A stretch of DNA of 64,000 bases, from positions 1-64,000 of the forward strand of contig JACWDI010000005.1 in assembly GCA_014654265.1 (NCBI GenBank), in the 5' to 3' direction. The notes beneath the pieces were generated by a model. The model was not told the DNA's origin, made no database searches, and saw nothing but the letters and a program-made list of their open reading frames with translations. How positions within the stretch are numbered: the first letter of the stretch is position 1; each line of letters begins with the position of its first letter. Source of the DNA: Pelagibacterales bacterium SAG-MED11 (lineage in GTDB: Bacteria; Pseudomonadota; Alphaproteobacteria; Pelagibacterales; Pelagibacteraceae). Position numbers and translations under genes: made by a program. Shown here piece after piece: positions 1 to 64,000 of the stretch.

Positions 1-35
1 AATAGGGCGCTAAGTAAAGATACTGTTTTTGACAT
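1..35 (-). CDS. Possible partial gene start at window edge
   Basis: An ATG on the minus strand at 33-35 opens a frame reading MSKTVSLLSAL that runs off the left edge of the window. It begins 9 bases after the stop of the E2 gene at 44, as expected for a further gene of the same operon. Only eleven codons are visible and no clear ribosome binding site precedes it, so neither the reality of the gene nor its product can be judged here. Confidence 0.3.
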   Translation of the reverse strand, partial: MSKTVSLLSAL

Positions 36-43
36 AAGTTTAT

Positions 44-973
44 TTAAACAGCTAATTTATAAGCAAAATTTTTTCCTAAATTTTCCTTTAATTCATTATT
101 AAATCTAGCTGCTTCAGCACCATCAATTATTCTATGATCGTATGATAGAGATAAAGGTAACATTGTACGAATTTGAAATCTGCCATTTAAATAAATTTGT
201 TTTTTATGTGATTTCCCAATTCCTAAAATCGCGACTTCAGGATAATTAATAATCGGGGTAAAAAATGAACCTCCTATTCCACCAAGACTCGTTATGGTCA
301 TTGATCCCCCAAAAAGTTCCTTTTTATCAATTTTAAGATTTCTACATTCTTCACTTATCTTTTTTAATTCATCAGCAATTAAAGAAATATTTTTATTTTC
401 AGCATTTCTTAATTTAGGAACCATTAATCCATGTGGTGTATCTACTGCTATACCAATATGGTAATATTTTTTAAATGTCATTTTTCCATTATCAATTTCA
501 TCTATTGAAGAATTAAAACTAGGATACTTTTTTAAAGATGCGGATAAAGCTTTAACAATAAATGCTAAAGGCGTTATTTTCTTTTTTTCTCCTGTATATA
601 TATCTGTAAGGGAATTTCTAAATTCTTCCATTTCAGTGATGTCGGCTTCATCATGGTTTGTAACATGAGGTATTTGTGTCCAGGAATTAACTAAATATTT
701 TGATGAAATTTTTTTTACTCTAGGAATATCTTTTATTTCAATTTCACCAAATTCTGAATGAGCATATTCTAATTTATTTTCCTCATTTTTATTAATATGA
801 ACCTTCTCATTTTGACCTGATTTATTAGAAACAAATAATTTTATATCTTTTTCTATTACACGACCATCTCTTTCAGTGCCCTGTACTTTATTAATATCTA
901 CACCAAGTTCTCTTGCAAATTTTCTGGCTTTTGGTGATGCTGGAACAATTTTTAATAAATCTTTTTTTGACAT
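44..973 (-). CDS. aceF: Pyruvate dehydrogenase E2 (dihydrolipoamide acetyltransferase) lacking a lipoyl domain
   Basis: This 309-residue protein transfers the acetyl group from a lipoyl arm to CoA in the cytoplasmic pyruvate dehydrogenase complex. Residues about 10-48 are the peripheral-subunit-binding domain (ASPKARKFARELGV...GRVIEKDI). After a short linker the 2-oxoacid dehydrogenase acyltransferase core fills the rest and ends with the catalytic DHRIIDG motif. E2 proteins normally begin with one to three lipoyl domains of about 80 residues. None is present, and the start lies only about 9 residues before the subunit-binding domain. Its ATG directly abuts the stop of the E1 gene, which carries a lipoyl domain instead. 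The two are therefore probably translated together and functionally interdependent. Confidence 0.93.
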   Translation of the reverse strand: MSKKDLLKIVPASPKARKFARELGVDINKVQGTERDGRVIEKDIKLFVSNKSGQNEKVHINKNEENKLEYAHSEFGEIEIKDIPRVKKISSKYLVNSWTQIPHVTNHDEADITEMEEFRNSLTDIYTGEKKKITPLAFIVKALSASLKKYPSFNSSIDEIDNGKMTFKKYYHIGIAVDTPHGLMVPKLRNAENKNISLIADELKKISEECRNLKIDKKELFGGSMTITSLGGIGGSFFTPIINYPEVAILGIGKSHKKQIYLNGRFQIRTMLPLSLSYDHRIIDGAEAARFNNELKENLGKNFAYKLAV

Positions 974-3900
974 TTATAATCTTGATGGCGTTGGTTTGTT
1001 AGGGTCGATTTTATATTTTTTTATAGCCTCTGAAGCATATTTAGATGGTAAAAGTTGTTCTTTTGCCAATATACTTAATCCATAAGCAACTACGTGTTCT
1101 TTATCTACTTCAAAAAATTTTCTTAAATTTTTTCTAGTATCACTTCTTCCAAACCCGTCTGTTCCTAAAGAATAAAAGCTTTTATTTATATATGGCCTTA
1201 TCTGATCAGAATTCATTCTCATATAATCTGAGGCTGCTAATATTGGTCCCTCTGTTTTTTTTAAACATTTTTCAACGTAAGATTTTTTTTGATCTTTATC
1301 AGGATTTAAAAGATTATATCTTTCTACCTCTAGTCCATCTTTTCTTAATTCATTAAAACTTGTAACACTCCAAACTTCACTATCTACATTATATTCTTTT
1401 TGTAATATTTCAGCACCCGCAATCATTTCTCTTAAAATTGTACCAGAGCCTAAAAACTGAATTTTACTTTTTTTATGTTTATTAAACTCTTTGATTTTGT
1501 ACATACCTTTGAGAATTCCCTCCTCACAATTTTTATCTTTTGGCATTTCTGGGTGGGAATAATTTTCATTCATTGTAGTAATATAATAAAAAATATTTTC
1601 ATTTTTTTCATGCATCCTTTTTAAACCTTCCCTAAAAATTACTGCTAATTCGTAATGGAATGTTGGATCATAAGAAATACAGTTTGGTATTGTTGATGCC
1701 ATCAAATGACTGTGGCCATCTTGATGTTGCAGTCCCTCTCCAGCTAATGTTGTTCTTCCAGCTGTAGCACCAATTAAAAAACCTCTCGATTGGCTGTCAG
1801 CTCCTGCCCAAGCAAAATCTCCAATTCTTTGGAAACCAAACATAGAATAAAATAAGTATATGGGTATCATTTCTATATCATGATTTGTGTAGGAAGTTCC
1901 TGCAGCTATCCAAGAAGACATTGCTCCTGCTTCAGTAATTCCCTCTTCTAATACTTGACCACTTTTTTCTTCTTTGTAAGAACTTAGTTGAGCAGCATCT
2001 TCTGGTTCATACTTTTGGCCTTCATGAGCATATATTCCAACCTTTTGAAAAAAACCCTCCATACCAAATGTTCGAGCTTCATCGGGAATAATTGGAACCA
2101 GTCTTGGTGCAACATTTTTATCCCTAAGTAAACTTGTAAGCATTCTTACTAACGCCATTGTAGTAGACATCTCCTTTTTACCGGTAGATTCTTTCATATT
2201 ATCAAAAATATTTTTAGGTGGTGCTTTTATAGATTTAGCATAAGTTGTCCTCTCAGGGATAAATCCACCAAGTTGAAGTCTTCTTTCTTTTAGATATTTA
2301 ATCTCAGCTGAACTAGTATCAGGTTTATAATATTCAATATTTTTTACTTGATCATCTGTCAATGGAACATCAAACCTATCTCTATAGTACATTAAATCAT
2401 CAATATCTAATTTTTTTGTTTGATGCGTAGTGTTAACGCTTTCTCCACTTTTACCCATCCCATAACCTTTTATTGTTTTAGCAATTACAACTGTTGGGCT
2501 TCCAATGTTTTTTGAAGCTTTATCATATGCAGCAAAAACTTTATGGGGATCATGACCACCTCTATTTAGTCTCCAAATATCTTTGTCAGATAAACTTGAA
2601 ACTAATTTTTCTGTCTCTGGATATTTTCCAAAAAATTTTTCTCTAACAAAAGCACCATCTCTTGCTTTTATGGCTTGGTATTCTCCATCGACAGTTTCAT
2701 TCATTATCTTAACAAGATGGCCTGACTTATCATTTGCTAATAATGAGTCCCAATAAGATCCCCAAATAACTTTAATCACATTCCAACCAGCACCTCTAAA
2801 AATTCCTTCTAATTCTTGAATTATTTTTCCATTACCTCTAACTGGACCATCCAATCTTTGTAAATTACAATTAACTACAAAAATTAAATTATCTAATTTT
2901 TCTCTTGATGCTAAACCAATAGCGCCTAAAGACTCCGGTTCATCCATCTCACCATCTCCTAAAAAAGCCCAAACTTTTCTTCCTTCATCTTTAATAAGGC
3001 CCCTGTTGATTAGATACTTCATATATCTAGCTTGGTAGATTGCTAACATTGGACCTAAACCCATTGAAACAGTGGGAAATTGCCAAAATTTTGGCATTAA
3101 CCAAGGATGAGGATAAGAAGATAAACCTCCAGGATTCACTTCTTGCCTAAAACTATCCAATTGTTTTTCACTAAGTCTTCCCTCTAAAAAAGCTCTTGCA
3201 TACATACCTGGAGCACTATGACCTTGAAAATAAACTAAGTCTCCTCCAAATTTATTATTCTTCGCTCTCCAAAAATGATTCATACCCACATCATAAAGAG
3301 TTGCTGCTGAAGCAAATGTACCTATGTGACCACCAAGTTCAGGAAACTTTTTATTAGCTCTTACTACCATAGCTGCAGCATTCCATCTAATCAAAGATCT
3401 AATTCTTCTTTCTATATTTTGATCTCCATTAGATTTTTGTTCCTCACTGACTGGTATAGTATTTATATAAGGGGTATTTTGCGTATAAGGAATATTTGCG
3501 CCTTCTCTATAGGCTTTATTTATTAACTCCTTTATTAAATAATGAGCCCTTTGATTCCCATCTTTTTGAATTACTGCAGACAAAGATTCCAACCACTCAT
3601 TTGTTTCAGTTGGATCAATATCACTTTTGTTAACAACTTGAATATTATCAGTTTTATTTTCTTCTTTTATTAAAATTTTATTTGTGGTTTTTTGACTTTG
3701 AGCTACAGGCTTTTCAATTATTTCTTCTTGAGATCTTTTTAATGAATTTTCAGCTTCTTTTATTAAATTTTCAGTATTTTTGGGTACGTCCTCTGCTGTT
3801 TTTGTAGAAATTTTTGTCCCTGTTGTCGTAAGTAATAAATCACCTTTTGAAACTTTATCTCCAATTTTAACATTAACTGTTTCTATTTTACCTTCAAGAG

Positions 3901-4048
3901 TTGATGGAATTTCTACACTTGATTTGTCACTTTCAATAGTAACTATTGGATCATTTTTTTTTATTTCTTGACCTTCTTGAACTAGAATTTCTATTACTTC
4001 AACACCTTCAAATTCTCCAATATCAGGAACTAATAATTTTTCAGTCAT
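974..4048 (-). CDS. aceE: Pyruvate dehydrogenase E1 (homodimeric type) with N-terminal lipoyl domain
   Basis: This 1024-residue thiamine-diphosphate enzyme decarboxylates pyruvate and acetylates a lipoyl group. Residues 1-77 are a complete lipoyl domain (VPDIGEFEGVEV..., lipoylation site ESDKSS with Lys42). Residues about 78-142 are a Lys/Glu/Thr-rich linker. From about 143 to the end it matches AceE-type E1 in both sequence and length (about 882 residues against about 887 in E. coli), including GGHIGTFASAATLYDVG, the ThDP motif GDGEMDEPES and HQDGHSHL. A lipoyl domain on a homodimeric E1 is unusual, since this domain normally sits on E2. The adjoining E2 lacks it, so the swinging arm seems to have moved between subunits. 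Direct repeats that could be regulatory lie just upstream. Confidence 0.94.
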   Translation of the reverse strand: MTEKLLVPDIGEFEGVEVIEILVQEGQEIKKNDPIVTIESDKSSVEIPSTLEGKIETVNVKIGDKVSKGDLLLTTTGTKISTKTAEDVPKNTENLIKEAENSLKRSQEEIIEKPVAQSQKTTNKILIKEENKTDNIQVVNKSDIDPTETNEWLESLSAVIQKDGNQRAHYLIKELINKAYREGANIPYTQNTPYINTIPVSEEQKSNGDQNIERRIRSLIRWNAAAMVVRANKKFPELGGHIGTFASAATLYDVGMNHFWRAKNNKFGGDLVYFQGHSAPGMYARAFLEGRLSEKQLDSFRQEVNPGGLSSYPHPWLMPKFWQFPTVSMGLGPMLAIYQARYMKYLINRGLIKDEGRKVWAFLGDGEMDEPESLGAIGLASREKLDNLIFVVNCNLQRLDGPVRGNGKIIQELEGIFRGAGWNVIKVIWGSYWDSLLANDKSGHLVKIMNETVDGEYQAIKARDGAFVREKFFGKYPETEKLVSSLSDKDIWRLNRGGHDPHKVFAAYDKASKNIGSPTVVIAKTIKGYGMGKSGESVNTTHQTKKLDIDDLMYYRDRFDVPLTDDQVKNIEYYKPDTSSAEIKYLKERRLQLGGFIPERTTYAKSIKAPPKNIFDNMKESTGKKEMSTTMALVRMLTSLLRDKNVAPRLVPIIPDEARTFGMEGFFQKVGIYAHEGQKYEPEDAAQLSSYKEEKSGQVLEEGITEAGAMSSWIAAGTSYTNHDIEMIPIYLFYSMFGFQRIGDFAWAGADSQSRGFLIGATAGRTTLAGEGLQHQDGHSHLMASTIPNCISYDPTFHYELAVIFREGLKRMHEKNENIFYYITTMNENYSHPEMPKDKNCEEGILKGMYKIKEFNKHKKSKIQFLGSGTILREMIAGAEILQKEYNVDSEVWSVTSFNELRKDGLEVERYNLLNPDKDQKKSYVEKCLKKTEGPILAASDYMRMNSDQIRPYINKSFYSLGTDGFGRSDTRKNLRKFFEVDKEHVVAYGLSILAKEQLLPSKYASEAIKKYKIDPNKPTPSRL

Positions 4049-4097
4049 TAATTATGTTTTATACACCATAAATGCTTAGTAAATTGCAAATTTTAAC

Positions 4098-4134
4098 ACA
4101 TTCTGTTCAATTTTTTGACATTCTTTAAGTTCAA
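4098..4134. promoter_or_regulatory. Direct repeat upstream of the PDH genes
   Basis: ACATTCT occurs at 4098-4104 and again at 4118-4124, exactly 20 bases apart. Each copy is followed by GTTCAA (4105-4110 and 4129-4134). The pair sits between the divergent starts of the PDH E1 gene (4048, minus) and a small plus-strand ORF (4144). Two helical turns between copies fits a dimeric regulator, but no regulator is identified and chance in AT-rich DNA is possible. Confidence 0.3.
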
Positions 4135-4143
4135 ATTAATAAA

Positions 4144-4260
4144 ATGATTAAAAGATTATTAAATGTGCTTATTCAACCAAAAGTTAGCACCTATATAGAT
4201 GCTAAAAGATGGATTCAAAAAATTTTATTAGAGAAGAAATACGGAAAAATTAGTTCCTAA
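4144..4260 (+). CDS. Small hypothetical protein, 38 residues
   Basis: The frame begins MIKRLLNVLIQPK and ends KKYGKISS. It is basic, has no membrane segment, and is not a family I recognise. Its TAA overlaps the stop of the convergent thiolase gene by 4 bases, the same arrangement seen at four undoubted convergent pairs in this window, which supports it being a real gene. There is no clear Shine-Dalgarno sequence before the ATG, and a chance ORF remains possible. Confidence 0.4.
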   Translation: MIKRLLNVLIQPKVSTYIDAKRWIQKILLEKKYGKISS

Positions 4261-5432
4261 TTTCTTTCAACGCATATTGCAATACCCATACCTCCGCCAA
4301 TACAAAGTGAGGCACATCCCTTTTTTTTATTAAGTTTTTTCATTTGATATATTAGAGAAATTAATATTCTTGCTCCTGATGCTCCAATCGGATGACCTAA
4401 AGCTATAGCTCCACCATTAATATTCACTTTATTTATGTCAATATTCAGTTCTCTAATAACTGCAATAGTTTGTGCTGCAAAAGCTTCATTTATCTCAAAT
4501 AGATCTATATCCTCTAATTTCCAGTTAGCTTTTTTAACAGCTTCTTTAATTGCTCCAATAGGTCCTAATCCCATAAGTGAAGGATCTACTCCAACTGACG
4601 CCCAAGATACTATTCTAACTAACGCCTCAAGTGATTTTTTTTTAGACTCTTCTAAACTTAATAACATTAAAGCGGCTGCTCCATCATTGATGCCTGATGA
4701 ATTTCCTGCAGTGACTGTTCCATTTTCTTGAAAGACTGTTTTTAATTTTTGTAAATCCTTTAAGGTTAAATTATTTCTTGGATGTTCATCAAGTTTTAAA
4801 GTATTTCCGTTAAGATTTACCTCAATTATTTCTTTTTCGAAGTTATTATTTTTTATTGCTGCTAAAGTTTTTTTTTGAGAAATTAATGCAAATTCATCCT
4901 GTTCTTCTCTCGATATATTGAATTTCTTTGCAACATTTTCAGCCGTTACACCCATATGATAATTCTTAAATGCATCAAGTAATCCGTCATTCATCATTAC
5001 ATCTAAAAATCTGTTTTCTGAATTTTTTTTTTCATTTTCTTTAAGAGCTATTTGGGGAGCGATTGACATGTTTTCTTGTCCGCCAGAAATAACTATTTTT
5101 GAGTCTCCCAATTTAATTGATTGAAATCCTGAAATTATAGCTCTTAATCCTGAACCACAAACTTGATTTACAATATAAGCAGGTTTTGAAACAGGTATTC
5201 CTGCATTGATTGCAGCTTGTCTAGCAGGATTCTGTCCCATTCCTGCAGTTAAAACCTGACCCATAATTATTTCATCTACTTCATCAGGATTTACATTGCT
5301 TCTCTTTAAAACCTCATTAATTACTATCGATCCAAGTTGATGTGCTCTTATGTCTTTAAGGGACCCATTATAAGTACCTATAGGAGTTCTTACTGCCTCT
5401 ACTATAACCACATCTTTTGAATTATCACTCAT
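4257..5432 (-). CDS. Acetyl-CoA C-acetyltransferase (thiolase)
   Basis: This is a 391-residue type II thiolase that condenses two acetyl-CoA to acetoacetyl-CoA, or cleaves the reverse. The nucleophilic Cys92 is in NQVCGSGLRAI, the catalytic His in GALALGHPIGASG-type sequence (here GGAIALGHPIGASG), and the second Cys near the end in CIGGGMGIA. NEAFAAQ is also present. An upstream in-frame ATG would add 11 residues (MYFNYKRKLNF) that do not resemble thiolase N-termini. The ATG at 5432 giving MSDNSKDVVIVEAVRTP has AGAG-type purines upstream and is preferred. It lies beside tRNA-Arg, and the 3' end overlaps a small convergent ORF. Confidence 0.93.
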   Translation of the reverse strand: MSDNSKDVVIVEAVRTPIGTYNGSLKDIRAHQLGSIVINEVLKRSNVNPDEVDEIIMGQVLTAGMGQNPARQAAINAGIPVSKPAYIVNQVCGSGLRAIISGFQSIKLGDSKIVISGGQENMSIAPQIALKENEKKNSENRFLDVMMNDGLLDAFKNYHMGVTAENVAKKFNISREEQDEFALISQKKTLAAIKNNNFEKEIIEVNLNGNTLKLDEHPRNNLTLKDLQKLKTVFQENGTVTAGNSSGINDGAAALMLLSLEESKKKSLEALVRIVSWASVGVDPSLMGLGPIGAIKEAVKKANWKLEDIDLFEINEAFAAQTIAVIRELNIDINKVNINGGAIALGHPIGASGARILISLIYQMKKLNKKKGCASLCIGGGMGIAICVERN

Positions 5433-5503
5433 GAAATTTAGTTTTCTCTTGTAGTTAAAATACACTAAAAATTGTTATATTATAATTAAATAAAATTAAA
5501 AAT

Positions 5504-5580
5504 GCGCCTGTAGCTCAACTGGATAGAGCGCTTGGCTACGGACCAGGAGGTTCTGGGTTCGACTCCTAGCAGGCGCACCA
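5504..5580 (+). tRNA. tRNA-Arg (anticodon ACG)
   Basis: A complete cloverleaf is visible. The acceptor stem is GCGCCTG paired with CAGGCGC, the D arm begins GCTC and closes GAGC, and the anticodon stem CTTGG/CCAGG encloses the loop CTACGGA with anticodon ACG. The T arm contains GGTTCGA, and CCA is encoded. ACG is normally edited to ICG and reads CGU/CGC/CGA codons. A small membrane ORF starts 13 bases after the CCA. Confidence 0.97.
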
Positions 5581-5593
5581 AGAAAAGGTAAAT

Positions 5594-5692
5594 ATGTTTG
5601 ATTGGTTTATAAAATCTTCACTACAAAAATCTGTAATCTATTTTTTTATATTAATTTTTATAATTTTATTAATTTTAACTTTTGTATTATAA
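5594..5692 (+). CDS. Possible small single-pass membrane peptide, 32 residues
   Basis: The frame starts MFDWFIKSSLQKS and continues as one hydrophobic helix (VIYFFILIFIILLILTFVL) to the stop. A purine-rich AGAAAAGG lies 5 bases upstream of the ATG. It starts 13 bases after the encoded CCA of tRNA-Arg and ends 6 bases before the thioesterase gene, so it could be co-transcribed with both. Small membrane proteins of this kind are often missed. I do not recognise a family, and AT-rich DNA readily yields hydrophobic frames. Confidence 0.4.
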   Translation: MFDWFIKSSLQKSVIYFFILIFIILLILTFVL

Positions 5693-5698
5693 TAAATA

Positions 5699-6100
5699 AT
5701 GTCTAAAGATTTTGAACAAATTAGCTTAAATCCTGGATTTATGAAACATAATGGAGGTGTTTTGTTCAGAAATATTTCAGAAAATGAATATGAATTTAAA
5801 ACTAAAATTACTAAAAATCATTTAAATATGGCTGGTATAACCCACGGCGGGTATCTATCTGCTTTAATTGATGCTGGTGCTGGTACAGCTGCTCATAGAT
5901 CTGCTGAGAATTCACCATGTGTAACAATTTCGTTGGATTTAAAATTTATAGGGGCATCAAGAGTTGATGATGAAATAATTGGAAATGTTAAAATACTTAA
6001 GAAAACAAAAACTTTGGTTTTTTTGTTCTGCGAATTAAAATGTAATAACAAAATTATTACCTCAGCTTCTGGAGTTTGGAAAATTTTAGCTAAAAGATAA
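5699..6100 (+). CDS. PaaI-family hotdog-fold thioesterase
   Basis: The 133-residue single-domain protein has the length and pattern of PaaI-type acyl-CoA thioesterases. The segment NMAGITHGGYLSALIDAGAGTAAH carries the family motif HGGxxxxLxDxxxG, with the Asp on the long hotdog helix expected to polarise the catalytic water. A second strand block CVTISLDLKFIGASR follows. It probably hydrolyses a CoA thioester in the cytoplasm; the substrate cannot be told. The neighbouring thiolase is on the other strand, so context gives only a loose link to acyl-CoA metabolism. Confidence 0.85.
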   Translation: MSKDFEQISLNPGFMKHNGGVLFRNISENEYEFKTKITKNHLNMAGITHGGYLSALIDAGAGTAAHRSAENSPCVTISLDLKFIGASRVDDEIIGNVKILKKTKTLVFLFCELKCNNKIITSASGVWKILAKR

Positions 6101-6175
6101 ATGAGAACTTTTTATTCTCTGATTCGGTCATGTTTTAGTCTATTTTTGTTCTATACATCTAACAAGATCTGGTAG
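6101..6175 (+). other. Short intergenic stretch with a weak 24-codon frame
   Basis: Between the thioesterase stop and the helicase start lie about 104 bases. A frame beginning MRTFYSLIRSCFSLF and ending SNKIW opens directly after the thioesterase stop. It uses codons such as CGG that are rare here and has no Shine-Dalgarno sequence of its own. The GGTAGG at its end may serve the helicase instead. I see no tRNA-like or terminator structure. Confidence 0.2.
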
Positions 6176-6204
6176 GTAAAAAAAAAAGTATACCAAAAGT
6201 AGAA

Positions 6205-8682
6205 ATGACTAAATATAAAATTACTGCTGTTCTAGGTCCAACAAATACAGGAAAAACCCATTTAGCAATAGATACTATGTTGTCTTTTGATAGTGGAATG
6301 ATTGGTTTTCCTTTACGATTATTAGCCCGAGAGGTTTATGACAAAGTCATTAAAAAAATTGGTTTAGATAAGGTTGCTTTAATCACTGGAGAAGAAAAAA
6401 TTATTCCTACAAATGCAAAATATTACTTATGCACTGTTGAGTCTATGCCTATAGATAAGCACTTAGAGTTTGTGGGAGTAGATGAAATACAAATGTGTGC
6501 AGATCATGAGCGTGGTCATATTTTTACGGATAGACTCCTTAATATGAGAGGAACTAAATTAACAATGCTAATGGGTTCAAGTACTATTAAGCATATTATC
6601 TCAAAGTTAGATGCTGATGTAGAATTTATTAATAGAAACCGGTTATCTAAACTTTCGTATGCTGGACATAAAAAAATTTCAAGAATACAACGAAAAACTG
6701 CAATTATAGCTTTTTCAGCAGAGGAAGTTTATGCAATTGCAGAATTAATCCGAAGGCAAAAAGGAGGAGCAGCAATAGTGATGGGCTCTCTTAGTCCAAA
6801 GACAAGGAACGCTCAAGTTGAATTATATCAGTCAGGTGATGTAGATTTTCTTGTTGCTACTGATGCTATAGGCATGGGGATTAATATGGATCTAGATCAG
6901 GTTTATTTTTCAAATTTAAAAAAATTTGATGGTAAAAAATTGAGAAAACTTAATCTATCTGAAATTGGACAGATTGCTGGAAGGGCTGGTAGATATCTAA
7001 ATGATGGTAATTTTGGTATTACTGGTCAATGTAAAGAGATTAGTGCTGAAGAGGTTAACTTATTAGAAAATCATAAATTTGAAGAAATTCAATCCCTATT
7101 TTGGAGAAACTCTAATTTAAATTTTAATAATCCTTCAACTTTAATAAATTCGTTAGATGAAAAACCAAAAAAAAAATGGTTGAGAAAAATATATGAATGT
7201 GAAGACGAAAAAGCTCTTAAATTTTTCTTGAGAGATATAAATTTAAAAGATATCGAGCTTAATAGAGAAAAGCTAATTCTTTTGTGGGAATGTTGTCAAA
7301 TACCAGATTTTGTAAAAAAAACTTATGGAAATCACTACGATGTAATTGCAAGTGTATTTAAATATTTAAGCAGTAAAAAAGCTAAAATAAGTGATAATTA
7401 CATGCGCTTACAACTAATGAAATTAGACAAATTAGAGGGAAATGTAGATTCTTTATCAAATAGAATTGCAAATGTTAGAACTTGGTCATATGTTTCGAAT
7501 AAAAAAAATTGGATAGAAAATCAAGACTATTGGATAGAAAAAACAAAATCATTAGAGGACAAACTTTCGGATAGACTACATGAGGAGCTTACAAAAACCT
7601 TTATTGATAAAAGAGCTAGTATTCTTGCAAGAGGTTTAAAACAGGATATGAAATTTGATACAAAAATTTTAGATAATAATGAGGTAATGATTGATGATCA
7701 ATTCATTGGTAAAATTAATGGTCTTAAATTAGAGCTAGATTTAAAAAAAGGAGCTCTAGAAACTGATATTAAATCTCTTAAAAAGGCAGCAAGGCAAACT
7801 GTTAGTCCAGAACTTGAAAAAAGAATTCAAATTATAATTGAAACAGGTTTAATTGATCTTGAAAATGATTTCAAAATTTATTGGAAAGACTCACCTATTG
7901 CGAGATTATTATCAGGAAGAGACTACTTAAATCCAAATATTGAATTAATAGTTGATGATATTTTAGAAAAAAATCAAAGTCAAAAATTACTTGGATTTCT
8001 AGAAAGTTGGCTAAAAAATAAGATTAATATAACTTTAAAAAGTCTTATTGATTTAAAAAATCTAAAAGAAAAAAATTCCTCTATGAAAGCTTTAGCTTAT
8101 CAACTTTATGAAAATAACGGGGTTCTTAAAAGAGACCAAGTGTCTGAATATTTAAAAAAGTTAGGACAAAACGAAAGAAAAATTTTAAGGGACCTTGGTG
8201 TTAAATTTGGAAGATATCATGTCTTTTTACATAGATTAATAAAGCCTGATGCTGTTTCATTACGAACCTTACTTTGGAAAAACTATAACCAAAAAAATTT
8301 TAGTCTAAGACCACCTACTTTTGGATTAAATTTTCTAGATAATAATAAAGTTAAAGATAGAGATTTTATGTTACTTTGCGGATTTGAAAAATTTGAAAAT
8401 TTCTTTATAAGAATTGATATTTTAGAGAGACTATTTGTTCAAATCATTAATTCTAGTTCTGAAAAAGAAAAGCAAGTAAAAATGATGCCAGAAATGCTAA
8501 ATTTATTAGGATGTAATAAAGAAAATTTTAAAAAACTTCTTAAAAGTATGAATTATATTGTTTTAGAGAAAAATGATGAAACTTATTTTAAATATAAGCC
8601 TAAAAAAATATTTAAAAAAACAGATAAAAAGGTAGAAAAGGAAAATCCTTTTGGTGTCTTAAAAAATTTAAATTTTAATTAA
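6205..8682 (+). CDS. SUV3-like superfamily 2 RNA helicase
   Basis: This 825-residue protein resembles the alphaproteobacterial relatives of mitochondrial SUV3, ATP-dependent RNA helicases linked to RNA turnover. Walker A GPTNTGKT is at residues 11-18, the Walker B-like DEIQ motif is in VGVDEIQMC near residue 93, and motif VI is QIAGRAGRY near 257. The long C-terminal region contains RDLGVKFGRYHVFLHRLIKPDAVSLRTLLW, typical of this family. DEIQ instead of DExH and the conserved N-terminal start at the P-loop fit SUV3. Its likely partner would be a degradosome nuclease, and pnp is elsewhere in this window, but no interaction is shown. The start ATG at 6205 places the P-loop at the usual distance. 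Confidence 0.9.
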   Translation: MTKYKITAVLGPTNTGKTHLAIDTMLSFDSGMIGFPLRLLAREVYDKVIKKIGLDKVALITGEEKIIPTNAKYYLCTVESMPIDKHLEFVGVDEIQMCADHERGHIFTDRLLNMRGTKLTMLMGSSTIKHIISKLDADVEFINRNRLSKLSYAGHKKISRIQRKTAIIAFSAEEVYAIAELIRRQKGGAAIVMGSLSPKTRNAQVELYQSGDVDFLVATDAIGMGINMDLDQVYFSNLKKFDGKKLRKLNLSEIGQIAGRAGRYLNDGNFGITGQCKEISAEEVNLLENHKFEEIQSLFWRNSNLNFNNPSTLINSLDEKPKKKWLRKIYECEDEKALKFFLRDINLKDIELNREKLILLWECCQIPDFVKKTYGNHYDVIASVFKYLSSKKAKISDNYMRLQLMKLDKLEGNVDSLSNRIANVRTWSYVSNKKNWIENQDYWIEKTKSLEDKLSDRLHEELTKTFIDKRASILARGLKQDMKFDTKILDNNEVMIDDQFIGKINGLKLELDLKKGALETDIKSLKKAARQTVSPELEKRIQIIIETGLIDLENDFKIYWKDSPIARLLSGRDYLNPNIELIVDDILEKNQSQKLLGFLESWLKNKINITLKSLIDLKNLKEKNSSMKALAYQLYENNGVLKRDQVSEYLKKLGQNERKILRDLGVKFGRYHVFLHRLIKPDAVSLRTLLWKNYNQKNFSLRPPTFGLNFLDNNKVKDRDFMLLCGFEKFENFFIRIDILERLFVQIINSSSEKEKQVKMMPEMLNLLGCNKENFKKLLKSMNYIVLEKNDETYFKYKPKKIFKKTDKKVEKENPFGVLKNLNFN

Positions 8683-8685
8683 GCT

Positions 8686-9099
8686 ATGTTTTTTAAAAAG
8701 AAAATAGATAAACAAGGTAATATCCAATTAATAAAAATAGCAGCATTGATGATACATGCTGGTAAAATTGATGAAAATTTTTCACAACAAGAAGAAATGA
8801 TAATTAAAAAAGCTCTATTAAAAATGGGTGCAAATACAGAGAATATACAAGAAATCATTGAGAAAAGTAAAGTAATTGAAGAAAACGCAAATCAAATTTT
8901 AGATTTTACAAAAGAAGTAAAAGTGATGGATGAGGAAAAGAAAATAGAAATTATAGAAACTCTATGGAGAATAATATACTCAAATAAAGACGCTGATGTT
9001 TACGAAACTAATTTGATGCGTAGACTCGCAGGATTAATGTACATAGATAATAAAATAATGGGAAGTATCCAAGAGAAGATTAAAAAAGAAATTCTGTAA
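8686..9099 (+). CDS. TerB-like domain protein
   Basis: The 137-residue protein is all helical and matches the TerB/DjlA-type domain: [30 protein letters not shown] in the first half and [22 protein letters not shown] in the second. The acidic pairs in each half are the metal-binding positions of TerB-fold proteins. The family is named for tellurite resistance but is widespread in alphaproteobacteria with unknown function. It starts 3 bases after the helicase stop and its stop overlaps the ferredoxin start, so helicase, TerB-like protein and ferredoxin look like one operon. Confidence 0.82.
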
Positions 9100-9425
9100 T
9101 GACTTATATAGTTAATGATAAATGTATAAAATGTAAATTGATGGATTGCGTTGAAGTTTGTCCAGTTGATTGCTTTTATGAAGGAAAAAATATGCTTGTA
9201 ATTAAACCTGATGAGTGTATAGATTGTGGCGTTTGTGAACCTGAATGTCCTGTTGATGCCATAAAAGCCGACACGGAAGAGGGGAGCGAACAGTGGTTAG
9301 AAATCAATAAAAAATATTCTGAAATCTGGCCTAATATAACTGAAAAAAAAGATCCCCCAATGGATCACGAAAAATATAAAGATGAACAAAATAAGTTTGA
9401 AAAATATTTTAAAGAAAACATTTAA
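9099..9425 (+). CDS. fdxA: Seven-iron ferredoxin FdxA
   Basis: The 108-residue ferredoxin carries electrons through one 3Fe-4S and one 4Fe-4S cluster. Cysteines at 9, 17, 21, 25 and 40, 43, 46, 50 follow the FdxA pattern ([17 protein letters not shown] and [12 protein letters not shown]), and the C-terminal extension [18 protein letters not shown] is also typical. Cys12 is an additional cysteine near the first site. The gene overlaps the preceding TerB-like gene by one base, and its last 44 bases are inside the start of carD in another frame. The fdxA-carD order is common in alphaproteobacteria. Confidence 0.95.
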
Positions 9426-10236
9426 TAAGAAAAAACAAAAAAAAACAAAAAAAAAAGTAACTTCAAAAAAAATTACTAAAAAAGCTATTAATCCTAAAAT
9501 TAAAAAGTCATTAGTTAAAAAATCAGTAATTAAAAAAAATACCCAAAAAAAAGAAAAAAAAACTGAAGTAAAAACTGAAAATTTAAGAATTTCTAAAAAT
9601 AACGAAACAAAGCCAGAAATAAAAAAAGTAAAAAAACAAGATTCAGAGAAACGAGAGTATAAAATAAATGACTATATTGTTTATCCTAAACATGGTGTTG
9701 GACAAATAAGTGAATTTAAAAAAATAAATATAGGTGGGATAGATGTTGAAACTTATATAATCAAATTTGAAAAAGATAAAGCTAACGGTATGGTTCCAGT
9801 TAACAAGCAGTCACACTTGAGACCATTAGCAACAATTAATCAAGTTAATAAATGTATTTCAATTTTAAAAAGCAAACCTAAAATTAAAAGATCTATGTGG
9901 AGTAGAAGGGCTCAAGAATATGAAGCAAAAATTTCTTCAGGAAAAATTTATGAGCTTGCTGAAGTAGTAAAAGATTTGAATAAAGGTGATGATCTAATGG
10001 TTGATCAATCTTATAGTGAAAGACAGTTATTTGAAAAAGCCTATGAAAGAATATTGATGGAATTTAAAATAATATTAAATCTTTCCTTAGAAGATACTCA
10101 AAAAAAATTAGATAAAGCTTTAAAAAGAAATTTAGTATCACAACCACAGCCAAACACTGAGACTTCAAAACAAACTACTTCGGAATTACCTGTAGAAGAA
10201 GTTACAAATGAGAATGAAGTTACTTTAGAGGAATAA
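9382..10236 (+). CDS. carD: CarD-family RNA polymerase-binding regulator with lysine-rich N-terminal tail
   Basis: The 284-residue protein has its CarD/TRCF RNA-polymerase-interacting domain from about residue 93 ([20 protein letters not shown]), followed by the helical DNA-contacting part ([17 protein letters not shown]...[15 protein letters not shown]). CarD proteins bind the polymerase beta subunit and stabilise open complexes. The usual length is about 160-180 residues. Here an N-terminal tail adds about 90 residues, with 27 lysines in the first 60, resembling histone H1 or AlgP tails and likely to bind DNA or RNA. The C-terminus is acidic and Thr/Ser-rich. The chosen ATG lies within fdxA; no other in-frame ATG occurs before the CarD domain. 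A shared terminator follows. Confidence 0.88.
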
Positions 10237-10237
10237 A

Positions 10238-10278
10238 AAAAACGCCTCTCACACGAAATCGTTATGAGAAGCGTTTTT
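10238..10278. terminator. Bidirectional intrinsic terminator between carD and the basic-peptide gene
   Basis: The arms at 10238-10251 (AAAAACGCCTCTCA) and 10265-10278 (TGAGAAGCGTTTTT) form a 14-bp stem with one imperfect position and a 13-base loop. The A-run on one side and T-run on the other give a U-tail in both directions. The imperfect position is a G-U wobble when read on the minus strand and a C-A mismatch on the plus strand, so it is better formed for the minus-strand transcript. It ends carD (10236) and the 25-residue peptide gene (10298) at once. Confidence 0.9.
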
Positions 10279-10297
10279 AATAAAGAATACTAAGTTA

Positions 10298-10375
10298 CTA
10301 TCTTCTTCTTCTTTTCTTAGCTTTTTTCTTAGCTTTTTTCTTAGCCTTCTTTGCTTTTTTTCTTCTCTTAGGCAT
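10298..10375 (-). CDS. Ultra-basic 25-residue Lys/Arg/Ala peptide
   Basis: The minus-strand ATG at 10375 opens a 25-codon frame that begins MPKRRKKAKK and ends AKKRRRR. It has 13 Lys, 6 Arg, 4 Ala, one Met and one Pro. The centre repeats KAKK-type units from a 12-base tandem repeat. It has a strong Shine-Dalgarno sequence (AAAGGGAG, 6 bases before the ATG), a near-consensus promoter, a 5' hairpin and a terminator, so it forms a complete transcription unit. It is probably a nucleic-acid-binding peptide, comparable in character to protamine or the small ribosomal peptide Thx, but it does not align with Thx and I recognise no family. Its neighbour carD also has a lysine-rich tail. Confidence 0.72.
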   Translation of the reverse strand: MPKRRKKAKKAKKKAKKKAKKRRRR

Positions 10376-10393
10376 CTTTAGCTCCCTTTTTTA

Positions 10394-10424
10394 GTTAAAC
10401 GAATCAAAATGATTCGCTGTTAAC
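10394..10424 (-). promoter_or_regulatory. 5' leader hairpin of the basic-peptide mRNA
   Basis: CGAATCA (10400-10406) and TGATTCG (10410-10416) pair perfectly around a 3-base loop, extended by GTTAA (10394-10398) with TTAAC (10420-10424). The outer end of the hairpin falls at the predicted transcription start. A stem at the very 5' end commonly protects mRNA from degradation. It lacks a U-tract on the minus strand, so it is not a terminator. Confidence 0.65.
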
Positions 10425-10427
10425 TTA

Positions 10428-10456
10428 ATTTTATTTTTTTATACGCGTTATGTCAA
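10428..10456 (-). promoter_or_regulatory. Sigma-70-type promoter for the basic-peptide gene
   Basis: On the minus strand a perfect -35 TTGACA (10451-10456) is separated by 17 bases from TAAAAT (10428-10433), a five-of-six match to the -10 consensus. The predicted start is near 10421, immediately at the leader hairpin and about 46 bases before the ATG. It is among the best consensus promoters in the window, suggesting high expression. Confidence 0.75.
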
Positions 10457-10573
10457 TTATTTAATTAAAGATAAAATTTTATAAAAAAATTTAAAATAAA
10501 AAAAATATTTTATAATTTTAATGTATAAAAAAGTTAGTGTTTATGCGCTTAATAATCAAACAATAAACTTTTG

Positions 10574-12316
10574 TTAATAAAGATTATCTAAATCTTCTTT
10601 ATATTTTTCTAAAATTTTTTTTCTTTTTAGTTTTAACGTTGGTGTTAACATTCTATTTTCAATTGTAAATTCTTCTTTAATTAGTATAAATTTTTTAATT
10701 TTTTCTACTAAAGACAAAGTTTTATTTAAAGTTTCTAGATAAAAATCAATTTCTTTTTTATTTTCGTCTGTTTCACTTACAATTAAAGCTACAAGATAAG
10801 TTTTTTTATCTCCATAAACAAAACTTTGTTTAATTTTTTCATTAAGACACAATAAATTTTCAATTTTAGAGGGTGAAATGTTATCACCACCTAAATTTAC
10901 AATAATTTCTTTCTTTCTGTCAGTTATCTTCAAATTTCCCTCTTTAGTTATTTCTCCTATATCTCCTGTGTGCAACCAACCATTTTTAATTATGTCGTCT
11001 GTTTCTTTTTTCATTTTCCAATAACCAAGCATAACGTTTTCTCCTTTAACTAAAATTTCACCATCCTTAGCTATTTTTATTTGGTTGGTTTTAAAAGGTG
11101 GTCCAACAGTCTCAATCTTAATTTTTCCTGGTATATTACAGCTCACAACTGGAGAGGTCTCCGTTAACCCATATCCTTGTAAAGTCGGTAATCCTATAGA
11201 ATTTAAGAATTCCCCGATTTTTTGATCTAAAGCACCTCCTCCTGAAACAAAGGCCTTAAGTTTACCCCCAAACTGTTTTTTGATTTTTTTTCTAACTAAT
11301 CTTTCACAAAAAAAATTGATAAAATTTTGTTTAAAACTAAGAGGCTCTTTATTCAATATTTTAGTCCCAAGTGAAATAGTGTTTATAATAAAAAATTTCT
11401 TTATCCCTTTTTGTTTTGAAAAATTAAGAGAAATTTTAGTGTATAAATTTTGATAGAATCTTGGAACTGCAGTCATGATAGTGGGTTTAGCGATAGCCAT
11501 GTTAGGTAACAATTTTTCTAAACTTTCAGCGTAAAAGACTTTTGCTCCAAGTAAAATTTGAACATATTGAACGGTATGTTCATAAGAATGAGATAGTGGA
11601 AGCCAGGTTAAGAAAACTGGAGAATCTTTTTTAATTAATGATTTTAAAATTTCTTGTGCACCCTCACAATTTGACAAAATTCCACCATGACTAAGCATGA
11701 CTCCTTTTGGATTTCCAGTGGTTCCAGACGTATAAATTATACAAGCTAAATCATTTCTTTTGAGATTATTATTATAAGATTTAATACTTTCGGTAAAAGT
11801 TTTATTATCTGTTTTTGCCTCAAAAAAAATATTTTCAAAACATTTAATTTTTTTATCAAAGTCATCGATTGAAATAATAATTGTATTTTCTCCAATATAA
11901 TTTTTTATCTTATTAAGTTGCTCAATATTTGAAACGATACATGCTTTAGGCTCACAATCTTTAATAATATACTCATAATCATTTTCAGAATAGGTAGTAA
12001 AGAGTGGGACTGTTACTCCACCTGCATTCATTATTGCTAGATCAGAAATTAACCATTCAGGTCTGTTTTCAGATAAGAGAATACATTTATCACCTTCTGA
12101 AATAATTTTTTTAAGATAATTTGATAACATTTTTGTTTTTGAATGTACATTTCCCCATGAATAAGTATATGGTCCTGTATTTGTATCAGGTAAATCTTTA
12201 TTTTTAAGGGATACTAAAAAAACTTCTTCATATCTTTTTTTAAAATTATTCTGAAATTTTTCTTCAAATTTTTTAAAAAAAAGCTCAACTAAACTGTTTA
12301 TATCTTTTAGTTCCAT
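10574..12316 (-). CDS. Long-chain acyl-CoA synthetase (AMP-forming)
   Basis: The 580-residue member of the ANL adenylating superfamily activates fatty acids to acyl-CoA through an acyl-AMP. The P-loop motif IIYTSGTTGNPKGVMLSH, the A5 motif GYGLTETSP, GWLHTGD and the hinge DRKKEIIVNLGG are all present in order. The segment WLPLSHSYEHTVQY is typical of the FadD/FAA1 long-chain branch. It has no membrane segment. It stands alone between the basic-peptide unit and tRNA-Leu on the same strand. Substrate chain length cannot be decided from sequence alone. Confidence 0.9.
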   Translation of the reverse strand: MELKDINSLVELFFKKFEEKFQNNFKKRYEEVFLVSLKNKDLPDTNTGPYTYSWGNVHSKTKMLSNYLKKIISEGDKCILLSENRPEWLISDLAIMNAGGVTVPLFTTYSENDYEYIIKDCEPKACIVSNIEQLNKIKNYIGENTIIISIDDFDKKIKCFENIFFEAKTDNKTFTESIKSYNNNLKRNDLACIIYTSGTTGNPKGVMLSHGGILSNCEGAQEILKSLIKKDSPVFLTWLPLSHSYEHTVQYVQILLGAKVFYAESLEKLLPNMAIAKPTIMTAVPRFYQNLYTKISLNFSKQKGIKKFFIINTISLGTKILNKEPLSFKQNFINFFCERLVRKKIKKQFGGKLKAFVSGGGALDQKIGEFLNSIGLPTLQGYGLTETSPVVSCNIPGKIKIETVGPPFKTNQIKIAKDGEILVKGENVMLGYWKMKKETDDIIKNGWLHTGDIGEITKEGNLKITDRKKEIIVNLGGDNISPSKIENLLCLNEKIKQSFVYGDKKTYLVALIVSETDENKKEIDFYLETLNKTLSLVEKIKKFILIKEEFTIENRMLTPTLKLKRKKILEKYKEDLDNLY

Positions 12317-12320
12317 AATT

Positions 12321-12405
12321 TGGTGGGCGAAGAGAGAATCGAACTCTCACTTCTTGCGAAACACGATTTTGAGTCGTGCGCGTCTACCAGTTCCGCCATT
12401 CGCCC
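12321..12405 (-). tRNA. tRNA-Leu (anticodon CAA)
   Basis: On the minus strand the acceptor stem GGGCGAA pairs with the 3' arm before an encoded CCA (12321-12323). The anticodon stem CACGA/TCGTG encloses the loop CTCAAAA, giving anticodon CAA, which reads UUG. A long variable arm (TGTTTCGCAAGAAGT region) and the T-loop GTTCGATTC fit a class II leucine tRNA of 85 bases. It lies just upstream of the acyl-CoA synthetase gene on the same strand. Confidence 0.97.
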
Positions 12406-12464
12406 TCGATTGTTAAATTATTTATTAAATAGTATAAGAACTAAAATTATATTAAAACCAAAAA

Positions 12465-13070
12465 ATGTTTAATACTCTTTATAAAAAATGTTTGGATTTA
12501 GCCGCTCATAAAAGTGCTAAATATTACTTAGCGATTGTCTCTTTTATTGAAAGTTCATTTTTTCCAATACCACCAGATGTAATGGTTATACCTATGGTCA
12601 TCTCCAAAAAAAAAGATTTTTTAAAGATATTTCTTATTACAACAATATTTTCTGTATTAGGTGGTATATTAGGTTATTTAATTGGAGCTTTCTTTTTTGA
12701 TATAGGGATGCAAGTTATGACCTTTTATGGATATGAAGATAGATTCATAAGCCTAAAAAATAATTTGATAAATAGTGAAGGATTTTATGCATGGCTAAGT
12801 ATACTTTTTTTAGCTGGTTTTACCCCATTACCTTATAAAGTTTTTACTATAGCTAGTGGTTTAATTGGATTTAATATCTTAATTTTTATATTAATAAGTT
12901 TAATATCTAGGGGGTTACGTTTTTTTATTGTTTCTTATTTGTCTTATAAATTCGGAAATTTATTTACTAAATTTATAGAACAACATGGATCTAAATGGTT
13001 TACAATTATTGGAATGTTAATCGTTTTAATCGGAGTAATAATTTATTTGCTTTTAAAATTATATGAATAA
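12465..13070 (+). CDS. YqaA/DedA-like VTT-domain membrane protein
   Basis: The 201-residue inner-membrane protein has the VTT (SNARE-associated) fold of the YqaA branch of the DedA superfamily. The characteristic stretch FIESSFFPIPPDVMVIPMV is a re-entrant segment near residue 27, LGGILGYLIGAFFFDIG and LAGFTPLPYKVFTIASG follow, and the last helix is at the C-terminus. Relatives act in lipid carrier flipping or envelope integrity, but this member's substrate is unknown. Its end overlaps the dsbB start by 8 bases, so the two are co-expressed. Confidence 0.86.
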   Translation: MFNTLYKKCLDLAAHKSAKYYLAIVSFIESSFFPIPPDVMVIPMVISKKKDFLKIFLITTIFSVLGGILGYLIGAFFFDIGMQVMTFYGYEDRFISLKNNLINSEGFYAWLSILFLAGFTPLPYKVFTIASGLIGFNILIFILISLISRGLRFFIVSYLSYKFGNLFTKFIEQHGSKWFTIIGMLIVLIGVIIYLLLKLYE

Positions 13071-13548
13071 TTTAAAAAATGAGTTTTATCTAAGATTAAT
13101 TCTTATAATAAGTTTAGTTGCAATTATTTCTGCATATTTTATAGAATTTGTTCTTGGACACCAGCCTTGTAATCTATGTTTGATAGAAAGAATACCTTAT
13201 GGATTAAGCATAATCTTAATAACTTTAAATTATTTTTTCAAAAAAAATGAAAAGTTTATAATCTTATTATTAATAATCACATTCTGCTTCTCTTTTGCTG
13301 TTTCGATCTACCATTTAGGGATAGAACAGGGCCTATTCGAAGAATCTGCAGTTTGTGGTCTAAAAAATGCGACTGGAATTATCTCAAAAGAGGAAATACT
13401 AAAACAATTACAGGAAAAGTCTGTCAGTTGTAAAGATGTGACATTTAAAATTTTTGGATTATCTCTGACAAGTATTAATATATTATTAAGTTTAATATTA
13501 ATAACATTACTTACAAAAATTTATATTTCATATGAAAAAAACAAGTAG
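13063..13548 (+). CDS. dsbB: Disulfide bond formation protein B
   Basis: The 161-residue four-helix inner-membrane protein reoxidises a DsbA-type thiol oxidase and passes electrons to ubiquinone. The quinone-side pair is CNLC (Cys36 and Cys39) in GHQPCNLCLIERIPY. The periplasmic pair is the Cys in SAVCGLKN and that in SVSCKD. It overlaps the COQ7 gene downstream, tying a quinone-using enzyme to quinone synthesis, although that may be incidental. No dsbA is in the window. Confidence 0.9.
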   Translation: MNNLKNEFYLRLILIISLVAIISAYFIEFVLGHQPCNLCLIERIPYGLSIILITLNYFFKKNEKFIILLLIITFCFSFAVSIYHLGIEQGLFEESAVCGLKNATGIISKEEILKQLQEKSVSCKDVTFKIFGLSLTSINILLSLILITLLTKIYISYEKNK

Positions 13549-14062
13549 CAAAGTAGAGGAATTTATAAGAGTTGACCATGCTGGTGAACGTGGTGCAGTA
13601 AAAATTTATGAGGGTCAATTGTTAGCACTAAATACTCTTGTTAAAAATGAAGATTTAAAAAAGACAATTGAGGAAATGAAAGTTCACGAAACAGAACATT
13701 GTCAATTTTTTGAAAAAGAAATTAAAAAAAGAAATATTAGACCAACTAAATTTTTACCTCTGTGGGACTTATTAGGTGTGGGACTTGGTTTTGGTTCAAC
13801 TTTACTTGGAAAAAAAGCAGCAATGCTTTGTACGGCTTCTGTAGAGGAAGTTATAGATAAGCACTATTTAAGTCAAATTAATCAATTAGGTCCTGATGAA
13901 AAAGAATTAAAAAAAAAAATTACTAAATTTAGAGACGACGAATTGCACCATAAAGATATTGCTTATGAAGAAGGAGCAACAAAAAAAGGTATCTATTCTA
14001 TTATGGATAAAATTATTAAAACCGGTTCAAAAATAGCTATTAATATTTCTGAGAAAGTTTAA
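13532..14062 (+). CDS. coq7: Demethoxyubiquinone hydroxylase (COQ7 family)
   Basis: The 176-residue di-iron hydroxylase adds the last hydroxyl group to the ubiquinone ring. The carboxylate/His ligands are visible in order: the Glu in AGERGAVKIYEGQ, ETEH in KVHETEHCQFF, EEVID in ASVEEVIDKHY, and DELHH in FRDDELHHKD. The protein has the short form typical of alphaproteobacteria and mitochondria, not the flavin-dependent UbiF type. It overlaps dsbB by 17 bases and ends 2 bases before the convergent HNH gene. ubiE and ubiB are further along the window. Confidence 0.93.
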   Translation: MKKTSSKVEEFIRVDHAGERGAVKIYEGQLLALNTLVKNEDLKKTIEEMKVHETEHCQFFEKEIKKRNIRPTKFLPLWDLLGVGLGFGSTLLGKKAAMLCTASVEEVIDKHYLSQINQLGPDEKELKKKITKFRDDELHHKDIAYEEGATKKGIYSIMDKIIKTGSKIAINISEKV

Positions 14063-14064
14063 AT

Positions 14065-14634
14065 TCAAGCTTCTAACTCTACATCCCAATATAAATAATC
14101 CATCCAACTTTTATGAAGATAATTGGGAGGAAAATTTTTACCATTACGATGTAAATCTTCAGTAGATGGTTGATAGGGATATTGATGAAGTTTCATTCCA
14201 GACGATTTGAGTAATTTTCCACCTTTTCGAACATTGCATGCTGAACAAGCTGTCACGACATTATCCCAGTGGGTTTCTCCACCTTTTGATCTTGGTAATA
14301 AATGATCAAATGTAAGTTCCTCACTACTTCCACAATACTGACATGAAAATTTATCCCTCAAAAAGACGTTAAATCTTGTAAAACTCGGTTTGGATTGAGG
14401 TACAATATAATCTTTAAGTGCAATCACACTTGGTAATTTCATGTTAAAAGATGGGCTTCTTACAACTCTATCATAATTACTTACAATAATAACTCTATCT
14501 AAAAATACAGACTTAACAGTATCTTGCCATGACCACAAAGATAAAGGATAATAACTTAAGGGTCTGTAATCTGCATTTAAAACTAATGCTGGACATTTTT
14601 CTAATGAGACATCTTGTTCAATAAAATTATTCAT
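14065..14634 (-). CDS. HNH endonuclease-family protein
   Basis: The 189-residue protein has a beta-beta-alpha-metal HNH core with zinc-binding CxxC pairs: CQYCGSSEELTFDHLLPRS and CSACNVRKGG. This is a single-copy protein conserved across alphaproteobacteria, unlike mobile HNH enzymes. Its N-terminal half (LVLNADYRPLSYYPLSLWSWQD) is also conserved in the group. Function is unknown, with DNA processing or repair an inference from the fold. It is alone on its strand, convergent with coq7. Confidence 0.87.
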   Translation of the reverse strand: MNNFIEQDVSLEKCPALVLNADYRPLSYYPLSLWSWQDTVKSVFLDRVIIVSNYDRVVRSPSFNMKLPSVIALKDYIVPQSKPSFTRFNVFLRDKFSCQYCGSSEELTFDHLLPRSKGGETHWDNVVTACSACNVRKGGKLLKSSGMKLHQYPYQPSTEDLHRNGKNFPPNYLHKSWMDYLYWDVELEA

Positions 14635-14680
14635 ACTTTAAGATTAGCTTAAATAAAAAAAATTTCAATGACAAGGAATA

Positions 14681-15331
14681 TTAAAATTTTTTTAAGATAT
14701 AATTTAATGCTATACTTGAAGCTTCTATAGGAATGTGATGATCGCAACCTTTTATTAGATGTGTTTCAATTTCTATGTCATTTCTGATAAAAAAATCTTT
14801 TGCTTCTAATAAAAAATTAGGCATTACTACCTGATCTGCATCCCCGTGAATTAACAATGTTCTTGTTGCGACTTTTTTTCTTAATTTTAAATCTTCTTGA
14901 TTAATTATTTTTCCAGAAAAACCTACAATACAATTATATTCTTTATCAGCCATCAATCCCAAATTTATAGACATCATACATCCCTGGCTAAAACCAGATA
15001 AGCAGATTTTATCATTATCTATACTATATTCTTTTTTAACTTCATTAATGAACTGACTTAATTTTTTTTCGGCTTTTTGAGATTGGGTCAAAATATATTT
15101 TGGATCTTCATTTGATAAGTCAAACCATTGATACCCAGATGGATTTATATGACATCTCTCGTGACCATTAGGACAAATAAAAACTGTATTTGGCAAATGT
15201 CTTCTCCAATTCAATGATAATGTGCTTATATCTTTACCATCACCTCCATAACCGTGTAGTAAAATAATAGCATTTTTAATCTCAACATTCTTCTCCGGCT
15301 TTATGATTGTTGTATCTAGGCAGAATGTCAT
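14681..15331 (-). CDS. Phospholipase/carboxylesterase-type alpha/beta hydrolase
   Basis: The 216-residue cytoplasmic hydrolase carries the nucleophile elbow GFSQGC, the oxyanion segment LLHGYGGDG, the acid in HGDADQVV and the His in GCDHHIP. It matches the abhydrolase_2 family (acyl-protein thioesterase/carboxylesterase YpfH-like) in both length and motif order. The substrate is probably a short or medium acyl ester, which the sequence cannot define. Confidence 0.87.
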   Translation of the reverse strand: MTFCLDTTIIKPEKNVEIKNAIILLHGYGGDGKDISTLSLNWRRHLPNTVFICPNGHERCHINPSGYQWFDLSNEDPKYILTQSQKAEKKLSQFINEVKKEYSIDNDKICLSGFSQGCMMSINLGLMADKEYNCIVGFSGKIINQEDLKLRKKVATRTLLIHGDADQVVMPNFLLEAKDFFIRNDIEIETHLIKGCDHHIPIEASSIALNYILKKF

Positions 15332-15380
15332 ACTTTATAAATTATGTTTTTTTATTTTTAAAATACCCTACAATACTATT

Positions 15381-15584
15381 ATGATTTCTGGAACAATTGT
15401 AAAAATTTTATCTATAATTTTTTTAATCGCAGTTGGAGTGGTTTTAATTCTAGGTATTGGCACTTTGTTTAAAGGTGGAGAAACAAGTAAAAAATATTCC
15501 AATAAATTAATGCAATTAAGAGTTTTACTACAATTTATTGCAGTAATAATTTTAGTTTGTTTTGCTTATTTTTTCAAAAATTAA
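15381..15584 (+). CDS. HIG1-domain twin-transmembrane protein
   Basis: The 67-residue protein has two hydrophobic helices (IVKILSIIFLIAVGVVLILGIG and LLQFIAVIILVCFAYFF) separated by a polar loop containing NKLMQLRVLLQ, the core of the HIG1 domain. Relatives accompany cytochrome oxidase in mitochondria and alphaproteobacteria. An upstream in-frame ATG would add 26 residues that overlap the divergent esterase gene and do not fit the family, so the ATG at 15381 is preferred. The stop shares TTAA with the convergent thioredoxin-like gene. Confidence 0.82.
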   Translation: MISGTIVKILSIIFLIAVGVVLILGIGTLFKGGETSKKYSNKLMQLRVLLQFIAVIILVCFAYFFKN

Positions 15585-16090
15585 TTATAATTTGCTAACC
15601 AATCAATAAACTTTTGATCATTAAAATCTATAGATCCAATTATTCTAGCAAACTCTAATCCATCCTTATTAAATATAATTGAAGTTGGTATTCCTCTCAA
15701 GCCAAATTTTTTAGCTAAAGTTTTAGGTGAGTCAAAATAAATTTTTAAATTATTTATTTTTAAATCTTCAAAAAATTTTAATGAATTTTCAAGATTATCT
15801 TGTCCGATATTTATTGGAAAAATTTTTAATTTATCTAGATTTTTCTGTTTTTGTAATAAATCTAAAGAGGGCATTTCTTCTTTACAAGGAGCACACCAAG
15901 TTGCCCAAAAATTCAATAAGATCAAATTTCCTTTATAATCATTTAAGTCTATTTGATTTTTTTTATCATCTAAAAACGTTAAATCTTGGTATTTTTTTAA
16001 ATCTTTGTTTATAACGAGATTTTTTATATCAGATGCCTCAATAGCAAATGAATTAGATATTAAAAAAATTAAAAAAATTAAAAATCTCAT
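15581..16090 (-). CDS. Periplasmic TlpA/ResA-like thioredoxin
   Basis: The 169-residue protein has an N-terminal signal/anchor (MRFLIFLIFLISNSFA) and a thioredoxin fold with active site FWATWCAPCKEEMPSL. The cis-proline is in GLRGIPTSIIFNKDG. Such proteins reduce disulfides in the periplasm, often during cytochrome c or oxidase maturation. The usual length is about 170-200. Only 24 bases separate its start from argH on the other strand, so both promoters must overlap coding DNA or give leaderless transcripts. Confidence 0.9.
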   Translation of the reverse strand: MRFLIFLIFLISNSFAIEASDIKNLVINKDLKKYQDLTFLDDKKNQIDLNDYKGNLILLNFWATWCAPCKEEMPSLDLLQKQKNLDKLKIFPINIGQDNLENSLKFFEDLKINNLKIYFDSPKTLAKKFGLRGIPTSIIFNKDGLEFARIIGSIDFNDQKFIDWLANYN

Positions 16091-16100
16091 GTTAAACAGG

Positions 16101-16106
16101 TATAAT
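16101..16106 (+). promoter_or_regulatory. -10 element directly before argH
   Basis: A perfect TATAAT ends 8 bases before the argH ATG, in the 24-base gap to the divergent tlpA-like gene. The start site expected 6-8 bases downstream would fall on or next to the ATG, giving a leaderless mRNA. The -35 region (TTAAAA at the right distance) is poor. Confidence 0.5.
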
Positions 16107-16114
16107 TAATTATC

Positions 16115-17509
16115 ATGGCAAAAAATAAAAACAACCAGGCAATATGGGGTATTAGAATTAAAGACAATACATCTAATCTTTTTCAAAAAATTGGGAGCTC
16201 TATAGACATTGATAAAAGACTTTATAAGGAAGATATAGCTGTATCCATTGCTCATGTAGAGATGTTATTTAAACAAAAAATAATAACTTTTAAAATTAAA
16301 AATAAGATTATTTATGGACTTAATAAAATAGAAAAAGAAATATCAAAAAATAAATTAGAATTTAATAAAAAATATGAGGATATTCATATGAATATTGAAA
16401 AAAGACTTTTTCAAATCATTGGTGATGAAGCGGGATATGTACACACGGCCCGATCGAGAAATGATCAGGTTATAGCTGACCTTAAAATATGGATTAAATC
16501 AGCGAATAAAGAAATAAACTCTAAATTGAATTCATTAATTAAAACTTCGCTTAAATTAGCTGAAAAAAATATTTACACTGTAATGCCAGGTTTTACACAT
16601 CTCAAAAACGCACAAGCAATTTCTTTTGCACATTATCTTATGGCATACATCGAAATGTTTAACCGTGATAAAAAAAGATTTAATAACAGTCTAGATAATT
16701 TAAATGAAAATCCTTTAGGTGTGGCTGCACTTACTGGAACATCTTTTAATATTGACAGATACTATACTACAAAAAAATTAGGATTTAATAAACCAACTAA
16801 CAATTCAATTGACACTGTTTCTGACAGAGATTTTGTTTTAGATTTTCTTTACAATGTTTCAGTTTGTTCAATGCATATTTCTAGAATTGCAGAGGAACTT
16901 ATTATTTGGAATTCTGATGCTTACAACTTAATAAATTTATCAGACAAAGTTGTTACTGGCTCATCAATAATGCCTCAAAAAAAAAATCCAGATCTTTTAG
17001 AATTCCTAAGAGGAAAATCAGGAAGCACTTATGGAAATTTATTTTCTATGCTTACAATTTTGAAAGGATTACCTTTATCATATTTTAAAGATCTTCAAGA
17101 TGATAAAGAAATAGTTTTTAGATCCTATGATACTTTAATTGGTTGCTTAAAAATTTTTGAGGAAGTTATAAAAAACTTAAGACCTAACAAAGAACAAATG
17201 CTTAAACTTGCAAATAATGGTTACATTACAGCGACAGACTTAGCAGATTATCTAGTAAAAAATCACTCCCTGTCTTTTAGAAAAGCTTATCAAAAGACAG
17301 TGGGAATAGTGAATTTAGCAGAAAAAAAGAAAAAAAATCTTAATGAATTAAGTTTAGATGAAATGAAAAAAATTATACCAGGGCTTAAAGGTGATGTTTT
17401 AAAAGTGTTTGATTTAAAGAATTCTGTTAATTCTAAAAGATCTTATGGAGGAACATCTTTTGATAATATTAAAAAAATGATAATGAAGTATAAAAAACTA
17501 AATGATTAA
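16115..17509 (+). CDS. argH: Argininosuccinate lyase
   Basis: The 464-residue enzyme splits argininosuccinate into arginine and fumarate, the last step of arginine synthesis. The fumarase/aspartase signature GSSIMPQKKNPD is present, as are the N-terminal block VSIAHVEMLFKQ, HTARSRNDQV and PGFTHLKNAQ. Length is normal for the family. It begins the argH-lptM-lysA-plsC run; lptM overlaps its end by 8 bases. Confidence 0.96.
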   Translation: MAKNKNNQAIWGIRIKDNTSNLFQKIGSSIDIDKRLYKEDIAVSIAHVEMLFKQKIITFKIKNKIIYGLNKIEKEISKNKLEFNKKYEDIHMNIEKRLFQIIGDEAGYVHTARSRNDQVIADLKIWIKSANKEINSKLNSLIKTSLKLAEKNIYTVMPGFTHLKNAQAISFAHYLMAYIEMFNRDKKRFNNSLDNLNENPLGVAALTGTSFNIDRYYTTKKLGFNKPTNNSIDTVSDRDFVLDFLYNVSVCSMHISRIAEELIIWNSDAYNLINLSDKVVTGSSIMPQKKNPDLLEFLRGKSGSTYGNLFSMLTILKGLPLSYFKDLQDDKEIVFRSYDTLIGCLKIFEEVIKNLRPNKEQMLKLANNGYITATDLADYLVKNHSLSFRKAYQKTVGIVNLAEKKKKNLNELSLDEMKKIIPGLKGDVLKVFDLKNSVNSKRSYGGTSFDNIKKMIMKYKKLND

Positions 17510-17633
17510 AAAAATTTTTTGCTTTTTAGCTCTAAGTTGCTTAATAGTTTCGTGTGGAAAAAAAGGGGACCCTATATACAAAGATCCTGAAAAAAAAACT
17601 GATCTGCAAACAGTTCTTAAAAATAAAGTATAA
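17502..17633 (+). CDS. lptM: LptM/YifL-like small lipoprotein
   Basis: The 43-residue protein starts MIKKIFCFLALSCLIVSC with a lipobox ending at Cys18, followed by GKKGDPIYKDPEKKTDL. The lipidated Cys followed by GxKGxxY is the LptM (YifL) pattern, and the gene sits next to lysA as in many proteobacteria. LptM stabilises the LptD outer-membrane LPS translocon in E. coli. Here it overlaps argH by 8 bases, and its TAA overlaps the lysA ATG. Confidence 0.85.
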   Translation: MIKKIFCFLALSCLIVSCGKKGDPIYKDPEKKTDLQTVLKNKV

Positions 17634-18847
17634 TGAAATACATTAATAAAAAGCTTTCAATTGAAAAAGTTGCTGTAGAAAATATTGCTAAAAAGTATAA
17701 AACTCCAACTTATTGTTACTCTTATAGACAATTAAAAGAAAATATTAAAAATTTTAAGAAAAATTTTAAATCCTTTTCTCCATTAATATGTTTTTCAGTC
17801 AAATCTAATACAAATGTTAATTTGATTAAGGAAATTAGCAAATTAGGTCTCGGGGCAGATGTTGTATCAATGGGTGAATTAATGATAGCTATTAAAGCAG
17901 GTATAAAGCCCAAAAAAATCGTTTTTTCTGGAGTAGGAAAAACATCAAATGAAATAGACTATGCTATTGATAAAAATATACTTTTAATAAATGCTGAATC
18001 CGAAAGTGAAATTAAAGAAATTGAAAGAATAGCTAAATCAAAAAAGAAAAAAGTTCATGTTGGTATAAGGTTAAATCCTAATACAGATGCAAAAACTTTG
18101 AAACAGATTTCAACTGGAAAAAAAGAAAATAAATTTGGTGTTAACGAAAAAACTTTTTGTGAGCTTGTTAAATATTGTAAAGGCTCTAGCAATATAATTC
18201 TTAAATGTTTAAGTGTTCATATTGGAAGTCAAATTTTAGATCATAGACCATATGAAAAAATGCTTAGAATTCTCGGCAAAATTATAAATAAAGTTAATCA
18301 TAAATTTGAGTTTATAGACCTCGGTGGAGGGATGGGAATTTCCTATGACAATAATGATAAAAAACTTAATTACAAAAGATACAATATTGCTATAAAAAAG
18401 TTTTTAAAAAATAACAAATCAAAAATTATATTTGAACCTGGTAGATCAATTATAGGTGATACAGGCACTCTAGTTTCAAAAGTAATTTATATTAAAAAAA
18501 GTGGAAAAAAAAATTTTGTCATTATTAATGCTGCTATGAATGATTTCATGAGACCAGCATTATATGGTGCTTCACATAAGATGTTGCCTTCTGTTAAAAA
18601 AAACATAAATTCAAAAAAAACCTATGAAGTTGTAGGGCCAATTTGTGAGAGTACTGATAAATTTACTACTTTAAAAAATTTTCAAGAACTTGAAGAAAAT
18701 GATTTTATAGTTATCTGTGATGTCGGAGCATATGGAATGTCTTTGAGCTCAAATTATAATCTTAGACCTAAGCCAATAGAGTTATTAATAAAAGGATCAA
18801 AAATTAAAATAATTAGAAAAAGACAAAAGCACAAAGACTTGATGTAG
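17633..18847 (+). CDS. lysA: Diaminopimelate decarboxylase
   Basis: The 404-residue fold-III PLP enzyme decarboxylates meso-diaminopimelate to lysine. The PLP-lysine motif is in CFSVKSNTN, then HIGSQI, the glycine-rich phosphate loop DLGGGMGI, EPGRSI, and the catalytic Cys in GPICESTDKF. Its start overlaps the lptM stop (TAATG), giving translational coupling. Length and motif order are ordinary. Confidence 0.96.
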   Translation: MKYINKKLSIEKVAVENIAKKYKTPTYCYSYRQLKENIKNFKKNFKSFSPLICFSVKSNTNVNLIKEISKLGLGADVVSMGELMIAIKAGIKPKKIVFSGVGKTSNEIDYAIDKNILLINAESESEIKEIERIAKSKKKKVHVGIRLNPNTDAKTLKQISTGKKENKFGVNEKTFCELVKYCKGSSNIILKCLSVHIGSQILDHRPYEKMLRILGKIINKVNHKFEFIDLGGGMGISYDNNDKKLNYKRYNIAIKKFLKNNKSKIIFEPGRSIIGDTGTLVSKVIYIKKSGKKNFVIINAAMNDFMRPALYGASHKMLPSVKKNINSKKTYEVVGPICESTDKFTTLKNFQELEENDFIVICDVGAYGMSLSSNYNLRPKPIELLIKGSKIKIIRKRQKHKDLM

Positions 18848-18859
18848 CTTTTGACAAAA

Positions 18860-19561
18860 ATGATTAGAAATATAATTTTTTCAATTTTATTTTTTTTAGG
18901 AATAATAATTATTTCACTAATTTTTTTACCTGCATTTTTTTTACCAAAAAAAATAGTACTAATTGGTGGGAAGTTGATGGGGTATTGGACTGGTTTTTGC
19001 TTAAAAGTTTTTTTATCTACTAAGATTACTATTAAAGGCAAAGAAAATATGATTACAAATGAGAGGTTTTTTATAGCAGCTTCTCATCAATCTATGTTTG
19101 AAACCTTTTATTTACAAACTATCTTTAATTCACCAATATTTATTTTGAAAAAGGAATTGCTCCGTATACCTATATTTGGGTGGTATTTAAAAAAAATTGG
19201 ATCAATTTCTATTCAAAGAGATAAGATCACTAAAGATAATTTAGGACTCATTGAAGATATATCAAAAAAAATTTCAAATTCAAATCAACCACTTATAATA
19301 TTTCCACAAGGAACAAGAGTTTTGCCAGATGAAAGACCACCTTTTAAGAAAGGTGCTTCAAGAATTTATGAAGAATTAAAAATTACTTGCCAACCTGTTG
19401 CTATTAATTCTGGTTACGTTTGGCCCAAAAAAGGTTTAAAAAATTCAAAAAAAAATATAACTATTTCAATCTTAAAACCTATAGAGCCTAAGTATTCTAG
19501 AGAAGAATTTATGAAAATTTTAGAAAATAATATCTATTCAGAATTAGATTTATTAAATTAA
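18860..19561 (+). CDS. plsC: 1-acyl-sn-glycerol-3-phosphate acyltransferase
   Basis: The roughly 233-residue membrane-bound enzyme acylates lysophosphatidate to phosphatidate. After an N-terminal membrane segment (IIFSILFFLGIIIISLIFLPAF) comes the catalytic HX4E block SHQSMFETF, a variant of HX4D seen in other alphaproteobacterial PlsC, then the acceptor motif FPQGTR. The in-frame ATG at 18860 is chosen; a TTG at 18851 would add three residues. Neither has a clear Shine-Dalgarno sequence. Its stop shares TTAA with the convergent dnaN. Confidence 0.9.
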   Translation: MIRNIIFSILFFLGIIIISLIFLPAFFLPKKIVLIGGKLMGYWTGFCLKVFLSTKITIKGKENMITNERFFIAASHQSMFETFYLQTIFNSPIFILKKELLRIPIFGWYLKKIGSISIQRDKITKDNLGLIEDISKKISNSNQPLIIFPQGTRVLPDERPPFKKGASRIYEELKITCQPVAINSGYVWPKKGLKNSKKNITISILKPIEPKYSREEFMKILENNIYSELDLLN

Positions 19562-20670
19562 CCCTTCATTGGCATTACTACAAAAATGCTATCAAAGTCA
19601 CCAGGATCCTTTATTAATACTGGAGATCCAGTGTCATTAAAAAATAACTCTATTTTACTTCCATCAAGTTGAGATGCTACATCTAAAAGATATCTTGAAT
19701 TAAAACTGATTTCCAGCTCGTTATCAAATTGTACAGAAAGTAATTCTTTTCCATCTCCACTATTAGTATTATTTACAGACAAGTTTAAAGTGTCTTTAGC
19801 TAAATTAAACTTTACACCATCCTTTTTATCAAGCGATACAGAAGCAACTCGATCAACAGAGTCTAAAAAAAGCTTAAGATCTATTTCTAATTTCTTTTGA
19901 TTATTTTTTGGTATTACCTGAATATAATTTGGAAACTTTCCATCAATTAATTTTGAAATCAAAATACTATTATTTAATTCAAACTTTATTTTAGATTTAA
20001 TATTTGAAATTTTTACATCTCCTTCATAATTTTCTAATAATGAACATAATTGAAAAATAGTTTTCTTTGGCAGTATAATAGGATCAAAGTCTATTTTTTG
20101 ATCTAATCTAATCTTTGATATAGACATCCTGTGACTGTCTGTGGCAACAGCTGTGAGATAATTTTTATTCTCAAATTCTGTTTGATGAAAATAGATCCCA
20201 CTTAAATAATGTCTTGTTTCATCATTTGAAACAGAGAACTTACACTTATTTAATAATTTTAAAAGACTTTTTGATTTTATTGAGAATTCATTTTGATTAA
20301 AGTTTTCATCTGTTAATGGAAATTCTGAAGCACTTATACAGTTAAGGTTAAAAACAGATTTTTCAGACTCTAGATGTAATTTGCTTATGTCTGTTAAAGT
20401 TAAATTTATTTTTTTTCCAGAAGAAAATTTCCTTACTATATCGTACATAATTGCGGATGTTGTTGTGATTTTACCTTCTTCTAAAACTTCAACGTTATCT
20501 ATTTGGTGAATAAAAATTAAATCTAAATCAGTTGCTGTAATAGTAAGTTTTGATTTTTCTGCATTTAATAAAATATTTGATAATATTGGAAGAGTACTTC
20601 TTTTTTCTATCACCCCTTGGCAATAATTTAGTGCTTGTTGTAAATCTTGTTGGTTAAGGTTAAATTTCAT
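19558..20670 (-). CDS. dnaN: DNA polymerase III beta subunit (sliding clamp)
   Basis: The 370-residue protein forms the ring clamp that tethers the replicative polymerase. The N-terminus MKFNLNQQDLQQALNYCQGVIEKRSTLPILSNILL and the C-terminus SPVLIKDPGD..FIVMPMKG-like (here SIFVVMPMKG) are typical, and the three clamp domains fill the length. An upstream in-frame ATG would add 17 residues inside dnaA; the start at 20670 fits the family and overlaps dnaA by 11 bases. The dnaA-dnaN pair is in the usual order, but recF does not follow. Confidence 0.96.
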   Translation of the reverse strand: MKFNLNQQDLQQALNYCQGVIEKRSTLPILSNILLNAEKSKLTITATDLDLIFIHQIDNVEVLEEGKITTTSAIMYDIVRKFSSGKKINLTLTDISKLHLESEKSVFNLNCISASEFPLTDENFNQNEFSIKSKSLLKLLNKCKFSVSNDETRHYLSGIYFHQTEFENKNYLTAVATDSHRMSISKIRLDQKIDFDPIILPKKTIFQLCSLLENYEGDVKISNIKSKIKFELNNSILISKLIDGKFPNYIQVIPKNNQKKLEIDLKLFLDSVDRVASVSLDKKDGVKFNLAKDTLNLSVNNTNSGDGKELLSVQFDNELEISFNSRYLLDVASQLDGSKIELFFNDTGSPVLIKDPGDFDSIFVVMPMKG

Positions 20671-22078
20671 TTTCAGCGTTATTATACAATATTTGATTTT
20701 TAAGTTTGTTAATATTGTCAACCATATCTAGATCTTTAACTTTTAATTTTTCAATAGTTTTAACAGAATGTATTATGGTTGTATGATCTCTATTCGAAAA
20801 CTCTCGTCCAATTTCAGGCAAAGATTTTGAGGTTAAGATTTTTGTTAAATATATAGCTGTCTGTCTTGGTCTCACTAAATATCTTGATCTTCTTGAAGAT
20901 AACATTTCATTTTTACTAATCTTAAAAAATTTACATACAACAGTTTGAATTTGATCAATGGTTACCTTATTCTCATATAAATTAAGAAGATCTTTCAGTA
21001 CTACTTTAGTTTCAGCAAGATTTGGTAATTTTTTATAAATTCTTGAAAACGATACTACTCGATTAATTGCTCCAACTAATTCTCTTACACTGCTTGTTAT
21101 TTCTGAACTAATAAAATCGGTAATTTCTTGGGATATTTTCAATTGTTCATCGTATAAACTATTTAAATCTTTAATTTTATTTTCAACAATTTTTTTTCTC
21201 AGTTCATAATCTGGTTTTTGAATATCAACAACTAATCCCCCTGAAAATCTAGATTTAATTCGTTCTTGTATTCTTGATAATTTATTTGGAGATCTGTCTG
21301 CAGAAACAATAATTTGAGATCCCTTATCTAACAAAGCATTAAAAGTATGAAAAAATTCTTCTTGCATTGCCTCTTTACCATTCATAAATTGGATATCATC
21401 TATTAATAAAATGTCAGTATTTCTAAAATACTCTTTAAATTTAACCATATCATTTGATTTAATAGATTTAACAAATTGATACATAAAACGTTCTGCTGAG
21501 ATAAACATCACTTTATTATCTTTTTTTAATTCAAGTCCTATTGAATTTAAAAGATGCGTCTTACCCATCCCAACACCACCATAAATATAGAGTGGGTTAT
21601 AATGGGAAATGTTTTCTGAAACTTTTACCGAAGCTTGATAAGCAAGATTGTTACTCGATCCAGTAATAAAATTTCCAAATTTTTTATTTGGATCAATACG
21701 ATTATATTGAAGATATGAGTCTTTTATAAAAGACACATTTTCTTTACTTTCTAAAGGTCTAGTATTTTGATTATTACTAATATTATCATTGTTATTTTCA
21801 ACAATTTTAAACTCAATTCGAATTATATCTTTTTTATGATCTTTGATAATTTTTAAAATTTGGTCTAGGTATCTTGAAGTAATCCAATCACGGATAAATC
21901 TAGTAGGAACAGATAACAGTACATAATTGTTTATTTCTTCCTCAAAACTTATTTTTTTAAGCCAACTTTCATAAATATCAGCCCCTAATTTATTTTTCAT
22001 TTCAGTCTGGACTGTTAACCAATCAAAAGTTGCTACTTTTGGATTGCTGAAATTTTTATTTGTGTAAGATCTGTTCAT
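20660..22078 (-). CDS. dnaA: Chromosomal replication initiator DnaA
   Basis: The 472-residue AAA+ protein binds and opens the replication origin. Domain I is at residues about 15-85, followed by a short Asn-rich linker. Domain III holds Walker A GGVGMGKTHLL and Walker B ILLIDDIQF. Domain IV ends with the DNA-binding signature GREFSNRDHTTIIHSVKTI. About 273 bases of non-coding DNA precede it. It is followed immediately by dnaN. Confidence 0.97.
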   Translation of the reverse strand: MNRSYTNKNFSNPKVATFDWLTVQTEMKNKLGADIYESWLKKISFEEEINNYVLLSVPTRFIRDWITSRYLDQILKIIKDHKKDIIRIEFKIVENNNDNISNNQNTRPLESKENVSFIKDSYLQYNRIDPNKKFGNFITGSSNNLAYQASVKVSENISHYNPLYIYGGVGMGKTHLLNSIGLELKKDNKVMFISAERFMYQFVKSIKSNDMVKFKEYFRNTDILLIDDIQFMNGKEAMQEEFFHTFNALLDKGSQIIVSADRSPNKLSRIQERIKSRFSGGLVVDIQKPDYELRKKIVENKIKDLNSLYDEQLKISQEITDFISSEITSSVRELVGAINRVVSFSRIYKKLPNLAETKVVLKDLLNLYENKVTIDQIQTVVCKFFKISKNEMLSSRRSRYLVRPRQTAIYLTKILTSKSLPEIGREFSNRDHTTIIHSVKTIEKLKVKDLDMVDNINKLKNQILYNNAENEI

Positions 22079-22351
22079 ATTTATTGGGGAGAGTCCAGTT
22101 AGGGCTATAATGAGATTATTGCAACAAATTTTTTAAAAAAAAATAAAAAAAATAAAATCTACGATTGTGTAATTTTATTTACTAAAATATAAAATCACTT
22201 GACAAAAAATTTATTTACAATTTTAAGAAATAAAATTTATAATTGAATTTATTATATTTAAATATTTACTAAATCTAAATATTGTTTCACCAATATATCA
22301 AAGTATATATGAAGTGTATGCTTGAAGTTGAATCAACTTAAAGTTTATAAT
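22079..22351. other. dnaA upstream intergenic region (273 bases)
   Basis: This is the longest run without any candidate gene in the window. It is extremely AT-rich, with A/T tracts and a short inverted repeat AAGTTGAATCAACTT at 22325-22339. No cluster of DnaA boxes (TTATNCACA) is visible; the nearest is one TTATTTACA with two mismatches near 22211. It must contain the dnaA promoter, but I cannot choose one confidently. There is not enough to call an origin. Confidence 0.6.
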
Positions 22352-22612
22352 TTAAAGTAAAGATATCTTTTTAGAGATTCTCGAAACATTTCTTGATGCG
22401 TTCTGTTTTTTGATTATGCCAGATTTTGCAACTTTCATTAACTCTGAATTCAACTTAGGTAAGAATTTTACTGCTTCAGATTTATTTTTTTTATCTATTA
22501 ATAGGTTCATTTTCTTTAAAGCATTTTTATATCTACTTTTTCTTGCTTTATTTACAGAAGTTTGTTTAGAAATTCTTCTTATTCTTTTGATTGCAGATTT
22601 GGTATTAGCCAT
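22352..22612 (-). CDS. rpsT: 30S ribosomal protein S20
   Basis: The 86-residue basic protein starts MANTKSAIKRIRRISKQTSVNKARKS and matches bS20 throughout, with the long helical hairpin typical of this early 16S-binding protein. A good sigma-70-type promoter stands directly before it with almost no leader. It is alone between mutM and dnaA, all on the minus strand. Confidence 0.97.
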   Translation of the reverse strand: MANTKSAIKRIRRISKQTSVNKARKSRYKNALKKMNLLIDKKNKSEAVKFLPKLNSELMKVAKSGIIKKQNASRNVSRISKKISLL

Positions 22613-22621
22613 ATGCGCAGG

Positions 22622-22650
22622 GGTATAACTTGAGAATTAATATTGGTCAA
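22622..22650 (-). promoter_or_regulatory. Promoter for rpsT, near-leaderless
   Basis: On the minus strand TTGACC (22645-22650) is followed after 17 bases by TATACC (22622-22627). The rpsT ATG begins 10 bases beyond the -10, so the transcript would have a leader of only a few bases, with no room for a Shine-Dalgarno sequence. Confidence 0.6.
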
Positions 22651-22662
22651 TTAAATAATTGA

Positions 22663-23526
22663 TTATTTTTGACAAAAATTACAAAAGAAAGTTGATCTAT
22701 TTGAAATAGTTTTTTTTCTAATAATGCCTTTGCATTTAGATCGTTTACAATTGAGTCCCCCTCTTTCATAAACATTAAAATTTTTTTGAAAACTGCCCAT
22801 TTCGCCTTCCGTATTCTTAAAATCCCTTATACTGGAGCCTCCTTTTTTAATCGCATTTGATAGAACTTTTTTACAATTGATAATAATTTTTTTACAATCT
22901 TCTTTTTTTAATAAACGTCCTTTTTTGGTAGGAATGATTTTACTCAAAAATAAAATTTCACTTGCATAAATATTGCCAATACCAGATACAAAATTTTGAT
23001 CCAACAAAAAATTTTTAATATTTTTTTTTTTACCTTTAAAAAATGAAAGTATATAACTTAAATTAAAATTAGAGGAAAATGGTTCTGGACCAAGATGTTC
23101 AAATCTCTTTTTTAATAAATTCGGGTTACTTATAATTTGAAAAAAACCAAATCTTCTTGGATCATTATAAATAATCTTTAAATCTGAAAAAATTATTTCT
23201 ATATGGTTATGCTTTTTTGGTAAAATTGGAGAATTATAGAAACTAGTATTTGTTAAAAAGTTTTTTTTGTTGTTGAGTACCAAATGTATTGTTCCTGACA
23301 TACCAAGATGTAATAAACAGAAACTATTGTTTGATAAAGATAGAATTAAATACTTTGAAAATCTATCTACTTTAGTTATTTCCTGGCCTCTTAAAAAATT
23401 TTCAAATTTTAAAGGAATTTTAAATCTTAAGTTTCTATTTCTTATAATTACATTTTTAACCTTTTTATATTTAATGTTTTTATCTAGTGATTGTCTTACA
23501 ATTTCTACTTCTGGTAATTCTGGCAT
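22663..23526 (-). CDS. mutM: Formamidopyrimidine-DNA glycosylase
   Basis: The 287-residue bifunctional base-excision enzyme removes 8-oxoguanine and nicks the strand. The N-terminus MPELPEVEIVRQSL has the catalytic Pro and Glu, and the helix-two-turn-helix segment is LLDQNFVSGIGNIYASEILF. A C-terminal zinc finger (CKRSKC and CNFCQK, with RST before it) is complete. The C-x4-C spacing of the first pair is common in alphaproteobacteria. It is divergent from ubiE with 33 bases between starts. Confidence 0.95.
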   Translation of the reverse strand: MPELPEVEIVRQSLDKNIKYKKVKNVIIRNRNLRFKIPLKFENFLRGQEITKVDRFSKYLILSLSNNSFCLLHLGMSGTIHLVLNNKKNFLTNTSFYNSPILPKKHNHIEIIFSDLKIIYNDPRRFGFFQIISNPNLLKKRFEHLGPEPFSSNFNLSYILSFFKGKKKNIKNFLLDQNFVSGIGNIYASEILFLSKIIPTKKGRLLKKEDCKKIIINCKKVLSNAIKKGGSSIRDFKNTEGEMGSFQKNFNVYERGGLNCKRSKCKGIIRKKTISNRSTFFCNFCQK

Positions 23527-23559
23527 TTGATACTATATTCAATATATATATTAATTATT

Positions 23560-24264
23560 ATGCAACAATATCTACAAAATAAAAAAGGATTAGTGCAAAA
23601 TGTTTTTGATCAAGTTTATGATCAATACGACCTAATGAATGATTTTATGTCATTAGGAGTCCATAGATTGTGGAAAAAAGATCTATTAAATATGATGAAT
23701 CCAACATCAAATCAGAAACTAATTGATGTGGCGTGTGGAACTGGGGATATAGCTAAACTCTTTCTTAATTATGTAAATAAAAAGTCATGTGTAACATGCG
23801 TTGACCCAAATATCGGTATGATCAAAAAAGGTAAGGAAAAACTAAAAAAATTTAATAACTTAAACTGGGTTGTGGCTTCAGCAGAAAAACTTCCTATGAC
23901 TACAAATTCATTTGATTTTTATACTATTAGTTTTGGATTAAGAAATACAAAAGATCTAAATAAATCTTTAAGTGAAGCATATAGGGTATTAAAACCTGGT
24001 GGCCGATATTTATGTCTAGAGTTTTCAAAAATAGAAAATTCTGGATTAGACTTTGTATATAAGAAATATTCAAAAGTTATTCCTTCAATCGGAAAATTTA
24101 TTGTTGGTGAAAAAGAACCTTACGAATATCTTGTGAAAAGTATTGAAAACTTTGTTAACCAAGATGAATTGATTGATTTAATGAAAAAAAATGGTTTTCA
24201 AAATTGTACTTACAGAAACCTATCTGGTGGAATAGTTTCTATACATAGTGGATGGAAAATTTAA
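23560..24264 (+). CDS. ubiE: Ubiquinone/menaquinone C-methyltransferase UbiE
   Basis: The 234-residue SAM-dependent methyltransferase acts on the ubiquinone ring. The N-terminus VQNVFDQVYDQYDLMNDFMSLGVHRLWK and the SAM motif LIDVACGTGDIAKLF, then YTISFGLRNTKDLNKSL, are characteristic. An upstream ATG at 23527 would add 11 hydrophobic residues and overlap the mutM promoter region; the ATG at 23560 fits the family. Its stop overlaps the ubiB start (TAATG). Confidence 0.95.
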   Translation: MQQYLQNKKGLVQNVFDQVYDQYDLMNDFMSLGVHRLWKKDLLNMMNPTSNQKLIDVACGTGDIAKLFLNYVNKKSCVTCVDPNIGMIKKGKEKLKKFNNLNWVVASAEKLPMTTNSFDFYTISFGLRNTKDLNKSLSEAYRVLKPGGRYLCLEFSKIENSGLDFVYKKYSKVIPSIGKFIVGEKEPYEYLVKSIENFVNQDELIDLMKKNGFQNCTYRNLSGGIVSIHSGWKI

Positions 24265-25832
24265 TGTTAAAAAGAATAATTACTTTATTTCAACTTGGAA
24301 GAAAGGTGGCTAGATCTGATATATTAAGTATAATTTCAAAATTTCAAGAACCTCCATTAGCTGTAAGACTTTTGTTTAAAGTTTTATCTTTTTCATTTTT
24401 CACTAAAAAGGAAACAAATATTGATCAAGATGAAGGTGAACGTTTATCTAGTTCATTGGAATCAATGGGAACAACTTTTATAAAACTAGGTCAATTTCTA
24501 GCAACAAGACCAGACATTATTGGAGAAGAGCTTTCAAAAAAACTAGAGAACCTTCAGGATAAGTTGCCACCATTTTCATTAATTCAAGCTAAAGAAATAA
24601 TAAAAAATGACTTAGGTACTGATACGTATAATTCTATAATTGATTTAAGCGAACCAGTGGCAGCAGCTTCTATAGCTCAGGTACATAAAGCTAAAATTAA
24701 CGATGATGGCACAATAAAGGATGTAGCAATTAAGATTTTAAGACCAAACATTAAAAAAATGTTTAATGAAGAAATAGATGCAATGATGTTATTTGCTTTT
24801 ATAGTTGAATCACTGATTAAAAAAACTAAAAGATTGAAATTAGTTGAAGTCGTTTTCTTATTAAAGGAAATAACAAACCTTGAAATGGATCTTAGATTTG
24901 AAGCTGCTGCTGCTAATGAATATTCAGAAAATACTAAAAACGATGTTGGGTTTAGGGTGCCTAAAATTTATTGGAATTTTACAAGTGAAAATGTAATGAC
25001 ACTTGATTGGGTAGAAGGCATTTCTATAAGAGAAACTGAGGAACTCAAAAAAAGAGATTTAAATACAGAAAAGATTGCCGAGGATATTATACAAAATTTT
25101 TTAAGACATGCTGTGAGAGATGGTTTTTTTCATGCTGATATGCATCAAGGAAATATATTTATAGATAATAACGGTCATATTGTTCCTATAGATTTTGGAA
25201 TTATGGGTAGATTAGATAAAATGAGCAAAAGATTTTTGGCTGAAATATTATTTGGATTTATTCAAAGAGATTATCGTAAAGTTGCTGAAGTACATTTAGT
25301 TGCAGGACTAGTTCCAAAAGGGGTTCCAATTGATGATTTAGCCCAAGCATTAAGATCAATCGGGGAACCAATTTTTGGTCAAGCAGTAAAAGATATTTCT
25401 GGTGGAAAATTATTAAAACAACTATTTGATGTTACTGAAAAATTTAATATGCAAACTCAACCTCAACTTTTGATGTTACAAAAAACAATGGTTGTAGTTG
25501 AAGGTGTAGCAAGAAAACTTAACCCAAACACTAATATTTGGACAACTTCAAAACCTGTGCTTGAAAATTGGCTTAAAGAAACAAAAGATCCAATGACAAC
25601 TATAAATGAAACACTTCAAAATACATCAGAAGTAATTAAAAGATTACCAGAGTTTCCTGAAATAATGGATAAAGCAAATCAAGCTCTTACTTATTTAGCA
25701 AGCGGACAAATACCTCAAAACTCAAATTCTTACACAGCTTTAAATACTAAAAAATCTGAAATGATTGCTTTTAGAAATCAATCTATTATTGGATTATTAG
25801 CCCTTGTAATTGTAGGTCTATTGGTATTTTAA
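24264..25832 (+). CDS. ubiB: UbiB-family ABC1 kinase-like protein
   Basis: The roughly 522-residue atypical kinase supports ubiquinone synthesis, probably by extracting or presenting intermediates. It has the ABC1 hallmarks KLGQFLATRPDII (KxGQ motif), AAASIAQVHKAKI (Ala-rich loop), FFHADMHQGNIF and PIDFGIMGRL, and ends with a hydrophobic membrane helix (SIIGLLALVIVGLLVF). The ATG at 24264 overlaps the ubiE stop by one base; an ATG 12 bases earlier is also possible. With ubiE it forms a quinone operon leading into coaBC and dut. Confidence 0.94.
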   Translation: MLKRIITLFQLGRKVARSDILSIISKFQEPPLAVRLLFKVLSFSFFTKKETNIDQDEGERLSSSLESMGTTFIKLGQFLATRPDIIGEELSKKLENLQDKLPPFSLIQAKEIIKNDLGTDTYNSIIDLSEPVAAASIAQVHKAKINDDGTIKDVAIKILRPNIKKMFNEEIDAMMLFAFIVESLIKKTKRLKLVEVVFLLKEITNLEMDLRFEAAAANEYSENTKNDVGFRVPKIYWNFTSENVMTLDWVEGISIRETEELKKRDLNTEKIAEDIIQNFLRHAVRDGFFHADMHQGNIFIDNNGHIVPIDFGIMGRLDKMSKRFLAEILFGFIQRDYRKVAEVHLVAGLVPKGVPIDDLAQALRSIGEPIFGQAVKDISGGKLLKQLFDVTEKFNMQTQPQLLMLQKTMVVVEGVARKLNPNTNIWTTSKPVLENWLKETKDPMTTINETLQNTSEVIKRLPEFPEIMDKANQALTYLASGQIPQNSNSYTALNTKKSEMIAFRNQSIIGLLALVIVGLLVF

Positions 25833-25840
25833 TTCAGCCG

Positions 25841-27046
25841 ATGAAAGATTTAACAACAAAAAAAATTCTATTTGTAATTTGTGGTGGCGTTTCTGCTTAT
25901 AAAAGCCTTGAAACGATTAGATTGTTTAAAAAAAATAATGCTGAAATAAAAACTATCTTAACTAAAAGTGCAAAAGAGTTCGTAACACCTTTATCAATAG
26001 CATCTTTATCACAAGGTAAGGTTTACGATGATCTATTTAATGTGGAAAATGAAACAGAAATGGACCATATTGCTTTATCAAGATGGGCTGATGTAATAGT
26101 TGTTGCTCCAGCAACTGCGAATACACTTTCAAAACTAAGTCAAGGTTCTTCTGAAGATTTAGCTTCAACTGTAATTTTAGCATCTAACAAACAAGTATTT
26201 TTAGCTCCGGCAATGAATGTAAGAATGTGGGAACATCCGTCAACAAAAGACAATTTTAAAATCCTAAAAAGTTTTGGATATAAATTTATAGGTCCTGTTA
26301 CAGGCGATATGGCATGTGGAGAATATGGGGAAGGGAAAATGTCTAATCCATATGATATATTTAATGAAATTTATAGTTTTTTATTTTCTCAACTTAAAAA
26401 TAAAAAAATTAAAGCTTTGGTTACAGCTGGTCCAACTAATGAATATATTGATCCAGTTAGATTTATAACAAATAAATCAAGTGGAAAACAAGGTTATGAA
26501 ATAGCAAAGTCTTTATCTAGAAGAGGATTTAATACTACTTTGATATCAGGACCTACTAACTTAACAATGGATGAGGATATTAAATTAATTAAAGTCGAGA
26601 CCGCAGAAGAAATGTTTAAAGCTACTCAAATAAATTTACCGACAGATATAGCAGTATTTTCTGCTGCAGTAGCTGATTATAAGATAAATAAAAAGAGTCA
26701 AAACAAAATAAAAAAACAAGAAAAGTTAAATATAAATTTAGAACAGAATATAGATATATTAAATTATGTTTCTAATCATAATTCTATGAGACCTAAGTTA
26801 GTTATAGGTTTTGCAGCAGAGACTAGTAATTTAGATAAAAATGCAATATCAAAATTAAAAAATAAAAATTGTGACTGGATTGTAGCAAATGATGTGTCTA
26901 AGAAAAATATTGGTTTTGAGTCTGATTATAATGAAGTAACTATACATTATAAAAATACCCCAAATAAAAAAGAGAAACTTTCATTAAAAAAAAAATCAGA
27001 AATATCAGAAGAAATTGTGGATAGAATTGTTAATCAAATTAACTAA
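25841..27046 (+). CDS. coaBC: Phosphopantothenoylcysteine synthetase/decarboxylase
   Basis: The 401-residue bifunctional enzyme adds cysteine to phosphopantothenate (CoaB) and decarboxylates the product (CoaC) in coenzyme A synthesis. The CoaC half has GGVSAYKSLETIRLF, the FMN motif APAMNVRMW and the catalytic GDMACGEYGEGKM. The CoaB half begins about residue 190 and has VTAGPTNEYIDPVRF, SSGKQGYEIA and VIGFAAET. Its stop overlaps the dut start by one base. Confidence 0.96.
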   Translation: MKDLTTKKILFVICGGVSAYKSLETIRLFKKNNAEIKTILTKSAKEFVTPLSIASLSQGKVYDDLFNVENETEMDHIALSRWADVIVVAPATANTLSKLSQGSSEDLASTVILASNKQVFLAPAMNVRMWEHPSTKDNFKILKSFGYKFIGPVTGDMACGEYGEGKMSNPYDIFNEIYSFLFSQLKNKKIKALVTAGPTNEYIDPVRFITNKSSGKQGYEIAKSLSRRGFNTTLISGPTNLTMDEDIKLIKVETAEEMFKATQINLPTDIAVFSAAVADYKINKKSQNKIKKQEKLNINLEQNIDILNYVSNHNSMRPKLVIGFAAETSNLDKNAISKLKNKNCDWIVANDVSKKNIGFESDYNEVTIHYKNTPNKKEKLSLKKKSEISEEIVDRIVNQIN

Positions 27047-27483
27047 TGGTTAAAGTATTAATAAAGAAGTTAGATCCTACAGTTCAATTACCAGAATATA
27101 AAACTAGTGGAGCATCTGGTATGGACCTTACGGCGTTCACTGAAAAACCTATAAACGTTAAGCCAAAAACATCTTCATTAGTTCCTACTGGATTATCAGT
27201 TGCATTTCATGAAAATTATGAAATTCAAATTAGACCTAGATCAGGTTTAGCAGCAAAAAGTAATATAACTGTTTTAAACACACCAGGAACTATAGACAGT
27301 GATTATCGAGGAGAAATTAAAGTTATCATCTATAATCATGGGGATACTGATTTTGTTATAAATAATGGTGATCGTATAGCTCAGATGGTATTATCTCCGG
27401 TTATTAGAATGGAATTAGAAGAAGTCAAAGATCTACCTAAAACAATAAGAGGAGAGGGTGGATTTGGTTCAACAGGTAAATGA
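27046..27483 (+). CDS. dut: Deoxyuridine triphosphatase
   Basis: The 145-residue trimeric dUTPase hydrolyses dUTP to dUMP. All five motifs are in order: GASGMDLTA, PRSGLAAK, NTPGTIDSDYRGEI, NGDRIAQMV and RGEGGFGSTGK. It overlaps coaBC by one base and the next gene by 4 bases (ATGA), as in other alphaproteobacteria where coaBC and dut are adjacent. Confidence 0.97.
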   Translation: MVKVLIKKLDPTVQLPEYKTSGASGMDLTAFTEKPINVKPKTSSLVPTGLSVAFHENYEIQIRPRSGLAAKSNITVLNTPGTIDSDYRGEIKVIIYNHGDTDFVINNGDRIAQMVLSPVIRMELEEVKDLPKTIRGEGGFGSTGK

Positions 27484-28226
27484 ATTCAAAATTAGATAAA
27501 AATCAAGTTGAGAGATTTTCAAGACAAATAGTCTTAAAAGACATTGGTGCCTCTGGTCAAAAAAAAATAATCCAATCAAAAGTCTTAATCATTGGTATGG
27601 GTGGTTTAGGATGCCCTGTTGCAGAATTTTTAACCAGAGCTGGTGTTGGGACCTTGGGAATTGTTGATTACGACAATGTTGATTTATCAAATATTCATCG
27701 TCAAAGTCTTTATAACGTAAGTGATATAAAAAAATCCAAAGTTTTGGTTGCTAAAAAAAAATTAAAAAAAATCAATTCGAAGATAAATATTATTTGTCAT
27801 AAAATAAGAATAGATAAAAATAATCTTAAAAAAATTATGAAAGAATATGATTATATTGTAGATGGCTCAGATAATTTTGAAACTAAATTTTTAATAAATG
27901 ATACTTGTAAGAAATTGAAGAAATTTTTAGTAACTGGAGCTATAAGTAAATTTAATGGACATATTTTTACTTTTGATTTTAAAGATATCAAAACTCCTTG
28001 CATAAGAAGTTTTTTTCAAGAAAAAAAAATATCAAATGATATATTGAACTGTGAATATGAAGGAGTTTTGGGGACAGTGGCAGGTATCATTGGTACTATT
28101 CAAGCTAACGAAATTTTAAAAAAAGTCTTGAATATTGGTGAAAATTTAAACGGTTATATCCTAATTTTAGATTTATTAAATTTAAATTTTAGAAAAGTCA
28201 AATTAAACAAATTAAAGAATGTTTAG
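27480..28226 (+). CDS. ThiF/MoeB-family adenylyltransferase lacking zinc cysteines
   Basis: The 248-residue E1-like protein adenylates the C-terminus of a ubiquitin-like sulfur carrier (ThiS or MoaD). The nucleotide loop VLIIGMGGLGCPVAEFLTRAGVG, the Arg-finger region NIHRQSLY and the Asp in DGSDNFETKFL are intact. MoeB and ThiF normally bind zinc with two CxxC pairs. Here the first reads PCIRSFFQ, with one Cys replaced by Ser, and the C-terminal pair is absent. NCEYEGVLG aligns with the MoeB CAEAGVLG block. MoeB, ThiF or a HesA-like role cannot be separated by sequence alone. Confidence 0.86.
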   Translation: MNSKLDKNQVERFSRQIVLKDIGASGQKKIIQSKVLIIGMGGLGCPVAEFLTRAGVGTLGIVDYDNVDLSNIHRQSLYNVSDIKKSKVLVAKKKLKKINSKINIICHKIRIDKNNLKKIMKEYDYIVDGSDNFETKFLINDTCKKLKKFLVTGAISKFNGHIFTFDFKDIKTPCIRSFFQEKKISNDILNCEYEGVLGTVAGIIGTIQANEILKKVLNIGENLNGYILILDLLNLNFRKVKLNKLKNV

Positions 28227-28677
28227 AAAAATATTTTTTATTAAAATTCTGGTAACTTTTTTTTTATTGTCCTCTTTTTCATTTGTTAATTCTGAGGAGA
28301 TTTTTTTATCACTCAAAAAAAATAAAGTTAATGTTAGATATGGTCCTAGCCTTGAGTCACCAATTAAATTCATTTATAAAAAAATAAATTTACCAATTAA
28401 ACAAATAGATAAAAAAGAAAATTGGAGAAGAATTATCGACTCCAAAAATAATAGTGGTTGGATACATTGGTCACAATTAAAACCAATAAATTCTGTTATT
28501 ATACTAAAGGATAAAATTTTATTTAAAAAACCATCTAATTTCTCTCGACCTTTAGCAAATATAAAACAGGGTAGAGTTTTGGTTGTTAAAAAATGTGATG
28601 ATAACTGGTGTAAAGTTCAGACAGAAAATTTAAAAGGCTGGGTTGATAATAAAAACCTTTGGGGTAAAGCTAATTAG
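28219..28677 (+). CDS. Exported SH3-domain protein
   Basis: The 152-residue protein has a signal peptide (MFRKIFFIKILVTFFLLSSFSFVNS) followed by two bacterial SH3 repeats: NVRYGPSLESPIKFIYKKINLPIKQIDKKENWRRI and the second around FKKPSNFSRPLANIKQGRVLVVKKCDDNWCKVQ, each with the GW turn (SGWIHW, KGWVDN). Such proteins are periplasmic, probably binding peptidoglycan or peptides. It overlaps the ThiF-like gene by 8 bases and ends the operon that starts at ubiE. Confidence 0.87.
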   Translation: MFRKIFFIKILVTFFLLSSFSFVNSEEIFLSLKKNKVNVRYGPSLESPIKFIYKKINLPIKQIDKKENWRRIIDSKNNSGWIHWSQLKPINSVIILKDKILFKKPSNFSRPLANIKQGRVLVVKKCDDNWCKVQTENLKGWVDNKNLWGKAN

Positions 28678-28698
28678 TTTTTTTAAAATATTTATTTA

Positions 28699-28878
28699 TT
28701 ATTTTTGTTGTGAACAAACATCTTTGATTACAGGAGTATTTGCACAATCACCACATTTAGTTTTTTGTACAATACAACCATCATCAAGAACCTCAACGTC
28801 AACAACTTTATTACATTTAGAACAAGTTGACGAAATTGTAAGACCACACTTTTTACAATTAAAATTTTCTATTTGCAT
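28699..28878 (-). CDS. Small Cys-rich zinc-ribbon-like protein, 59 residues
   Basis: The minus-strand ATG at 28878 opens a 59-residue frame (MQIENFNCKKCGLT...VCSQQK) with eight cysteines at 8, 11, 19, 22, 35, 42, 45 and 55. Three are CxxC pairs (8/11, 19/22, 42/45), strongly suggesting one or two metal sites, probably zinc. I do not recognise a family. A promoter ends 6 bases before the ATG, implying a leaderless mRNA, and a Fur-box-like site lies further upstream. A rubredoxin, metallothionein or regulatory ribbon role is possible but unproved. Confidence 0.72.
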   Translation of the reverse strand: MQIENFNCKKCGLTISSTCSKCNKVVDVEVLDDGCIVQKTKCGDCANTPVIKDVCSQQK

Positions 28879-28884
28879 TTTTAT

Positions 28885-28913
28885 AGATTAAATATGATAA
28901 AAAGTTCATTCAA
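28885..28913 (-). promoter_or_regulatory. Leaderless-type promoter for the Cys-rich gene
   Basis: On the minus strand TTGAAT (28908-28913) is followed after 17 bases by TAATCT (28885-28890). The expected start, about 7 bases on, is the A of the ATG at 28878. No Shine-Dalgarno sequence is present. Confidence 0.5.
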
Positions 28914-28924
28914 GAAAAATATAT

Positions 28925-28975
28925 GAGAATAATTATCATTAGCGTATTTTTTTTGAGAATAATTATTAATCTCAA
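28925..28975 (-). promoter_or_regulatory. Fur-box-like site and repeat upstream of the Cys-rich gene
   Basis: Read on the minus strand, 28925-28943 is GCTAATGATAATTATTCTC, matching 16 of 19 bases of the classical E. coli Fur box (GATAATGATAATCATTATC). A second copy of the same half, GAGAATAATTAT on the plus strand, begins at 28955, 30 bases away, inside a symmetrical element with TTGAGA/TCTCAA arms (28953-28975). Both lie upstream of the -35 of the Cys-rich gene. The likely binder is the Fur-family protein at 48378-48812, but alphaproteobacterial Fur/Mur sites can differ. Confidence 0.55.
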
Positions 28976-29008
28976 GTTTTATCTAACAAAAAAAAATATA
29001 AAGTTTAA

Positions 29009-29245
29009 TTACTTTGATTTACTTGCCCACCACTTGTCTAAGATAAAGTACCAGACAGAATTAGCAATTGGTTCAACAATTGCATCCGTCAATGCTATAG
29101 AAAAAGGCACATCTGCAACCAACATCAAAACAGTAATTGCGATAGCAAAATGTCCAAGTGTATAAATAAATGTTCTTAGGATTGAACCTTTGTTATTGCT
29201 GTAGATATTTCCAGCTGCTTTAAATATGCCGCTAGTTACTTCCAT
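29009..29245 (-). CDS. DUF2061 membrane protein
   Basis: The 78-residue protein has the DUF2061 pattern: an N-terminal polar part, RTFIYTLGHFAIAITVLMLVADVPFSIALTDAIVEPIANSVWYFILDKWW, with two short hydrophobic helices. Its function is unknown. Its ATG directly abuts the stop of the oxygenase gene, so the two are co-translated. The name is based on the RSxxKTxxYR-like and EPxxxxxxYxxxDxxW spacing. Confidence 0.78.
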   Translation of the reverse strand: MEVTSGIFKAAGNIYSNNKGSILRTFIYTLGHFAIAITVLMLVADVPFSIALTDAIVEPIANSVWYFILDKWWASKSK

Positions 29246-29842
29246 TTATTTTTTGAAAGGACTTTCTAGAACACATGCTACTAAGTGTATTCTTGCCTGT
29301 TCACCACCATTAAAAAAATTATGATATTTAGTATTATTTGTTATCCAAACTTTACCGTCAGCTGGAAGGTGTTTTGCAACATTCTCTATCACCATCGAAC
29401 AACCTTTATTAGTTATAATTGGTACATGAAGCCTACACTCAGGGTCTTTATGCCAACTTAAAGTTGATCTTGGTTCTTTTAACAAAAGTCTAACTCTTCC
29501 TAATTTATATTTTTTACTTAATATTTCGAATACTTCCTTAAAATAAGTTTTTTCAAACTCTGGAACTAATTGTGTATATTTAGACTCATCTATATCTACA
29601 TCTCTTGAAACTTCTTTTCCAGTATCATCAGCAATTGTCCAGTATTTGCCCCTTATGTTATTACCTTTAATAGAGTTTTCATCATTTGGAATTTGATTTA
29701 TTGGTATGGCACCAAAATGTGTAACTCCTGGTGAGTTGAACTTTTTATTTTTTAGTATTTTATCTAAATCTGATCTTAGTCTTGAAATATCAAAATTTAG
29801 ATTAGGTACTTCGTAAAAGTCTTCAAAAGTAGCTTTTTCCAT
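29246..29842 (-). CDS. Aspartyl/asparaginyl beta-hydroxylase-like 2OG oxygenase
   Basis: The 198-residue protein has the Fe(II)/2-oxoglutarate oxygenase core of the Asp/Asn beta-hydroxylase family. The metal-binding HxD is in TLSWHKDPECRLHVPI and the distal His in NNTKYHNFFNGG, with the Arg of ARIHLV positioned to bind 2-oxoglutarate. The short form, without the membrane and TPR parts of eukaryotic homologues, is common in marine alphaproteobacteria. The substrate is unknown. It follows katG by 20 bases and is coupled to DUF2061. Confidence 0.84.
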   Translation of the reverse strand: MEKATFEDFYEVPNLNFDISRLRSDLDKILKNKKFNSPGVTHFGAIPINQIPNDENSIKGNNIRGKYWTIADDTGKEVSRDVDIDESKYTQLVPEFEKTYFKEVFEILSKKYKLGRVRLLLKEPRSTLSWHKDPECRLHVPIITNKGCSMVIENVAKHLPADGKVWITNNTKYHNFFNGGEQARIHLVACVLESPFKK

Positions 29843-29862
29843 ATTTTCTTTAGTAATCTATT

Positions 29863-32100
29863 TTAATTAAGTTTTAAATCAAATCTATCAGCATTCATTA
29901 CTTTTACCCATGCCGCAATAAAATCATTTACAAACTTATCTTGTGAATCCTCACATGCATAAACTTCAGCTAAAGCTCTTAGTTGTGAATTTGATCCAAA
30001 GATAAGATCAACTCTTGTACCTTTCCATTTAGTTTTTTTTGTCTTTCTGTCTATTCCAACAAATGTTTGCTCAGATTTATCAGTTTCTTTCCATGTGGTA
30101 TTCATGTCTAATAAATTTGTGAAATAATCATTCGTTAATACACCAGGTTTTTTTGTGAAAACTCCATGTAGTGAGTCATCAAAATTGGTATTTAAAACTC
30201 GCATTCCACCCATTAATACTGTCATTTCTGGAGCAGTAAGACCCATTAATTGTGCTTTATCAACTAACTTTTCTTCAGCTGATACAATTGATTTACCACC
30301 ATTTAGATAATTTCTAAAACCATCTGCTTGAGGTTCTAATAATCCAAATGAATTCACATCTGTTTGTTCTTGTCTAGCATCTCCTCTACCAGGAGAAAAT
30401 GGAACTTTTACTTTATGTCCAGCTTTTTTAGCAGCCATTTCAACTCCGACTCCTCCAGCTAAGACAATTAAATCGGCCATTGAAACTGTTTTCTTTTTAT
30501 TATCAAATTGTTTTTTAATTTTCTTTAACGCTGAGATAACTTTTGAGAGATTAGAAGGATTATTAACTTTCCAATTTTTTTGTGGCTCTAACATTATTCT
30601 TGCTCCATTAGCGCCCCCTCTTTTGTCAGAACCTCTAAAAGTTGAAGCTGAAGCCCAAGCAGTGGAAACTAAATCAGAAACTGATAGTTTAGATTTTGAT
30701 ATTTTTGATTTTAAATCATTAATATCTTTTGATTTTAATTTATATTTTGGTTTATCAATTGGATCTTGCCAAATTAATTGTTCTTTGGGAACATCGCTAC
30801 CAAGATAACAAACTCTCGGCCCCATATCCCTGTGAGTTAATTTAAACCACGCCCTAGCAAATGCATCATGAAATTCTTTTGGATTTTTATGAAAATGTTT
30901 TGTAATAGGCCCATAACTTGGATCAACTTTCATAGAAATATCTGTTGTTTGCATCATTGGAGGGTGAAGAACATTTTTATCGTGTGCATCAGGAACCATT
31001 TTTATCTTTTGTCCATTTTTCTTTGGTGTCCACTGATGAGCACCAGCAGGACTTTTTGTAAGCTCCCATTCATGATCATAAAGACAGTCTAAATAACCCA
31101 TATCCCATTGAATTGGATTTTGTGTCCAAGCACCTTCTATACCGCTACTGATTGTATCAACACCTTTTCCAGATTTATATCCACTATTCCATCCAGTTGA
31201 CTGATCTTGAATTCTTGAAGCTTCAGGATCAGGGCCCTTGTGTGATTCAGGTGCTGCTCCGTGTGATTTACCAAATGTATGGCCACCAGCCACTAGAGCT
31301 GCTGTTTCATAATCATTCATTGCCATTCTACCAAATGTTTCTCTAATATCATGTGCTGCAAGTTTTGGATCTGGATTAGCATCAGGACCTTGTGGATTAA
31401 CATATATCAAACCCATATGTGAAGCACCAAGTGGTTGTTCTAAATCTCTTTTATCAGTATACCTTTCCACACCTAGCATTTCTTTTTCTGATCCCCAGTA
31501 AATATCATCTTCTGGTTCCCAAATATCAGTTCTTCCAGCACCAAAACCAAATGTTTTAAATCCCATTGAGTCTAATGCAACATTACCTACTAGGATAAAT
31601 AAATCTGCCCAAGAAATCTTATTTCCATATTTTTTTTTAATTGGCCAAAGAAGTAATCTCGCCTTATCTAAATTAACATTATCTGGCCAAGAATTAAGTG
31701 GTGCAAATCTTTGGTTTCCTGTTCCAGCTCCACCTCTGCCATCACCAGTTCTATATGTGCCAGCTGCATGCCATGCTAATCTAATAAACAAAGGTCCATA
31801 ATGACCATAATCAGCTGGCCACCACTCTTGGGAATCCGTCATTAATTTTTTCAAATCTTTTTTAAGAGCTTTATAATTTAGTTTTTTAAATTCTTTGGAA
31901 TAATTAAATTTCTTATTCATCGGATTTGATAAATTAGAATGTTGACTAAGTATTTTAAGATTTAAACTATTTGGCCAAAAATCTCTTACAGATTGACCTC
32001 TTCCTGCAGAAAATTTTGCAGGTGTTCCAGTTCCTGTAAAAGGACATTTGCTTAATTGATCGGCTTTAAAAGATTTATTTTTAAAATTTTCAGTGCTCAT
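29863..32100 (-). CDS. katG: Catalase-peroxidase
   Basis: The 745-residue heme enzyme removes hydrogen peroxide. The duplicated peroxidase fold is full length; the distal site [18 protein letters not shown] holds the Arg, Trp and His, and the proximal His is in [14 protein letters not shown]. The Trp-Tyr-Met crosslink residues are provided by the same regions ([14 protein letters not shown]). A strong GGGGA ribosome site and an ICE-like operator inside its promoter imply iron/heme-responsive control by the neighbouring Irr. Confidence 0.97.
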
Positions 32101-32135
32101 TTAGTTCCCCGTAAGTAAATTTTTAAGATATTGGT

Positions 32136-32164
32136 AGTTTATAATGATTCTAAAAAAGTGTCAA
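32136..32164 (-). promoter_or_regulatory. katG promoter containing an Irr (ICE-like) operator
   Basis: On the minus strand the -35 TTGACA (32159-32164) is perfect, with a 17-base spacer and -10 TAAACT (32136-32141). Within spacer and -10, at 32138-32154, is TTTAGAATCATTATAAA, which differs from the Irr iron-control element TTTAGAA-N3-TTCTAAA at one position. Binding there would block RNA polymerase. A near-identical copy lies at 32615-32631 beside irr. Confidence 0.7.
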
Positions 32165-32197
32165 TTGGTTTAAAATGACGCTAAATTGATTAATAGA

Positions 32198-32596
32198 TCA
32201 GTCTTCTAGCTTTACTAGAACTTCAACTGACTTTATTTTTTTTCCATTAATTTTTTTTAAAATATTTATTGGTCCTACATCTGAGTTCTCTAAATCAATC
32301 AACTTTTCCTCTTTTAAATCATAAAAATGATGATGATCCGTAACGTTTGTATCAAAATATGTTTCACTAGAATTAATAGGAATTTGTTTGAGATATCCTT
32401 TTTTTTCAAAAGCGTGGACTGTATTATAAACAGTGGCTAATGATATTTTGTTATTTGCTTGTTTCTTAATTTTTTGCTCTAATTCATTTATTGTAAAATG
32501 AAATGTTTTGTCAGTGTTAAATAAAACCTCACAAATTTGAAGCCTTTGCTTGGTTGGTCTTAATCCAGAATTTCTGAGTTTTTCAATATATTTCAC
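32198..32596 (-). CDS. irr: Irr-type Fur-family iron response regulator
   Basis: The 132-residue protein has the Fur-fold winged helix (GLRPTKQRLQICEVLF...ISLATVYNTVHAFEKKGYL) and the HHHFYDL histidine cluster in place of the Fur HHDH motif, which marks Irr. No N-terminal heme regulatory motif is present. Irr senses heme and represses or activates iron and peroxide genes in alphaproteobacteria. The start is GTG (32594-32596). Flanking katG on one side and fabA on the other matches the conserved irr-fabA order. Confidence 0.88.
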   Translation of the reverse strand: MKYIEKLRNSGLRPTKQRLQICEVLFNTDKTFHFTINELEQKIKKQANNKISLATVYNTVHAFEKKGYLKQIPINSSETYFDTNVTDHHHFYDLKEEKLIDLENSDVGPINILKKINGKKIKSVEVLVKLED

Positions 32597-32614
32597 TATT
32601 TAACCATATTGTTA

Positions 32615-32631
32615 GTTATAATTATTCTAAA
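32615..32631. promoter_or_regulatory. ICE-like operator between irr and fabA
   Basis: On the minus strand the site reads TTTAGAATAATTATAAC, differing from the katG site by two bases and fitting TTTAGAA-N3-TTCTAAA apart from the right-hand end. It lies 18 bases before the irr start, downstream of a TATAAT-like -10, so it could mediate irr autorepression. fabA starts at 32691 on the other side and could be co-regulated. Confidence 0.6.
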
Positions 32632-32690
32632 CTAGTATTATAATTATATTATATAATCACAAAATCAAGTAAATAAGGATACTCAATTTT

Positions 32691-33191
32691 ATGAAAAAAA
32701 ACTCTTACTCATATGATGAGCTAATTAATTGTGGTGAAGGAAAACTATTTGGTCCAGGTAATGCTAAATTACCGCTTCCACCCATGCTTATGTTTGATAG
32801 AATTACAGAAATTACTGATGATAAAGGTGCTTTTAATAAAGGCTCTTTGAAAGCCGAATTAGATATAAAAAAAAACCATTGGTTTTTTGATTGTCATTTT
32901 AAGGAGGACCCTGTCATGCCTGGTTGTCTTGGTCTTGATGCCATGTGGCAATTGGTAGGTTTTTATTTAGGCTGGATTGGAAATCCAGGAAAAGGAAGGG
33001 CATTAGGAGTTGGGACTGTAAAATTTACTGGGGAAGTTTTACAAAGTGTAAAAAATGTCAGATATGAGATACATATGAAAAAAATTATGTCTCCGGGAGG
33101 TACAACAGTGGGTCTTGCAAATGGGGTGGTATTAGCAGATAATAAAAAGATATATTCAGCAGATAGTTTAAAAGTGGGTTTATTTAAATAA
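32691..33191 (+). CDS. fabA: 3-hydroxydecanoyl-ACP dehydratase/isomerase
   Basis: The 166-residue hotdog-fold enzyme introduces the cis double bond of unsaturated fatty acids. The catalytic His is in [24 protein letters not shown] together with the Asp, as in E. coli FabA, and [20 protein letters not shown] follows. An AAGGA ribosome site is upstream. Its last base is the first base of fabB. Confidence 0.96.
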
Positions 33192-34402
33192 TGAGAAGAG
33201 TTGTAATTACAGGGTTGGGAGTAGTGTCTTGTTTGGGTAATAATCAAGAAGAAGTTCATCAATCTCTATTTAATTCTAAATCTGGAATATCATTTAGTGA
33301 GGAATATAAAGAACATAATCTAAAAAGCCATGTTCACGGTAAACCAAAAATAAAACTTGAAGACCATATAGATAGAAAAACTATTAGATTTATGGGATCT
33401 GGTTCAGCTTATAATTATATTGCAATGAAAGAGGCCATTGAAGACTCTGGCTTAGAAGAAAATGAAGTAAGTAATTTTAAAACTGGAATTGTTATGGGGT
33501 CAGGAGGACCTTCAATTGAAAATGTAATCTTAGCAGCTGATAAAACCAGAGCCAAAACTCCAAAATTAATGGGGCCTTTTATTGTCCCTAGGACTATGGC
33601 TAGTACTGCTTCTGCAACTCTTGCTGTTCCATTTAAAATTAAAGGAACTAACTATACTATGAGTTCTGCTTGTGCAACAAGTGGACACTGTATTGGTAAT
33701 TCAATGGAATTAATTCAAATGGGAAAACAAAATATTGTTTTTGCAGGAGGTAGTGAAGAAATACATTGGGCGATGACTGCAATGTTTGATGCAATGACTG
33801 CATTATCCTCAAAATATAATGATACACCTGAGACAGCATCAAGAGCTTATGATAAAACTAGAGATGGATTTGTAATAGCTGGTGGTGGTGGAGTACTGGT
33901 GCTTGAAGAGTATGAACATGCTAAAGCTAGAGGGGCTAAAATATACGCAGAGTTAACCGGTTATGGAGCAACTTCAGATGGATACGATATGGTTGCACCA
34001 TCAGGAGAAGGAGCTGTAAGATGTATGCAAATGGCAACGGCTACTACTAAAAATAAAATTGATTATATTAATACTCATGGAACATCTACGCCTGTTGGAG
34101 ATATTACTGAATTAAATGCTGTTAAAAATACTTTTGGTGATAATATTCCTAAAATTAGTTCAACTAAATCTCTATCGGGTCATCCTTTAGGGGCCGCATC
34201 AGTCCACGAAGCCATATACTGCTTAATTATGATGAAAAATAATTTTATAGCTGCATCAGCAAACATAAATGAAATGGATGAAGAGGCTAAAAAATTTCCA
34301 ATTGTTGCAAAAACAGAAACAGGAGTCACTTTAAATACTGTTATGTCTAATAGTTTTGGTTTTGGTGGAACAAATGCTGCTTTAGTTTTTGAGAAAGTAT
34401 AA
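33191..34402 (+). CDS. fabB: 3-oxoacyl-ACP synthase I
   Basis: The 403-residue condensing enzyme elongates unsaturated acyl-ACP. Catalytic residues are visible: the Cys in [12 protein letters not shown], the His in [11 protein letters not shown] and the second His in [31 protein letters not shown] is the normal N-terminus. With fabA it completes the anaerobic unsaturated fatty acid route. Confidence 0.96.
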
Positions 34403-34404
34403 TT

Positions 34405-35190
34405 ATGAGTTTGATGAAAGGTAAAAAAGGATTAATCATGGGAGTTGCTAATGAAAGATCTATTGCCTGGGGTATCTCACAAAAACTTGCAGAAGCTGGG
34501 GCAGAACTTGCCTTCACTTACTTAGGAGATGCTTTAAAAAAAAGAGTTATTCCTTTAGCTGAAAAATTAAATTCCAAGATTACTTTTAGTTGTGATGTTG
34601 AAAAACAAGAAGATGTAACAAAATTGTTTAAAGATGTTAAATCTCAATTGGGTGAAATTGACTTTGTGGTTCATGCAATTGCATTTTCAGATAAATCGGA
34701 ACTATCTGGTGAATATTTAAACACCACTAGAGAAAATTTTTTAAGAAGTATGCTGATCTCATGTTTTTCATTCACAGAAGTTGCAAAAGAAGCATCTAAA
34801 GTAATGAAAGAGGGTGGAAGTCTAATTACCCTAAGTTATGAGGCAAATAAAGCAATCCCTAATTATAATGTAATGGGTGTTTGTAAGGCAGCGTTAGAGT
34901 CTAGTGTTAAATACTTGGCAAGAGATTTAGGTGCAAAAGGTATGAGAGTTAATGCTATAAGTGCTGGACCAATTAAAACTTTAGCAGCTTCAGCTATTGG
35001 AGATGCAAAGTTCCTTTATAAATGGAATGAAGACCATTCATTATTAAAAAGAAACGTAGATATTCATGATGTTGGAAACTCAGCATTATATTTATTGAGT
35101 GACCTTGCAAACGGTGTTACAGGGGAAATTCACTACGTGGACGCTGGCTACAATAAAGTTGGAATGCCAGATCCTAAAAATATTACTTAA
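34405..35190 (+). CDS. fabI: Enoyl-ACP reductase
   Basis: The 261-residue NADH-dependent short-chain dehydrogenase reduces the last double bond in each elongation cycle. The N-terminal LIMGVANERSIAWGI and the catalytic Tyr-x6-Lys (YNVMGVCK) are FabI-type, as is NAISAGPIKTLAA. It starts 2 bases after fabB. No terminator is seen between its end and the convergent methyltransferase gene. Confidence 0.96.
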   Translation: MSLMKGKKGLIMGVANERSIAWGISQKLAEAGAELAFTYLGDALKKRVIPLAEKLNSKITFSCDVEKQEDVTKLFKDVKSQLGEIDFVVHAIAFSDKSELSGEYLNTTRENFLRSMLISCFSFTEVAKEASKVMKEGGSLITLSYEANKAIPNYNVMGVCKAALESSVKYLARDLGAKGMRVNAISAGPIKTLAASAIGDAKFLYKWNEDHSLLKRNVDIHDVGNSALYLLSDLANGVTGEIHYVDAGYNKVGMPDPKNIT

Positions 35191-35211
35191 GATATAATTT
35201 TTATCTAAAAT

Positions 35212-36216
35212 TTATGGGGAGGTTAAATATATTAATCTTTTATTATAGTCCTTAATTAAAGTTTTCTTCCAACTAATATTCAGCTCATTATTAAAAAAAG
35301 TATTCAATTCTTCTGGATTAAAAGTGGTTTTCGGATCAAAGATCTCATAAGAAATTAAAGATATTTCTTTAGTTTTAAATTTTCTTATAAACTTTACGTA
35401 ATTTTCAATTACCCTTTTTGGCATTTCGACAAAGCTTGCAGCATTATGAAAATGATCTATATCAACCTCGACATATTCAATTAACCAAGGTGGAATACAT
35501 AAGATTTCTAGCTCATCATTATTGGAAAAAGAAATTTTTTTTAAATCTTTAAGATCTGAGTAATCTTTTACTTTTTCTTTGTAAAAACTTTTTAAATACT
35601 CGGTCCCAACATAAATATTGGGTACAACATCTAAATATAGAATTTTTTTTATGTTAGGAAAATTTGTAACTAAAAAATGTATATTTGCTCCAAATCCACC
35701 ACCTATTTCAAAAAAACTTGATATATTATTAAAATTGAATATTTCAGATAATTTATTAATCCTGTCTGCCATGTCTAAATAAAGACAAGAGTAGCTTTTA
35801 TCTAATAATTTAAATGATGACAAACAACCAAAATTCGCTGTATTTTCAAATTTAAATTTTTTAAGTAAATCTAAAACGTTTTTATCATTTTGATAAACAA
35901 TTGCTTTATTTTGGAGGTACAGATTAATATAATTTTCAGTAGTATTAAGTTGAGAATTAAAAATCCTATTTAATAAAGGAAGTGAAAAAATCTTTCCAAT
36001 TGTTCTTCCTCTAATATTGAATTCATTTCTAATATCTAAAACGATGTTGTCAGCAAATGAGGTTCCAATTCCAGCTGTTTTTCCTCTAAAATCATTTAAA
36101 CCTTTTTTTTTTATCTCTAATATTGCCCTAGAATTTTTATAATCCCAATAAGGTCCAGATGAATAGAGTGTCCTATCAATTTTTTTTTCTGCTAAGATCA
36201 GTTCATCAATCAACAT
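35212..36216 (-). CDS. Putative sugar O-methyltransferase (NanM-like)
   Basis: The 334-residue protein matches putative sugar O-methyltransferases. The SAM-binding glycine loop is SSFFEIGGGFGANIHFLVTNFP and the following acidic strand is ILYLDVVPNIYVGTEYL. Such genes normally sit in polysaccharide or O-antigen clusters, but here it lies between fabI and pnp with no other sugar genes, on the pnp strand. A role in capsule or surface glycan is a guess from the family. Confidence 0.75.
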   Translation of the reverse strand: MLIDELILAEKKIDRTLYSSGPYWDYKNSRAILEIKKKGLNDFRGKTAGIGTSFADNIVLDIRNEFNIRGRTIGKIFSLPLLNRIFNSQLNTTENYINLYLQNKAIVYQNDKNVLDLLKKFKFENTANFGCLSSFKLLDKSYSCLYLDMADRINKLSEIFNFNNISSFFEIGGGFGANIHFLVTNFPNIKKILYLDVVPNIYVGTEYLKSFYKEKVKDYSDLKDLKKISFSNNDELEILCIPPWLIEYVEVDIDHFHNAASFVEMPKRVIENYVKFIRKFKTKEISLISYEIFDPKTTFNPEELNTFFNNELNISWKKTLIKDYNKRLIYLTSP

Positions 36217-36249
36217 TTTATTAACAACCTTCTGTTAAGTATAATTTTT

Positions 36250-38322
36250 TTATTCAGAAGCTTGTTTCATAGAAAGTTTTACCTTACCTCTATCAAAGCC
36301 AATTACTTTTACTTTTACTTCATCACCTTCTTTGACAACATCAGCAACTTTGGCAACTCTTTTATCTGCTAGTTCTGAGATATGTACTAGTCCGTCTTGT
36401 TTTCCTAAGAAATTAACAAATGCACCAAATTCCATAATCTTCATAACTTTACCTGAATAGATTTTATTCAATTCAGCTTTTGCCGTGATATCTTTAATCA
36501 TTTGCATAGCTATGTTTCTTGCATCTTCATCTGGAGCAGCAACTGTTACAACACCTTCATCATTTACATCAACTTTAGCACCTGATTTTTCAACAATTTC
36601 TCTGATTGTTGCTCCACCTTTTCCAATCACAGCTGCTATATCCTTTTTATCAACTGTAATTTTTTCCATTTTTGGAGTATGTTTTCCAACATCGTCTCTA
36701 GAAGCTGATAAGGCTTTATTCATTTCACTTAAAATGTGAATTCTTCCATCTTTAGCTTGTTTTAAAGCTTGCTCCATAATTTCAAAAGTAATACCAGTAA
36801 TTTTGATATCCATTTGAAGTGAAGTAATTCCATCTTTAGTTCCAGCAACTTTAAAGTCCATATCTCCTAAGTGATCCTCATCGCCTAAAATGTCTGATAG
36901 AACACTAAAATCATCACCTTCTTTAATTAAACCCATTGCAATACCTGCAACTGGTTCTTTAATTGGAACACCCGCATCCATTAGTGCTAGAGATGCTCCA
37001 CAAACAGTAGCCATTGAAGATGATCCATTAGACTCAGTAATTTCTGACACAATTCTAAATGTGTATGGAAATGACTCTTTTGAAGGAAGTGAAGAGTTAA
37101 TTGCTCTCCAAGCAAGTTTGCCATGACCAATTTCACGTCTACCAGTTCCAATTCTTCCAGTTTCACCAACTGAAAAAGGAGGGAAATTATAATGTAGCAT
37201 AAATCTTTCTCTATGCTGCCCGTCCAAACTTTCTAATCTCTGTTCATCATCAGAAGTTCCTAAAGTAGTAACAACTATTGCTTGAGTTTCACCTCTAGTA
37301 AATAATGCAGAACCATGAGTTCTTGGCAAAACACCAACTTCACATGAAATAGCTCTTACATCAGATAAACCTCTTCCATCAATTCTATTTTTATTTTTAA
37401 GAATATCAGTTCTTACAATAGATTTTTCTAAACTTTTTAATTGGCTGTTTACATCAAGATCAGTGTAGTTTTCGTCTTCTTCGTAAAGTTTTTTGGCTTT
37501 ATCTGTGATTTCTGAAATTTGATTTGATCTATCTTGTTTATCTTTTGTTGCAAAAGCTTTTTTAAGATCATCAGTAAATGTCGATTCTAATTTTTTCTTT
37601 ACTTCAGATAAGTCTTTTTTCTCAACTTTCCATTCTAGTTTTCTACATTCTTTTGCTAGCTCTTCTATCATTTGGATTACTGGGACAAATCCCTCATGTC
37701 CAAACTTTACAGCGTTTAACATTTCTTCCTCTGATAAACCATTAGCTTCTGACTCAACCATCAGCACAGCATCTTTAGTACCTGCTACGACTAAATCTAA
37801 ACTTGAGTTCTCTAATTCAGCTTTTGAAGGATTAAGAATATACTTACCATCAACAAAACCTACTCTGGATGCCCCTACAGGTCCCATGAATGGCATTCCT
37901 GAGATAGCTAGTGCTGCGGATGAAGCAGTGATTGCTAAAATATCTGGTTGATTTTCTTTATCATAAGAAATTACAGTTGGTAATAATTGTACTTCATTTT
38001 TAAATTCATCTGGAAACAAGGGTCTGATAGGTCTATCAATTAATCTAGAGATTAATGTCTCGCTCTCAGTAGGTCTTGCTTCTCTTTTAAAATATCCACC
38101 AGGAATTTTTCCTCCTGCATAGTATTTTTCTTGGTAGTTTACTGATAAAGGAAAATAATCCATATCTGGATTTACTTTTTTTGCTCCAACAACTGTTGCT
38201 AAAATAACTGTTTCACCGGATGTTGCTATTATTGCTCCGTCTGCTTGTCTTGCTACTTTACCTGTTTCTAAACTTATCTTCTTCCCTGCTACTTCAATTT
38301 CCTTCTTATATACTTTAAACAT
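36250..38322 (-). CDS. pnp: Polyribonucleotide nucleotidyltransferase
   Basis: The 690-residue exoribonuclease shortens RNA from the 3' end using phosphate. Two RNase PH domains come first (residues about 1-230 and 310-540, with [17 protein letters not shown] and DVMD-like [13 protein letters not shown]), then the KH domain ([22 protein letters not shown]) and S1 domain ([30 protein letters not shown]). It closes the nusA-infB-rbfA-rpsO-pnp block. A short repetitive leader precedes the ATG. Confidence 0.97.
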
Positions 38323-38324
38323 TT

Positions 38325-38365
38325 CATTTCCATTTCGTTTCGTTCGTTTCGTTCCATTTCGTTCT
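38325..38365 (-). repeat. Low-complexity GAAAY/GAAC repeat in the pnp leader
   Basis: The DNA between rpsO and pnp is built of short units; on the minus strand it reads as a run of GAAC, GAAAC and GAAATG blocks ending just before the pnp ATG. It contains two extra out-of-frame ATGs at 38327 and 38333. Slippage or a translational or RNase-based control element is possible. In other bacteria the rpsO-pnp gap is a processing site. Confidence 0.55.
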
Positions 38366-38380
38366 ATCTAACTTGATCTT

Positions 38381-38629
38381 TTATTTTCTTAAGTTCAATT
38401 TTGACAGCACATTCTTGTAAGAATCCATTTTGTTTTTTTTTAGGTATTCTAACAATTTCTTTCTTCTATTGACGGCCCTCAACAGTCCAACTGAAGAATG
38501 TTTATCTTTTTTAAACTTCTTAATGTGAATTGAAAGAGTTTCAATTTTATCTGTTAGCAAAGCAATCTGAATTTCTGAAGATCCAGTGTCTTTATCATGA
38601 ATTGCTAATTCTTGTAATTTTTTGTTCAT
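38381..38629 (-). CDS. rpsO: 30S ribosomal protein S15
   Basis: The 82-residue protein matches uS15 (HDKDTGSSEIQIALLTDKIETLSIHIKKFKKDKHSSVGLLRAVNRRKKLLEYLKK). It is a few residues shorter than the usual 88-89, mainly at the N-terminus. It binds 16S rRNA and bridges the subunits. In most bacteria truB lies between rbfA and rpsO; here only 12 bases separate them. Confidence 0.95.
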   Translation of the reverse strand: MNKKLQELAIHDKDTGSSEIQIALLTDKIETLSIHIKKFKKDKHSSVGLLRAVNRRKKLLEYLKKNKMDSYKNVLSKLNLRK

Positions 38630-38641
38630 TTTTTTATATTC

Positions 38642-39010
38642 CTATTTGTTTGTTTGTTTTATTAAATTTTCGATTTTTTCAGCATATTCAAATGACTCAT
38701 CTTTTTGAAAAATCAGCTTTGGTAAAAATTTCATATTTACTCTCTGAGATAAAATTTTTCTTATCATAAATGAATAGTCTTTTAAAATTTTTATAGTCTC
38801 TTCAGCATTTTTTCCTCCTAAAGGAAGGACATACGCTTTTGCTATTTTTAAATCTTGGCTCATTCTCACCTCAGTAACAGTTATTGTGTTTGTTTCTAAA
38901 TTCGGGACCTTAGCCTCATTTCTTATAAAAATCATGCTTAAAGACTGTTTAATCATTTCACCGACTCTAAGCTGTCTCTGTGAAATCGGTTTTCCTATTC
39001 TATCAGCCAT
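38642..39010 (-). CDS. rbfA: Ribosome-binding factor A
   Basis: The 122-residue KH-like protein matures the 30S subunit. RQLRVGEMIKQSLSMIF at the N-terminus and ITVTEVRMSQDLKIAKAYVLPLG are typical, and MIRKILSQRVNMKFLPKLIFQKDESFEYAEKIENLI closes the fold. The first base of its ATG overlaps the infB stop. Confidence 0.94.
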   Translation of the reverse strand: MADRIGKPISQRQLRVGEMIKQSLSMIFIRNEAKVPNLETNTITVTEVRMSQDLKIAKAYVLPLGGKNAEETIKILKDYSFMIRKILSQRVNMKFLPKLIFQKDESFEYAEKIENLIKQTNK

Positions 39011-41229
39011 TATATCGACCTTTCTGTAGATGTAACACTAAAAGCCTCAATTTTATCATTTTTTTGAAAATCCATATAATCTTTGACTGTAATTCCACAT
39101 TCCTGGCCATTGCTAACTTGTTTAACTTGATTCTTTTCTCTAAATAATGTGCCTACTTTGCCCGTATAGATTATGGAGCCATCCCTAATCACTCTTACAT
39201 CAGAAGTACTATTTATTTCACCATCAGTAATTTTTGAACCAGCAACTTTACCTGCACCTGAAACCTTAAAAATTTCTAAAATCTGAGCAGTACCTATAAC
39301 TTTTTCTTGAATATCAGGTGCCAATAATCCAGACATTTTTTGCTTAACATAATCCAAGACTTCATAAATAATATTGTATGAAGAAATCTTAATTTTTTCA
39401 TTTTCTGCAAGTTTTTTTGCCTCTTTGCTAGGCTTTACATTAAAAGCGATTAAAACAGCATTTGAAGCTTTTGCTAAAGTAACATCAGTCTCAGTTACCA
39501 TTCCAATGTCAGCTAAAATTATTTTCGGTTTTACTTCATCGTGTTGTATATGGCTAATGGCATTTTTAATTGCTTCTGATGATCCATGTACATCAGATTT
39601 AATTATCAAATTTAATTCTTCAGAAGATTTGTTTGAAAAGGCACTATCTTGTGTAGCAAAGGTTAAAGGATTTTTTCCCTCTTTAACTTCTTGAGCTCTA
39701 TTTTCACTTAAAGTTTTAGCCTCTTTTTCGTTATCAAGAACAATAAAATCATCTCCAGATTTTGCAGCTCCATTAATTCCTAAAATTTCTACTGGTGTTG
39801 ATGGTTGAGCATCGTTAATACTTTTTCCTTTATCATCAATAATTGCCCTAATCTTTCCCCATCTCAATCCACTTACAAAAAAATCTCCTTTTTTCAAAGT
39901 ACCTGTTGTTACAATTATAGTTGCCACCGGCCCTCTTCCAACATCGATTTTGGACTCTAATACAATACCCGTTGCTTTAGACTTAAAATCTGTTTTTAGA
40001 TCTAAGATTTCAGCCTGAAGTATTATTGCCTCTACCAATTTGTCTAAGTTCAATTTTGTCTTAGCTGAAATTTCAACCATTAGAGTATCTCCTGACAAAT
40101 CTTCAGCTATTAGTTCATATTCTAATAATTGGTTTTTAATTTTTTGAGGATCTGCCTCAGGTAAATCGCATTTATTAATTGCAACTACGATTGGAACATT
40201 TGCAGCTTTTGCATGCTTAATTGACTCTATGGTTTGAGGTTTTACCCCATCATCGGCGGCAACAACTAAAACTACAATATCAGTAAGTTTTGAACCTCTT
40301 GCTCGCATTTCAGTGAATGCTGCATGGCCCGGGGTATCAATAAAAGTCAATTTATTAGATTTATTTTCAATTTGATAAGCCCCGATATGTTGGGTGATCC
40401 CACCGAATTCACCAGAGACAACATTGGCACTTCTTAAAACATCAAGAACTGAAGTTTTACCATGATCTACATGTCCCATCACTGTTATTATAGGTGGCCT
40501 ATTTTTTAGATTTTCTGTCCTTGATGCCTTGATTTTTTTAATTATCTCCTCTGCTTTCTCTTCTCTAATGGGGTTATGACCAAACTCTTTAACTAAGAAC
40601 TCTGCTGTATCTGCTGCTAAAGTTTGATTGATGGTAACTGTCACTCCCATACCAAATAAATACTTAATCACATTACTTGATTGCTCAGCCATTCTATTAG
40701 CAAGCTCTCTTACTGTAATTGCTTCTGGAATGTTTATATCTCTTTTAATTGGTTTTAAATTTTCTTGAACATCATCTTTCGATAAGTTTTTATTCTCTTT
40801 TTGTCTTGCCCTTTTTACAGAAGCTAAACTTCTTTCCCTTGCTTCTATTTGATCACTTAAGGCTCTTGAAACAGTTAGTTTTAGTTCTCTTTTATTTGTA
40901 CCAGATTTTAAATTTTTTTTATTTTTACTTTCGTTTTCCTCTTTAAGTCTTTTTGTAGCCCTTTGCTCAGCTAATTTACGTCTTTCAAAGTCACTTGCTA
41001 CCTGTGGAGCTTTTGAGGAAAAATTTGATTTTATGAAAGCTCCCTTATTAGATAATGAACTAGATTTTGGCTTGTTAAAACTGGATTTGAATGAACCACT
41101 TTTATTTGAAGACTTACTTAATTGTTTCTCTATTATTACCGAATTTTTACTTTGAGTTTTTGCTTTTTCAATATTTTGAATTGATTTTTTGGCTATACCA
41201 GATATTTTTAATTTTGTTTTTTTTTCCAT
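39010..41229 (-). CDS. infB: Translation initiation factor IF-2
   Basis: The 739-residue GTPase delivers initiator tRNA. A basic N-terminal region precedes the IF2 N domain ([24 protein letters not shown]). The G domain then has G1 [10 protein letters not shown]3 [12 protein letters not shown] and G4 NKCD, followed by the C-terminal barrels. It lies between nusA and rbfA in the conserved order; the ylxR gene that often separates nusA from infB is missing. Confidence 0.97.
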
Positions 41230-41239
41230 AACTCATCTC

Positions 41240-42793
41240 TCAATCTTTATAAATAATTTCTCTTGCCGACATAATTAATCCATCAGCCTCATCTTTTGAA
41301 AGAGCAAAATCCTCTAAATAGCCATGAATTTTAACTCTTTCCCCTTTAACAATATCAAAACCGCCAGTTAGTTCATCAGATGCAAGATCAGCAAAATCTT
41401 CTAATGTTAAAATTTTTTGATTTCCAAGCGTTACTAGCATTCCTGGTGTCAAACCTTTGAAATTTATTAATGCATCCTCCAAACCTAATTCTTTTATTCT
41501 TTCAGAAATGTCTTCTTGATCTTTTTGGTAAAATTCTTTTGCTCTCTCAATAAGTGCTTTAGCTGTATCTTCCTCTATACCCTCAATTTTTCCTAAAGTT
41601 TCCAATGAACTATCTTTAATATCATCTATTGTAGAGAAACCTTCAGCAACAAGTAACTGTCCAAGTGTTTCATCTAATTCTAAATTTTTAACAAAATTTT
41701 CAGTTTTTTCTTTAAATTCTAACTGTCTTCTTTCAGAGTCTTCGGCATCAGTCATTATATTAATTTCATAATTTAATAGTTTTGTTGCAAGTCTTACATT
41801 TTGACCTCTTCTACCGATTGCTTTACTCAAATTTTCTTCTGTAAGAATAACATCAAGCTTTTTTCTTTCTAAATCAACATTAACTCTTTGAACTTCTGCT
41901 GGTGATAACGCACTTGAAACTAAAATTGCTGGATCTTCAGACCAGTTTACAATATCAATTTTTTCACCTTGTAGCTCATTTACTACAGCTTGTACTCTAG
42001 ATCCTCTCATACCAACACAAGCTCCAACTGGATCAAGTGAAGTATCAACAGCTTTAACACAAATTTTTGCTCTACTTCCTGGATCTCTTGAAGATGATTT
42101 AATCTCAATCAAACCATCATAAATTTCTGGAACCTCTTGAACAAAAAGTTTTTCCATAAACTTAGGATGAGCTCTAGATAAAAATATTTGTTGTCCACGA
42201 GGTTCTCTTCTTACATCATGACAGTATGCCTTTATTCTATCTCCAGCTTTTATATTTTCTCTTGGAATAATTTCATTTTTTTGAATAATTGCTTCTGTTC
42301 TTCCAAGATCAACAATTACATTTCCAAATTCTAGTCTTTTTACTATCCCACTTAAAATTGTATCCTTTTTATCTATGAAATCATTAAATTGTCTTTCTCT
42401 CTCTGCTTCTCTCACATTAGAATTAATTACTTGTTTAGCTGTCTGAGCAGCAATTCTTCCAAAATCAAACGATGGTAATGGTTGCAGAACTTCATCTCCA
42501 ACTGTTTTATCTTTATTTGTTTCGTTAAGATTAATTGCATCTTCTAATTTAATTTCTGTATTGGAGTTTTCTGGATTTTCAGATACAACTAGTTTTCTAA
42601 AAATTCCTATATCACCATTATCTCTATTAATGATTACTTTAATTTCATTATCCTGACCAAATTTAGATTTGGCAGCTTTGGCAATTCCTGTTTCCATAGA
42701 TGATATTATTAATTCTTTGTCTATAGATTTTTCCAAAGCTACTGCTTCAGCTATTCTTAGTAATTCAAGTTTATCTGCTCTTTTATTTAACAT
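41240..42793 (-). CDS. nusA: Transcription termination/antitermination factor NusA
   Basis: The 517-residue RNA polymerase-associated factor has an N-terminal polymerase-binding domain, an S1 domain (DTILSGIVKRLEFGNVIVDLGRTEAIIQKNE), KH1 and KH2 (VGMRGSRVQAVVNELQGEKIDIVNW, AIGRRGQNVRLATKLL) and two C-terminal acidic repeats of the alphaproteobacterial/E. coli type. Upstream is not rimP as usual but metK. Its 5' leader contains a promoter and a terminator hairpin directly before its Shine-Dalgarno sequence, suggesting attenuation. Confidence 0.97.
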   Translation of the reverse strand: MLNKRADKLELLRIAEAVALEKSIDKELIISSMETGIAKAAKSKFGQDNEIKVIINRDNGDIGIFRKLVVSENPENSNTEIKLEDAINLNETNKDKTVGDEVLQPLPSFDFGRIAAQTAKQVINSNVREAERERQFNDFIDKKDTILSGIVKRLEFGNVIVDLGRTEAIIQKNEIIPRENIKAGDRIKAYCHDVRREPRGQQIFLSRAHPKFMEKLFVQEVPEIYDGLIEIKSSSRDPGSRAKICVKAVDTSLDPVGACVGMRGSRVQAVVNELQGEKIDIVNWSEDPAILVSSALSPAEVQRVNVDLERKKLDVILTEENLSKAIGRRGQNVRLATKLLNYEINIMTDAEDSERRQLEFKEKTENFVKNLELDETLGQLLVAEGFSTIDDIKDSSLETLGKIEGIEEDTAKALIERAKEFYQKDQEDISERIKELGLEDALINFKGLTPGMLVTLGNQKILTLEDFADLASDELTGGFDIVKGERVKIHGYLEDFALSKDEADGLIMSAREIIYKD

Positions 42794-42813
42794 AATTTAG
42801 TTTGCTCCAAAAA

Positions 42814-42835
42814 AAAATGGGCTTAAGCCCATTTT
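42814..42835 (-). terminator. Terminator hairpin (possible attenuator) in the nusA leader
   Basis: The 22-base perfect palindrome (core ATGGGCTTAAGCCCAT) is followed on the minus strand by a run of nine T, the structure of an intrinsic terminator. GGAG, the nusA Shine-Dalgarno sequence, comes directly after the T-run, and the nusA ATG is at 42793. Since a promoter lies upstream of the hairpin, it may terminate metK transcripts and attenuate nusA transcription, rather than simply end metK. Confidence 0.8.
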
Positions 42836-42857
42836 GATATTTCAACAATGTATCGTG

Positions 42858-42885
42858 AATATAGTAAAGTTTTTCTTTAATTCAA
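42858..42885 (-). promoter_or_regulatory. Candidate promoter of the nusA operon
   Basis: On the minus strand TTGAAT (42880-42885), a 16-base spacer and TATATT (42858-42863) lie between the metK stop (42892) and the hairpin. Transcription would start near 42851, about 15 bases upstream of the terminator hairpin, so the hairpin would be transcribed in the leader. Confidence 0.55.
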
Positions 42886-42891
42886 TAAAAA

Positions 42892-44061
42892 CTATTTAGA
42901 AAAAACGCTTAATTTATCAGTTTTTTCCCATGAAAATGAACCATTATTTTCTGGTGTTCTGCCAAAATGCCCATAAGCAGATGTTTTTTCATAAATAGGT
43001 TTATTTAATTTAAGCATTTCTCTAATTCCTCTTGGACTTAAATCAAAATTTTCTTTAATTTTTTCTACAACAAATTTATTCTTATCCAAATCATTATCAA
43101 ACAAATCAACATAAATTGATAAAGGTTTGGAAACGCCTATAGCATAAGCTAACTGAATTAAGCATCTGTTACTTATTTTTGAGGCTACAATATTTTTTGC
43201 AATATATCTTGCTGCGTAAGCAGCTGATCTATCAACTTTAGTTGGATCTTTTCCTGAAAAAGCCCCTCCACCATGTGGAGCTGCTCCACCATAAGTATCA
43301 ACTATTATTTTTCTTCCTGTTAATCCACAATCTCCATCTGGACCACCTATTACAAAATTTCCAGTTGGGTTAACATAAAACTCTTCCTCATTAAAACCCT
43401 CAAGAAAATTTCCTGGTATTGCTTTCATCATATAAGGTCTTAATAAATCTATAACTTGAGCTTGATTTACGTCCTTAGAATGTTGAGAAGATATAACTAC
43501 AGACTTAATTTTAACTGGTCTACCATCAATATATTCGAAGGTTACCTGGCTTTTAGAATCTGGTTCAATATCTTTAAGTTTACCTGATTTTCTATCTTCA
43601 GCCATTAGTCTTAGAATTTTGTGAGAATAATGAATAGGTGCTGGCATTAATACGTCGGTTTCATTGCAAGCATATCCAAACATAATTCCTTGATCACCAG
43701 CTCCTTCATCTTTATTTCCAGAAGAGTCTACTCCCATAGCAATATCAGCAGATTGAGAATGTAAATGACTTTCAATTTTTGTAGCTTCTTTCCAAGTAAA
43801 ACCCTCTTGGTCATAACCAATATCTTTTATACAATTTCTAACTTTTTCTATTAATTCATCTTTTTTAATTTCTGGACCTCTTACTTCGCCAGCCAAGACA
43901 ACTTTGTTGGTTGTAGTGAGTGTTTCACAAGCTACTCTTGAAAATGGATCTCTAGAAAGATAGCCATCTACAACCATGTCTGAAATTCTATCTGATACTT
44001 TATCTGGGTGTCCCTCTGATACAGACTCACTTGTAAAAAGATAATTTTTAAGATTACTCAT
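42892..44061 (-). CDS. metK: S-adenosylmethionine synthetase
   Basis: The 389-residue enzyme makes SAM from methionine and ATP. Family motifs are intact: [46 protein letters not shown] and [19 protein letters not shown]. Its start lies inside the end of lnt (8-base overlap), so no riboswitch can sit directly upstream; SAM control must act elsewhere, if at all. It is followed by the nusA leader. Confidence 0.97.
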
Positions 44062-45598
44062 TTTTAATTCTAATAAATGAAAATATTAATAAAATATACA
44101 ATAAAGTGATTAATCCAAAAATTTTATTTCCATATTTAGAAAATATTGTTGGTTGTATTTTTCGCATTTCTTCCAAATCTACATAGCCTGACTCTCCAAA
44201 TTCAACCCTTTGTTCCACAATTCCTATAGGATTAATTATAGCTGCGATACCATTATTCGAGGAGCGAAGGATATATTTTCCATTTTCAATTGCTCTAAAA
44301 ATACTGTGTTCAAAATGTTGCTTTGGCCCTATTGATTTGCCAAACCATCCATCCTCAGAGATATTAACTATAAAATCATAACTTAAATTTTTAAATAATC
44401 TACCCGAATAAATAATTTCATAACAAATTAAAGGTAATACTTTTAAGGTAAAATTTGTATGTTCTATTTCAATTAGTTCCCTTTTTTCACCTTTTGAAAA
44501 AGATTGATAATTATTGGTTAAAGATCTCAATCCTATAACTTTTAAAATATTTTCAAACGGCAAAAATTCGCCAAAAGGCACTAAATTAATTTTATTGTAC
44601 GAATCTAAAATATTTAATTCATTATCGTAAACAGACAGTGAATTAAAAAAATTTATAGATCCGTTGTTAGAAACTTTCTTATTTATGCCGATTATAAACA
44701 AATGATTTTCATTAAAATTCTGATCAAACAATGATCTATATTCTTTTAATTCTTTTTGTGAAATATCTGGAAAAATTCCTTCAGGCCATATAAAAATTAT
44801 TTTCTCACTACCATTTGGCGAGCTCAATTTTATCAAATCCTTAATAATAGAGACAGTATCTACATTGGTATAGAATCTATCTAAGGAAATATTTGAACCA
44901 ATTATTCGTATCTTATGCTCATAAATTTTATTATCTGCCTGATAAAAGTTATCTTTTTGAGAAGAGCCGTAAACGTAAAAAGATATGAAAGTAATTACAA
45001 AAATAATACTGACTGCAATATTTTTTTTTGATTTACTTAAAAATATTATTGCTGGGCTTGTAAATAAAGAGATACAAATTAGATTTAATCCATAAGTACC
45101 TATGATTGAAGTTATACTTAAAATTTCTAGTTGGTTAGAAAGACTATAAACAATTAAATTCCATGGGAATCCAGTTAAAATTATTCCTCTTAAGAATTCT
45201 ATAACTCCAAAAATTAAAGAAAAAATAAAAAATGAACTTAAGATATTTTTGGGATTTAAAATTGCAAAAGAATAAGAAATTAAACCGTAAAACACAGCCA
45301 AAAAACAAGGTATCAAAATAAAAGTAAAGGGAATTAAAAATTTAAAACCTTGATCAAATGTTAAAGAAATTGATATCCAATATAAATTAGTTACAAAATA
45401 TCCAAAACCAAATGCCCAACCATAAAGAAAAAAAATATTAGTATTTGTTTTATGTTTTAATTTCTTACTTAAAAATAAATAGAGAAAAGAAAATGTAAAA
45501 AAATTTATTATAAAAAAATTAAAAGGAGTGAGACTTAAAGAAGAAAGGATTCCCAGAAACCCCAAAAATACAATTTCAGTAAATAATTTTTTTTTCAA
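44054..45598 (-). CDS. lnt: Apolipoprotein N-acyltransferase
   Basis: The 514-residue inner-membrane enzyme adds the third acyl chain to lipoproteins. About six hydrophobic helices come first, then a periplasmic nitrilase-type domain with Glu in [10 protein letters not shown], Lys in [15 protein letters not shown] and Cys in [11 protein letters not shown], and a last C-terminal helix. The block lnt-ybeY-phoH-miaB on one strand resembles the E. coli order. It is separated from ybeY by one base. Confidence 0.94.
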
Positions 45599-45599
45599 T

Positions 45600-46061
45600 C
45601 TAATTTAACTTTGAAATTACAGATTTATATATAAGCTCTTCTTCTTTTAACATCTTTATGTAATCTTTATCTTTTATGTGATCAAAATTTAATAAGTGAA
45701 GAAAACCATGTATAAAAGTCTTAATTAATTTTTCTTTAAACGATTTAAACGATTGGGATTTTGGTCTATCAATAAAATTATAACTTATAATAATATCTCC
45801 AATATAATTTTCTTTTATTTTTTTTAGTTTTTTATTAGAAGGAAATGATAAAATATCAGTAGATTTATTTTTATGTCTAAAGCTTTTATTCAATTTTTTG
45901 ATATTCTTATTGTTGGAAAGCAATAGCGTAAAGCTTACTTTTCTTCGCAAAAATTTATATTTTTTAGGGAACGATTTGCAAATTTTTTTAAAGAAAAGTT
46001 CTTTTTTCTTTAGTTTTTTTGACCAAGCTTTCTCCTCTGAGAAAACATTAACATTAATCAT
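45600..46061 (-). CDS. ybeY: Endoribonuclease YbeY
   Basis: The 153-residue metallo-endoribonuclease matures 16S rRNA and polices 70S ribosomes. The zinc site HGFLHLLNFDH has the three His of HGxLHLxxxDH, and the N-terminal LNKSFRHKNKSTDILSFP is conserved. It overlaps phoH by 8 bases, and these two plus lnt and miaB are usually clustered. Confidence 0.95.
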   Translation of the reverse strand: MINVNVFSEEKAWSKKLKKKELFFKKICKSFPKKYKFLRRKVSFTLLLSNNKNIKKLNKSFRHKNKSTDILSFPSNKKLKKIKENYIGDIIISYNFIDRPKSQSFKSFKEKLIKTFIHGFLHLLNFDHIKDKDYIKMLKEEELIYKSVISKLN

Positions 46062-47049
46062 CGTTAGAATAAGCTTTTACTATTTTTGAAACAAGAGGAT
46101 GTCTTACTACATCTGAATGATCAAAATCAACAACTGCTATTTCATTTAAATGTCCTAATAATTCTTTGGACCTAACAAGTCCTGACATGCTTTTATTGGG
46201 CAAGTCTATTTGTGTTGGATCTCCGTTAACAACTATTTTTGAATTTTCTCCTATACGCGTCAGAAACATTTTGATTTGAGTATCGGTAGCATTTTGAGCT
46301 TCATCTAAAATAGCGAAAGAATTTTTTAAAGTTCTTCCTCTCATAAACGCTAATGGTGCTATTTCAATATCACCAATTTCAATCATTCTTTGTATTTTTT
46401 CAAAATCAAATAGATCGTAAAGAGAGTCATATAAAGGCCTTAAATATGGGTCAACTTTTTCCTTCATATCTCCGGGCAAAAAACCCAATCTTTCACCAGC
46501 CTCTACAGCAGGTCTTGATAAAATTATTCTTTCAATTTTTTTTTCTAATAACATTGTAAGACCAACGGCTACTGCTAAAAAAGTTTTCCCCGTTCCAGCT
46601 GGACCAGCCGAAATTATTATATCACTTTGTCTTAAAGCTCTTACATATCCCTTTTGTTTTTCTGATCTAGGAATAATCGATTTTTTTGGCGTTTTGATTA
46701 TATCAGTTACATTATTGTTTTTGACTTTTTCATTAATCATAAATTTATCAACTGATGACACTATATCTTTATTTTCTATACTGCCATTATTGATAAATTG
46801 ATTAGCTAAAAATTGAATAGCGTTTTTAATTATCTCATTTTTCTGAGAATTTGATTTAATTAATATTGAGTTACCTCTTGAATATAAACTAGATTTAGTA
46901 ATTTTTTCTAATTCTTTTAAATTTTTATTAAATTCTCCAACTACTCCCATTAATAAATCGTTATCATGAAAAATAACACTAAGAGTGTCATTATCTGAAT
47001 AAACAAATTTAAGTGATGTTTCTAAATTCTTTTTAATTAAACCGCCCAA
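46054..47049 (-). CDS. ybeZ: PhoH-like ATPase (YbeZ)
   Basis: The 331-residue P-loop ATPase has Walker A SAGPAGTGKTFLAVA and Walker B AFAILDEAQNATDTQIK, preceded by a small KH-like N-terminal domain. It partners YbeY in ribosome biology, as the overlap of the two genes suggests. Its function in RNA processing is inferred from E. coli. Three bases separate it from miaB. Confidence 0.94.
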   Translation of the reverse strand: MGGLIKKNLETSLKFVYSDNDTLSVIFHDNDLLMGVVGEFNKNLKELEKITKSSLYSRGNSILIKSNSQKNEIIKNAIQFLANQFINNGSIENKDIVSSVDKFMINEKVKNNNVTDIIKTPKKSIIPRSEKQKGYVRALRQSDIIISAGPAGTGKTFLAVAVGLTMLLEKKIERIILSRPAVEAGERLGFLPGDMKEKVDPYLRPLYDSLYDLFDFEKIQRMIEIGDIEIAPLAFMRGRTLKNSFAILDEAQNATDTQIKMFLTRIGENSKIVVNGDPTQIDLPNKSMSGLVRSKELLGHLNEIAVVDFDHSDVVRHPLVSKIVKAYSNDD

Positions 47050-47052
47050 TTT

Positions 47053-48381
47053 TTACGCTACCTTCAGATTAGAATTGATAACCACATCACCGAATAAAGT
47101 AGTTCTATTACTTTGTTTAATTTTTACTAACATTACTTTTCCTATGTCCTCTTTTTTACCATTAAATATAACTGGTGTCATATATTCTGATCGCCCAAAT
47201 AACTGAGTTTTATCTTTTGTTAGATTCTCTACTAAAACTCTTAATATTTTATTTTCTAAAGACTTATGCATATTAATTTGATTTTCAAATAATTGATTTT
47301 GTACTTTTTCTAATCTTAAGGTAGAAATATTTTTATCAATTAAATGTAAATCTTGAGCGGCAGTACCAGGTCTTGGACTAAAAATAAAAGAATATGAATT
47401 AATGAATTTAATTCTTTTTATCAAATCAAGTGTATCATTAAAATCTTTTTCTTCTTCTCCTGGATAGCTGATAATAAAGTCACTTGAAAATTCTATTTTT
47501 GAATTTATTTTTTTTAACTTTTCAAATATTTTCAAATAATCACTTATTAGATGCTTTCTATTCATGAGTTTTAAAATTTTATTTGAGCCACTTTGAATGG
47601 GAAGATGAACTAGTGGCATCAATTTTTTCGAGTGTTTATAAACTTCAATTAAATCCTCTGACATATCTTTTGGATGAGATGTTGTATACCGAACTCTCTC
47701 AATTTTTGAAAATTTTTCAATTTCTAAAATCAAATTAGATAATCTGTAATTATTATGTTTATAAGCATTTACGTTTTGACCAAGCAAAATAATTTCTTTA
47801 ACTCCATTATCAACCAGATGTTTAGCTTCATCTAAAATTTGTTGGAACGGTCTCGAGTATTCTGGTCCTCTTGTATAAGGTACAACGCAGAAATGACAAA
47901 ACTTATCACAGCCTTCTTGTACTGTTAAAAATGACGACACTTCACTCATCTCATTTTTTATTTTACTCAAATAATCAAATTTATCATCTGCTTCAAATTC
48001 AATTGTTTCTGATTTTTCCTTTTTTTTTATGAAATTTAATATTTTATTATTAATTTCATGATATGATTGAGGTCCTATAACCAAATCTATATAAGGTTCT
48101 CTTTTTAACATTTCTTGGTTTTCTGCTTGAGCAACACATCCAGCTACAATAATCAATGGTTTATTTCTTGATCTAAAAATTTTTTTAACCCTTCCTATCT
48201 CGTGATAAACTTTTTCCTTAGCTTTATCTCTTATGTGGCAAGTGTTTAAGACATAGCAATTGGCTTCTTCATAAATATTTGTTTTATTGTAACCAATTTT
48301 TTTAACTGTATCAAAAATACGATTTGAATCGTATTCATTCATTTGACATCCAAAAGTTTTGATAAAAATTTTTTTACTCAT
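47053..48381 (-). CDS. miaB: tRNA-2-methylthio-N6-dimethylallyladenosine synthase
   Basis: The 442-residue radical-SAM methylthiotransferase modifies A37 of tRNAs reading U-starting codons. The N-terminal UPF0004 domain (FGCQMNEYDS, CVLNTCHIRDKAKEKVYHEIGRVK) holds the auxiliary cluster cysteines, CDKFCHFC is the radical-SAM CxxxCxxC, and a TRAM domain ends the protein. The start overlaps the fur stop by 4 bases (ATGA type). Confidence 0.96.
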   Translation of the reverse strand: MSKKIFIKTFGCQMNEYDSNRIFDTVKKIGYNKTNIYEEANCYVLNTCHIRDKAKEKVYHEIGRVKKIFRSRNKPLIIVAGCVAQAENQEMLKREPYIDLVIGPQSYHEINNKILNFIKKKEKSETIEFEADDKFDYLSKIKNEMSEVSSFLTVQEGCDKFCHFCVVPYTRGPEYSRPFQQILDEAKHLVDNGVKEIILLGQNVNAYKHNNYRLSNLILEIEKFSKIERVRYTTSHPKDMSEDLIEVYKHSKKLMPLVHLPIQSGSNKILKLMNRKHLISDYLKIFEKLKKINSKIEFSSDFIISYPGEEEKDFNDTLDLIKRIKFINSYSFIFSPRPGTAAQDLHLIDKNISTLRLEKVQNQLFENQINMHKSLENKILRVLVENLTKDKTQLFGRSEYMTPVIFNGKKEDIGKVMLVKIKQSNRTTLFGDVVINSNLKVA

Positions 48382-48812
48382 TTATTGGGTTTTTTTTTTA
48401 CCCCATATAACTCTAATTTATGATCTACTAAAGTGTAACCATATTTTTCTGCTACTTTAATTTGAAGTTTTTCTATTTCATCATCTACAAATTCAATTAT
48501 CTCTCCCGTTTTTACATCGATCAAGTGATCGTGGTGACTCTCAATCATTGCTTCATATCTTGCTTTGCCACCTTTAAAATCATGTTTTGCTAATATACCT
48601 GCCTCCTCTAAAAGTTTTACAGTCCTATAAACTGTAGCAATACTTATTTTTGGATCAATCTTAGAAACTCTATTATACAACTCATCTACATCTGGATGAT
48701 CAGACTCTCCATAAGCCTCTTTGGATTCTGATATTATTCTAACTATTACTCTCCTTTGATCAGTTAGTTTTACCCCTTTAGATATACATTTTTGTTCAAT
48801 TGAATCTGACAT
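48378..48812 (-). CDS. fur: Fur-family metalloregulator (Fur/Mur)
   Basis: The 144-residue protein has the Fur winged helix (KLTDQRRVIVRIISES...ISIATVYRTVKLLEEAGI) and metal ligands in SHHDHLIDVKTGEIIEFVDDEIEKLQ and LVDHKLELYGVK. It lacks the C-terminal CxxC zinc site of some Fur proteins, as is usual in alphaproteobacteria, where this branch often responds to manganese (Mur) or iron. It is the second Fur-family member here beside Irr. A Fur-box-like site is at 28925-28943. Confidence 0.9.
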   Translation of the reverse strand: MSDSIEQKCISKGVKLTDQRRVIVRIISESKEAYGESDHPDVDELYNRVSKIDPKISIATVYRTVKLLEEAGILAKHDFKGGKARYEAMIESHHDHLIDVKTGEIIEFVDDEIEKLQIKVAEKYGYTLVDHKLELYGVKKKPNK

Positions 48813-48821
48813 ATTTTAATT

Positions 48822-49208
48822 TTAACTTATATAAATAGGATTAACCAAATTTTTTTTTATTTTGAATTTATCGCATAAAATGGGAACATTTTCATATTTA
48901 ATCTCATCGATATCTTTAAAATCTTTAAAACTAAAACAATAATAGTCTATTTTCACAGCTAAATGGAATGCTTTTACTAAAGAAAGTGAGTTTCTTATAC
49001 CAGCAAAACTACCTGGGCCTCTATTAACATAAATAGTTGAAATATCTTTTATATTAATCTTATTTGAATTTAAAAAATCATTAATCAATACAACTAATTT
49101 TTCATAATTAGTTTTGCTATTTGTGTGGGTAATATTATAAATGTCAGTATTATTAATGAGCATAAAAAAAATATTCTCTCCTGCAGCATCAATAATTAGT
49201 TTATTCAT
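48822..49208 (-). CDS. tsaB: Short TsaB-like tRNA t6A biosynthesis protein
   Basis: The 128-residue protein has the N-terminal ASKHA half of TsaB, with the conserved VNRGPGSFAGIRNSLSLVKAF. Typical TsaB is about 200-230 residues; the second domain is largely gone, although a TsaB-like ending (VNPIYIS) remains. TsaB scaffolds the TsaD/TsaE complex that makes t6A at position 37 of tRNA. Conservation of the core argues against a pseudogene. Its start overlaps the divergent deacetylase start by up to 68 bases, and rimI, often its neighbour, is missing. Confidence 0.82.
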   Translation of the reverse strand: MNKLIIDAAGENIFFMLINNTDIYNITHTNSKTNYEKLVVLINDFLNSNKINIKDISTIYVNRGPGSFAGIRNSLSLVKAFHLAVKIDYYCFSFKDFKDIDEIKYENVPILCDKFKIKKNLVNPIYIS

Positions 49209-50217
49209 TTTTATTTTTTATTTTGAAGTAAATTCTAATGCAGAAGATAATAATAGCAAATACTATTCAAAAGATGAGGGAGTAGTGTCAATTATGTATC
49301 ATCGGTTTAATGAAAATAAATATCCATCAACAAATATTAAAATTGATATTTTTAAACAACATCTTCAAATCATTAAGGATTCTACTTATAATTTTCTTAA
49401 CCCTAAAGATCTTGAGAATAATCTAAGGATCCCAAAAAAAAATAAAGAAATTTTAATTACTATAGATGATGGTTTTAAATCATTTTATGAAGAGGCATGG
49501 CCAATTTTAAAAAGAGAGAAAATACCTTTTATTTTATTTATATCAACTGAACCAGTAGGTAAAAATGGATACATGAATTGGAGTCAAATAAAAGAAATAG
49601 AAAAATCTGATTTCGGAATAATTGGACATCATTCACATACACACGATTATCTAATTGATAAAACAGATAAAGAATTTATTTCTGATATTGAAAAAGCAAA
49701 TGAAATATTTTTAAAAAATTTAGGATATATTCCAGACCTATTTTCATATCCTTTTGGTGAATACTCTAAATTTATGAAAGATTATATTTCTAAAAACTTT
49801 AAACTTTCATTTGGTCAACATTCAGGTGTAATAGATGTAAACAAGGATAAATTTGAACTTCCTAGATTTCCAATAAACGAGAAATATGGAGAAATAAAAA
49901 GATTTAGATCAATTATAAATTACTTCCCTCTAGAATATAAAAGCTTAAAACCAGAAGAAAAAAAATTAAAAAAAGAGGATAACCCACCGATATTTAGTGT
50001 GGAATTTTTTGAAAATCAAAAAAATTTAAATAACATTAACTGTTATTCAAATGAAGGTGGTGTCTGGGAAAAATCTAAAATTAAATTTAATGAATCTAAA
50101 CTTTCTATTGAGTTTAGGGAGCCTTTCCTTCCAAGAAGGGGAAGAATAAATTGTTCCTTAAATGATGATGGTAAATGGCGTTGGTTTGGTACCCAATTTA
50201 TAGTAAAAAAAAATTAA
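49141..50217 (+). CDS. Exported polysaccharide deacetylase
   Basis: The 358-residue protein has a signal peptide (hydrophobic IISLFIFIFYF with cleavage after NSNA) and a NodB domain. VSIMYHRF, the metal-binding Asp pair in LITIDDGFKSFYEEAWPILKR, the His motif HHSHTHDYL and FSYPFGEYSK are all in order. It hydrolyses acetyl groups from surface or wall polysaccharide, substrate unknown. The C-terminal 100 residues are an additional domain. The ATG lies within tsaB in the opposite strand; a second in-frame ATG is at 49156. Its stop shares TTAA with the convergent Bax-like gene. Confidence 0.86.
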   Translation: MSVLLMSIKKIFSPAASIISLFIFIFYFEVNSNAEDNNSKYYSKDEGVVSIMYHRFNENKYPSTNIKIDIFKQHLQIIKDSTYNFLNPKDLENNLRIPKKNKEILITIDDGFKSFYEEAWPILKREKIPFILFISTEPVGKNGYMNWSQIKEIEKSDFGIIGHHSHTHDYLIDKTDKEFISDIEKANEIFLKNLGYIPDLFSYPFGEYSKFMKDYISKNFKLSFGQHSGVIDVNKDKFELPRFPINEKYGEIKRFRSIINYFPLEYKSLKPEEKKLKKEDNPPIFSVEFFENQKNLNNINCYSNEGGVWEKSKIKFNESKLSIEFREPFLPRRGRINCSLNDDGKWRWFGTQFIVKKN

Positions 50218-51377
50218 GTTAAACTTTCAAGCTCAATACTTGAAGGGAGCAGTTTTGCATCATCAAAATCTTTTAAATTATTTTGTTTAATAATTTTTTG
50301 TAATACTTCAACATACTGATTTCCAGTTTCAGCATAATTTTTAAGAAATTGAGAAAGTAAAATACTATCTAAAGGTCTTTGAGAATCTCTTAATTGTGCT
50401 CTAGCTAATCTAAAATTCTCATATGAAGAGTGTGTATTTAAGTTTCTTTGATATGCTCTAACTGAGGCTTGTAATACATTAAACTTCATGACTTTATGAC
50501 CTTTATTTTCATCAGCTTCCTTAGGCTTCAATCCTTCACCAGACCAAGTCCATTGACCAAAAAGAGCATTACCCTCTTGTGCAAATCTTGATGTTCCCCA
50601 ACCCGTTTCTTTTGCTGCTTGGGCTATAGCCAATGAGACAGGAATTTCATCCATTCTTATTTTTAAAATTGATAGATCTTTAGATGGAATGCCGTATTGT
50701 TTAAATTTATTTTTTAACCATTTCTTTTCTATTTTAGTATTATTACTTTTGTTAATAATATTAAATAAAGTTTTTCTATCTAATCTTATATTATTATTTT
50801 CTTTCAAAATAAGCGGTAAAACGATCTGAATAAAAAATTCTTTTCTTTTTTTGGTATTTTCGATCATTTTAATTTCAGCAGGCAGAAGAGTTAATGCTAC
50901 TGGTTTAACTAGTTTTTTTTGTCTCACATCGTCTAACTTATAATCTGTGTCTTCAAATAATTGTTTAATTGTTGAAGCATTCAATCTTACTGTATCGGTT
51001 TCTAAATCATTCAAACTGAAAATATCAATTAATAAATCTTTTTCATTTAGCTCATTATCGCTGTATGTTCCCTCATTTTTTTTATTAAGGGTATAAGCTA
51101 AAATAGATTTTGAATTATTTTGGAATTCGTTTGTAATCATAAAATTTTTTTTTGTATAACTCGATATCAAAGGCAACAAATAGAAAGTAAAAACTATAAA
51201 AATACTAGCAATTAATATTCTTGGTAGTGATCCAATTCTTCTGTCATCAAAAAATTTAAAAATTTTCAAATTTTTTCTTTGGATTTTAAAAAAAAAGAGC
51301 TTTGATCTTAATAATAAAATTTGATTGAAAAAACTAAGATTTTTTAATTTAAAATTAAAAAAATTATTTTTTAACAT
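50214..51377 (-). CDS. Bax-like glucosaminidase-domain protein
   Basis: The 387-residue protein has an N-terminal membrane anchor (RILIASIFIVFTFYLLPLISSY, near residues 52-74) and a C-terminal glucosaminidase domain with the catalytic Glu in LAIAQAAKETGWGTSRFAQEGNALFGQWTW and the conserved ADENKGHKVMKFN. Bax relatives act on peptidoglycan. It is followed upstream by the Nfu gene without a gap (51378), suggesting co-transcription. Confidence 0.88.
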   Translation of the reverse strand: MLKNNFFNFKLKNLSFFNQILLLRSKLFFFKIQRKNLKIFKFFDDRRIGSLPRILIASIFIVFTFYLLPLISSYTKKNFMITNEFQNNSKSILAYTLNKKNEGTYSDNELNEKDLLIDIFSLNDLETDTVRLNASTIKQLFEDTDYKLDDVRQKKLVKPVALTLLPAEIKMIENTKKRKEFFIQIVLPLILKENNNIRLDRKTLFNIINKSNNTKIEKKWLKNKFKQYGIPSKDLSILKIRMDEIPVSLAIAQAAKETGWGTSRFAQEGNALFGQWTWSGEGLKPKEADENKGHKVMKFNVLQASVRAYQRNLNTHSSYENFRLARAQLRDSQRPLDSILLSQFLKNYAETGNQYVEVLQKIIKQNNLKDFDDAKLLPSSIELESLT

Positions 51378-51917
51378 TTAAATAGCCTCAACTTTTTTAA
51401 CTTCAGGTAAGTAATGGCAAAGAAGATTCTGTACACCTTGTTTTAAAGTCATTGTAGAGCTCGGACAACCAGAACAACTTCCTTGTAATTGTACTTTCAC
51501 AATCCCATCTTTAAATTCTTTAAATTTAATATCTCCCCCATCTTTAGCTACTGCTGGTCTTATCTTTTCATCTAATATTTTAACAATTTTTTTTTCTATT
51601 TCTTGTAAATTCACATTTTTTTCTTTTAATTCATTATCAATTACACACTCTTTACCTTTTGAATAAAAATCATTTATTAAAGAAATTACAATATGTTTAA
51701 TTTCATCCCATGATATTTTATCTTCTTTATTAATTGATATAAAATCTTTACCTAAAAAAATACCTTCCACTCCATTTATTGACAATAAATCTTTGACTAA
51801 TTCATTATTTATTTCTTCTTTTTTAGTTATTTCAAAAGAACCTTGGTTAGACACAACTTTTCCAGGTAAAAATTTTAATGAATTTGGGTTTGGTGTAATT
51901 TCTGTTTGTATAAACAT
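51378..51917 (-). CDS. Nfu-type iron-sulfur cluster scaffold
   Basis: The 179-residue protein has an Nfu N-terminal domain (TEITPNPNSLKFLPGKVV...GVEGIFLGKDFISINK) and a C-terminal NifU-like domain whose CSGCPSS motif carries the two cluster cysteines. This is the alphaproteobacterial/mitochondrial NFU1 form that supplies 4Fe-4S clusters to targets such as lipoyl synthase. That is interesting because the PDH lipoyl arrangement here is unusual, but no direct link is visible. Confidence 0.92.
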   Translation of the reverse strand: MFIQTEITPNPNSLKFLPGKVVSNQGSFEITKKEEINNELVKDLLSINGVEGIFLGKDFISINKEDKISWDEIKHIVISLINDFYSKGKECVIDNELKEKNVNLQEIEKKIVKILDEKIRPAVAKDGGDIKFKEFKDGIVKVQLQGSCSGCPSSTMTLKQGVQNLLCHYLPEVKKVEAI

Positions 51918-51969
51918 AAATTATATATAGTCATTAATCATCAAAATGGAACTTGTTAATAAAAATATC

Positions 51970-52971
51970 TTAAAAACCAATTATTTCATGAATTTTTTCA
52001 ACTTTTTTAGACGCTATTTTATCTGCTTTTTTATATCCATCTATAAGAATTGAGTCTAAATAATTGTGATCGTTAAGTAATTTTTTAATTTCAAATGAGA
52101 TAGGAATAATTTTTTCAATCAATAATTGAGATAAATTTTCTTTAAAATGTGAAAAATTTTTTCCTGAAAATTCATTAAGAGAATTTTCTATAGTTAAACC
52201 TGCCAAACTTGAAAAAATTCCAACTAAATTTTTTGTTTCAGGTCTTTTTTCTAATTCTTCAATAGTTGATGGTATGGGCAAAGCATCTGTTTTAGCTTTT
52301 TTAATTTTTTTTACTATTGTGTCTTTATCATCAGTAAGATTAATACGACTTAAATCTGATATTTCAGATTTACTCATTTTTTTTAAACCATCTTTAAGAC
52401 TCATTATTCTTGAAAATTCTTTTTTTATTAAAGGTTCAGGTATCTTAAAAAAATCATCTACGTTAAAATCATTATTAAACTTTTGAGCTATATCCCTGCA
52501 AAGCTCTAAATGTTGTTTTTGATCATTGCCTACTGGAACATGAGTTGAGTCATAAAGAAGTATATCGGCAGCCATTAATACTGGATATGAATAAAGACCA
52601 ATGCTAGCTTTCTCTTTATCTTTGCCTGCTTTTTCCTTAAATTGAGTCATTCTATTTAACCAACCTAATCTCGCTGTACAGCTTAAAATCCAAGCTGCTT
52701 CTGAATGTGCGCTAACTTTAGATTGATTAAAGATAATACTTTTTTTTGGATCAATGCCGCTAGCAATAAAAGTTGCTACTGTTTCACGGATATTGTCTTT
52801 TAATTGCTTGGGATCTTGATTTACCGTGATGGCATGAAGATCCACAACACAAAAAATACAATGATTTTCTTTTTCATTATTAAGCTCTACAAAATTTTTT
52901 ATAGCCCCTAAATAATTTCCTAAATGAAGGTTACCACTTGGTTGAACACCAGAGAAAATTTTTTTTACCAT
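51970..52971 (-). CDS. trpS: Tryptophanyl-tRNA synthetase
   Basis: The 333-residue class I synthetase charges tRNA-Trp. The HIGH-type motif is [13 protein letters not shown], the KMSKS motif is [14 protein letters not shown], and the interface [19 protein letters not shown] is typical. It starts 3 bases after murJ and precedes the Nfu gene on the same strand; 52 bases between trpS and nfu hold no obvious terminator. Confidence 0.97.
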
Positions 52972-52974
52972 AAA

Positions 52975-54504
52975 TTAATACTTTAGTTTAATATCGTCAT
53001 ATTTAAAAGCTTTGATAAGTAACGAAATTAAAAGGTAAAATATTAATCCTAAAATTACTGAAAGTAATAAATAAAATGACTTCAGGTAATAATCATAAAC
53101 TAATTGATTTTCAAAAAATATAATTACATATTTGAAAAAAATACCCATTAAAAATGATGAAAATGATATCTTAAAGAATCTTATTATAAAAATTTCATTA
53201 AATTGAAACAAGTCTCTATTTTTTAGAAAAATGAATAATAATATAGAATTAAACCAAGAAGAGATGCTAGTAGCAATAGGTATAATTATAAAACCTACAC
53301 TTTTAAAATAATAAATACTTATAAGTACATTTAGAATTACTGAGAATAAAGAAATATAAAATGGTGTCTTAGTATCATGATTTGCGAAAAAAAAAGTCGA
53401 AAAAACTTTTATTAAAGCAAAAGCTGGTAAACCAAGACCAAAGTAAAAAAGTGCTTGTGCAGAATTAGTTACAGATTCTTCTGAGAAAGAGCCATAGCCA
53501 AATAAAGCAGAAATAATTACATCTGATCCAATAAATAAAGCTACAGAAGCTGGTAAGCTTAAAAACATACTCAATTCCAATGCTTTATTTTGTACTTCTA
53601 AAATTTTTTTCTTTTTTTTTAAATAAACATATTTTGATAATTGAGGTAAAACAACAACACCAATAGCAATTCCAGCAATTGCTAGATTTATTTGATAAAT
53701 TCTATCAGCATAATATAGATATGATACCGCGCTCGCTTGAAAAGAGGCAATAATTGTTCCAACTAGTATATTTATTTGTGTAACTCCCGAAGAAAAAATA
53801 CTTGGTAAAAGTTTCTTAAAAAAAAATTTTACTTTATTGTCAATCTTAAATTTAAAACGTAAATTTATAATATAAAATTTTTTAACAAATCTATATAAAA
53901 AAATTAATTGTAATAATCCAGCTGCAGATACTCCATAAGAAAGAAAGTAAATTAATTCATCATCCAAATATTTACCAAATATTAAAATACCTATTAAAAC
54001 TAAATTTAAGATAATAGGTGCTGCTGAAGCTGCAGCAAATTTATTATGAGAATTAAGTATCGCAGCAAAAAAAGAGGATAAGCTTATAAACAGTAAAAAG
54101 GGGAAAGTTATTCTTGTTAAATTGATAGCTAATTCAATTTTTTCCTTATTTTCAACAAAACCAGGAGCTATTAAACTCACAAAAAGAGGCATAAAAAGCT
54201 CAACAACTAAAACTAAAAAAAATAAACCTAAAAATAATAAATTAAAAATTTGATTAGCAAATTTTATTGATTTAGATTTTTTTTTTACTAACTCTTCAGT
54301 ATAGCTTGGAACAAAAGCAGCATTGAATGTGCCTTCAGCGAATAATCTTCTAAAAGTATTTGGTATTCTAAAGGCCACAAAAAAAGCGTCAGCTAAAAAA
54401 CTTGTTCCAAGAAAAATTGCAATTAGTACATCTCTTAAATAACCAAGTATTCTGCTGATTATAGTATAAAAACCAAAAGTGCCTGTTGACTTAACTAAAT
54501 TCAT
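52975..54504 (-). CDS. murJ: Lipid II flippase MurJ
   Basis: The 509-residue MOP-superfamily protein has about 14 hydrophobic helices and moves lipid II across the inner membrane. The N-terminal KSTGTFGFYTIISRILGYLRDVLIAIFLGTSFLADAFFVAFRIPNTFRRLFAEGTFNAAFVP is the strongly conserved MurJ signature with its Arg pair. It is divergent from maeB with 50 bases between starts. Confidence 0.96.
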   Translation of the reverse strand: MNLVKSTGTFGFYTIISRILGYLRDVLIAIFLGTSFLADAFFVAFRIPNTFRRLFAEGTFNAAFVPSYTEELVKKKSKSIKFANQIFNLLFLGLFFLVLVVELFMPLFVSLIAPGFVENKEKIELAINLTRITFPFLLFISLSSFFAAILNSHNKFAAASAAPIILNLVLIGILIFGKYLDDELIYFLSYGVSAAGLLQLIFLYRFVKKFYIINLRFKFKIDNKVKFFFKKLLPSIFSSGVTQINILVGTIIASFQASAVSYLYYADRIYQINLAIAGIAIGVVVLPQLSKYVYLKKKKKILEVQNKALELSMFLSLPASVALFIGSDVIISALFGYGSFSEESVTNSAQALFYFGLGLPAFALIKVFSTFFFANHDTKTPFYISLFSVILNVLISIYYFKSVGFIIIPIATSISSWFNSILLFIFLKNRDLFQFNEIFIIRFFKISFSSFLMGIFFKYVIIFFENQLVYDYYLKSFYLLLSVILGLIFYLLISLLIKAFKYDDIKLKY

Positions 54505-54554
54505 AAATCATATTAGTCTTAATTTTACCCCATTTGTACACCTAATTAAGATAA

Positions 54555-56840
54555 ATGAAAAAAACAAAAATAGATCATTACACTGATAAGGAAGCACTAG
54601 ATTTTCATAGATATAAAAAACCAGGGAAGATTGAAATTTCATCATCTAAAAATATGACTACCAAGAGAGATCTTGCATTAGCTTATTCTCCTGGAGTTGC
54701 TGCCCCAGTGAGGGCTATCAGTAATAATCCCGAGGCTGCATTTGATTATACAAGTAAAGGAAATCTAGTGGCTGTTATAAGTAATGGTACAGCTATCTTA
54801 GGTATGGGTAATCTAGGTGCTTTAGCATCTAAACCTGTAATGGAAGGAAAAGCAGTTTTATTTAAAAGATTTGCAGACATAGACTCGATCGATCTTGAGA
54901 TTGATTCAAACAATCCAGATGAAATTATAAATAGTATTAAAAATTTTGCACCAAGCTTTGGTGGTATAAATCTAGAAGATATTGCTGCTCCTGATTGTTT
55001 TATCATTGAAGAAAGGCTCAAAGAAATTTTAGATATACCTGTTTTTCATGATGATCAACATGGCACCGCTATAATTACTACAGCAGCATTATTAAATGCT
55101 CTTGATATAAGTAAAAAAAAAATAGACAAAATAAAAATAGTTGTAAATGGTGCTGGTGCGTCTGCAATGGCCTGTACAAATTTATTTAAAAAAAGTGGTG
55201 TTCCTCAAAAAAATATCACCATGATTGATAGACAAGGTGTAATATTTCGAGGAAGAGAAAATTTAAATCAATGGAAGTCAAGTCATGCAATCGAAACACA
55301 AGATAGAGATCTAAATGATGCAATTAAAAATGCGGATGTGTTTTTAGGATTGTCCGCAAAAGGAGCTTTAACAAAAGATATGGTGAAAAAAATGGCAAAA
55401 AACCCAATTATTTTTGCTTGCGCAAATCCAGATCCTGAAATTACACCGGAAGAAATTGAGGAAGTAAGAGATGATGCAATTATAGCAACTGGAAGATCAG
55501 ACTATCCAAATCAGGTAAATAATTTAATAGGCTTTCCATATATTTTTAGAGGTGCTTTAGACGTTAGATCTAAAACAATTAATGAAGAAATGAAAGTAGC
55601 TGCCGCAAACGCGATTGCTAATCTGGCAAAAGAGGATGTTCCAGATGAAGTTGTAGCAGCAATGGGTGGTGAAAGACCACACTATGGCAAAGATTATATT
55701 ATTCCATCAACATTTGACCCAAGATTAATAAGTGTCATCCCGGCTGCTGTAGCTCAGGCTGCTATAAATACTGGAGTTGCAAGAATTAAAATTAATGATT
55801 TTGATATATATAAAGATCAACTAAAACAAAGATTAGATCCAACAGTAACTATTATGCAAGGTATTAATAGTTATATAAAAAAAAAACCAAAGAAAGTTGT
55901 TTTTGCAGATGGTGAAGATGAGAATACTCTTAAAGCTGCAATAGCTTTCAAGAATTCAAAATTAGGAATACCAATTTTAATTGGAAAAGAAGAATTGATT
56001 AAAGAGCAAATTAAAAAAATTGGTTATAATGAAAATTTTGATATTGAAGTTATTAATTCAAAAGACACTTCTAAAAGAGAAAAATACGTTAAATACTTGT
56101 TTAAAAAACTTCAAAGAGAACAAGGAATGCTAGAATGGGATTGCGATAGGCTCATTAGAAACGATAGAGTTATTTGGGCTTCTTGTATGGTCGCTTGCAA
56201 TGATGCAGATGCCATGGTGACTGGAAATACAAGACGATATTCTTCTTCTCTAGAAAAAATTGTAAAAGTAGTGGACCCAAGACCTGGGGAGATTATGTTT
56301 GGTTTAAATTTAGTTGTAAATAGGGGTAAAACAATATTCATATGCGATACCTCAGTTATAGAATATCCTGATGCAAAACAATTAGCTGATATGGCTAAAT
56401 CAGCCGCAAGAGTTGTAAAACTTTTTGGTTTTGATCCTAAGGTTGCATTTTTATCTCACTCTACTTTTGGTCAGCCAGTCACTGATAGAACGAAAAGAAT
56501 AAGTGATGCGGTTGAGATTTTAAAAAAGAGCAACGTAGATTTCAAATTTGATGGAGAAATGCAGCCAGACGTTGCGCTTGAAGAAGTATATAAAGAGCTT
56601 TATCCTTTTTCTGAAATAGTTGGTAGTTCAAACGTTTTAATAATGCCAAGCCAGCACAGCGCGGCTATTTCTTATAAAATGATTAAATCTATGAGTAGGG
56701 CAAAAGTTATTGGTCCACTACTAATTGGTTTGGGCCTTCCAATTGAAATAGCACCACTAAGATCTTCCACGTCAGAAATTATTAATATAGCATCTATAGC
56801 TGCATATTCTGCAGATGTCATTGATTACGAAAAAAATTAG
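54555..56840 (+). CDS. maeB: NADP-dependent malic enzyme with phosphotransacetylase-like domain
   Basis: The 761-residue MaeB-type enzyme oxidatively decarboxylates malate to pyruvate. The N-terminal malic domain (about 1-425) has AYSPGVAAPVRAI, DIDSIDLEI and VFHDDQHGTAIITTAALLNAL with the NAD(P)-binding VVNGAGASAMACTNLF. The C-terminal part (about 430-761) is a phosphotransacetylase-like domain (VVFADGEDENTLKAA...AGLL-type GPLLIGLGLP) that is regulatory in known enzymes. Its last codon overlaps the BON gene by 4 bases (TTAG). Confidence 0.96.
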   Translation: MKKTKIDHYTDKEALDFHRYKKPGKIEISSSKNMTTKRDLALAYSPGVAAPVRAISNNPEAAFDYTSKGNLVAVISNGTAILGMGNLGALASKPVMEGKAVLFKRFADIDSIDLEIDSNNPDEIINSIKNFAPSFGGINLEDIAAPDCFIIEERLKEILDIPVFHDDQHGTAIITTAALLNALDISKKKIDKIKIVVNGAGASAMACTNLFKKSGVPQKNITMIDRQGVIFRGRENLNQWKSSHAIETQDRDLNDAIKNADVFLGLSAKGALTKDMVKKMAKNPIIFACANPDPEITPEEIEEVRDDAIIATGRSDYPNQVNNLIGFPYIFRGALDVRSKTINEEMKVAAANAIANLAKEDVPDEVVAAMGGERPHYGKDYIIPSTFDPRLISVIPAAVAQAAINTGVARIKINDFDIYKDQLKQRLDPTVTIMQGINSYIKKKPKKVVFADGEDENTLKAAIAFKNSKLGIPILIGKEELIKEQIKKIGYNENFDIEVINSKDTSKREKYVKYLFKKLQREQGMLEWDCDRLIRNDRVIWASCMVACNDADAMVTGNTRRYSSSLEKIVKVVDPRPGEIMFGLNLVVNRGKTIFICDTSVIEYPDAKQLADMAKSAARVVKLFGFDPKVAFLSHSTFGQPVTDRTKRISDAVEILKKSNVDFKFDGEMQPDVALEEVYKELYPFSEIVGSSNVLIMPSQHSAAISYKMIKSMSRAKVIGPLLIGLGLPIEIAPLRSSTSEIINIASIAAYSADVIDYEKN

Positions 56841-57430
56841 TTTTTTTGAATTCTTAAATTTTCAACAAGTAAAATACTAGCTACTACATCTTCAACATCT
56901 AAAATTTCTTTTGCTTCTTGTATTACTAAATCTTTTTCATTTTTTGATGATGCTATACCATAAATATAAATTTTCTTTTTATACGTATCTATTTGATAAT
57001 TTGTAGCTTTTATTTCTTTATTAAAAATTATTGCTGTTCTCAACTGAGAAGTAATTAAAATATCTTTCGCAGATTGTTTAAAATCAAATTCTTCTTTAAT
57101 CTTTATATCGTTTCTAACAGACCTGACTCCCTCTGTTTCCCATGCTACTTTTGTTAGTTTAAGTTTTTCTTCAGGGTCTTCGACTTTACCTGTCAAAAAA
57201 ATTCTACCATCTAAAACCTTCGATTTAACTGATAAAAAATAATTTTTATCAGTTAGAAGAATTCTAGCTGACAAATTTTTCTGCATGATAGAATCATCTA
57301 TTTGTGTGCCTAATGATCTTGGATCAATCGCTACACTAACTCCAGTTCCAAAAATACCTGTTGAAGATACACCAACACAATTATTTAAAATTAAACTAAT
57401 TAATATTAAAATTATAAATTTATTTTTCAT
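56837..57430 (-). CDS. BON-domain lipoprotein
   Basis: The 197-residue protein has a lipobox (MKNKFIILILISLILNNC, lipidated Cys18) and two BON domains (SVKSKVLDGRIFLTGKVEDPEEKLKLTKVAWETEGVRSV and IDTYKKKIYIYGIASSKNEKDLVIQEAKEILDVEDV). It resembles the DolP/YraP family that guards the outer membrane. In E. coli the same neighbourhood (rsmI, lpoA) contains yraP. It overlaps rsmI by 11 bases. Confidence 0.9.
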   Translation of the reverse strand: MKNKFIILILISLILNNCVGVSSTGIFGTGVSVAIDPRSLGTQIDDSIMQKNLSARILLTDKNYFLSVKSKVLDGRIFLTGKVEDPEEKLKLTKVAWETEGVRSVRNDIKIKEEFDFKQSAKDILITSQLRTAIIFNKEIKATNYQIDTYKKKIYIYGIASSKNEKDLVIQEAKEILDVEDVVASILLVENLRIQKN

Positions 57431-58283
57431 TTTTTATTGTTAAGCAGTAATCATAAATAACTTTTTTTGGAATCTTGTTATTCTCGTTTATAATACTTGA
57501 AATTTCTTTTATACTCAATTTATTGATCATTTTATTAATAATTCTTTTATCTGATTCACTTAAAATTTGGGAAATTTTTTTATCTTCTTTTTTTTCTGAT
57601 ATAACAATTGTTAATTCACCTTTTAAGTTAGATTTAAATAACCCTAATTCATCGATCTCAGATCTATAAAATTCTTCATAAAATTTTGTCATTTCCCTAC
57701 AAATTAGAATTTTTCTTCCTTTAAAATTCTTTTTAATAAAAGGGATAATTTTATTTAATTTTTTTGGAGAAATAAAAAAAACTAAAGAGCTATTAAGTTG
57801 AGATAAGCTTTCTAAATCATTTAAAAGATCTTTATTTTTTTCTGGAAAAAAACCATAAAAAAAAAATTTTTCGGAAAATCCACTGATAGATAGAGCAGTT
57901 GTGACTGCTGAAGCACCTGGAAGAGGAACAATCTTTATATTATTCTTTATACATTCTTTAATTAATATTGCACCAGGATCAGAAATACTTGGGGTTCCAG
58001 CATCAGATATTAAAGAAACAAATAATCCTTGATTGATAAATTCAATTATTTTTGACAAGTTTTTCTTTTCATTAAACTTATGATTTGAAATTAACTTAGA
58101 TTGAATATGATATTTATTTAATAAATTTTTAGAGACCCTGGTGTCCTCACAAAGAATGTAATCAGATTTTTTAAGAATATCTATGGCTCGAAAACTTATG
58201 TCATATAAATTTCCTATTGGTGTAGATACTAAATATAAGCTTTTTTTTGTCACTTTATAATCAGATTTTGAATTTACAATCAT
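57420..58283 (-). CDS. rsmI: 16S rRNA 2'-O-ribose C1402 methyltransferase
   Basis: The 287-residue SAM-dependent methyltransferase modifies C1402 of 16S rRNA. STPIGNLYDISFRAIDIL, EDTRVSKNLL and SDAGTPSISDPG are characteristic. It is divergent from the LpoA-like gene (starts 33 bases apart), as in E. coli rsmI-lpoA, and coupled to the BON lipoprotein downstream. yraN is not seen. Confidence 0.95.
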   Translation of the reverse strand: MIVNSKSDYKVTKKSLYLVSTPIGNLYDISFRAIDILKKSDYILCEDTRVSKNLLNKYHIQSKLISNHKFNEKKNLSKIIEFINQGLFVSLISDAGTPSISDPGAILIKECIKNNIKIVPLPGASAVTTALSISGFSEKFFFYGFFPEKNKDLLNDLESLSQLNSSLVFFISPKKLNKIIPFIKKNFKGRKILICREMTKFYEEFYRSEIDELGLFKSNLKGELTIVISEKKEDKKISQILSESDKRIINKMINKLSIKEISSIINENNKIPKKVIYDYCLTIKNEK

Positions 58284-58315
58284 ATTTGTTATTAAAACAA
58301 TATAGTATCATTAAA

Positions 58316-59470
58316 ATGTATAAATTTTTTAGAATTCTTTTGTTAACAATAATAATTTTTTTATTCAATTTTTCGTTCGCATTTTCAAATTCCGAAAAAG
58401 TAAAAATTGGATTGCTAGTGCCTTTATCTGGAGAATATAAAGACTTAGGTCACTTAATAATCAAATCTATAAGAATGGCCTTAAATGACATAGGTACAGA
58501 TAAAATAGAAATTTATCCAAAAGATACAAATTTGGACCCTAATAAAAGTTTAGAATCTGCTTTGGAGTTAAAAAATAGAGGTATAAAAATTTTTATAGGA
58601 CCTATTTTTTTTAAAAGTTTGTTATACCTAGATGAGGTCGAAGATGTAACTTTTTTATCTTTAACTAATAAAACAACAGATCTTCCAAAGAATGTCATAA
58701 GTAGTGGGGTAAATTCTTTATCTCAAGTGAATGCAATTAAGAAATTTATAAAATTAAATGATATAAATAAAACTATCTTTCTAACTCCTGATCTAGATTA
58801 TAAAGTTGAAGTAACTAAAGCAATAAGACAATCCAAAATCAAAATTTCAAAAAAATACATTTATGATACAAAACCAACAAATTTAACAAAACAAATAGAA
58901 GATATTACAAACTATAAAATTCGAAAACAAAATTTAGCTGACGAAATATTAAGGGTAAAAAAATCAGATCTTGAAGACAAAGAAAAACAATTAGAAAAAC
59001 TTGAAAAAAGATACACCATAGGAAATGTAAAATTCGATTCTGTAATTATTGCAGATTTCGAAGAAAGTTTAAAAAGTGTAATTACATCTCTAGTATATAC
59101 AGATGTATCACCTAAAAATAAATATTTTATTACTTTTAATCAATGGTTTGATGAAAGTTTCTTAAAAGAAGAAAATGTTCAACCATTATATTATCCTTCT
59201 ATCAATAAAAAAAATTTAGAAAGTTTTAATAAAAAATTTTTTAAAGAATATAATACTTATCCAAATCATCTTTCTTTATTAAGCTATGACCTTTTGGGAT
59301 TAATATATTATTTATCTTTAAAAACAGATTTACAAAATATTGAAAACATATTTAAGAAAAAAAATTCATTTAAAGGTAAAATAGGAATATTTGATATTAA
59401 AGATAATAAAATAAATCACAGATTAAATTTTTATAAAGTAGATGATGGAAAAATTATAGAAATTTTTTAA
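58316..59470 (+). CDS. LpoA-like periplasmic-binding-fold protein
   Basis: The 384-residue protein has a signal peptide (MYKFFRILLLTIIIFLFNFSFAFS) and a type I periplasmic-binding fold (VKIGLLVPLSGEYKDLGHLIIKSIRMALNDIG). The position beside rsmI is that of lpoA, whose product activates penicillin-binding protein 1A. Alphaproteobacterial forms have the ligand-binding domain without the TPR domain. An upstream ATG at 58247 would overlap rsmI and add 23 residues, so 58316 is preferred. It overlaps rdgB by 17 bases at the end. Confidence 0.82.
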   Translation: MYKFFRILLLTIIIFLFNFSFAFSNSEKVKIGLLVPLSGEYKDLGHLIIKSIRMALNDIGTDKIEIYPKDTNLDPNKSLESALELKNRGIKIFIGPIFFKSLLYLDEVEDVTFLSLTNKTTDLPKNVISSGVNSLSQVNAIKKFIKLNDINKTIFLTPDLDYKVEVTKAIRQSKIKISKKYIYDTKPTNLTKQIEDITNYKIRKQNLADEILRVKKSDLEDKEKQLEKLEKRYTIGNVKFDSVIIADFEESLKSVITSLVYTDVSPKNKYFITFNQWFDESFLKEENVQPLYYPSINKKNLESFNKKFFKEYNTYPNHLSLLSYDLLGLIYYLSLKTDLQNIENIFKKKNSFKGKIGIFDIKDNKINHRLNFYKVDDGKIIEIF

Positions 59471-60056
59471 TCTTTTTAAACGCTTTAGACCTATGATCTA
59501 ATTTATATTTTTGAGTAGGCTTCATCTCCCCAAAAGTTTTCTTCTTGTTAATAGGTATAAATATTGGGTCATATCCAAAACCATTTTTACCTCTTGGCTT
59601 ATGAGAAATAATTCCTTCTACTTTACCAATTACACAACAAATCTTTTTGCTTAGATAACTAATTGATAGTGCACATACAAAACGCGCCTTGATCTTTTTA
59701 TTTCTCCAATATTTGTCTTTTTTTTTTAATTCTCTATAAACCCTTTCAATAGCTTTAGTAAAATCTGAATTCCTGCCCCCCCATCTAGCAGAATATATTC
59801 CAGGGTTTTTGCCTAAAATATCTATCTCCAAACCAGAGTCATCTGCTAAACACATCAAATTTGTTTTTTTAGAAAAATATTTTGATTTAATTAAGGAATT
59901 TTCTTTAAATGATTTACCATTTTCTTTTGGACTTTTTAATTTAAACTCTGCTGTAGATAAGGTGACAATATTTTTGGGTAATAAATCTCTAATTTCTTTT
60001 AATTTACCTTTGTTATTGGTCCCGATAAGTAATTTTTCAATTTTTTTTTTTAACAT
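59454..60056 (-). CDS. rdgB: XTP/dITP diphosphatase
   Basis: The 200-residue Ham1-family pyrophosphatase removes non-canonical purine nucleotides. LLIGTNNKGKLKEI, the Asp pair in LADDSGLEI, YSARWGG, FGYDPIFIP and LDHRSKAF are all present. The protein ends directly at the SHR-type motif. Its start lies just before the grpE promoter, and the two genes are divergent with 36 bases between starts. Confidence 0.94.
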   Translation of the reverse strand: MLKKKIEKLLIGTNNKGKLKEIRDLLPKNIVTLSTAEFKLKSPKENGKSFKENSLIKSKYFSKKTNLMCLADDSGLEIDILGKNPGIYSARWGGRNSDFTKAIERVYRELKKKDKYWRNKKIKARFVCALSISYLSKKICCVIGKVEGIISHKPRGKNGFGYDPIFIPINKKKTFGEMKPTQKYKLDHRSKAFKKIKKFL

Positions 60057-60084
60057 CTAGAAATTTCTCATTTACTTACCATAT
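60057..60084 (+). promoter_or_regulatory. RpoH-type heat-shock promoter for grpE
   Basis: CTAGAAA (60057-60063) is separated by 13 bases from TACCATAT (60077-60084). These match the sigma-32 elements CTTGAAA and CCCCATAT at 6 of 7 and 6 of 8 bases. The ATG is 8 bases beyond, so the mRNA would be nearly leaderless. Confidence 0.5.
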
Positions 60085-60092
60085 AAGATCGT

Positions 60093-60765
60093 ATGGAAAA
60101 AGAACAAAGCCAGAATAACCCAAAAAATATATCTGAAGAAGAAGAGGAAGTAAAATCATCCCCTGACCAAGCATCAGTAAATCCTCAAGTAGACGAGTTA
60201 GCTGCTGATGGATCATCTCAAAATACAAGTGAGGAAACTAAACAAGAAGAAAAAAGTCCAGAAGAAAAAATTTTAGAACTAGAAGATAAACTTGCAAGAA
60301 CATTTGCCGAAATGGAAAATCAAAGAAGAAGATTTGAAAAAGAAAAAAGAAGATGCTTATGAATATGGAGGTTTTGCATTTGCAAAAGAAGCCTTAAATC
60401 TAATCGATAATCTTGAGAGATCTAAACAAATATTATCTAACGATGAGTCACTTAAAAATTCAGAATCTTTAAAAAAAACACTCGAACATTTTGATATAAT
60501 TAATAAGGACTTAATATCTGTTTTTTCAAAAAACAACATTAAACCAATTGAAAGTTTAAATAAAAAATTAGATCCAAATTTTCACCAAGCAATGATTGAA
60601 ATAGAAGATGATGAGAGGGAACCAGGAACAATTATTCAAGAAATCCAAAAAGGTTTTACTATAAAAGATAGGTTGCTAAGACCTTCATTAGTTGGTGTAG
60701 CAAAAAAAAGATCGGATAAAACAAAAAAAGATAAGGAAAATAAAGACAATTTAAAAGAGAAATAA
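60093..60765 (+). CDS. grpE: Nucleotide exchange factor GrpE, interrupted by a frameshift
   Basis: GrpE releases ADP from DnaK. The first frame (60093-60362) gives an acidic N-terminus and the start of the coiled coil (ELEDKLARTFAEMENQRRRFEKEK), then stops. The second frame, one base ahead, carries EDAYEYGGFAFAKEALNLIDNLERS to the end at 60765 with the GrpE C-terminal beta domain (NFHQAMIEIEDDEREPGTIIQEIQKGFTIKDRLLRPSLVGVAKK). Removing one A from the A6 run at 60343-60348 restores one 223-residue protein. A sequencing or assembly error in this homopolymer is the simplest explanation; transcript slippage or real mutation are alternatives. Confidence 0.88.
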
Positions 60766-60777
60766 TGCTTAATTCAA

Positions 60778-60805
60778 CTTGTAGATTAGAATTTTAACCC
60801 TATAT
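60778..60805 (+). promoter_or_regulatory. RpoH-type heat-shock promoter for dnaK
   Basis: CTTGTAG (60778-60784) and CCCTATAT (60798-60805), 13 bases apart, match sigma-32 elements at 5 of 7 and 7 of 8 bases. The spacing equals that before grpE. The dnaK ATG is 19 bases from the -10. Confidence 0.6.
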
Positions 60806-60823
60806 GAGTAATAAACAAATAAT

Positions 60824-62749
60824 ATGAGCAAAATAATTGGAATAGACTTAGGTACAACAAACTCTTGTGTCGCTATAATGGAAGGTAGCCAAGCAAAAGT
60901 TTTAGAAAATGCTGAAGGTGCTAGAACAACGCCGTCAGTAGTTGCCTTTACTGATGAAAAAGAAAAATTAATTGGTCAGCCTGCTAAAAGACAAGCTGTA
61001 ACAAATCCTGAAAATACGATTTTTGCAGTAAAAAGATTGATAGGTCGAAATTTTGAAGATCCCACTGTTAAAAAAGATATTGAGTCAGCTCCATTTAAAA
61101 TAGTAAATTCTGAAAAAGGTGATGCTTGGATTGAAGCTAAAGGAGAAAAGTATTCACCATCACAAATTTCAGCTTTTATTTTACAAAAAATGAAAGAAAC
61201 TGCTGAAAAGTATTTAGGTCAGTCTGTGACAAAAGCTGTAATTACTGTTCCAGCTTATTTTAATGATGCTCAAAGACAAGCTACAAAAGATGCAGGTAAG
61301 ATTGCAGGCTTAGAAGTTTTAAGAATTATTAATGAACCAACTGCAGCTTCACTAGCTTATGGTTTAGATAAAAAACAAAATAAAAAAATAGCTGTTTATG
61401 ATTTAGGCGGGGGTACTTTTGATGTCTCTATTCTGGAATTAGGTGATGGAGTATTTGAAGTTAAATCTACAAATGGTGATACTTTTTTAGGTGGAGAAGA
61501 TTTTGATAACGCGGTCGTAGAATATCTTATTGATGAATTTAAAAAAGATAGTGGTATTGATTTAAAATCTGACAAATTGGCTCTACAAAGGCTGAAAGAA
61601 GCAGCAGAAAAAGCAAAAATTGAATTATCTGCAGCAGAACAAACTGATATAAATTTACCATTCATAACAGCAGACAAAACGGGTCCTAAGCATATTAATT
61701 TAAAAATGACTAGAGCAAAATTAGAGGCATTAGTTGAAGATCTAATAGCTAGAACTATCCCACCATGTAAAACAGCCTTAAAGGACGCTGGTGTATCAGC
61801 TAGCGATATAGATGAAATAGTAATGGTTGGTGGTATGACTAGAATGCCTAAAGTAGTTTCAGAAGTTAAAGATTTTTTTGGTAAAGAGCCAAATAAAAGT
61901 GTAAACCCAGATGAAGTAGTAGCAATGGGTGCTGCTATTCAAGCAGGCGTATTACAAGGTGATGTTAAGGATGTGCTTTTACTTGATGTTACACCATTGT
62001 CTCTTGGTATAGAAACTCTAGGTGGGGTATCTACTAAGCTTATAGAAAAGAATACAACAATCCCTACTAAAAAAAGCCAAGTATTTTCAACAGCTGAGGA
62101 TAACCAACCAGCTGTTTCGATAAGAGTACTTCAAGGAGAAAGGGAGATGGCAACTGACAACAAGTTGCTTGGTAATTTTGAATTAGTTGGAATCGCACCT
62201 GCACCAAGAGGAGTGCCTCAAGTTGAAGTAACTTTCGATATTGATGCTAATGGAATAGTAAATGTGTCAGCTAAAGATAAAGGAACAGGTAAAGAACAAA
62301 AAATTCAAATTCAAGCCTCAGGTGGATTGAGTGATGAAGAAATTGAAAAAATGGTTAAAGATGCTGAAGCAAATAAGGAAGTAGATAAAAAGAAAAGAGA
62401 GTCAGTCGATGTAAGGAACCAAGCGGATACTTTAATACACTCAACTGAAAAAAATCTTAAGGAACATGGGGCTAAAATTACTGATGCTGAAAAGAAAGCA
62501 ATAGAAGATGGATCGAGTGCATTAAAAGAGGCTTTAAAAGGTGAAGATATTGAAGATATTAAAAAGAAAACTGAGGCTTTAATTCAATCTTCAATGAAAC
62601 TTGGAGAAGCTATTTATAAATCACAACAAAATGTAAAACCAGATTCTAATAAAGATGACGGAAAAGACGATAAAGGAAAAAAAGACGATAATGTTGTTGA
62701 TGCGGATTTTGAAGAAGTAAAGGACGAGAATAAAGAAAAAAGCGCTTAA
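60824..62749 (+). CDS. dnaK: Chaperone DnaK (Hsp70)
   Basis: The 641-residue chaperone has the ATPase domain ([46 protein letters not shown]) to about residue 380, the linker [13 protein letters not shown], the substrate-binding domain, the helical lid and a Lys/Asp-rich tail ending VVDADFEEV. It is preceded by an RpoH-type promoter and followed after 28 bases by dnaJ. All functional motifs are intact. Confidence 0.98.
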
Positions 62750-62777
62750 CTGACATCTATTTGTCCAGGTTAAATAC

Positions 62778-63905
62778 ATGGCTAAGAGAGATTATTACGA
62801 TGTCCTAGGCATCAATAAAAGCGCCAGTCCTGAAGATATAAAATCAGCTTATAGAAAGTTAGCAGTAAAATATCACCCAGATAAGAATCCTGGAGATAAA
62901 TCTGCTGAAGATAAATTTAAAGAAGCTAGTGAAGCTTACGGAATTCTTTCCGACAAGTCCAAAAAAGAAAACTATGATAACTTTGGTCATGCAGCATTTG
63001 AAAATGGTGGTGGAGGTCAAGGTGGCTTTGGAGGATTTGGTGGAGCAGATTTCTCAGATATATTTGAAGATTTTTTTGGAGACTTTGGAGGTGGAAGAAG
63101 GAGCTCAAGAGGACGAAGCTCTAATAATAGAGGGTCGGACTTAAGATATGATTTATCAATCTCATTAGAGGAAGCCTATTCAGGAAAAAAACAGAACATA
63201 CAATTCTCTACTTCCGAGAAATGTAATACTTGCAAAGGTAATGGATCAAAACCAGGACATAATCCTGATAGATGCTCTTATTGCGGTGGAAATGGAAGGG
63301 TTCGATCTAATCAAGGTTTTTTTACTGTTCAACAAACATGCCCTCAATGTGCAGGAAGCGGTGAAGAAATAACTAATCCTTGTGGAGATTGTAATGGCCA
63401 GGGAAACAAACAGACAACAAAAAAAGTTTCTGTAACTATTCCGAAAGGGGTAGATGACGGGACAAGAATTAGGCTTGCCGGAAAAGGTGAGGCTGGTACT
63501 AGAGGGGGAGCAAGTGGAGATTTATATTTATTTATTAATGTTAAATCACATGAACTTTTTAAAAGATCAGATGTAAATTTATTTTTTGAATTTCCAATTT
63601 CTATAGCTGATGCTGCCCTCGGTACAACTATAGAGATACCAACTATTGATGGAAAAAAAGGAAAAATTAAAATCCCGGATGGAACTCAAGATGGAAAACA
63701 ATTCAGACTCAAAGGTAAAGGTATGCCTTTTATGCGAAGAGGTGATTATGGAGATTTATACGTACAGGTTAAAACTGAAGTACCAATATACCTTAATAAA
63801 GAACAGAAAGAATTATTAGAAAAATTCAGAAAAATAGAAAATGAGAAATCTAATCCAAGTATTAAAAAATTTTTTCAAAAGGCAAAAAGTTTCTGGAATA
63901 GCTAA
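62778..63905 (+). CDS. dnaJ: Chaperone DnaJ (Hsp40)
   Basis: The 375-residue co-chaperone stimulates DnaK. The J domain has HPD in [10 protein letters not shown] (residues about 30-40), then a Gly/Phe-rich stretch ([25 protein letters not shown]), the four zinc-binding CxxCxGxG-type repeats starting CNTCKGNG, and the C-terminal substrate-binding domains. An AGG before the ATG is a modest ribosome site. Confidence 0.97.
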
Positions 63906-63907
63906 AA

Positions 63908-64000
63908 ATGGGATTAGAACAGATTATCCCAGCAATTTTTTTAATAGCAGTTTTGGTCTTAGTTCTACCTAGTTTTTTAAGATCAAATAATGAATCAAAA
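63908..64000 (+). CDS. Partial membrane-protein gene at window edge
   Basis: An ATG 2 bases after the dnaJ stop opens a frame (MGLEQIIPAIFLIAVLVLVLPSFLRSNNESK) that runs off the window. The first 24 residues form one hydrophobic helix, so it is probably a small membrane protein transcribed with dnaJ. In many alphaproteobacteria dapB follows dnaJ; this does not look like it. Only 31 codons are visible. Confidence 0.6.
   Translation, partial: MGLEQIIPAIFLIAVLVLVLPSFLRSNNESK

Follow-up and report, generated by a model that had tools for sequence, protein, structure and literature searches.

The window analysed here, a stretch of 64,000 nucleotides from a SAR11 genome, carries a catalase-peroxidase gene (katG) directly behind a gene for a Fur-superfamily regulator (irr), and a palindrome lies in the promoter between them. 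This arrangement raises the question of whether the palindrome is the operator through which the neighbouring Irr controls katG, and to which signal such control would respond. The genes concerned are the following.

29009..29245, minus strand: DUF2061 membrane protein, third gene of the katG cassette
29246..29842, minus strand: Asp/Arg-hydroxylase-like gene (PF05118), directly after katG and its probable operon partner
29863..32100, minus strand: katG, catalase-peroxidase of 745 aa (TIGR00198, 1131.6 bits; cut-off 770)
32198..32596, minus strand: irr, Fur-superfamily regulator of 132 aa, a divergent Irr ortholog
32691..33191, plus strand: fabA, divergent neighbour of irr

The initial annotation had placed an iron-control element (ICE), one base off its consensus, at 32138-32154 and had it cover the -10 and the spacer of a promoter with a perfect TTGACA. 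Both statements were borne out by the sequence positions, with the element read on the minus strand; a second box at irr, a degenerate upstream box and the exchange of katG for rubrerythrin described below had been overlooked.

32143-32138 (TATAAA) or 32141-32136 (TAAACT), minus strand: katG -10 region, 32136..32143
32154-32138, minus strand: ICE2, TTTAGAATCATTATAAA, predicted Irr operator spanning the spacer and -10 of the katG promoter
32164-32159, minus strand: katG -35 hexamer, a perfect TTGACA that is also conserved in relatives
32169..32185, minus strand: degenerate ICE1, TTTAGCGTCATTTTAAA, upstream of the -35 and 31 bp from ICE2
32615..32631, minus strand: ICE at irr, TTTAGAATAATTATAAC, in the divergent irr/fabA region, 18 bp upstream of the irr start

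ICE2 matches 13 of the 14 fixed bases of the ICE consensus, TTTAGAA-N3-TTCTAAA, and lies 37 bp from the katG ATG. On the minus strand the irr-katG intergenic region reads TTGACA-CTTTTTTAGAATCATTATAAACT, which gives a spacer of 15 bp with TATAAA as the -10 and of 17 bp with TAAACT (three related loci, L009, L011 and L231, have TTGACA-17-TATAAA); given the position of TTGACA and of either candidate -10, ICE2 spans spacer and -10. A clear ICE1 is present in many relatives (...TTCTAAACTGTTGACA), and L150 and L152 have exact copies of the consensus (TTTAGAATCATTCTAAA) in their irr-rubrerythrin intergenic regions. The degenerate ICE1 of the window's own clade has a well-conserved GCGTCATTTT core and may be another site. 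The box at irr is a predicted site of Irr autoregulation. Since a single mismatch likewise separates the 7-1-7 core of ICE2 from the PerR box of Bacillus, TTATAATNATTATAA, the box alone cannot name its regulator, which is named by the neighbouring gene and its synteny.

The window genome is 1.10 Mb long with 72% AT and holds nine sites within one mismatch of the consensus, as against 4-10 per genome in five Markov genomes. A simple consensus match therefore proves nothing, and we relied instead on conservation and on a weight matrix trained solely on the sites of relatives, with the window genome left out. Genome-wide, this matrix ranked the katG site first (22.0) and the irr-promoter site second (21.1), so that the two top-scoring sites flank a single gene; the third (16.2) fell within a coding frame. 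Forty Markov genomes gave a mean of 0.125 sites scoring at least 21: five gave one such site and none gave two. Over the box the mean major-base frequency was 0.98 versus 0.53 in the 40 bases downstream (33 close-relative loci, with Irr 83-100% identical). The matrix found no other strong ICE in the window genome, and a wider ICE regulon there was rejected; several further matches to the strict pattern, located within genes or ahead of transporter genes, look fortuitous. In a second genome (G012, about 70% of it scanned) only irr and rubrerythrin stand out near promoters, and the other high matches checked lie inside genes, except weaker ones near 55952-56234. The predicted SAR11 Irr regulon comprises peroxide defence only.

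We then compared 117 SAR11 loci, counting a box where at least 12 of the 14 consensus bases matched and taking the expectation from dinucleotide shuffles. A box was present in 75/76 irr-katG intergenic regions (0.77 expected), in 37 of the 38 between irr and rubrerythrin (0.44 expected) and upstream of irr in 100 of 115 (0.9 expected), tallies that are not independent counts because the loci are related and a few genomes contribute two overlapping ones. The initial annotation had proposed looking for the motif before katG in strains with the same katG-irr order, and by the first of these tallies its claim passes that check. Identity across the compared loci falls to 47% for Irr and 57% for KatG. 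The box also precedes katG where katG does not adjoin irr (G050, locus L113). The layout ICE1 - TTGACA - ICE2, with its boxes 31-32 bp apart, is common to many promoters of katG and of rubrerythrin; in the most distant rubrerythrin loci (L031-L033) ICE1 alone is clear.

The gene behind irr proved to be exchangeable. Across the genomes of the order and 80 named Pelagibacteraceae loci, this slot is occupied by katG in 76 loci, by rubrerythrin in 38 and by a peroxiredoxin in one (L257; PF08534, 83 bits; boxes on both sides of TTGACA), with promoter boxes in each case. Of 61 genomes from the order, katG occurs in 19 and rubrerythrin in 29, and the two were never found in the same genome. There are three exceptions to the rule that the enzyme sits immediately behind irr: G050 has katG on a contig other than that of irr, G060 has rubrerythrin but no irr was found in it, and in G019 a contig end cuts irr and no enzyme was seen. 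Genomes without irr, most of them incomplete, mostly have neither enzyme. On the Irr tree five slot changes are needed, of which at least two are forced by well-supported branches. In L252, L259 and L261 KatG nests within the window's KatG clade (support 98) and Irr, only 64% identical to that of the window, groups with rubrerythrin-linked Irr; this discordance indicates that katG was inserted behind an irr already in place. In L259 and L261 it brought along the Asp/Arg-hydroxylase-like gene and the DUF2061 gene, both of which also follow katG in the window. The hydroxylase follows katG in 52/76 katG loci (many of the remaining loci end too early) and was found in none of the 38 rubrerythrin loci. 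In SAR11, katG looks to have replaced rubrerythrin several times.

Some loci depart from this layout. In G038 a fabA locus that has lost irr keeps a perfect ICE palindrome and TTGACA (L122:2237-2513) before a 67-aa ORF without a Pfam match and then DUF2061, and an irr-katG-hydroxylase cassette lies on another contig of that genome. In G025 (L132) irr is seemingly broken by an in-frame stop or frameshift at the contig end, both boxes are kept, and katG is kept with an in-frame stop reported by the search. Order-mates of the f2 family (L118, L119, L124) have ICE-like boxes before two kinds of peroxiredoxin and also before an sfuC-like iron-binding protein; we give these boxes little weight because the genomes are closely related to one another and the sfuC site looks like a Fur box.

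Beyond SAR11, fabA-irr synteny occurs across the class, including other Alphaproteobacteria, and many class loci have irr next to both fabA and rubrerythrin, as in SAR11 relatives. Of the 30 best loci at class level, about 25 place rubrerythrin no more than 1.5 kb from irr, mostly with an intervening box, and this wide occurrence makes the irr-rubrerythrin pair look ancestral. The SAR11 order, irr then katG, recurs in L164, L165, L168 and L170, and the reverse in L163 (katG-irr-rubrerythrin) and L166; the notion that irr-katG is unique to SAR11 was therefore rejected. Good boxes accompany L165 (two, each 12/14), L170 (13/14) and L163 (12/14), and none was found at the irr-katG neighbours of L164 and L168. 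In G064 (L182) two boxes (13/14 and 12/14) precede a katG not seen next to irr. Given these neighbours and boxes outside SAR11, control of katG by Irr probably arose more than once. In Rhizobiales and Rhodobacterales, by contrast with SAR11, katG stands beside oxyR rather than behind irr, and in A. tumefaciens it is controlled by the adjacent OxyR (PMC11975290). No OxyR scored over its cut-off in the 61 SAR11-order genomes, where the best match to the OxyR model (117 bits, in G010) was a LysR relative.

The regulator itself is an atypical Irr. The IrrA model (NF045678) was the best of all families for the window protein at 128.3 bits, below the curated cut-off of 150, and an Irr ortholog of an order-mate, also beside fabA (G050), reached 154.7 bits. 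The shortfall counts against control by Irr, and we treat it as divergence from an annotation threshold, not as loss of a defining trait. PerR models gave 42-56 bits and the thermophile model 35, with cut-offs of 180-250. The Cys-Pro heme motif belongs to the B. japonicum type only and is not known to be required for Irr generally, as R. leguminosarum Irr illustrates; no CP occurs anywhere in the window protein, which has a single Cys (C22) and lacks the Cys4 structural zinc site. Its HHH cluster is present, with H88-H90 invariant in ten diverse SAR11 sequences. Residues H33, D82, H88, H90 and D101 align with the PerR ligands H37, D85, H91, H93 and D104, and all five are invariant in the same ten sequences; the same ligands have been considered in work on B. 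japonicum Irr, where breakdown of heme is followed by oxidation of His63 (PMC4700492). The predicted Irr model (pLDDT 82) best matched Leptospira PerR, and 5NL9, which is that protein, was the nearest solved structure by sequence and by fold. Because ligands and predicted fold match PerR, what separates Irr from PerR is a matter of signal, not of fold.

We put at about 0.78 the probability that the 17-mer is the predicted operator of the adjacent SAR11 Irr and controls katG by steric block of its promoter. This reading draws on the conserved box (75/76 loci), the box at irr, the retention of the box when the slot enzyme is exchanged, and boxes before katG genes apart from irr (G050, G064). The initial annotation had called the palindrome direct evidence of such control; the comparison strongly supports the control as a prediction, in which we infer binding, repression and signal alike. 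An Irr dimer on ICE2 would cover the spacer and -10 of katG and keep RNA polymerase off, and where ICE1 is intact a second dimer would sit upstream of the -35 on the same helix face. On the box at its own promoter Irr would repress itself, closing a feedback loop. Loss of Irr activity would derepress katG and the two genes behind it. In R. sphaeroides Irr bound at the transcription start of mbfA as a repressor, and when tested on the catalase gene katE it did not bind (PMC3413700). The katE result speaks against our reading, as does the rise of P. ubique rubrerythrin under iron limitation (PMC2864753).

As to the signal, we give peroxide about an even chance of being the main one for SAR11 Irr. 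It is favoured because the same operator is kept for enzymes of heme, di-iron and thiol-only chemistry, because no heme or iron gene of the window genome has a strong ICE by the relatives-only matrix, and because the rubrerythrin of P. ubique rose 1.57-fold on iron limitation, where a classical Irr should repress (PMC2864753). By inference from all loci seen here that rubrerythrin is the irr-linked one, and its rise runs counter to the effect classically expected from an ICE within the promoter core; P. ubique irr itself did not respond to iron (PMC2864753). Peroxide would oxidise the His/Asp metal site or the heme site of Irr, at a rate set by the supply of iron or heme.

The initial annotation had instead linked katG to heme status, a presumed link carried over from rhizobial Irr to SAR11. 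With the same operator and Irr as a classical heme/iron sensor, katG would be repressed when heme is scarce and made when it is ample. That account suits a protein of the Irr family, an invariant HHH cluster that is a heme site in B. japonicum Irr (PMC4700492) and a target that is itself a heme enzyme; it sits poorly with control retained for rubrerythrin, a non-heme di-iron enzyme, and for peroxiredoxin, which has no metal, with the lack of strong boxes at heme or iron genes of the window genome, with an Irr devoid of the Cys-Pro motif, and with the rise, not fall, of P. ubique rubrerythrin on iron limitation (PMC2864753), and we regard it as rather unlikely. Sensing of heme and PerR-like sensing of peroxide can be joined, since heme-bound Irr produces and consumes H2O2 (PMC4700492).

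A different binder would be the second Fur-family protein of the genome (Fur/Mur, 48405-48779), given that Fur-family boxes are alike. We consider this very improbable: the promoter of the sfuC-like gene has a Fur-type array, GATAATCATTCTCATTGAGAATAGTTATC (G000, contig C21:137700-137830), very different from the ICE, and for this reason Fur was rejected as binder of the katG box; moreover, irr itself has an ICE, and across the class an ICE adjoins irr. That the box is a chance palindrome in AT-rich DNA, conserved merely through its overlap with promoter bases at the -10, is scarcely credible despite the chance-level consensus count, as its left arm TTTAGAA is conserved although it falls within the spacer, a segment with no fixed promoter base, a second box stands at irr, many relatives have ICE1 upstream of the -35, 75/76 loci compare with 0.77 expected and none of 40 Markov genomes had two such strong sites.

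Control by Irr has close parallels in known systems. The Irr/ICE regulons of Rhizobiales and Rhodobacterales (B. japonicum bfr and blr7895; R. sphaeroides mbfA/ccpA) likewise combine an Irr ortholog with an ICE in or near the promoter, and the steric-block repression seen there is the mode predicted for SAR11; their Irr governs a broad iron and heme regulon, whereas the sites that stand out in the window genome are confined to irr and katG. PerR regulons (B. subtilis PerR; Leptospira PerR, 5NL9) also rest on a Fur-superfamily repressor with five His/Asp ligands, with peroxide scavengers as targets and autoregulation, both predicted in SAR11, although SAR11 Irr lacks the Cys4 zinc site and its PerR scores are exceeded by that of IrrA. 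In mycobacteria a dedicated regulator gene, furA, lies next to katG. As in that pair and in the oxyR-katG pair of Rhizobiales, a dedicated regulator gene adjoins katG in SAR11, but it belongs to a different subfamily and the enzyme in the SAR11 slot is exchangeable. The regulator family and its box were already known; what looks new is the target enzyme, the regulon seemingly reduced to peroxide defence and the exchangeable slot. In the literature searched, where most subscription papers are absent, no study of Irr and katG in SAR11 turned up.

Few bacterial groups on Earth are as abundant as SAR11, which is hard to manipulate and has few known regulators, and the searched literature yielded no description of how its peroxide defence is regulated when no OxyR can be recognised. 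Together, the conserved box and the exchangeable slot make control of katG by Irr well supported, and the retention of the box across enzyme exchange makes Irr appear a dedicated regulator of peroxide defence in SAR11. It is a tentative further step, for which we put the odds somewhat below even, that Irr, once a global iron regulator, has in SAR11 shrunk to a self-contained peroxide switch acting on itself and on the slot scavenger (KatG, rubrerythrin or peroxiredoxin), sensing peroxide directly through metal- or heme-catalysed oxidation at its conserved His/Asp site and doing the job of OxyR or PerR. As katG is reported to be typical of offshore SAR11 genera (PMC12636525), the slot enzyme may track habitat and iron supply. 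The slot is a natural experiment in which one regulator and promoter serve three unrelated scavengers, of heme, di-iron and thiol chemistry, and it offers a compact test of whether Irr proteins sense peroxide as PerR does.
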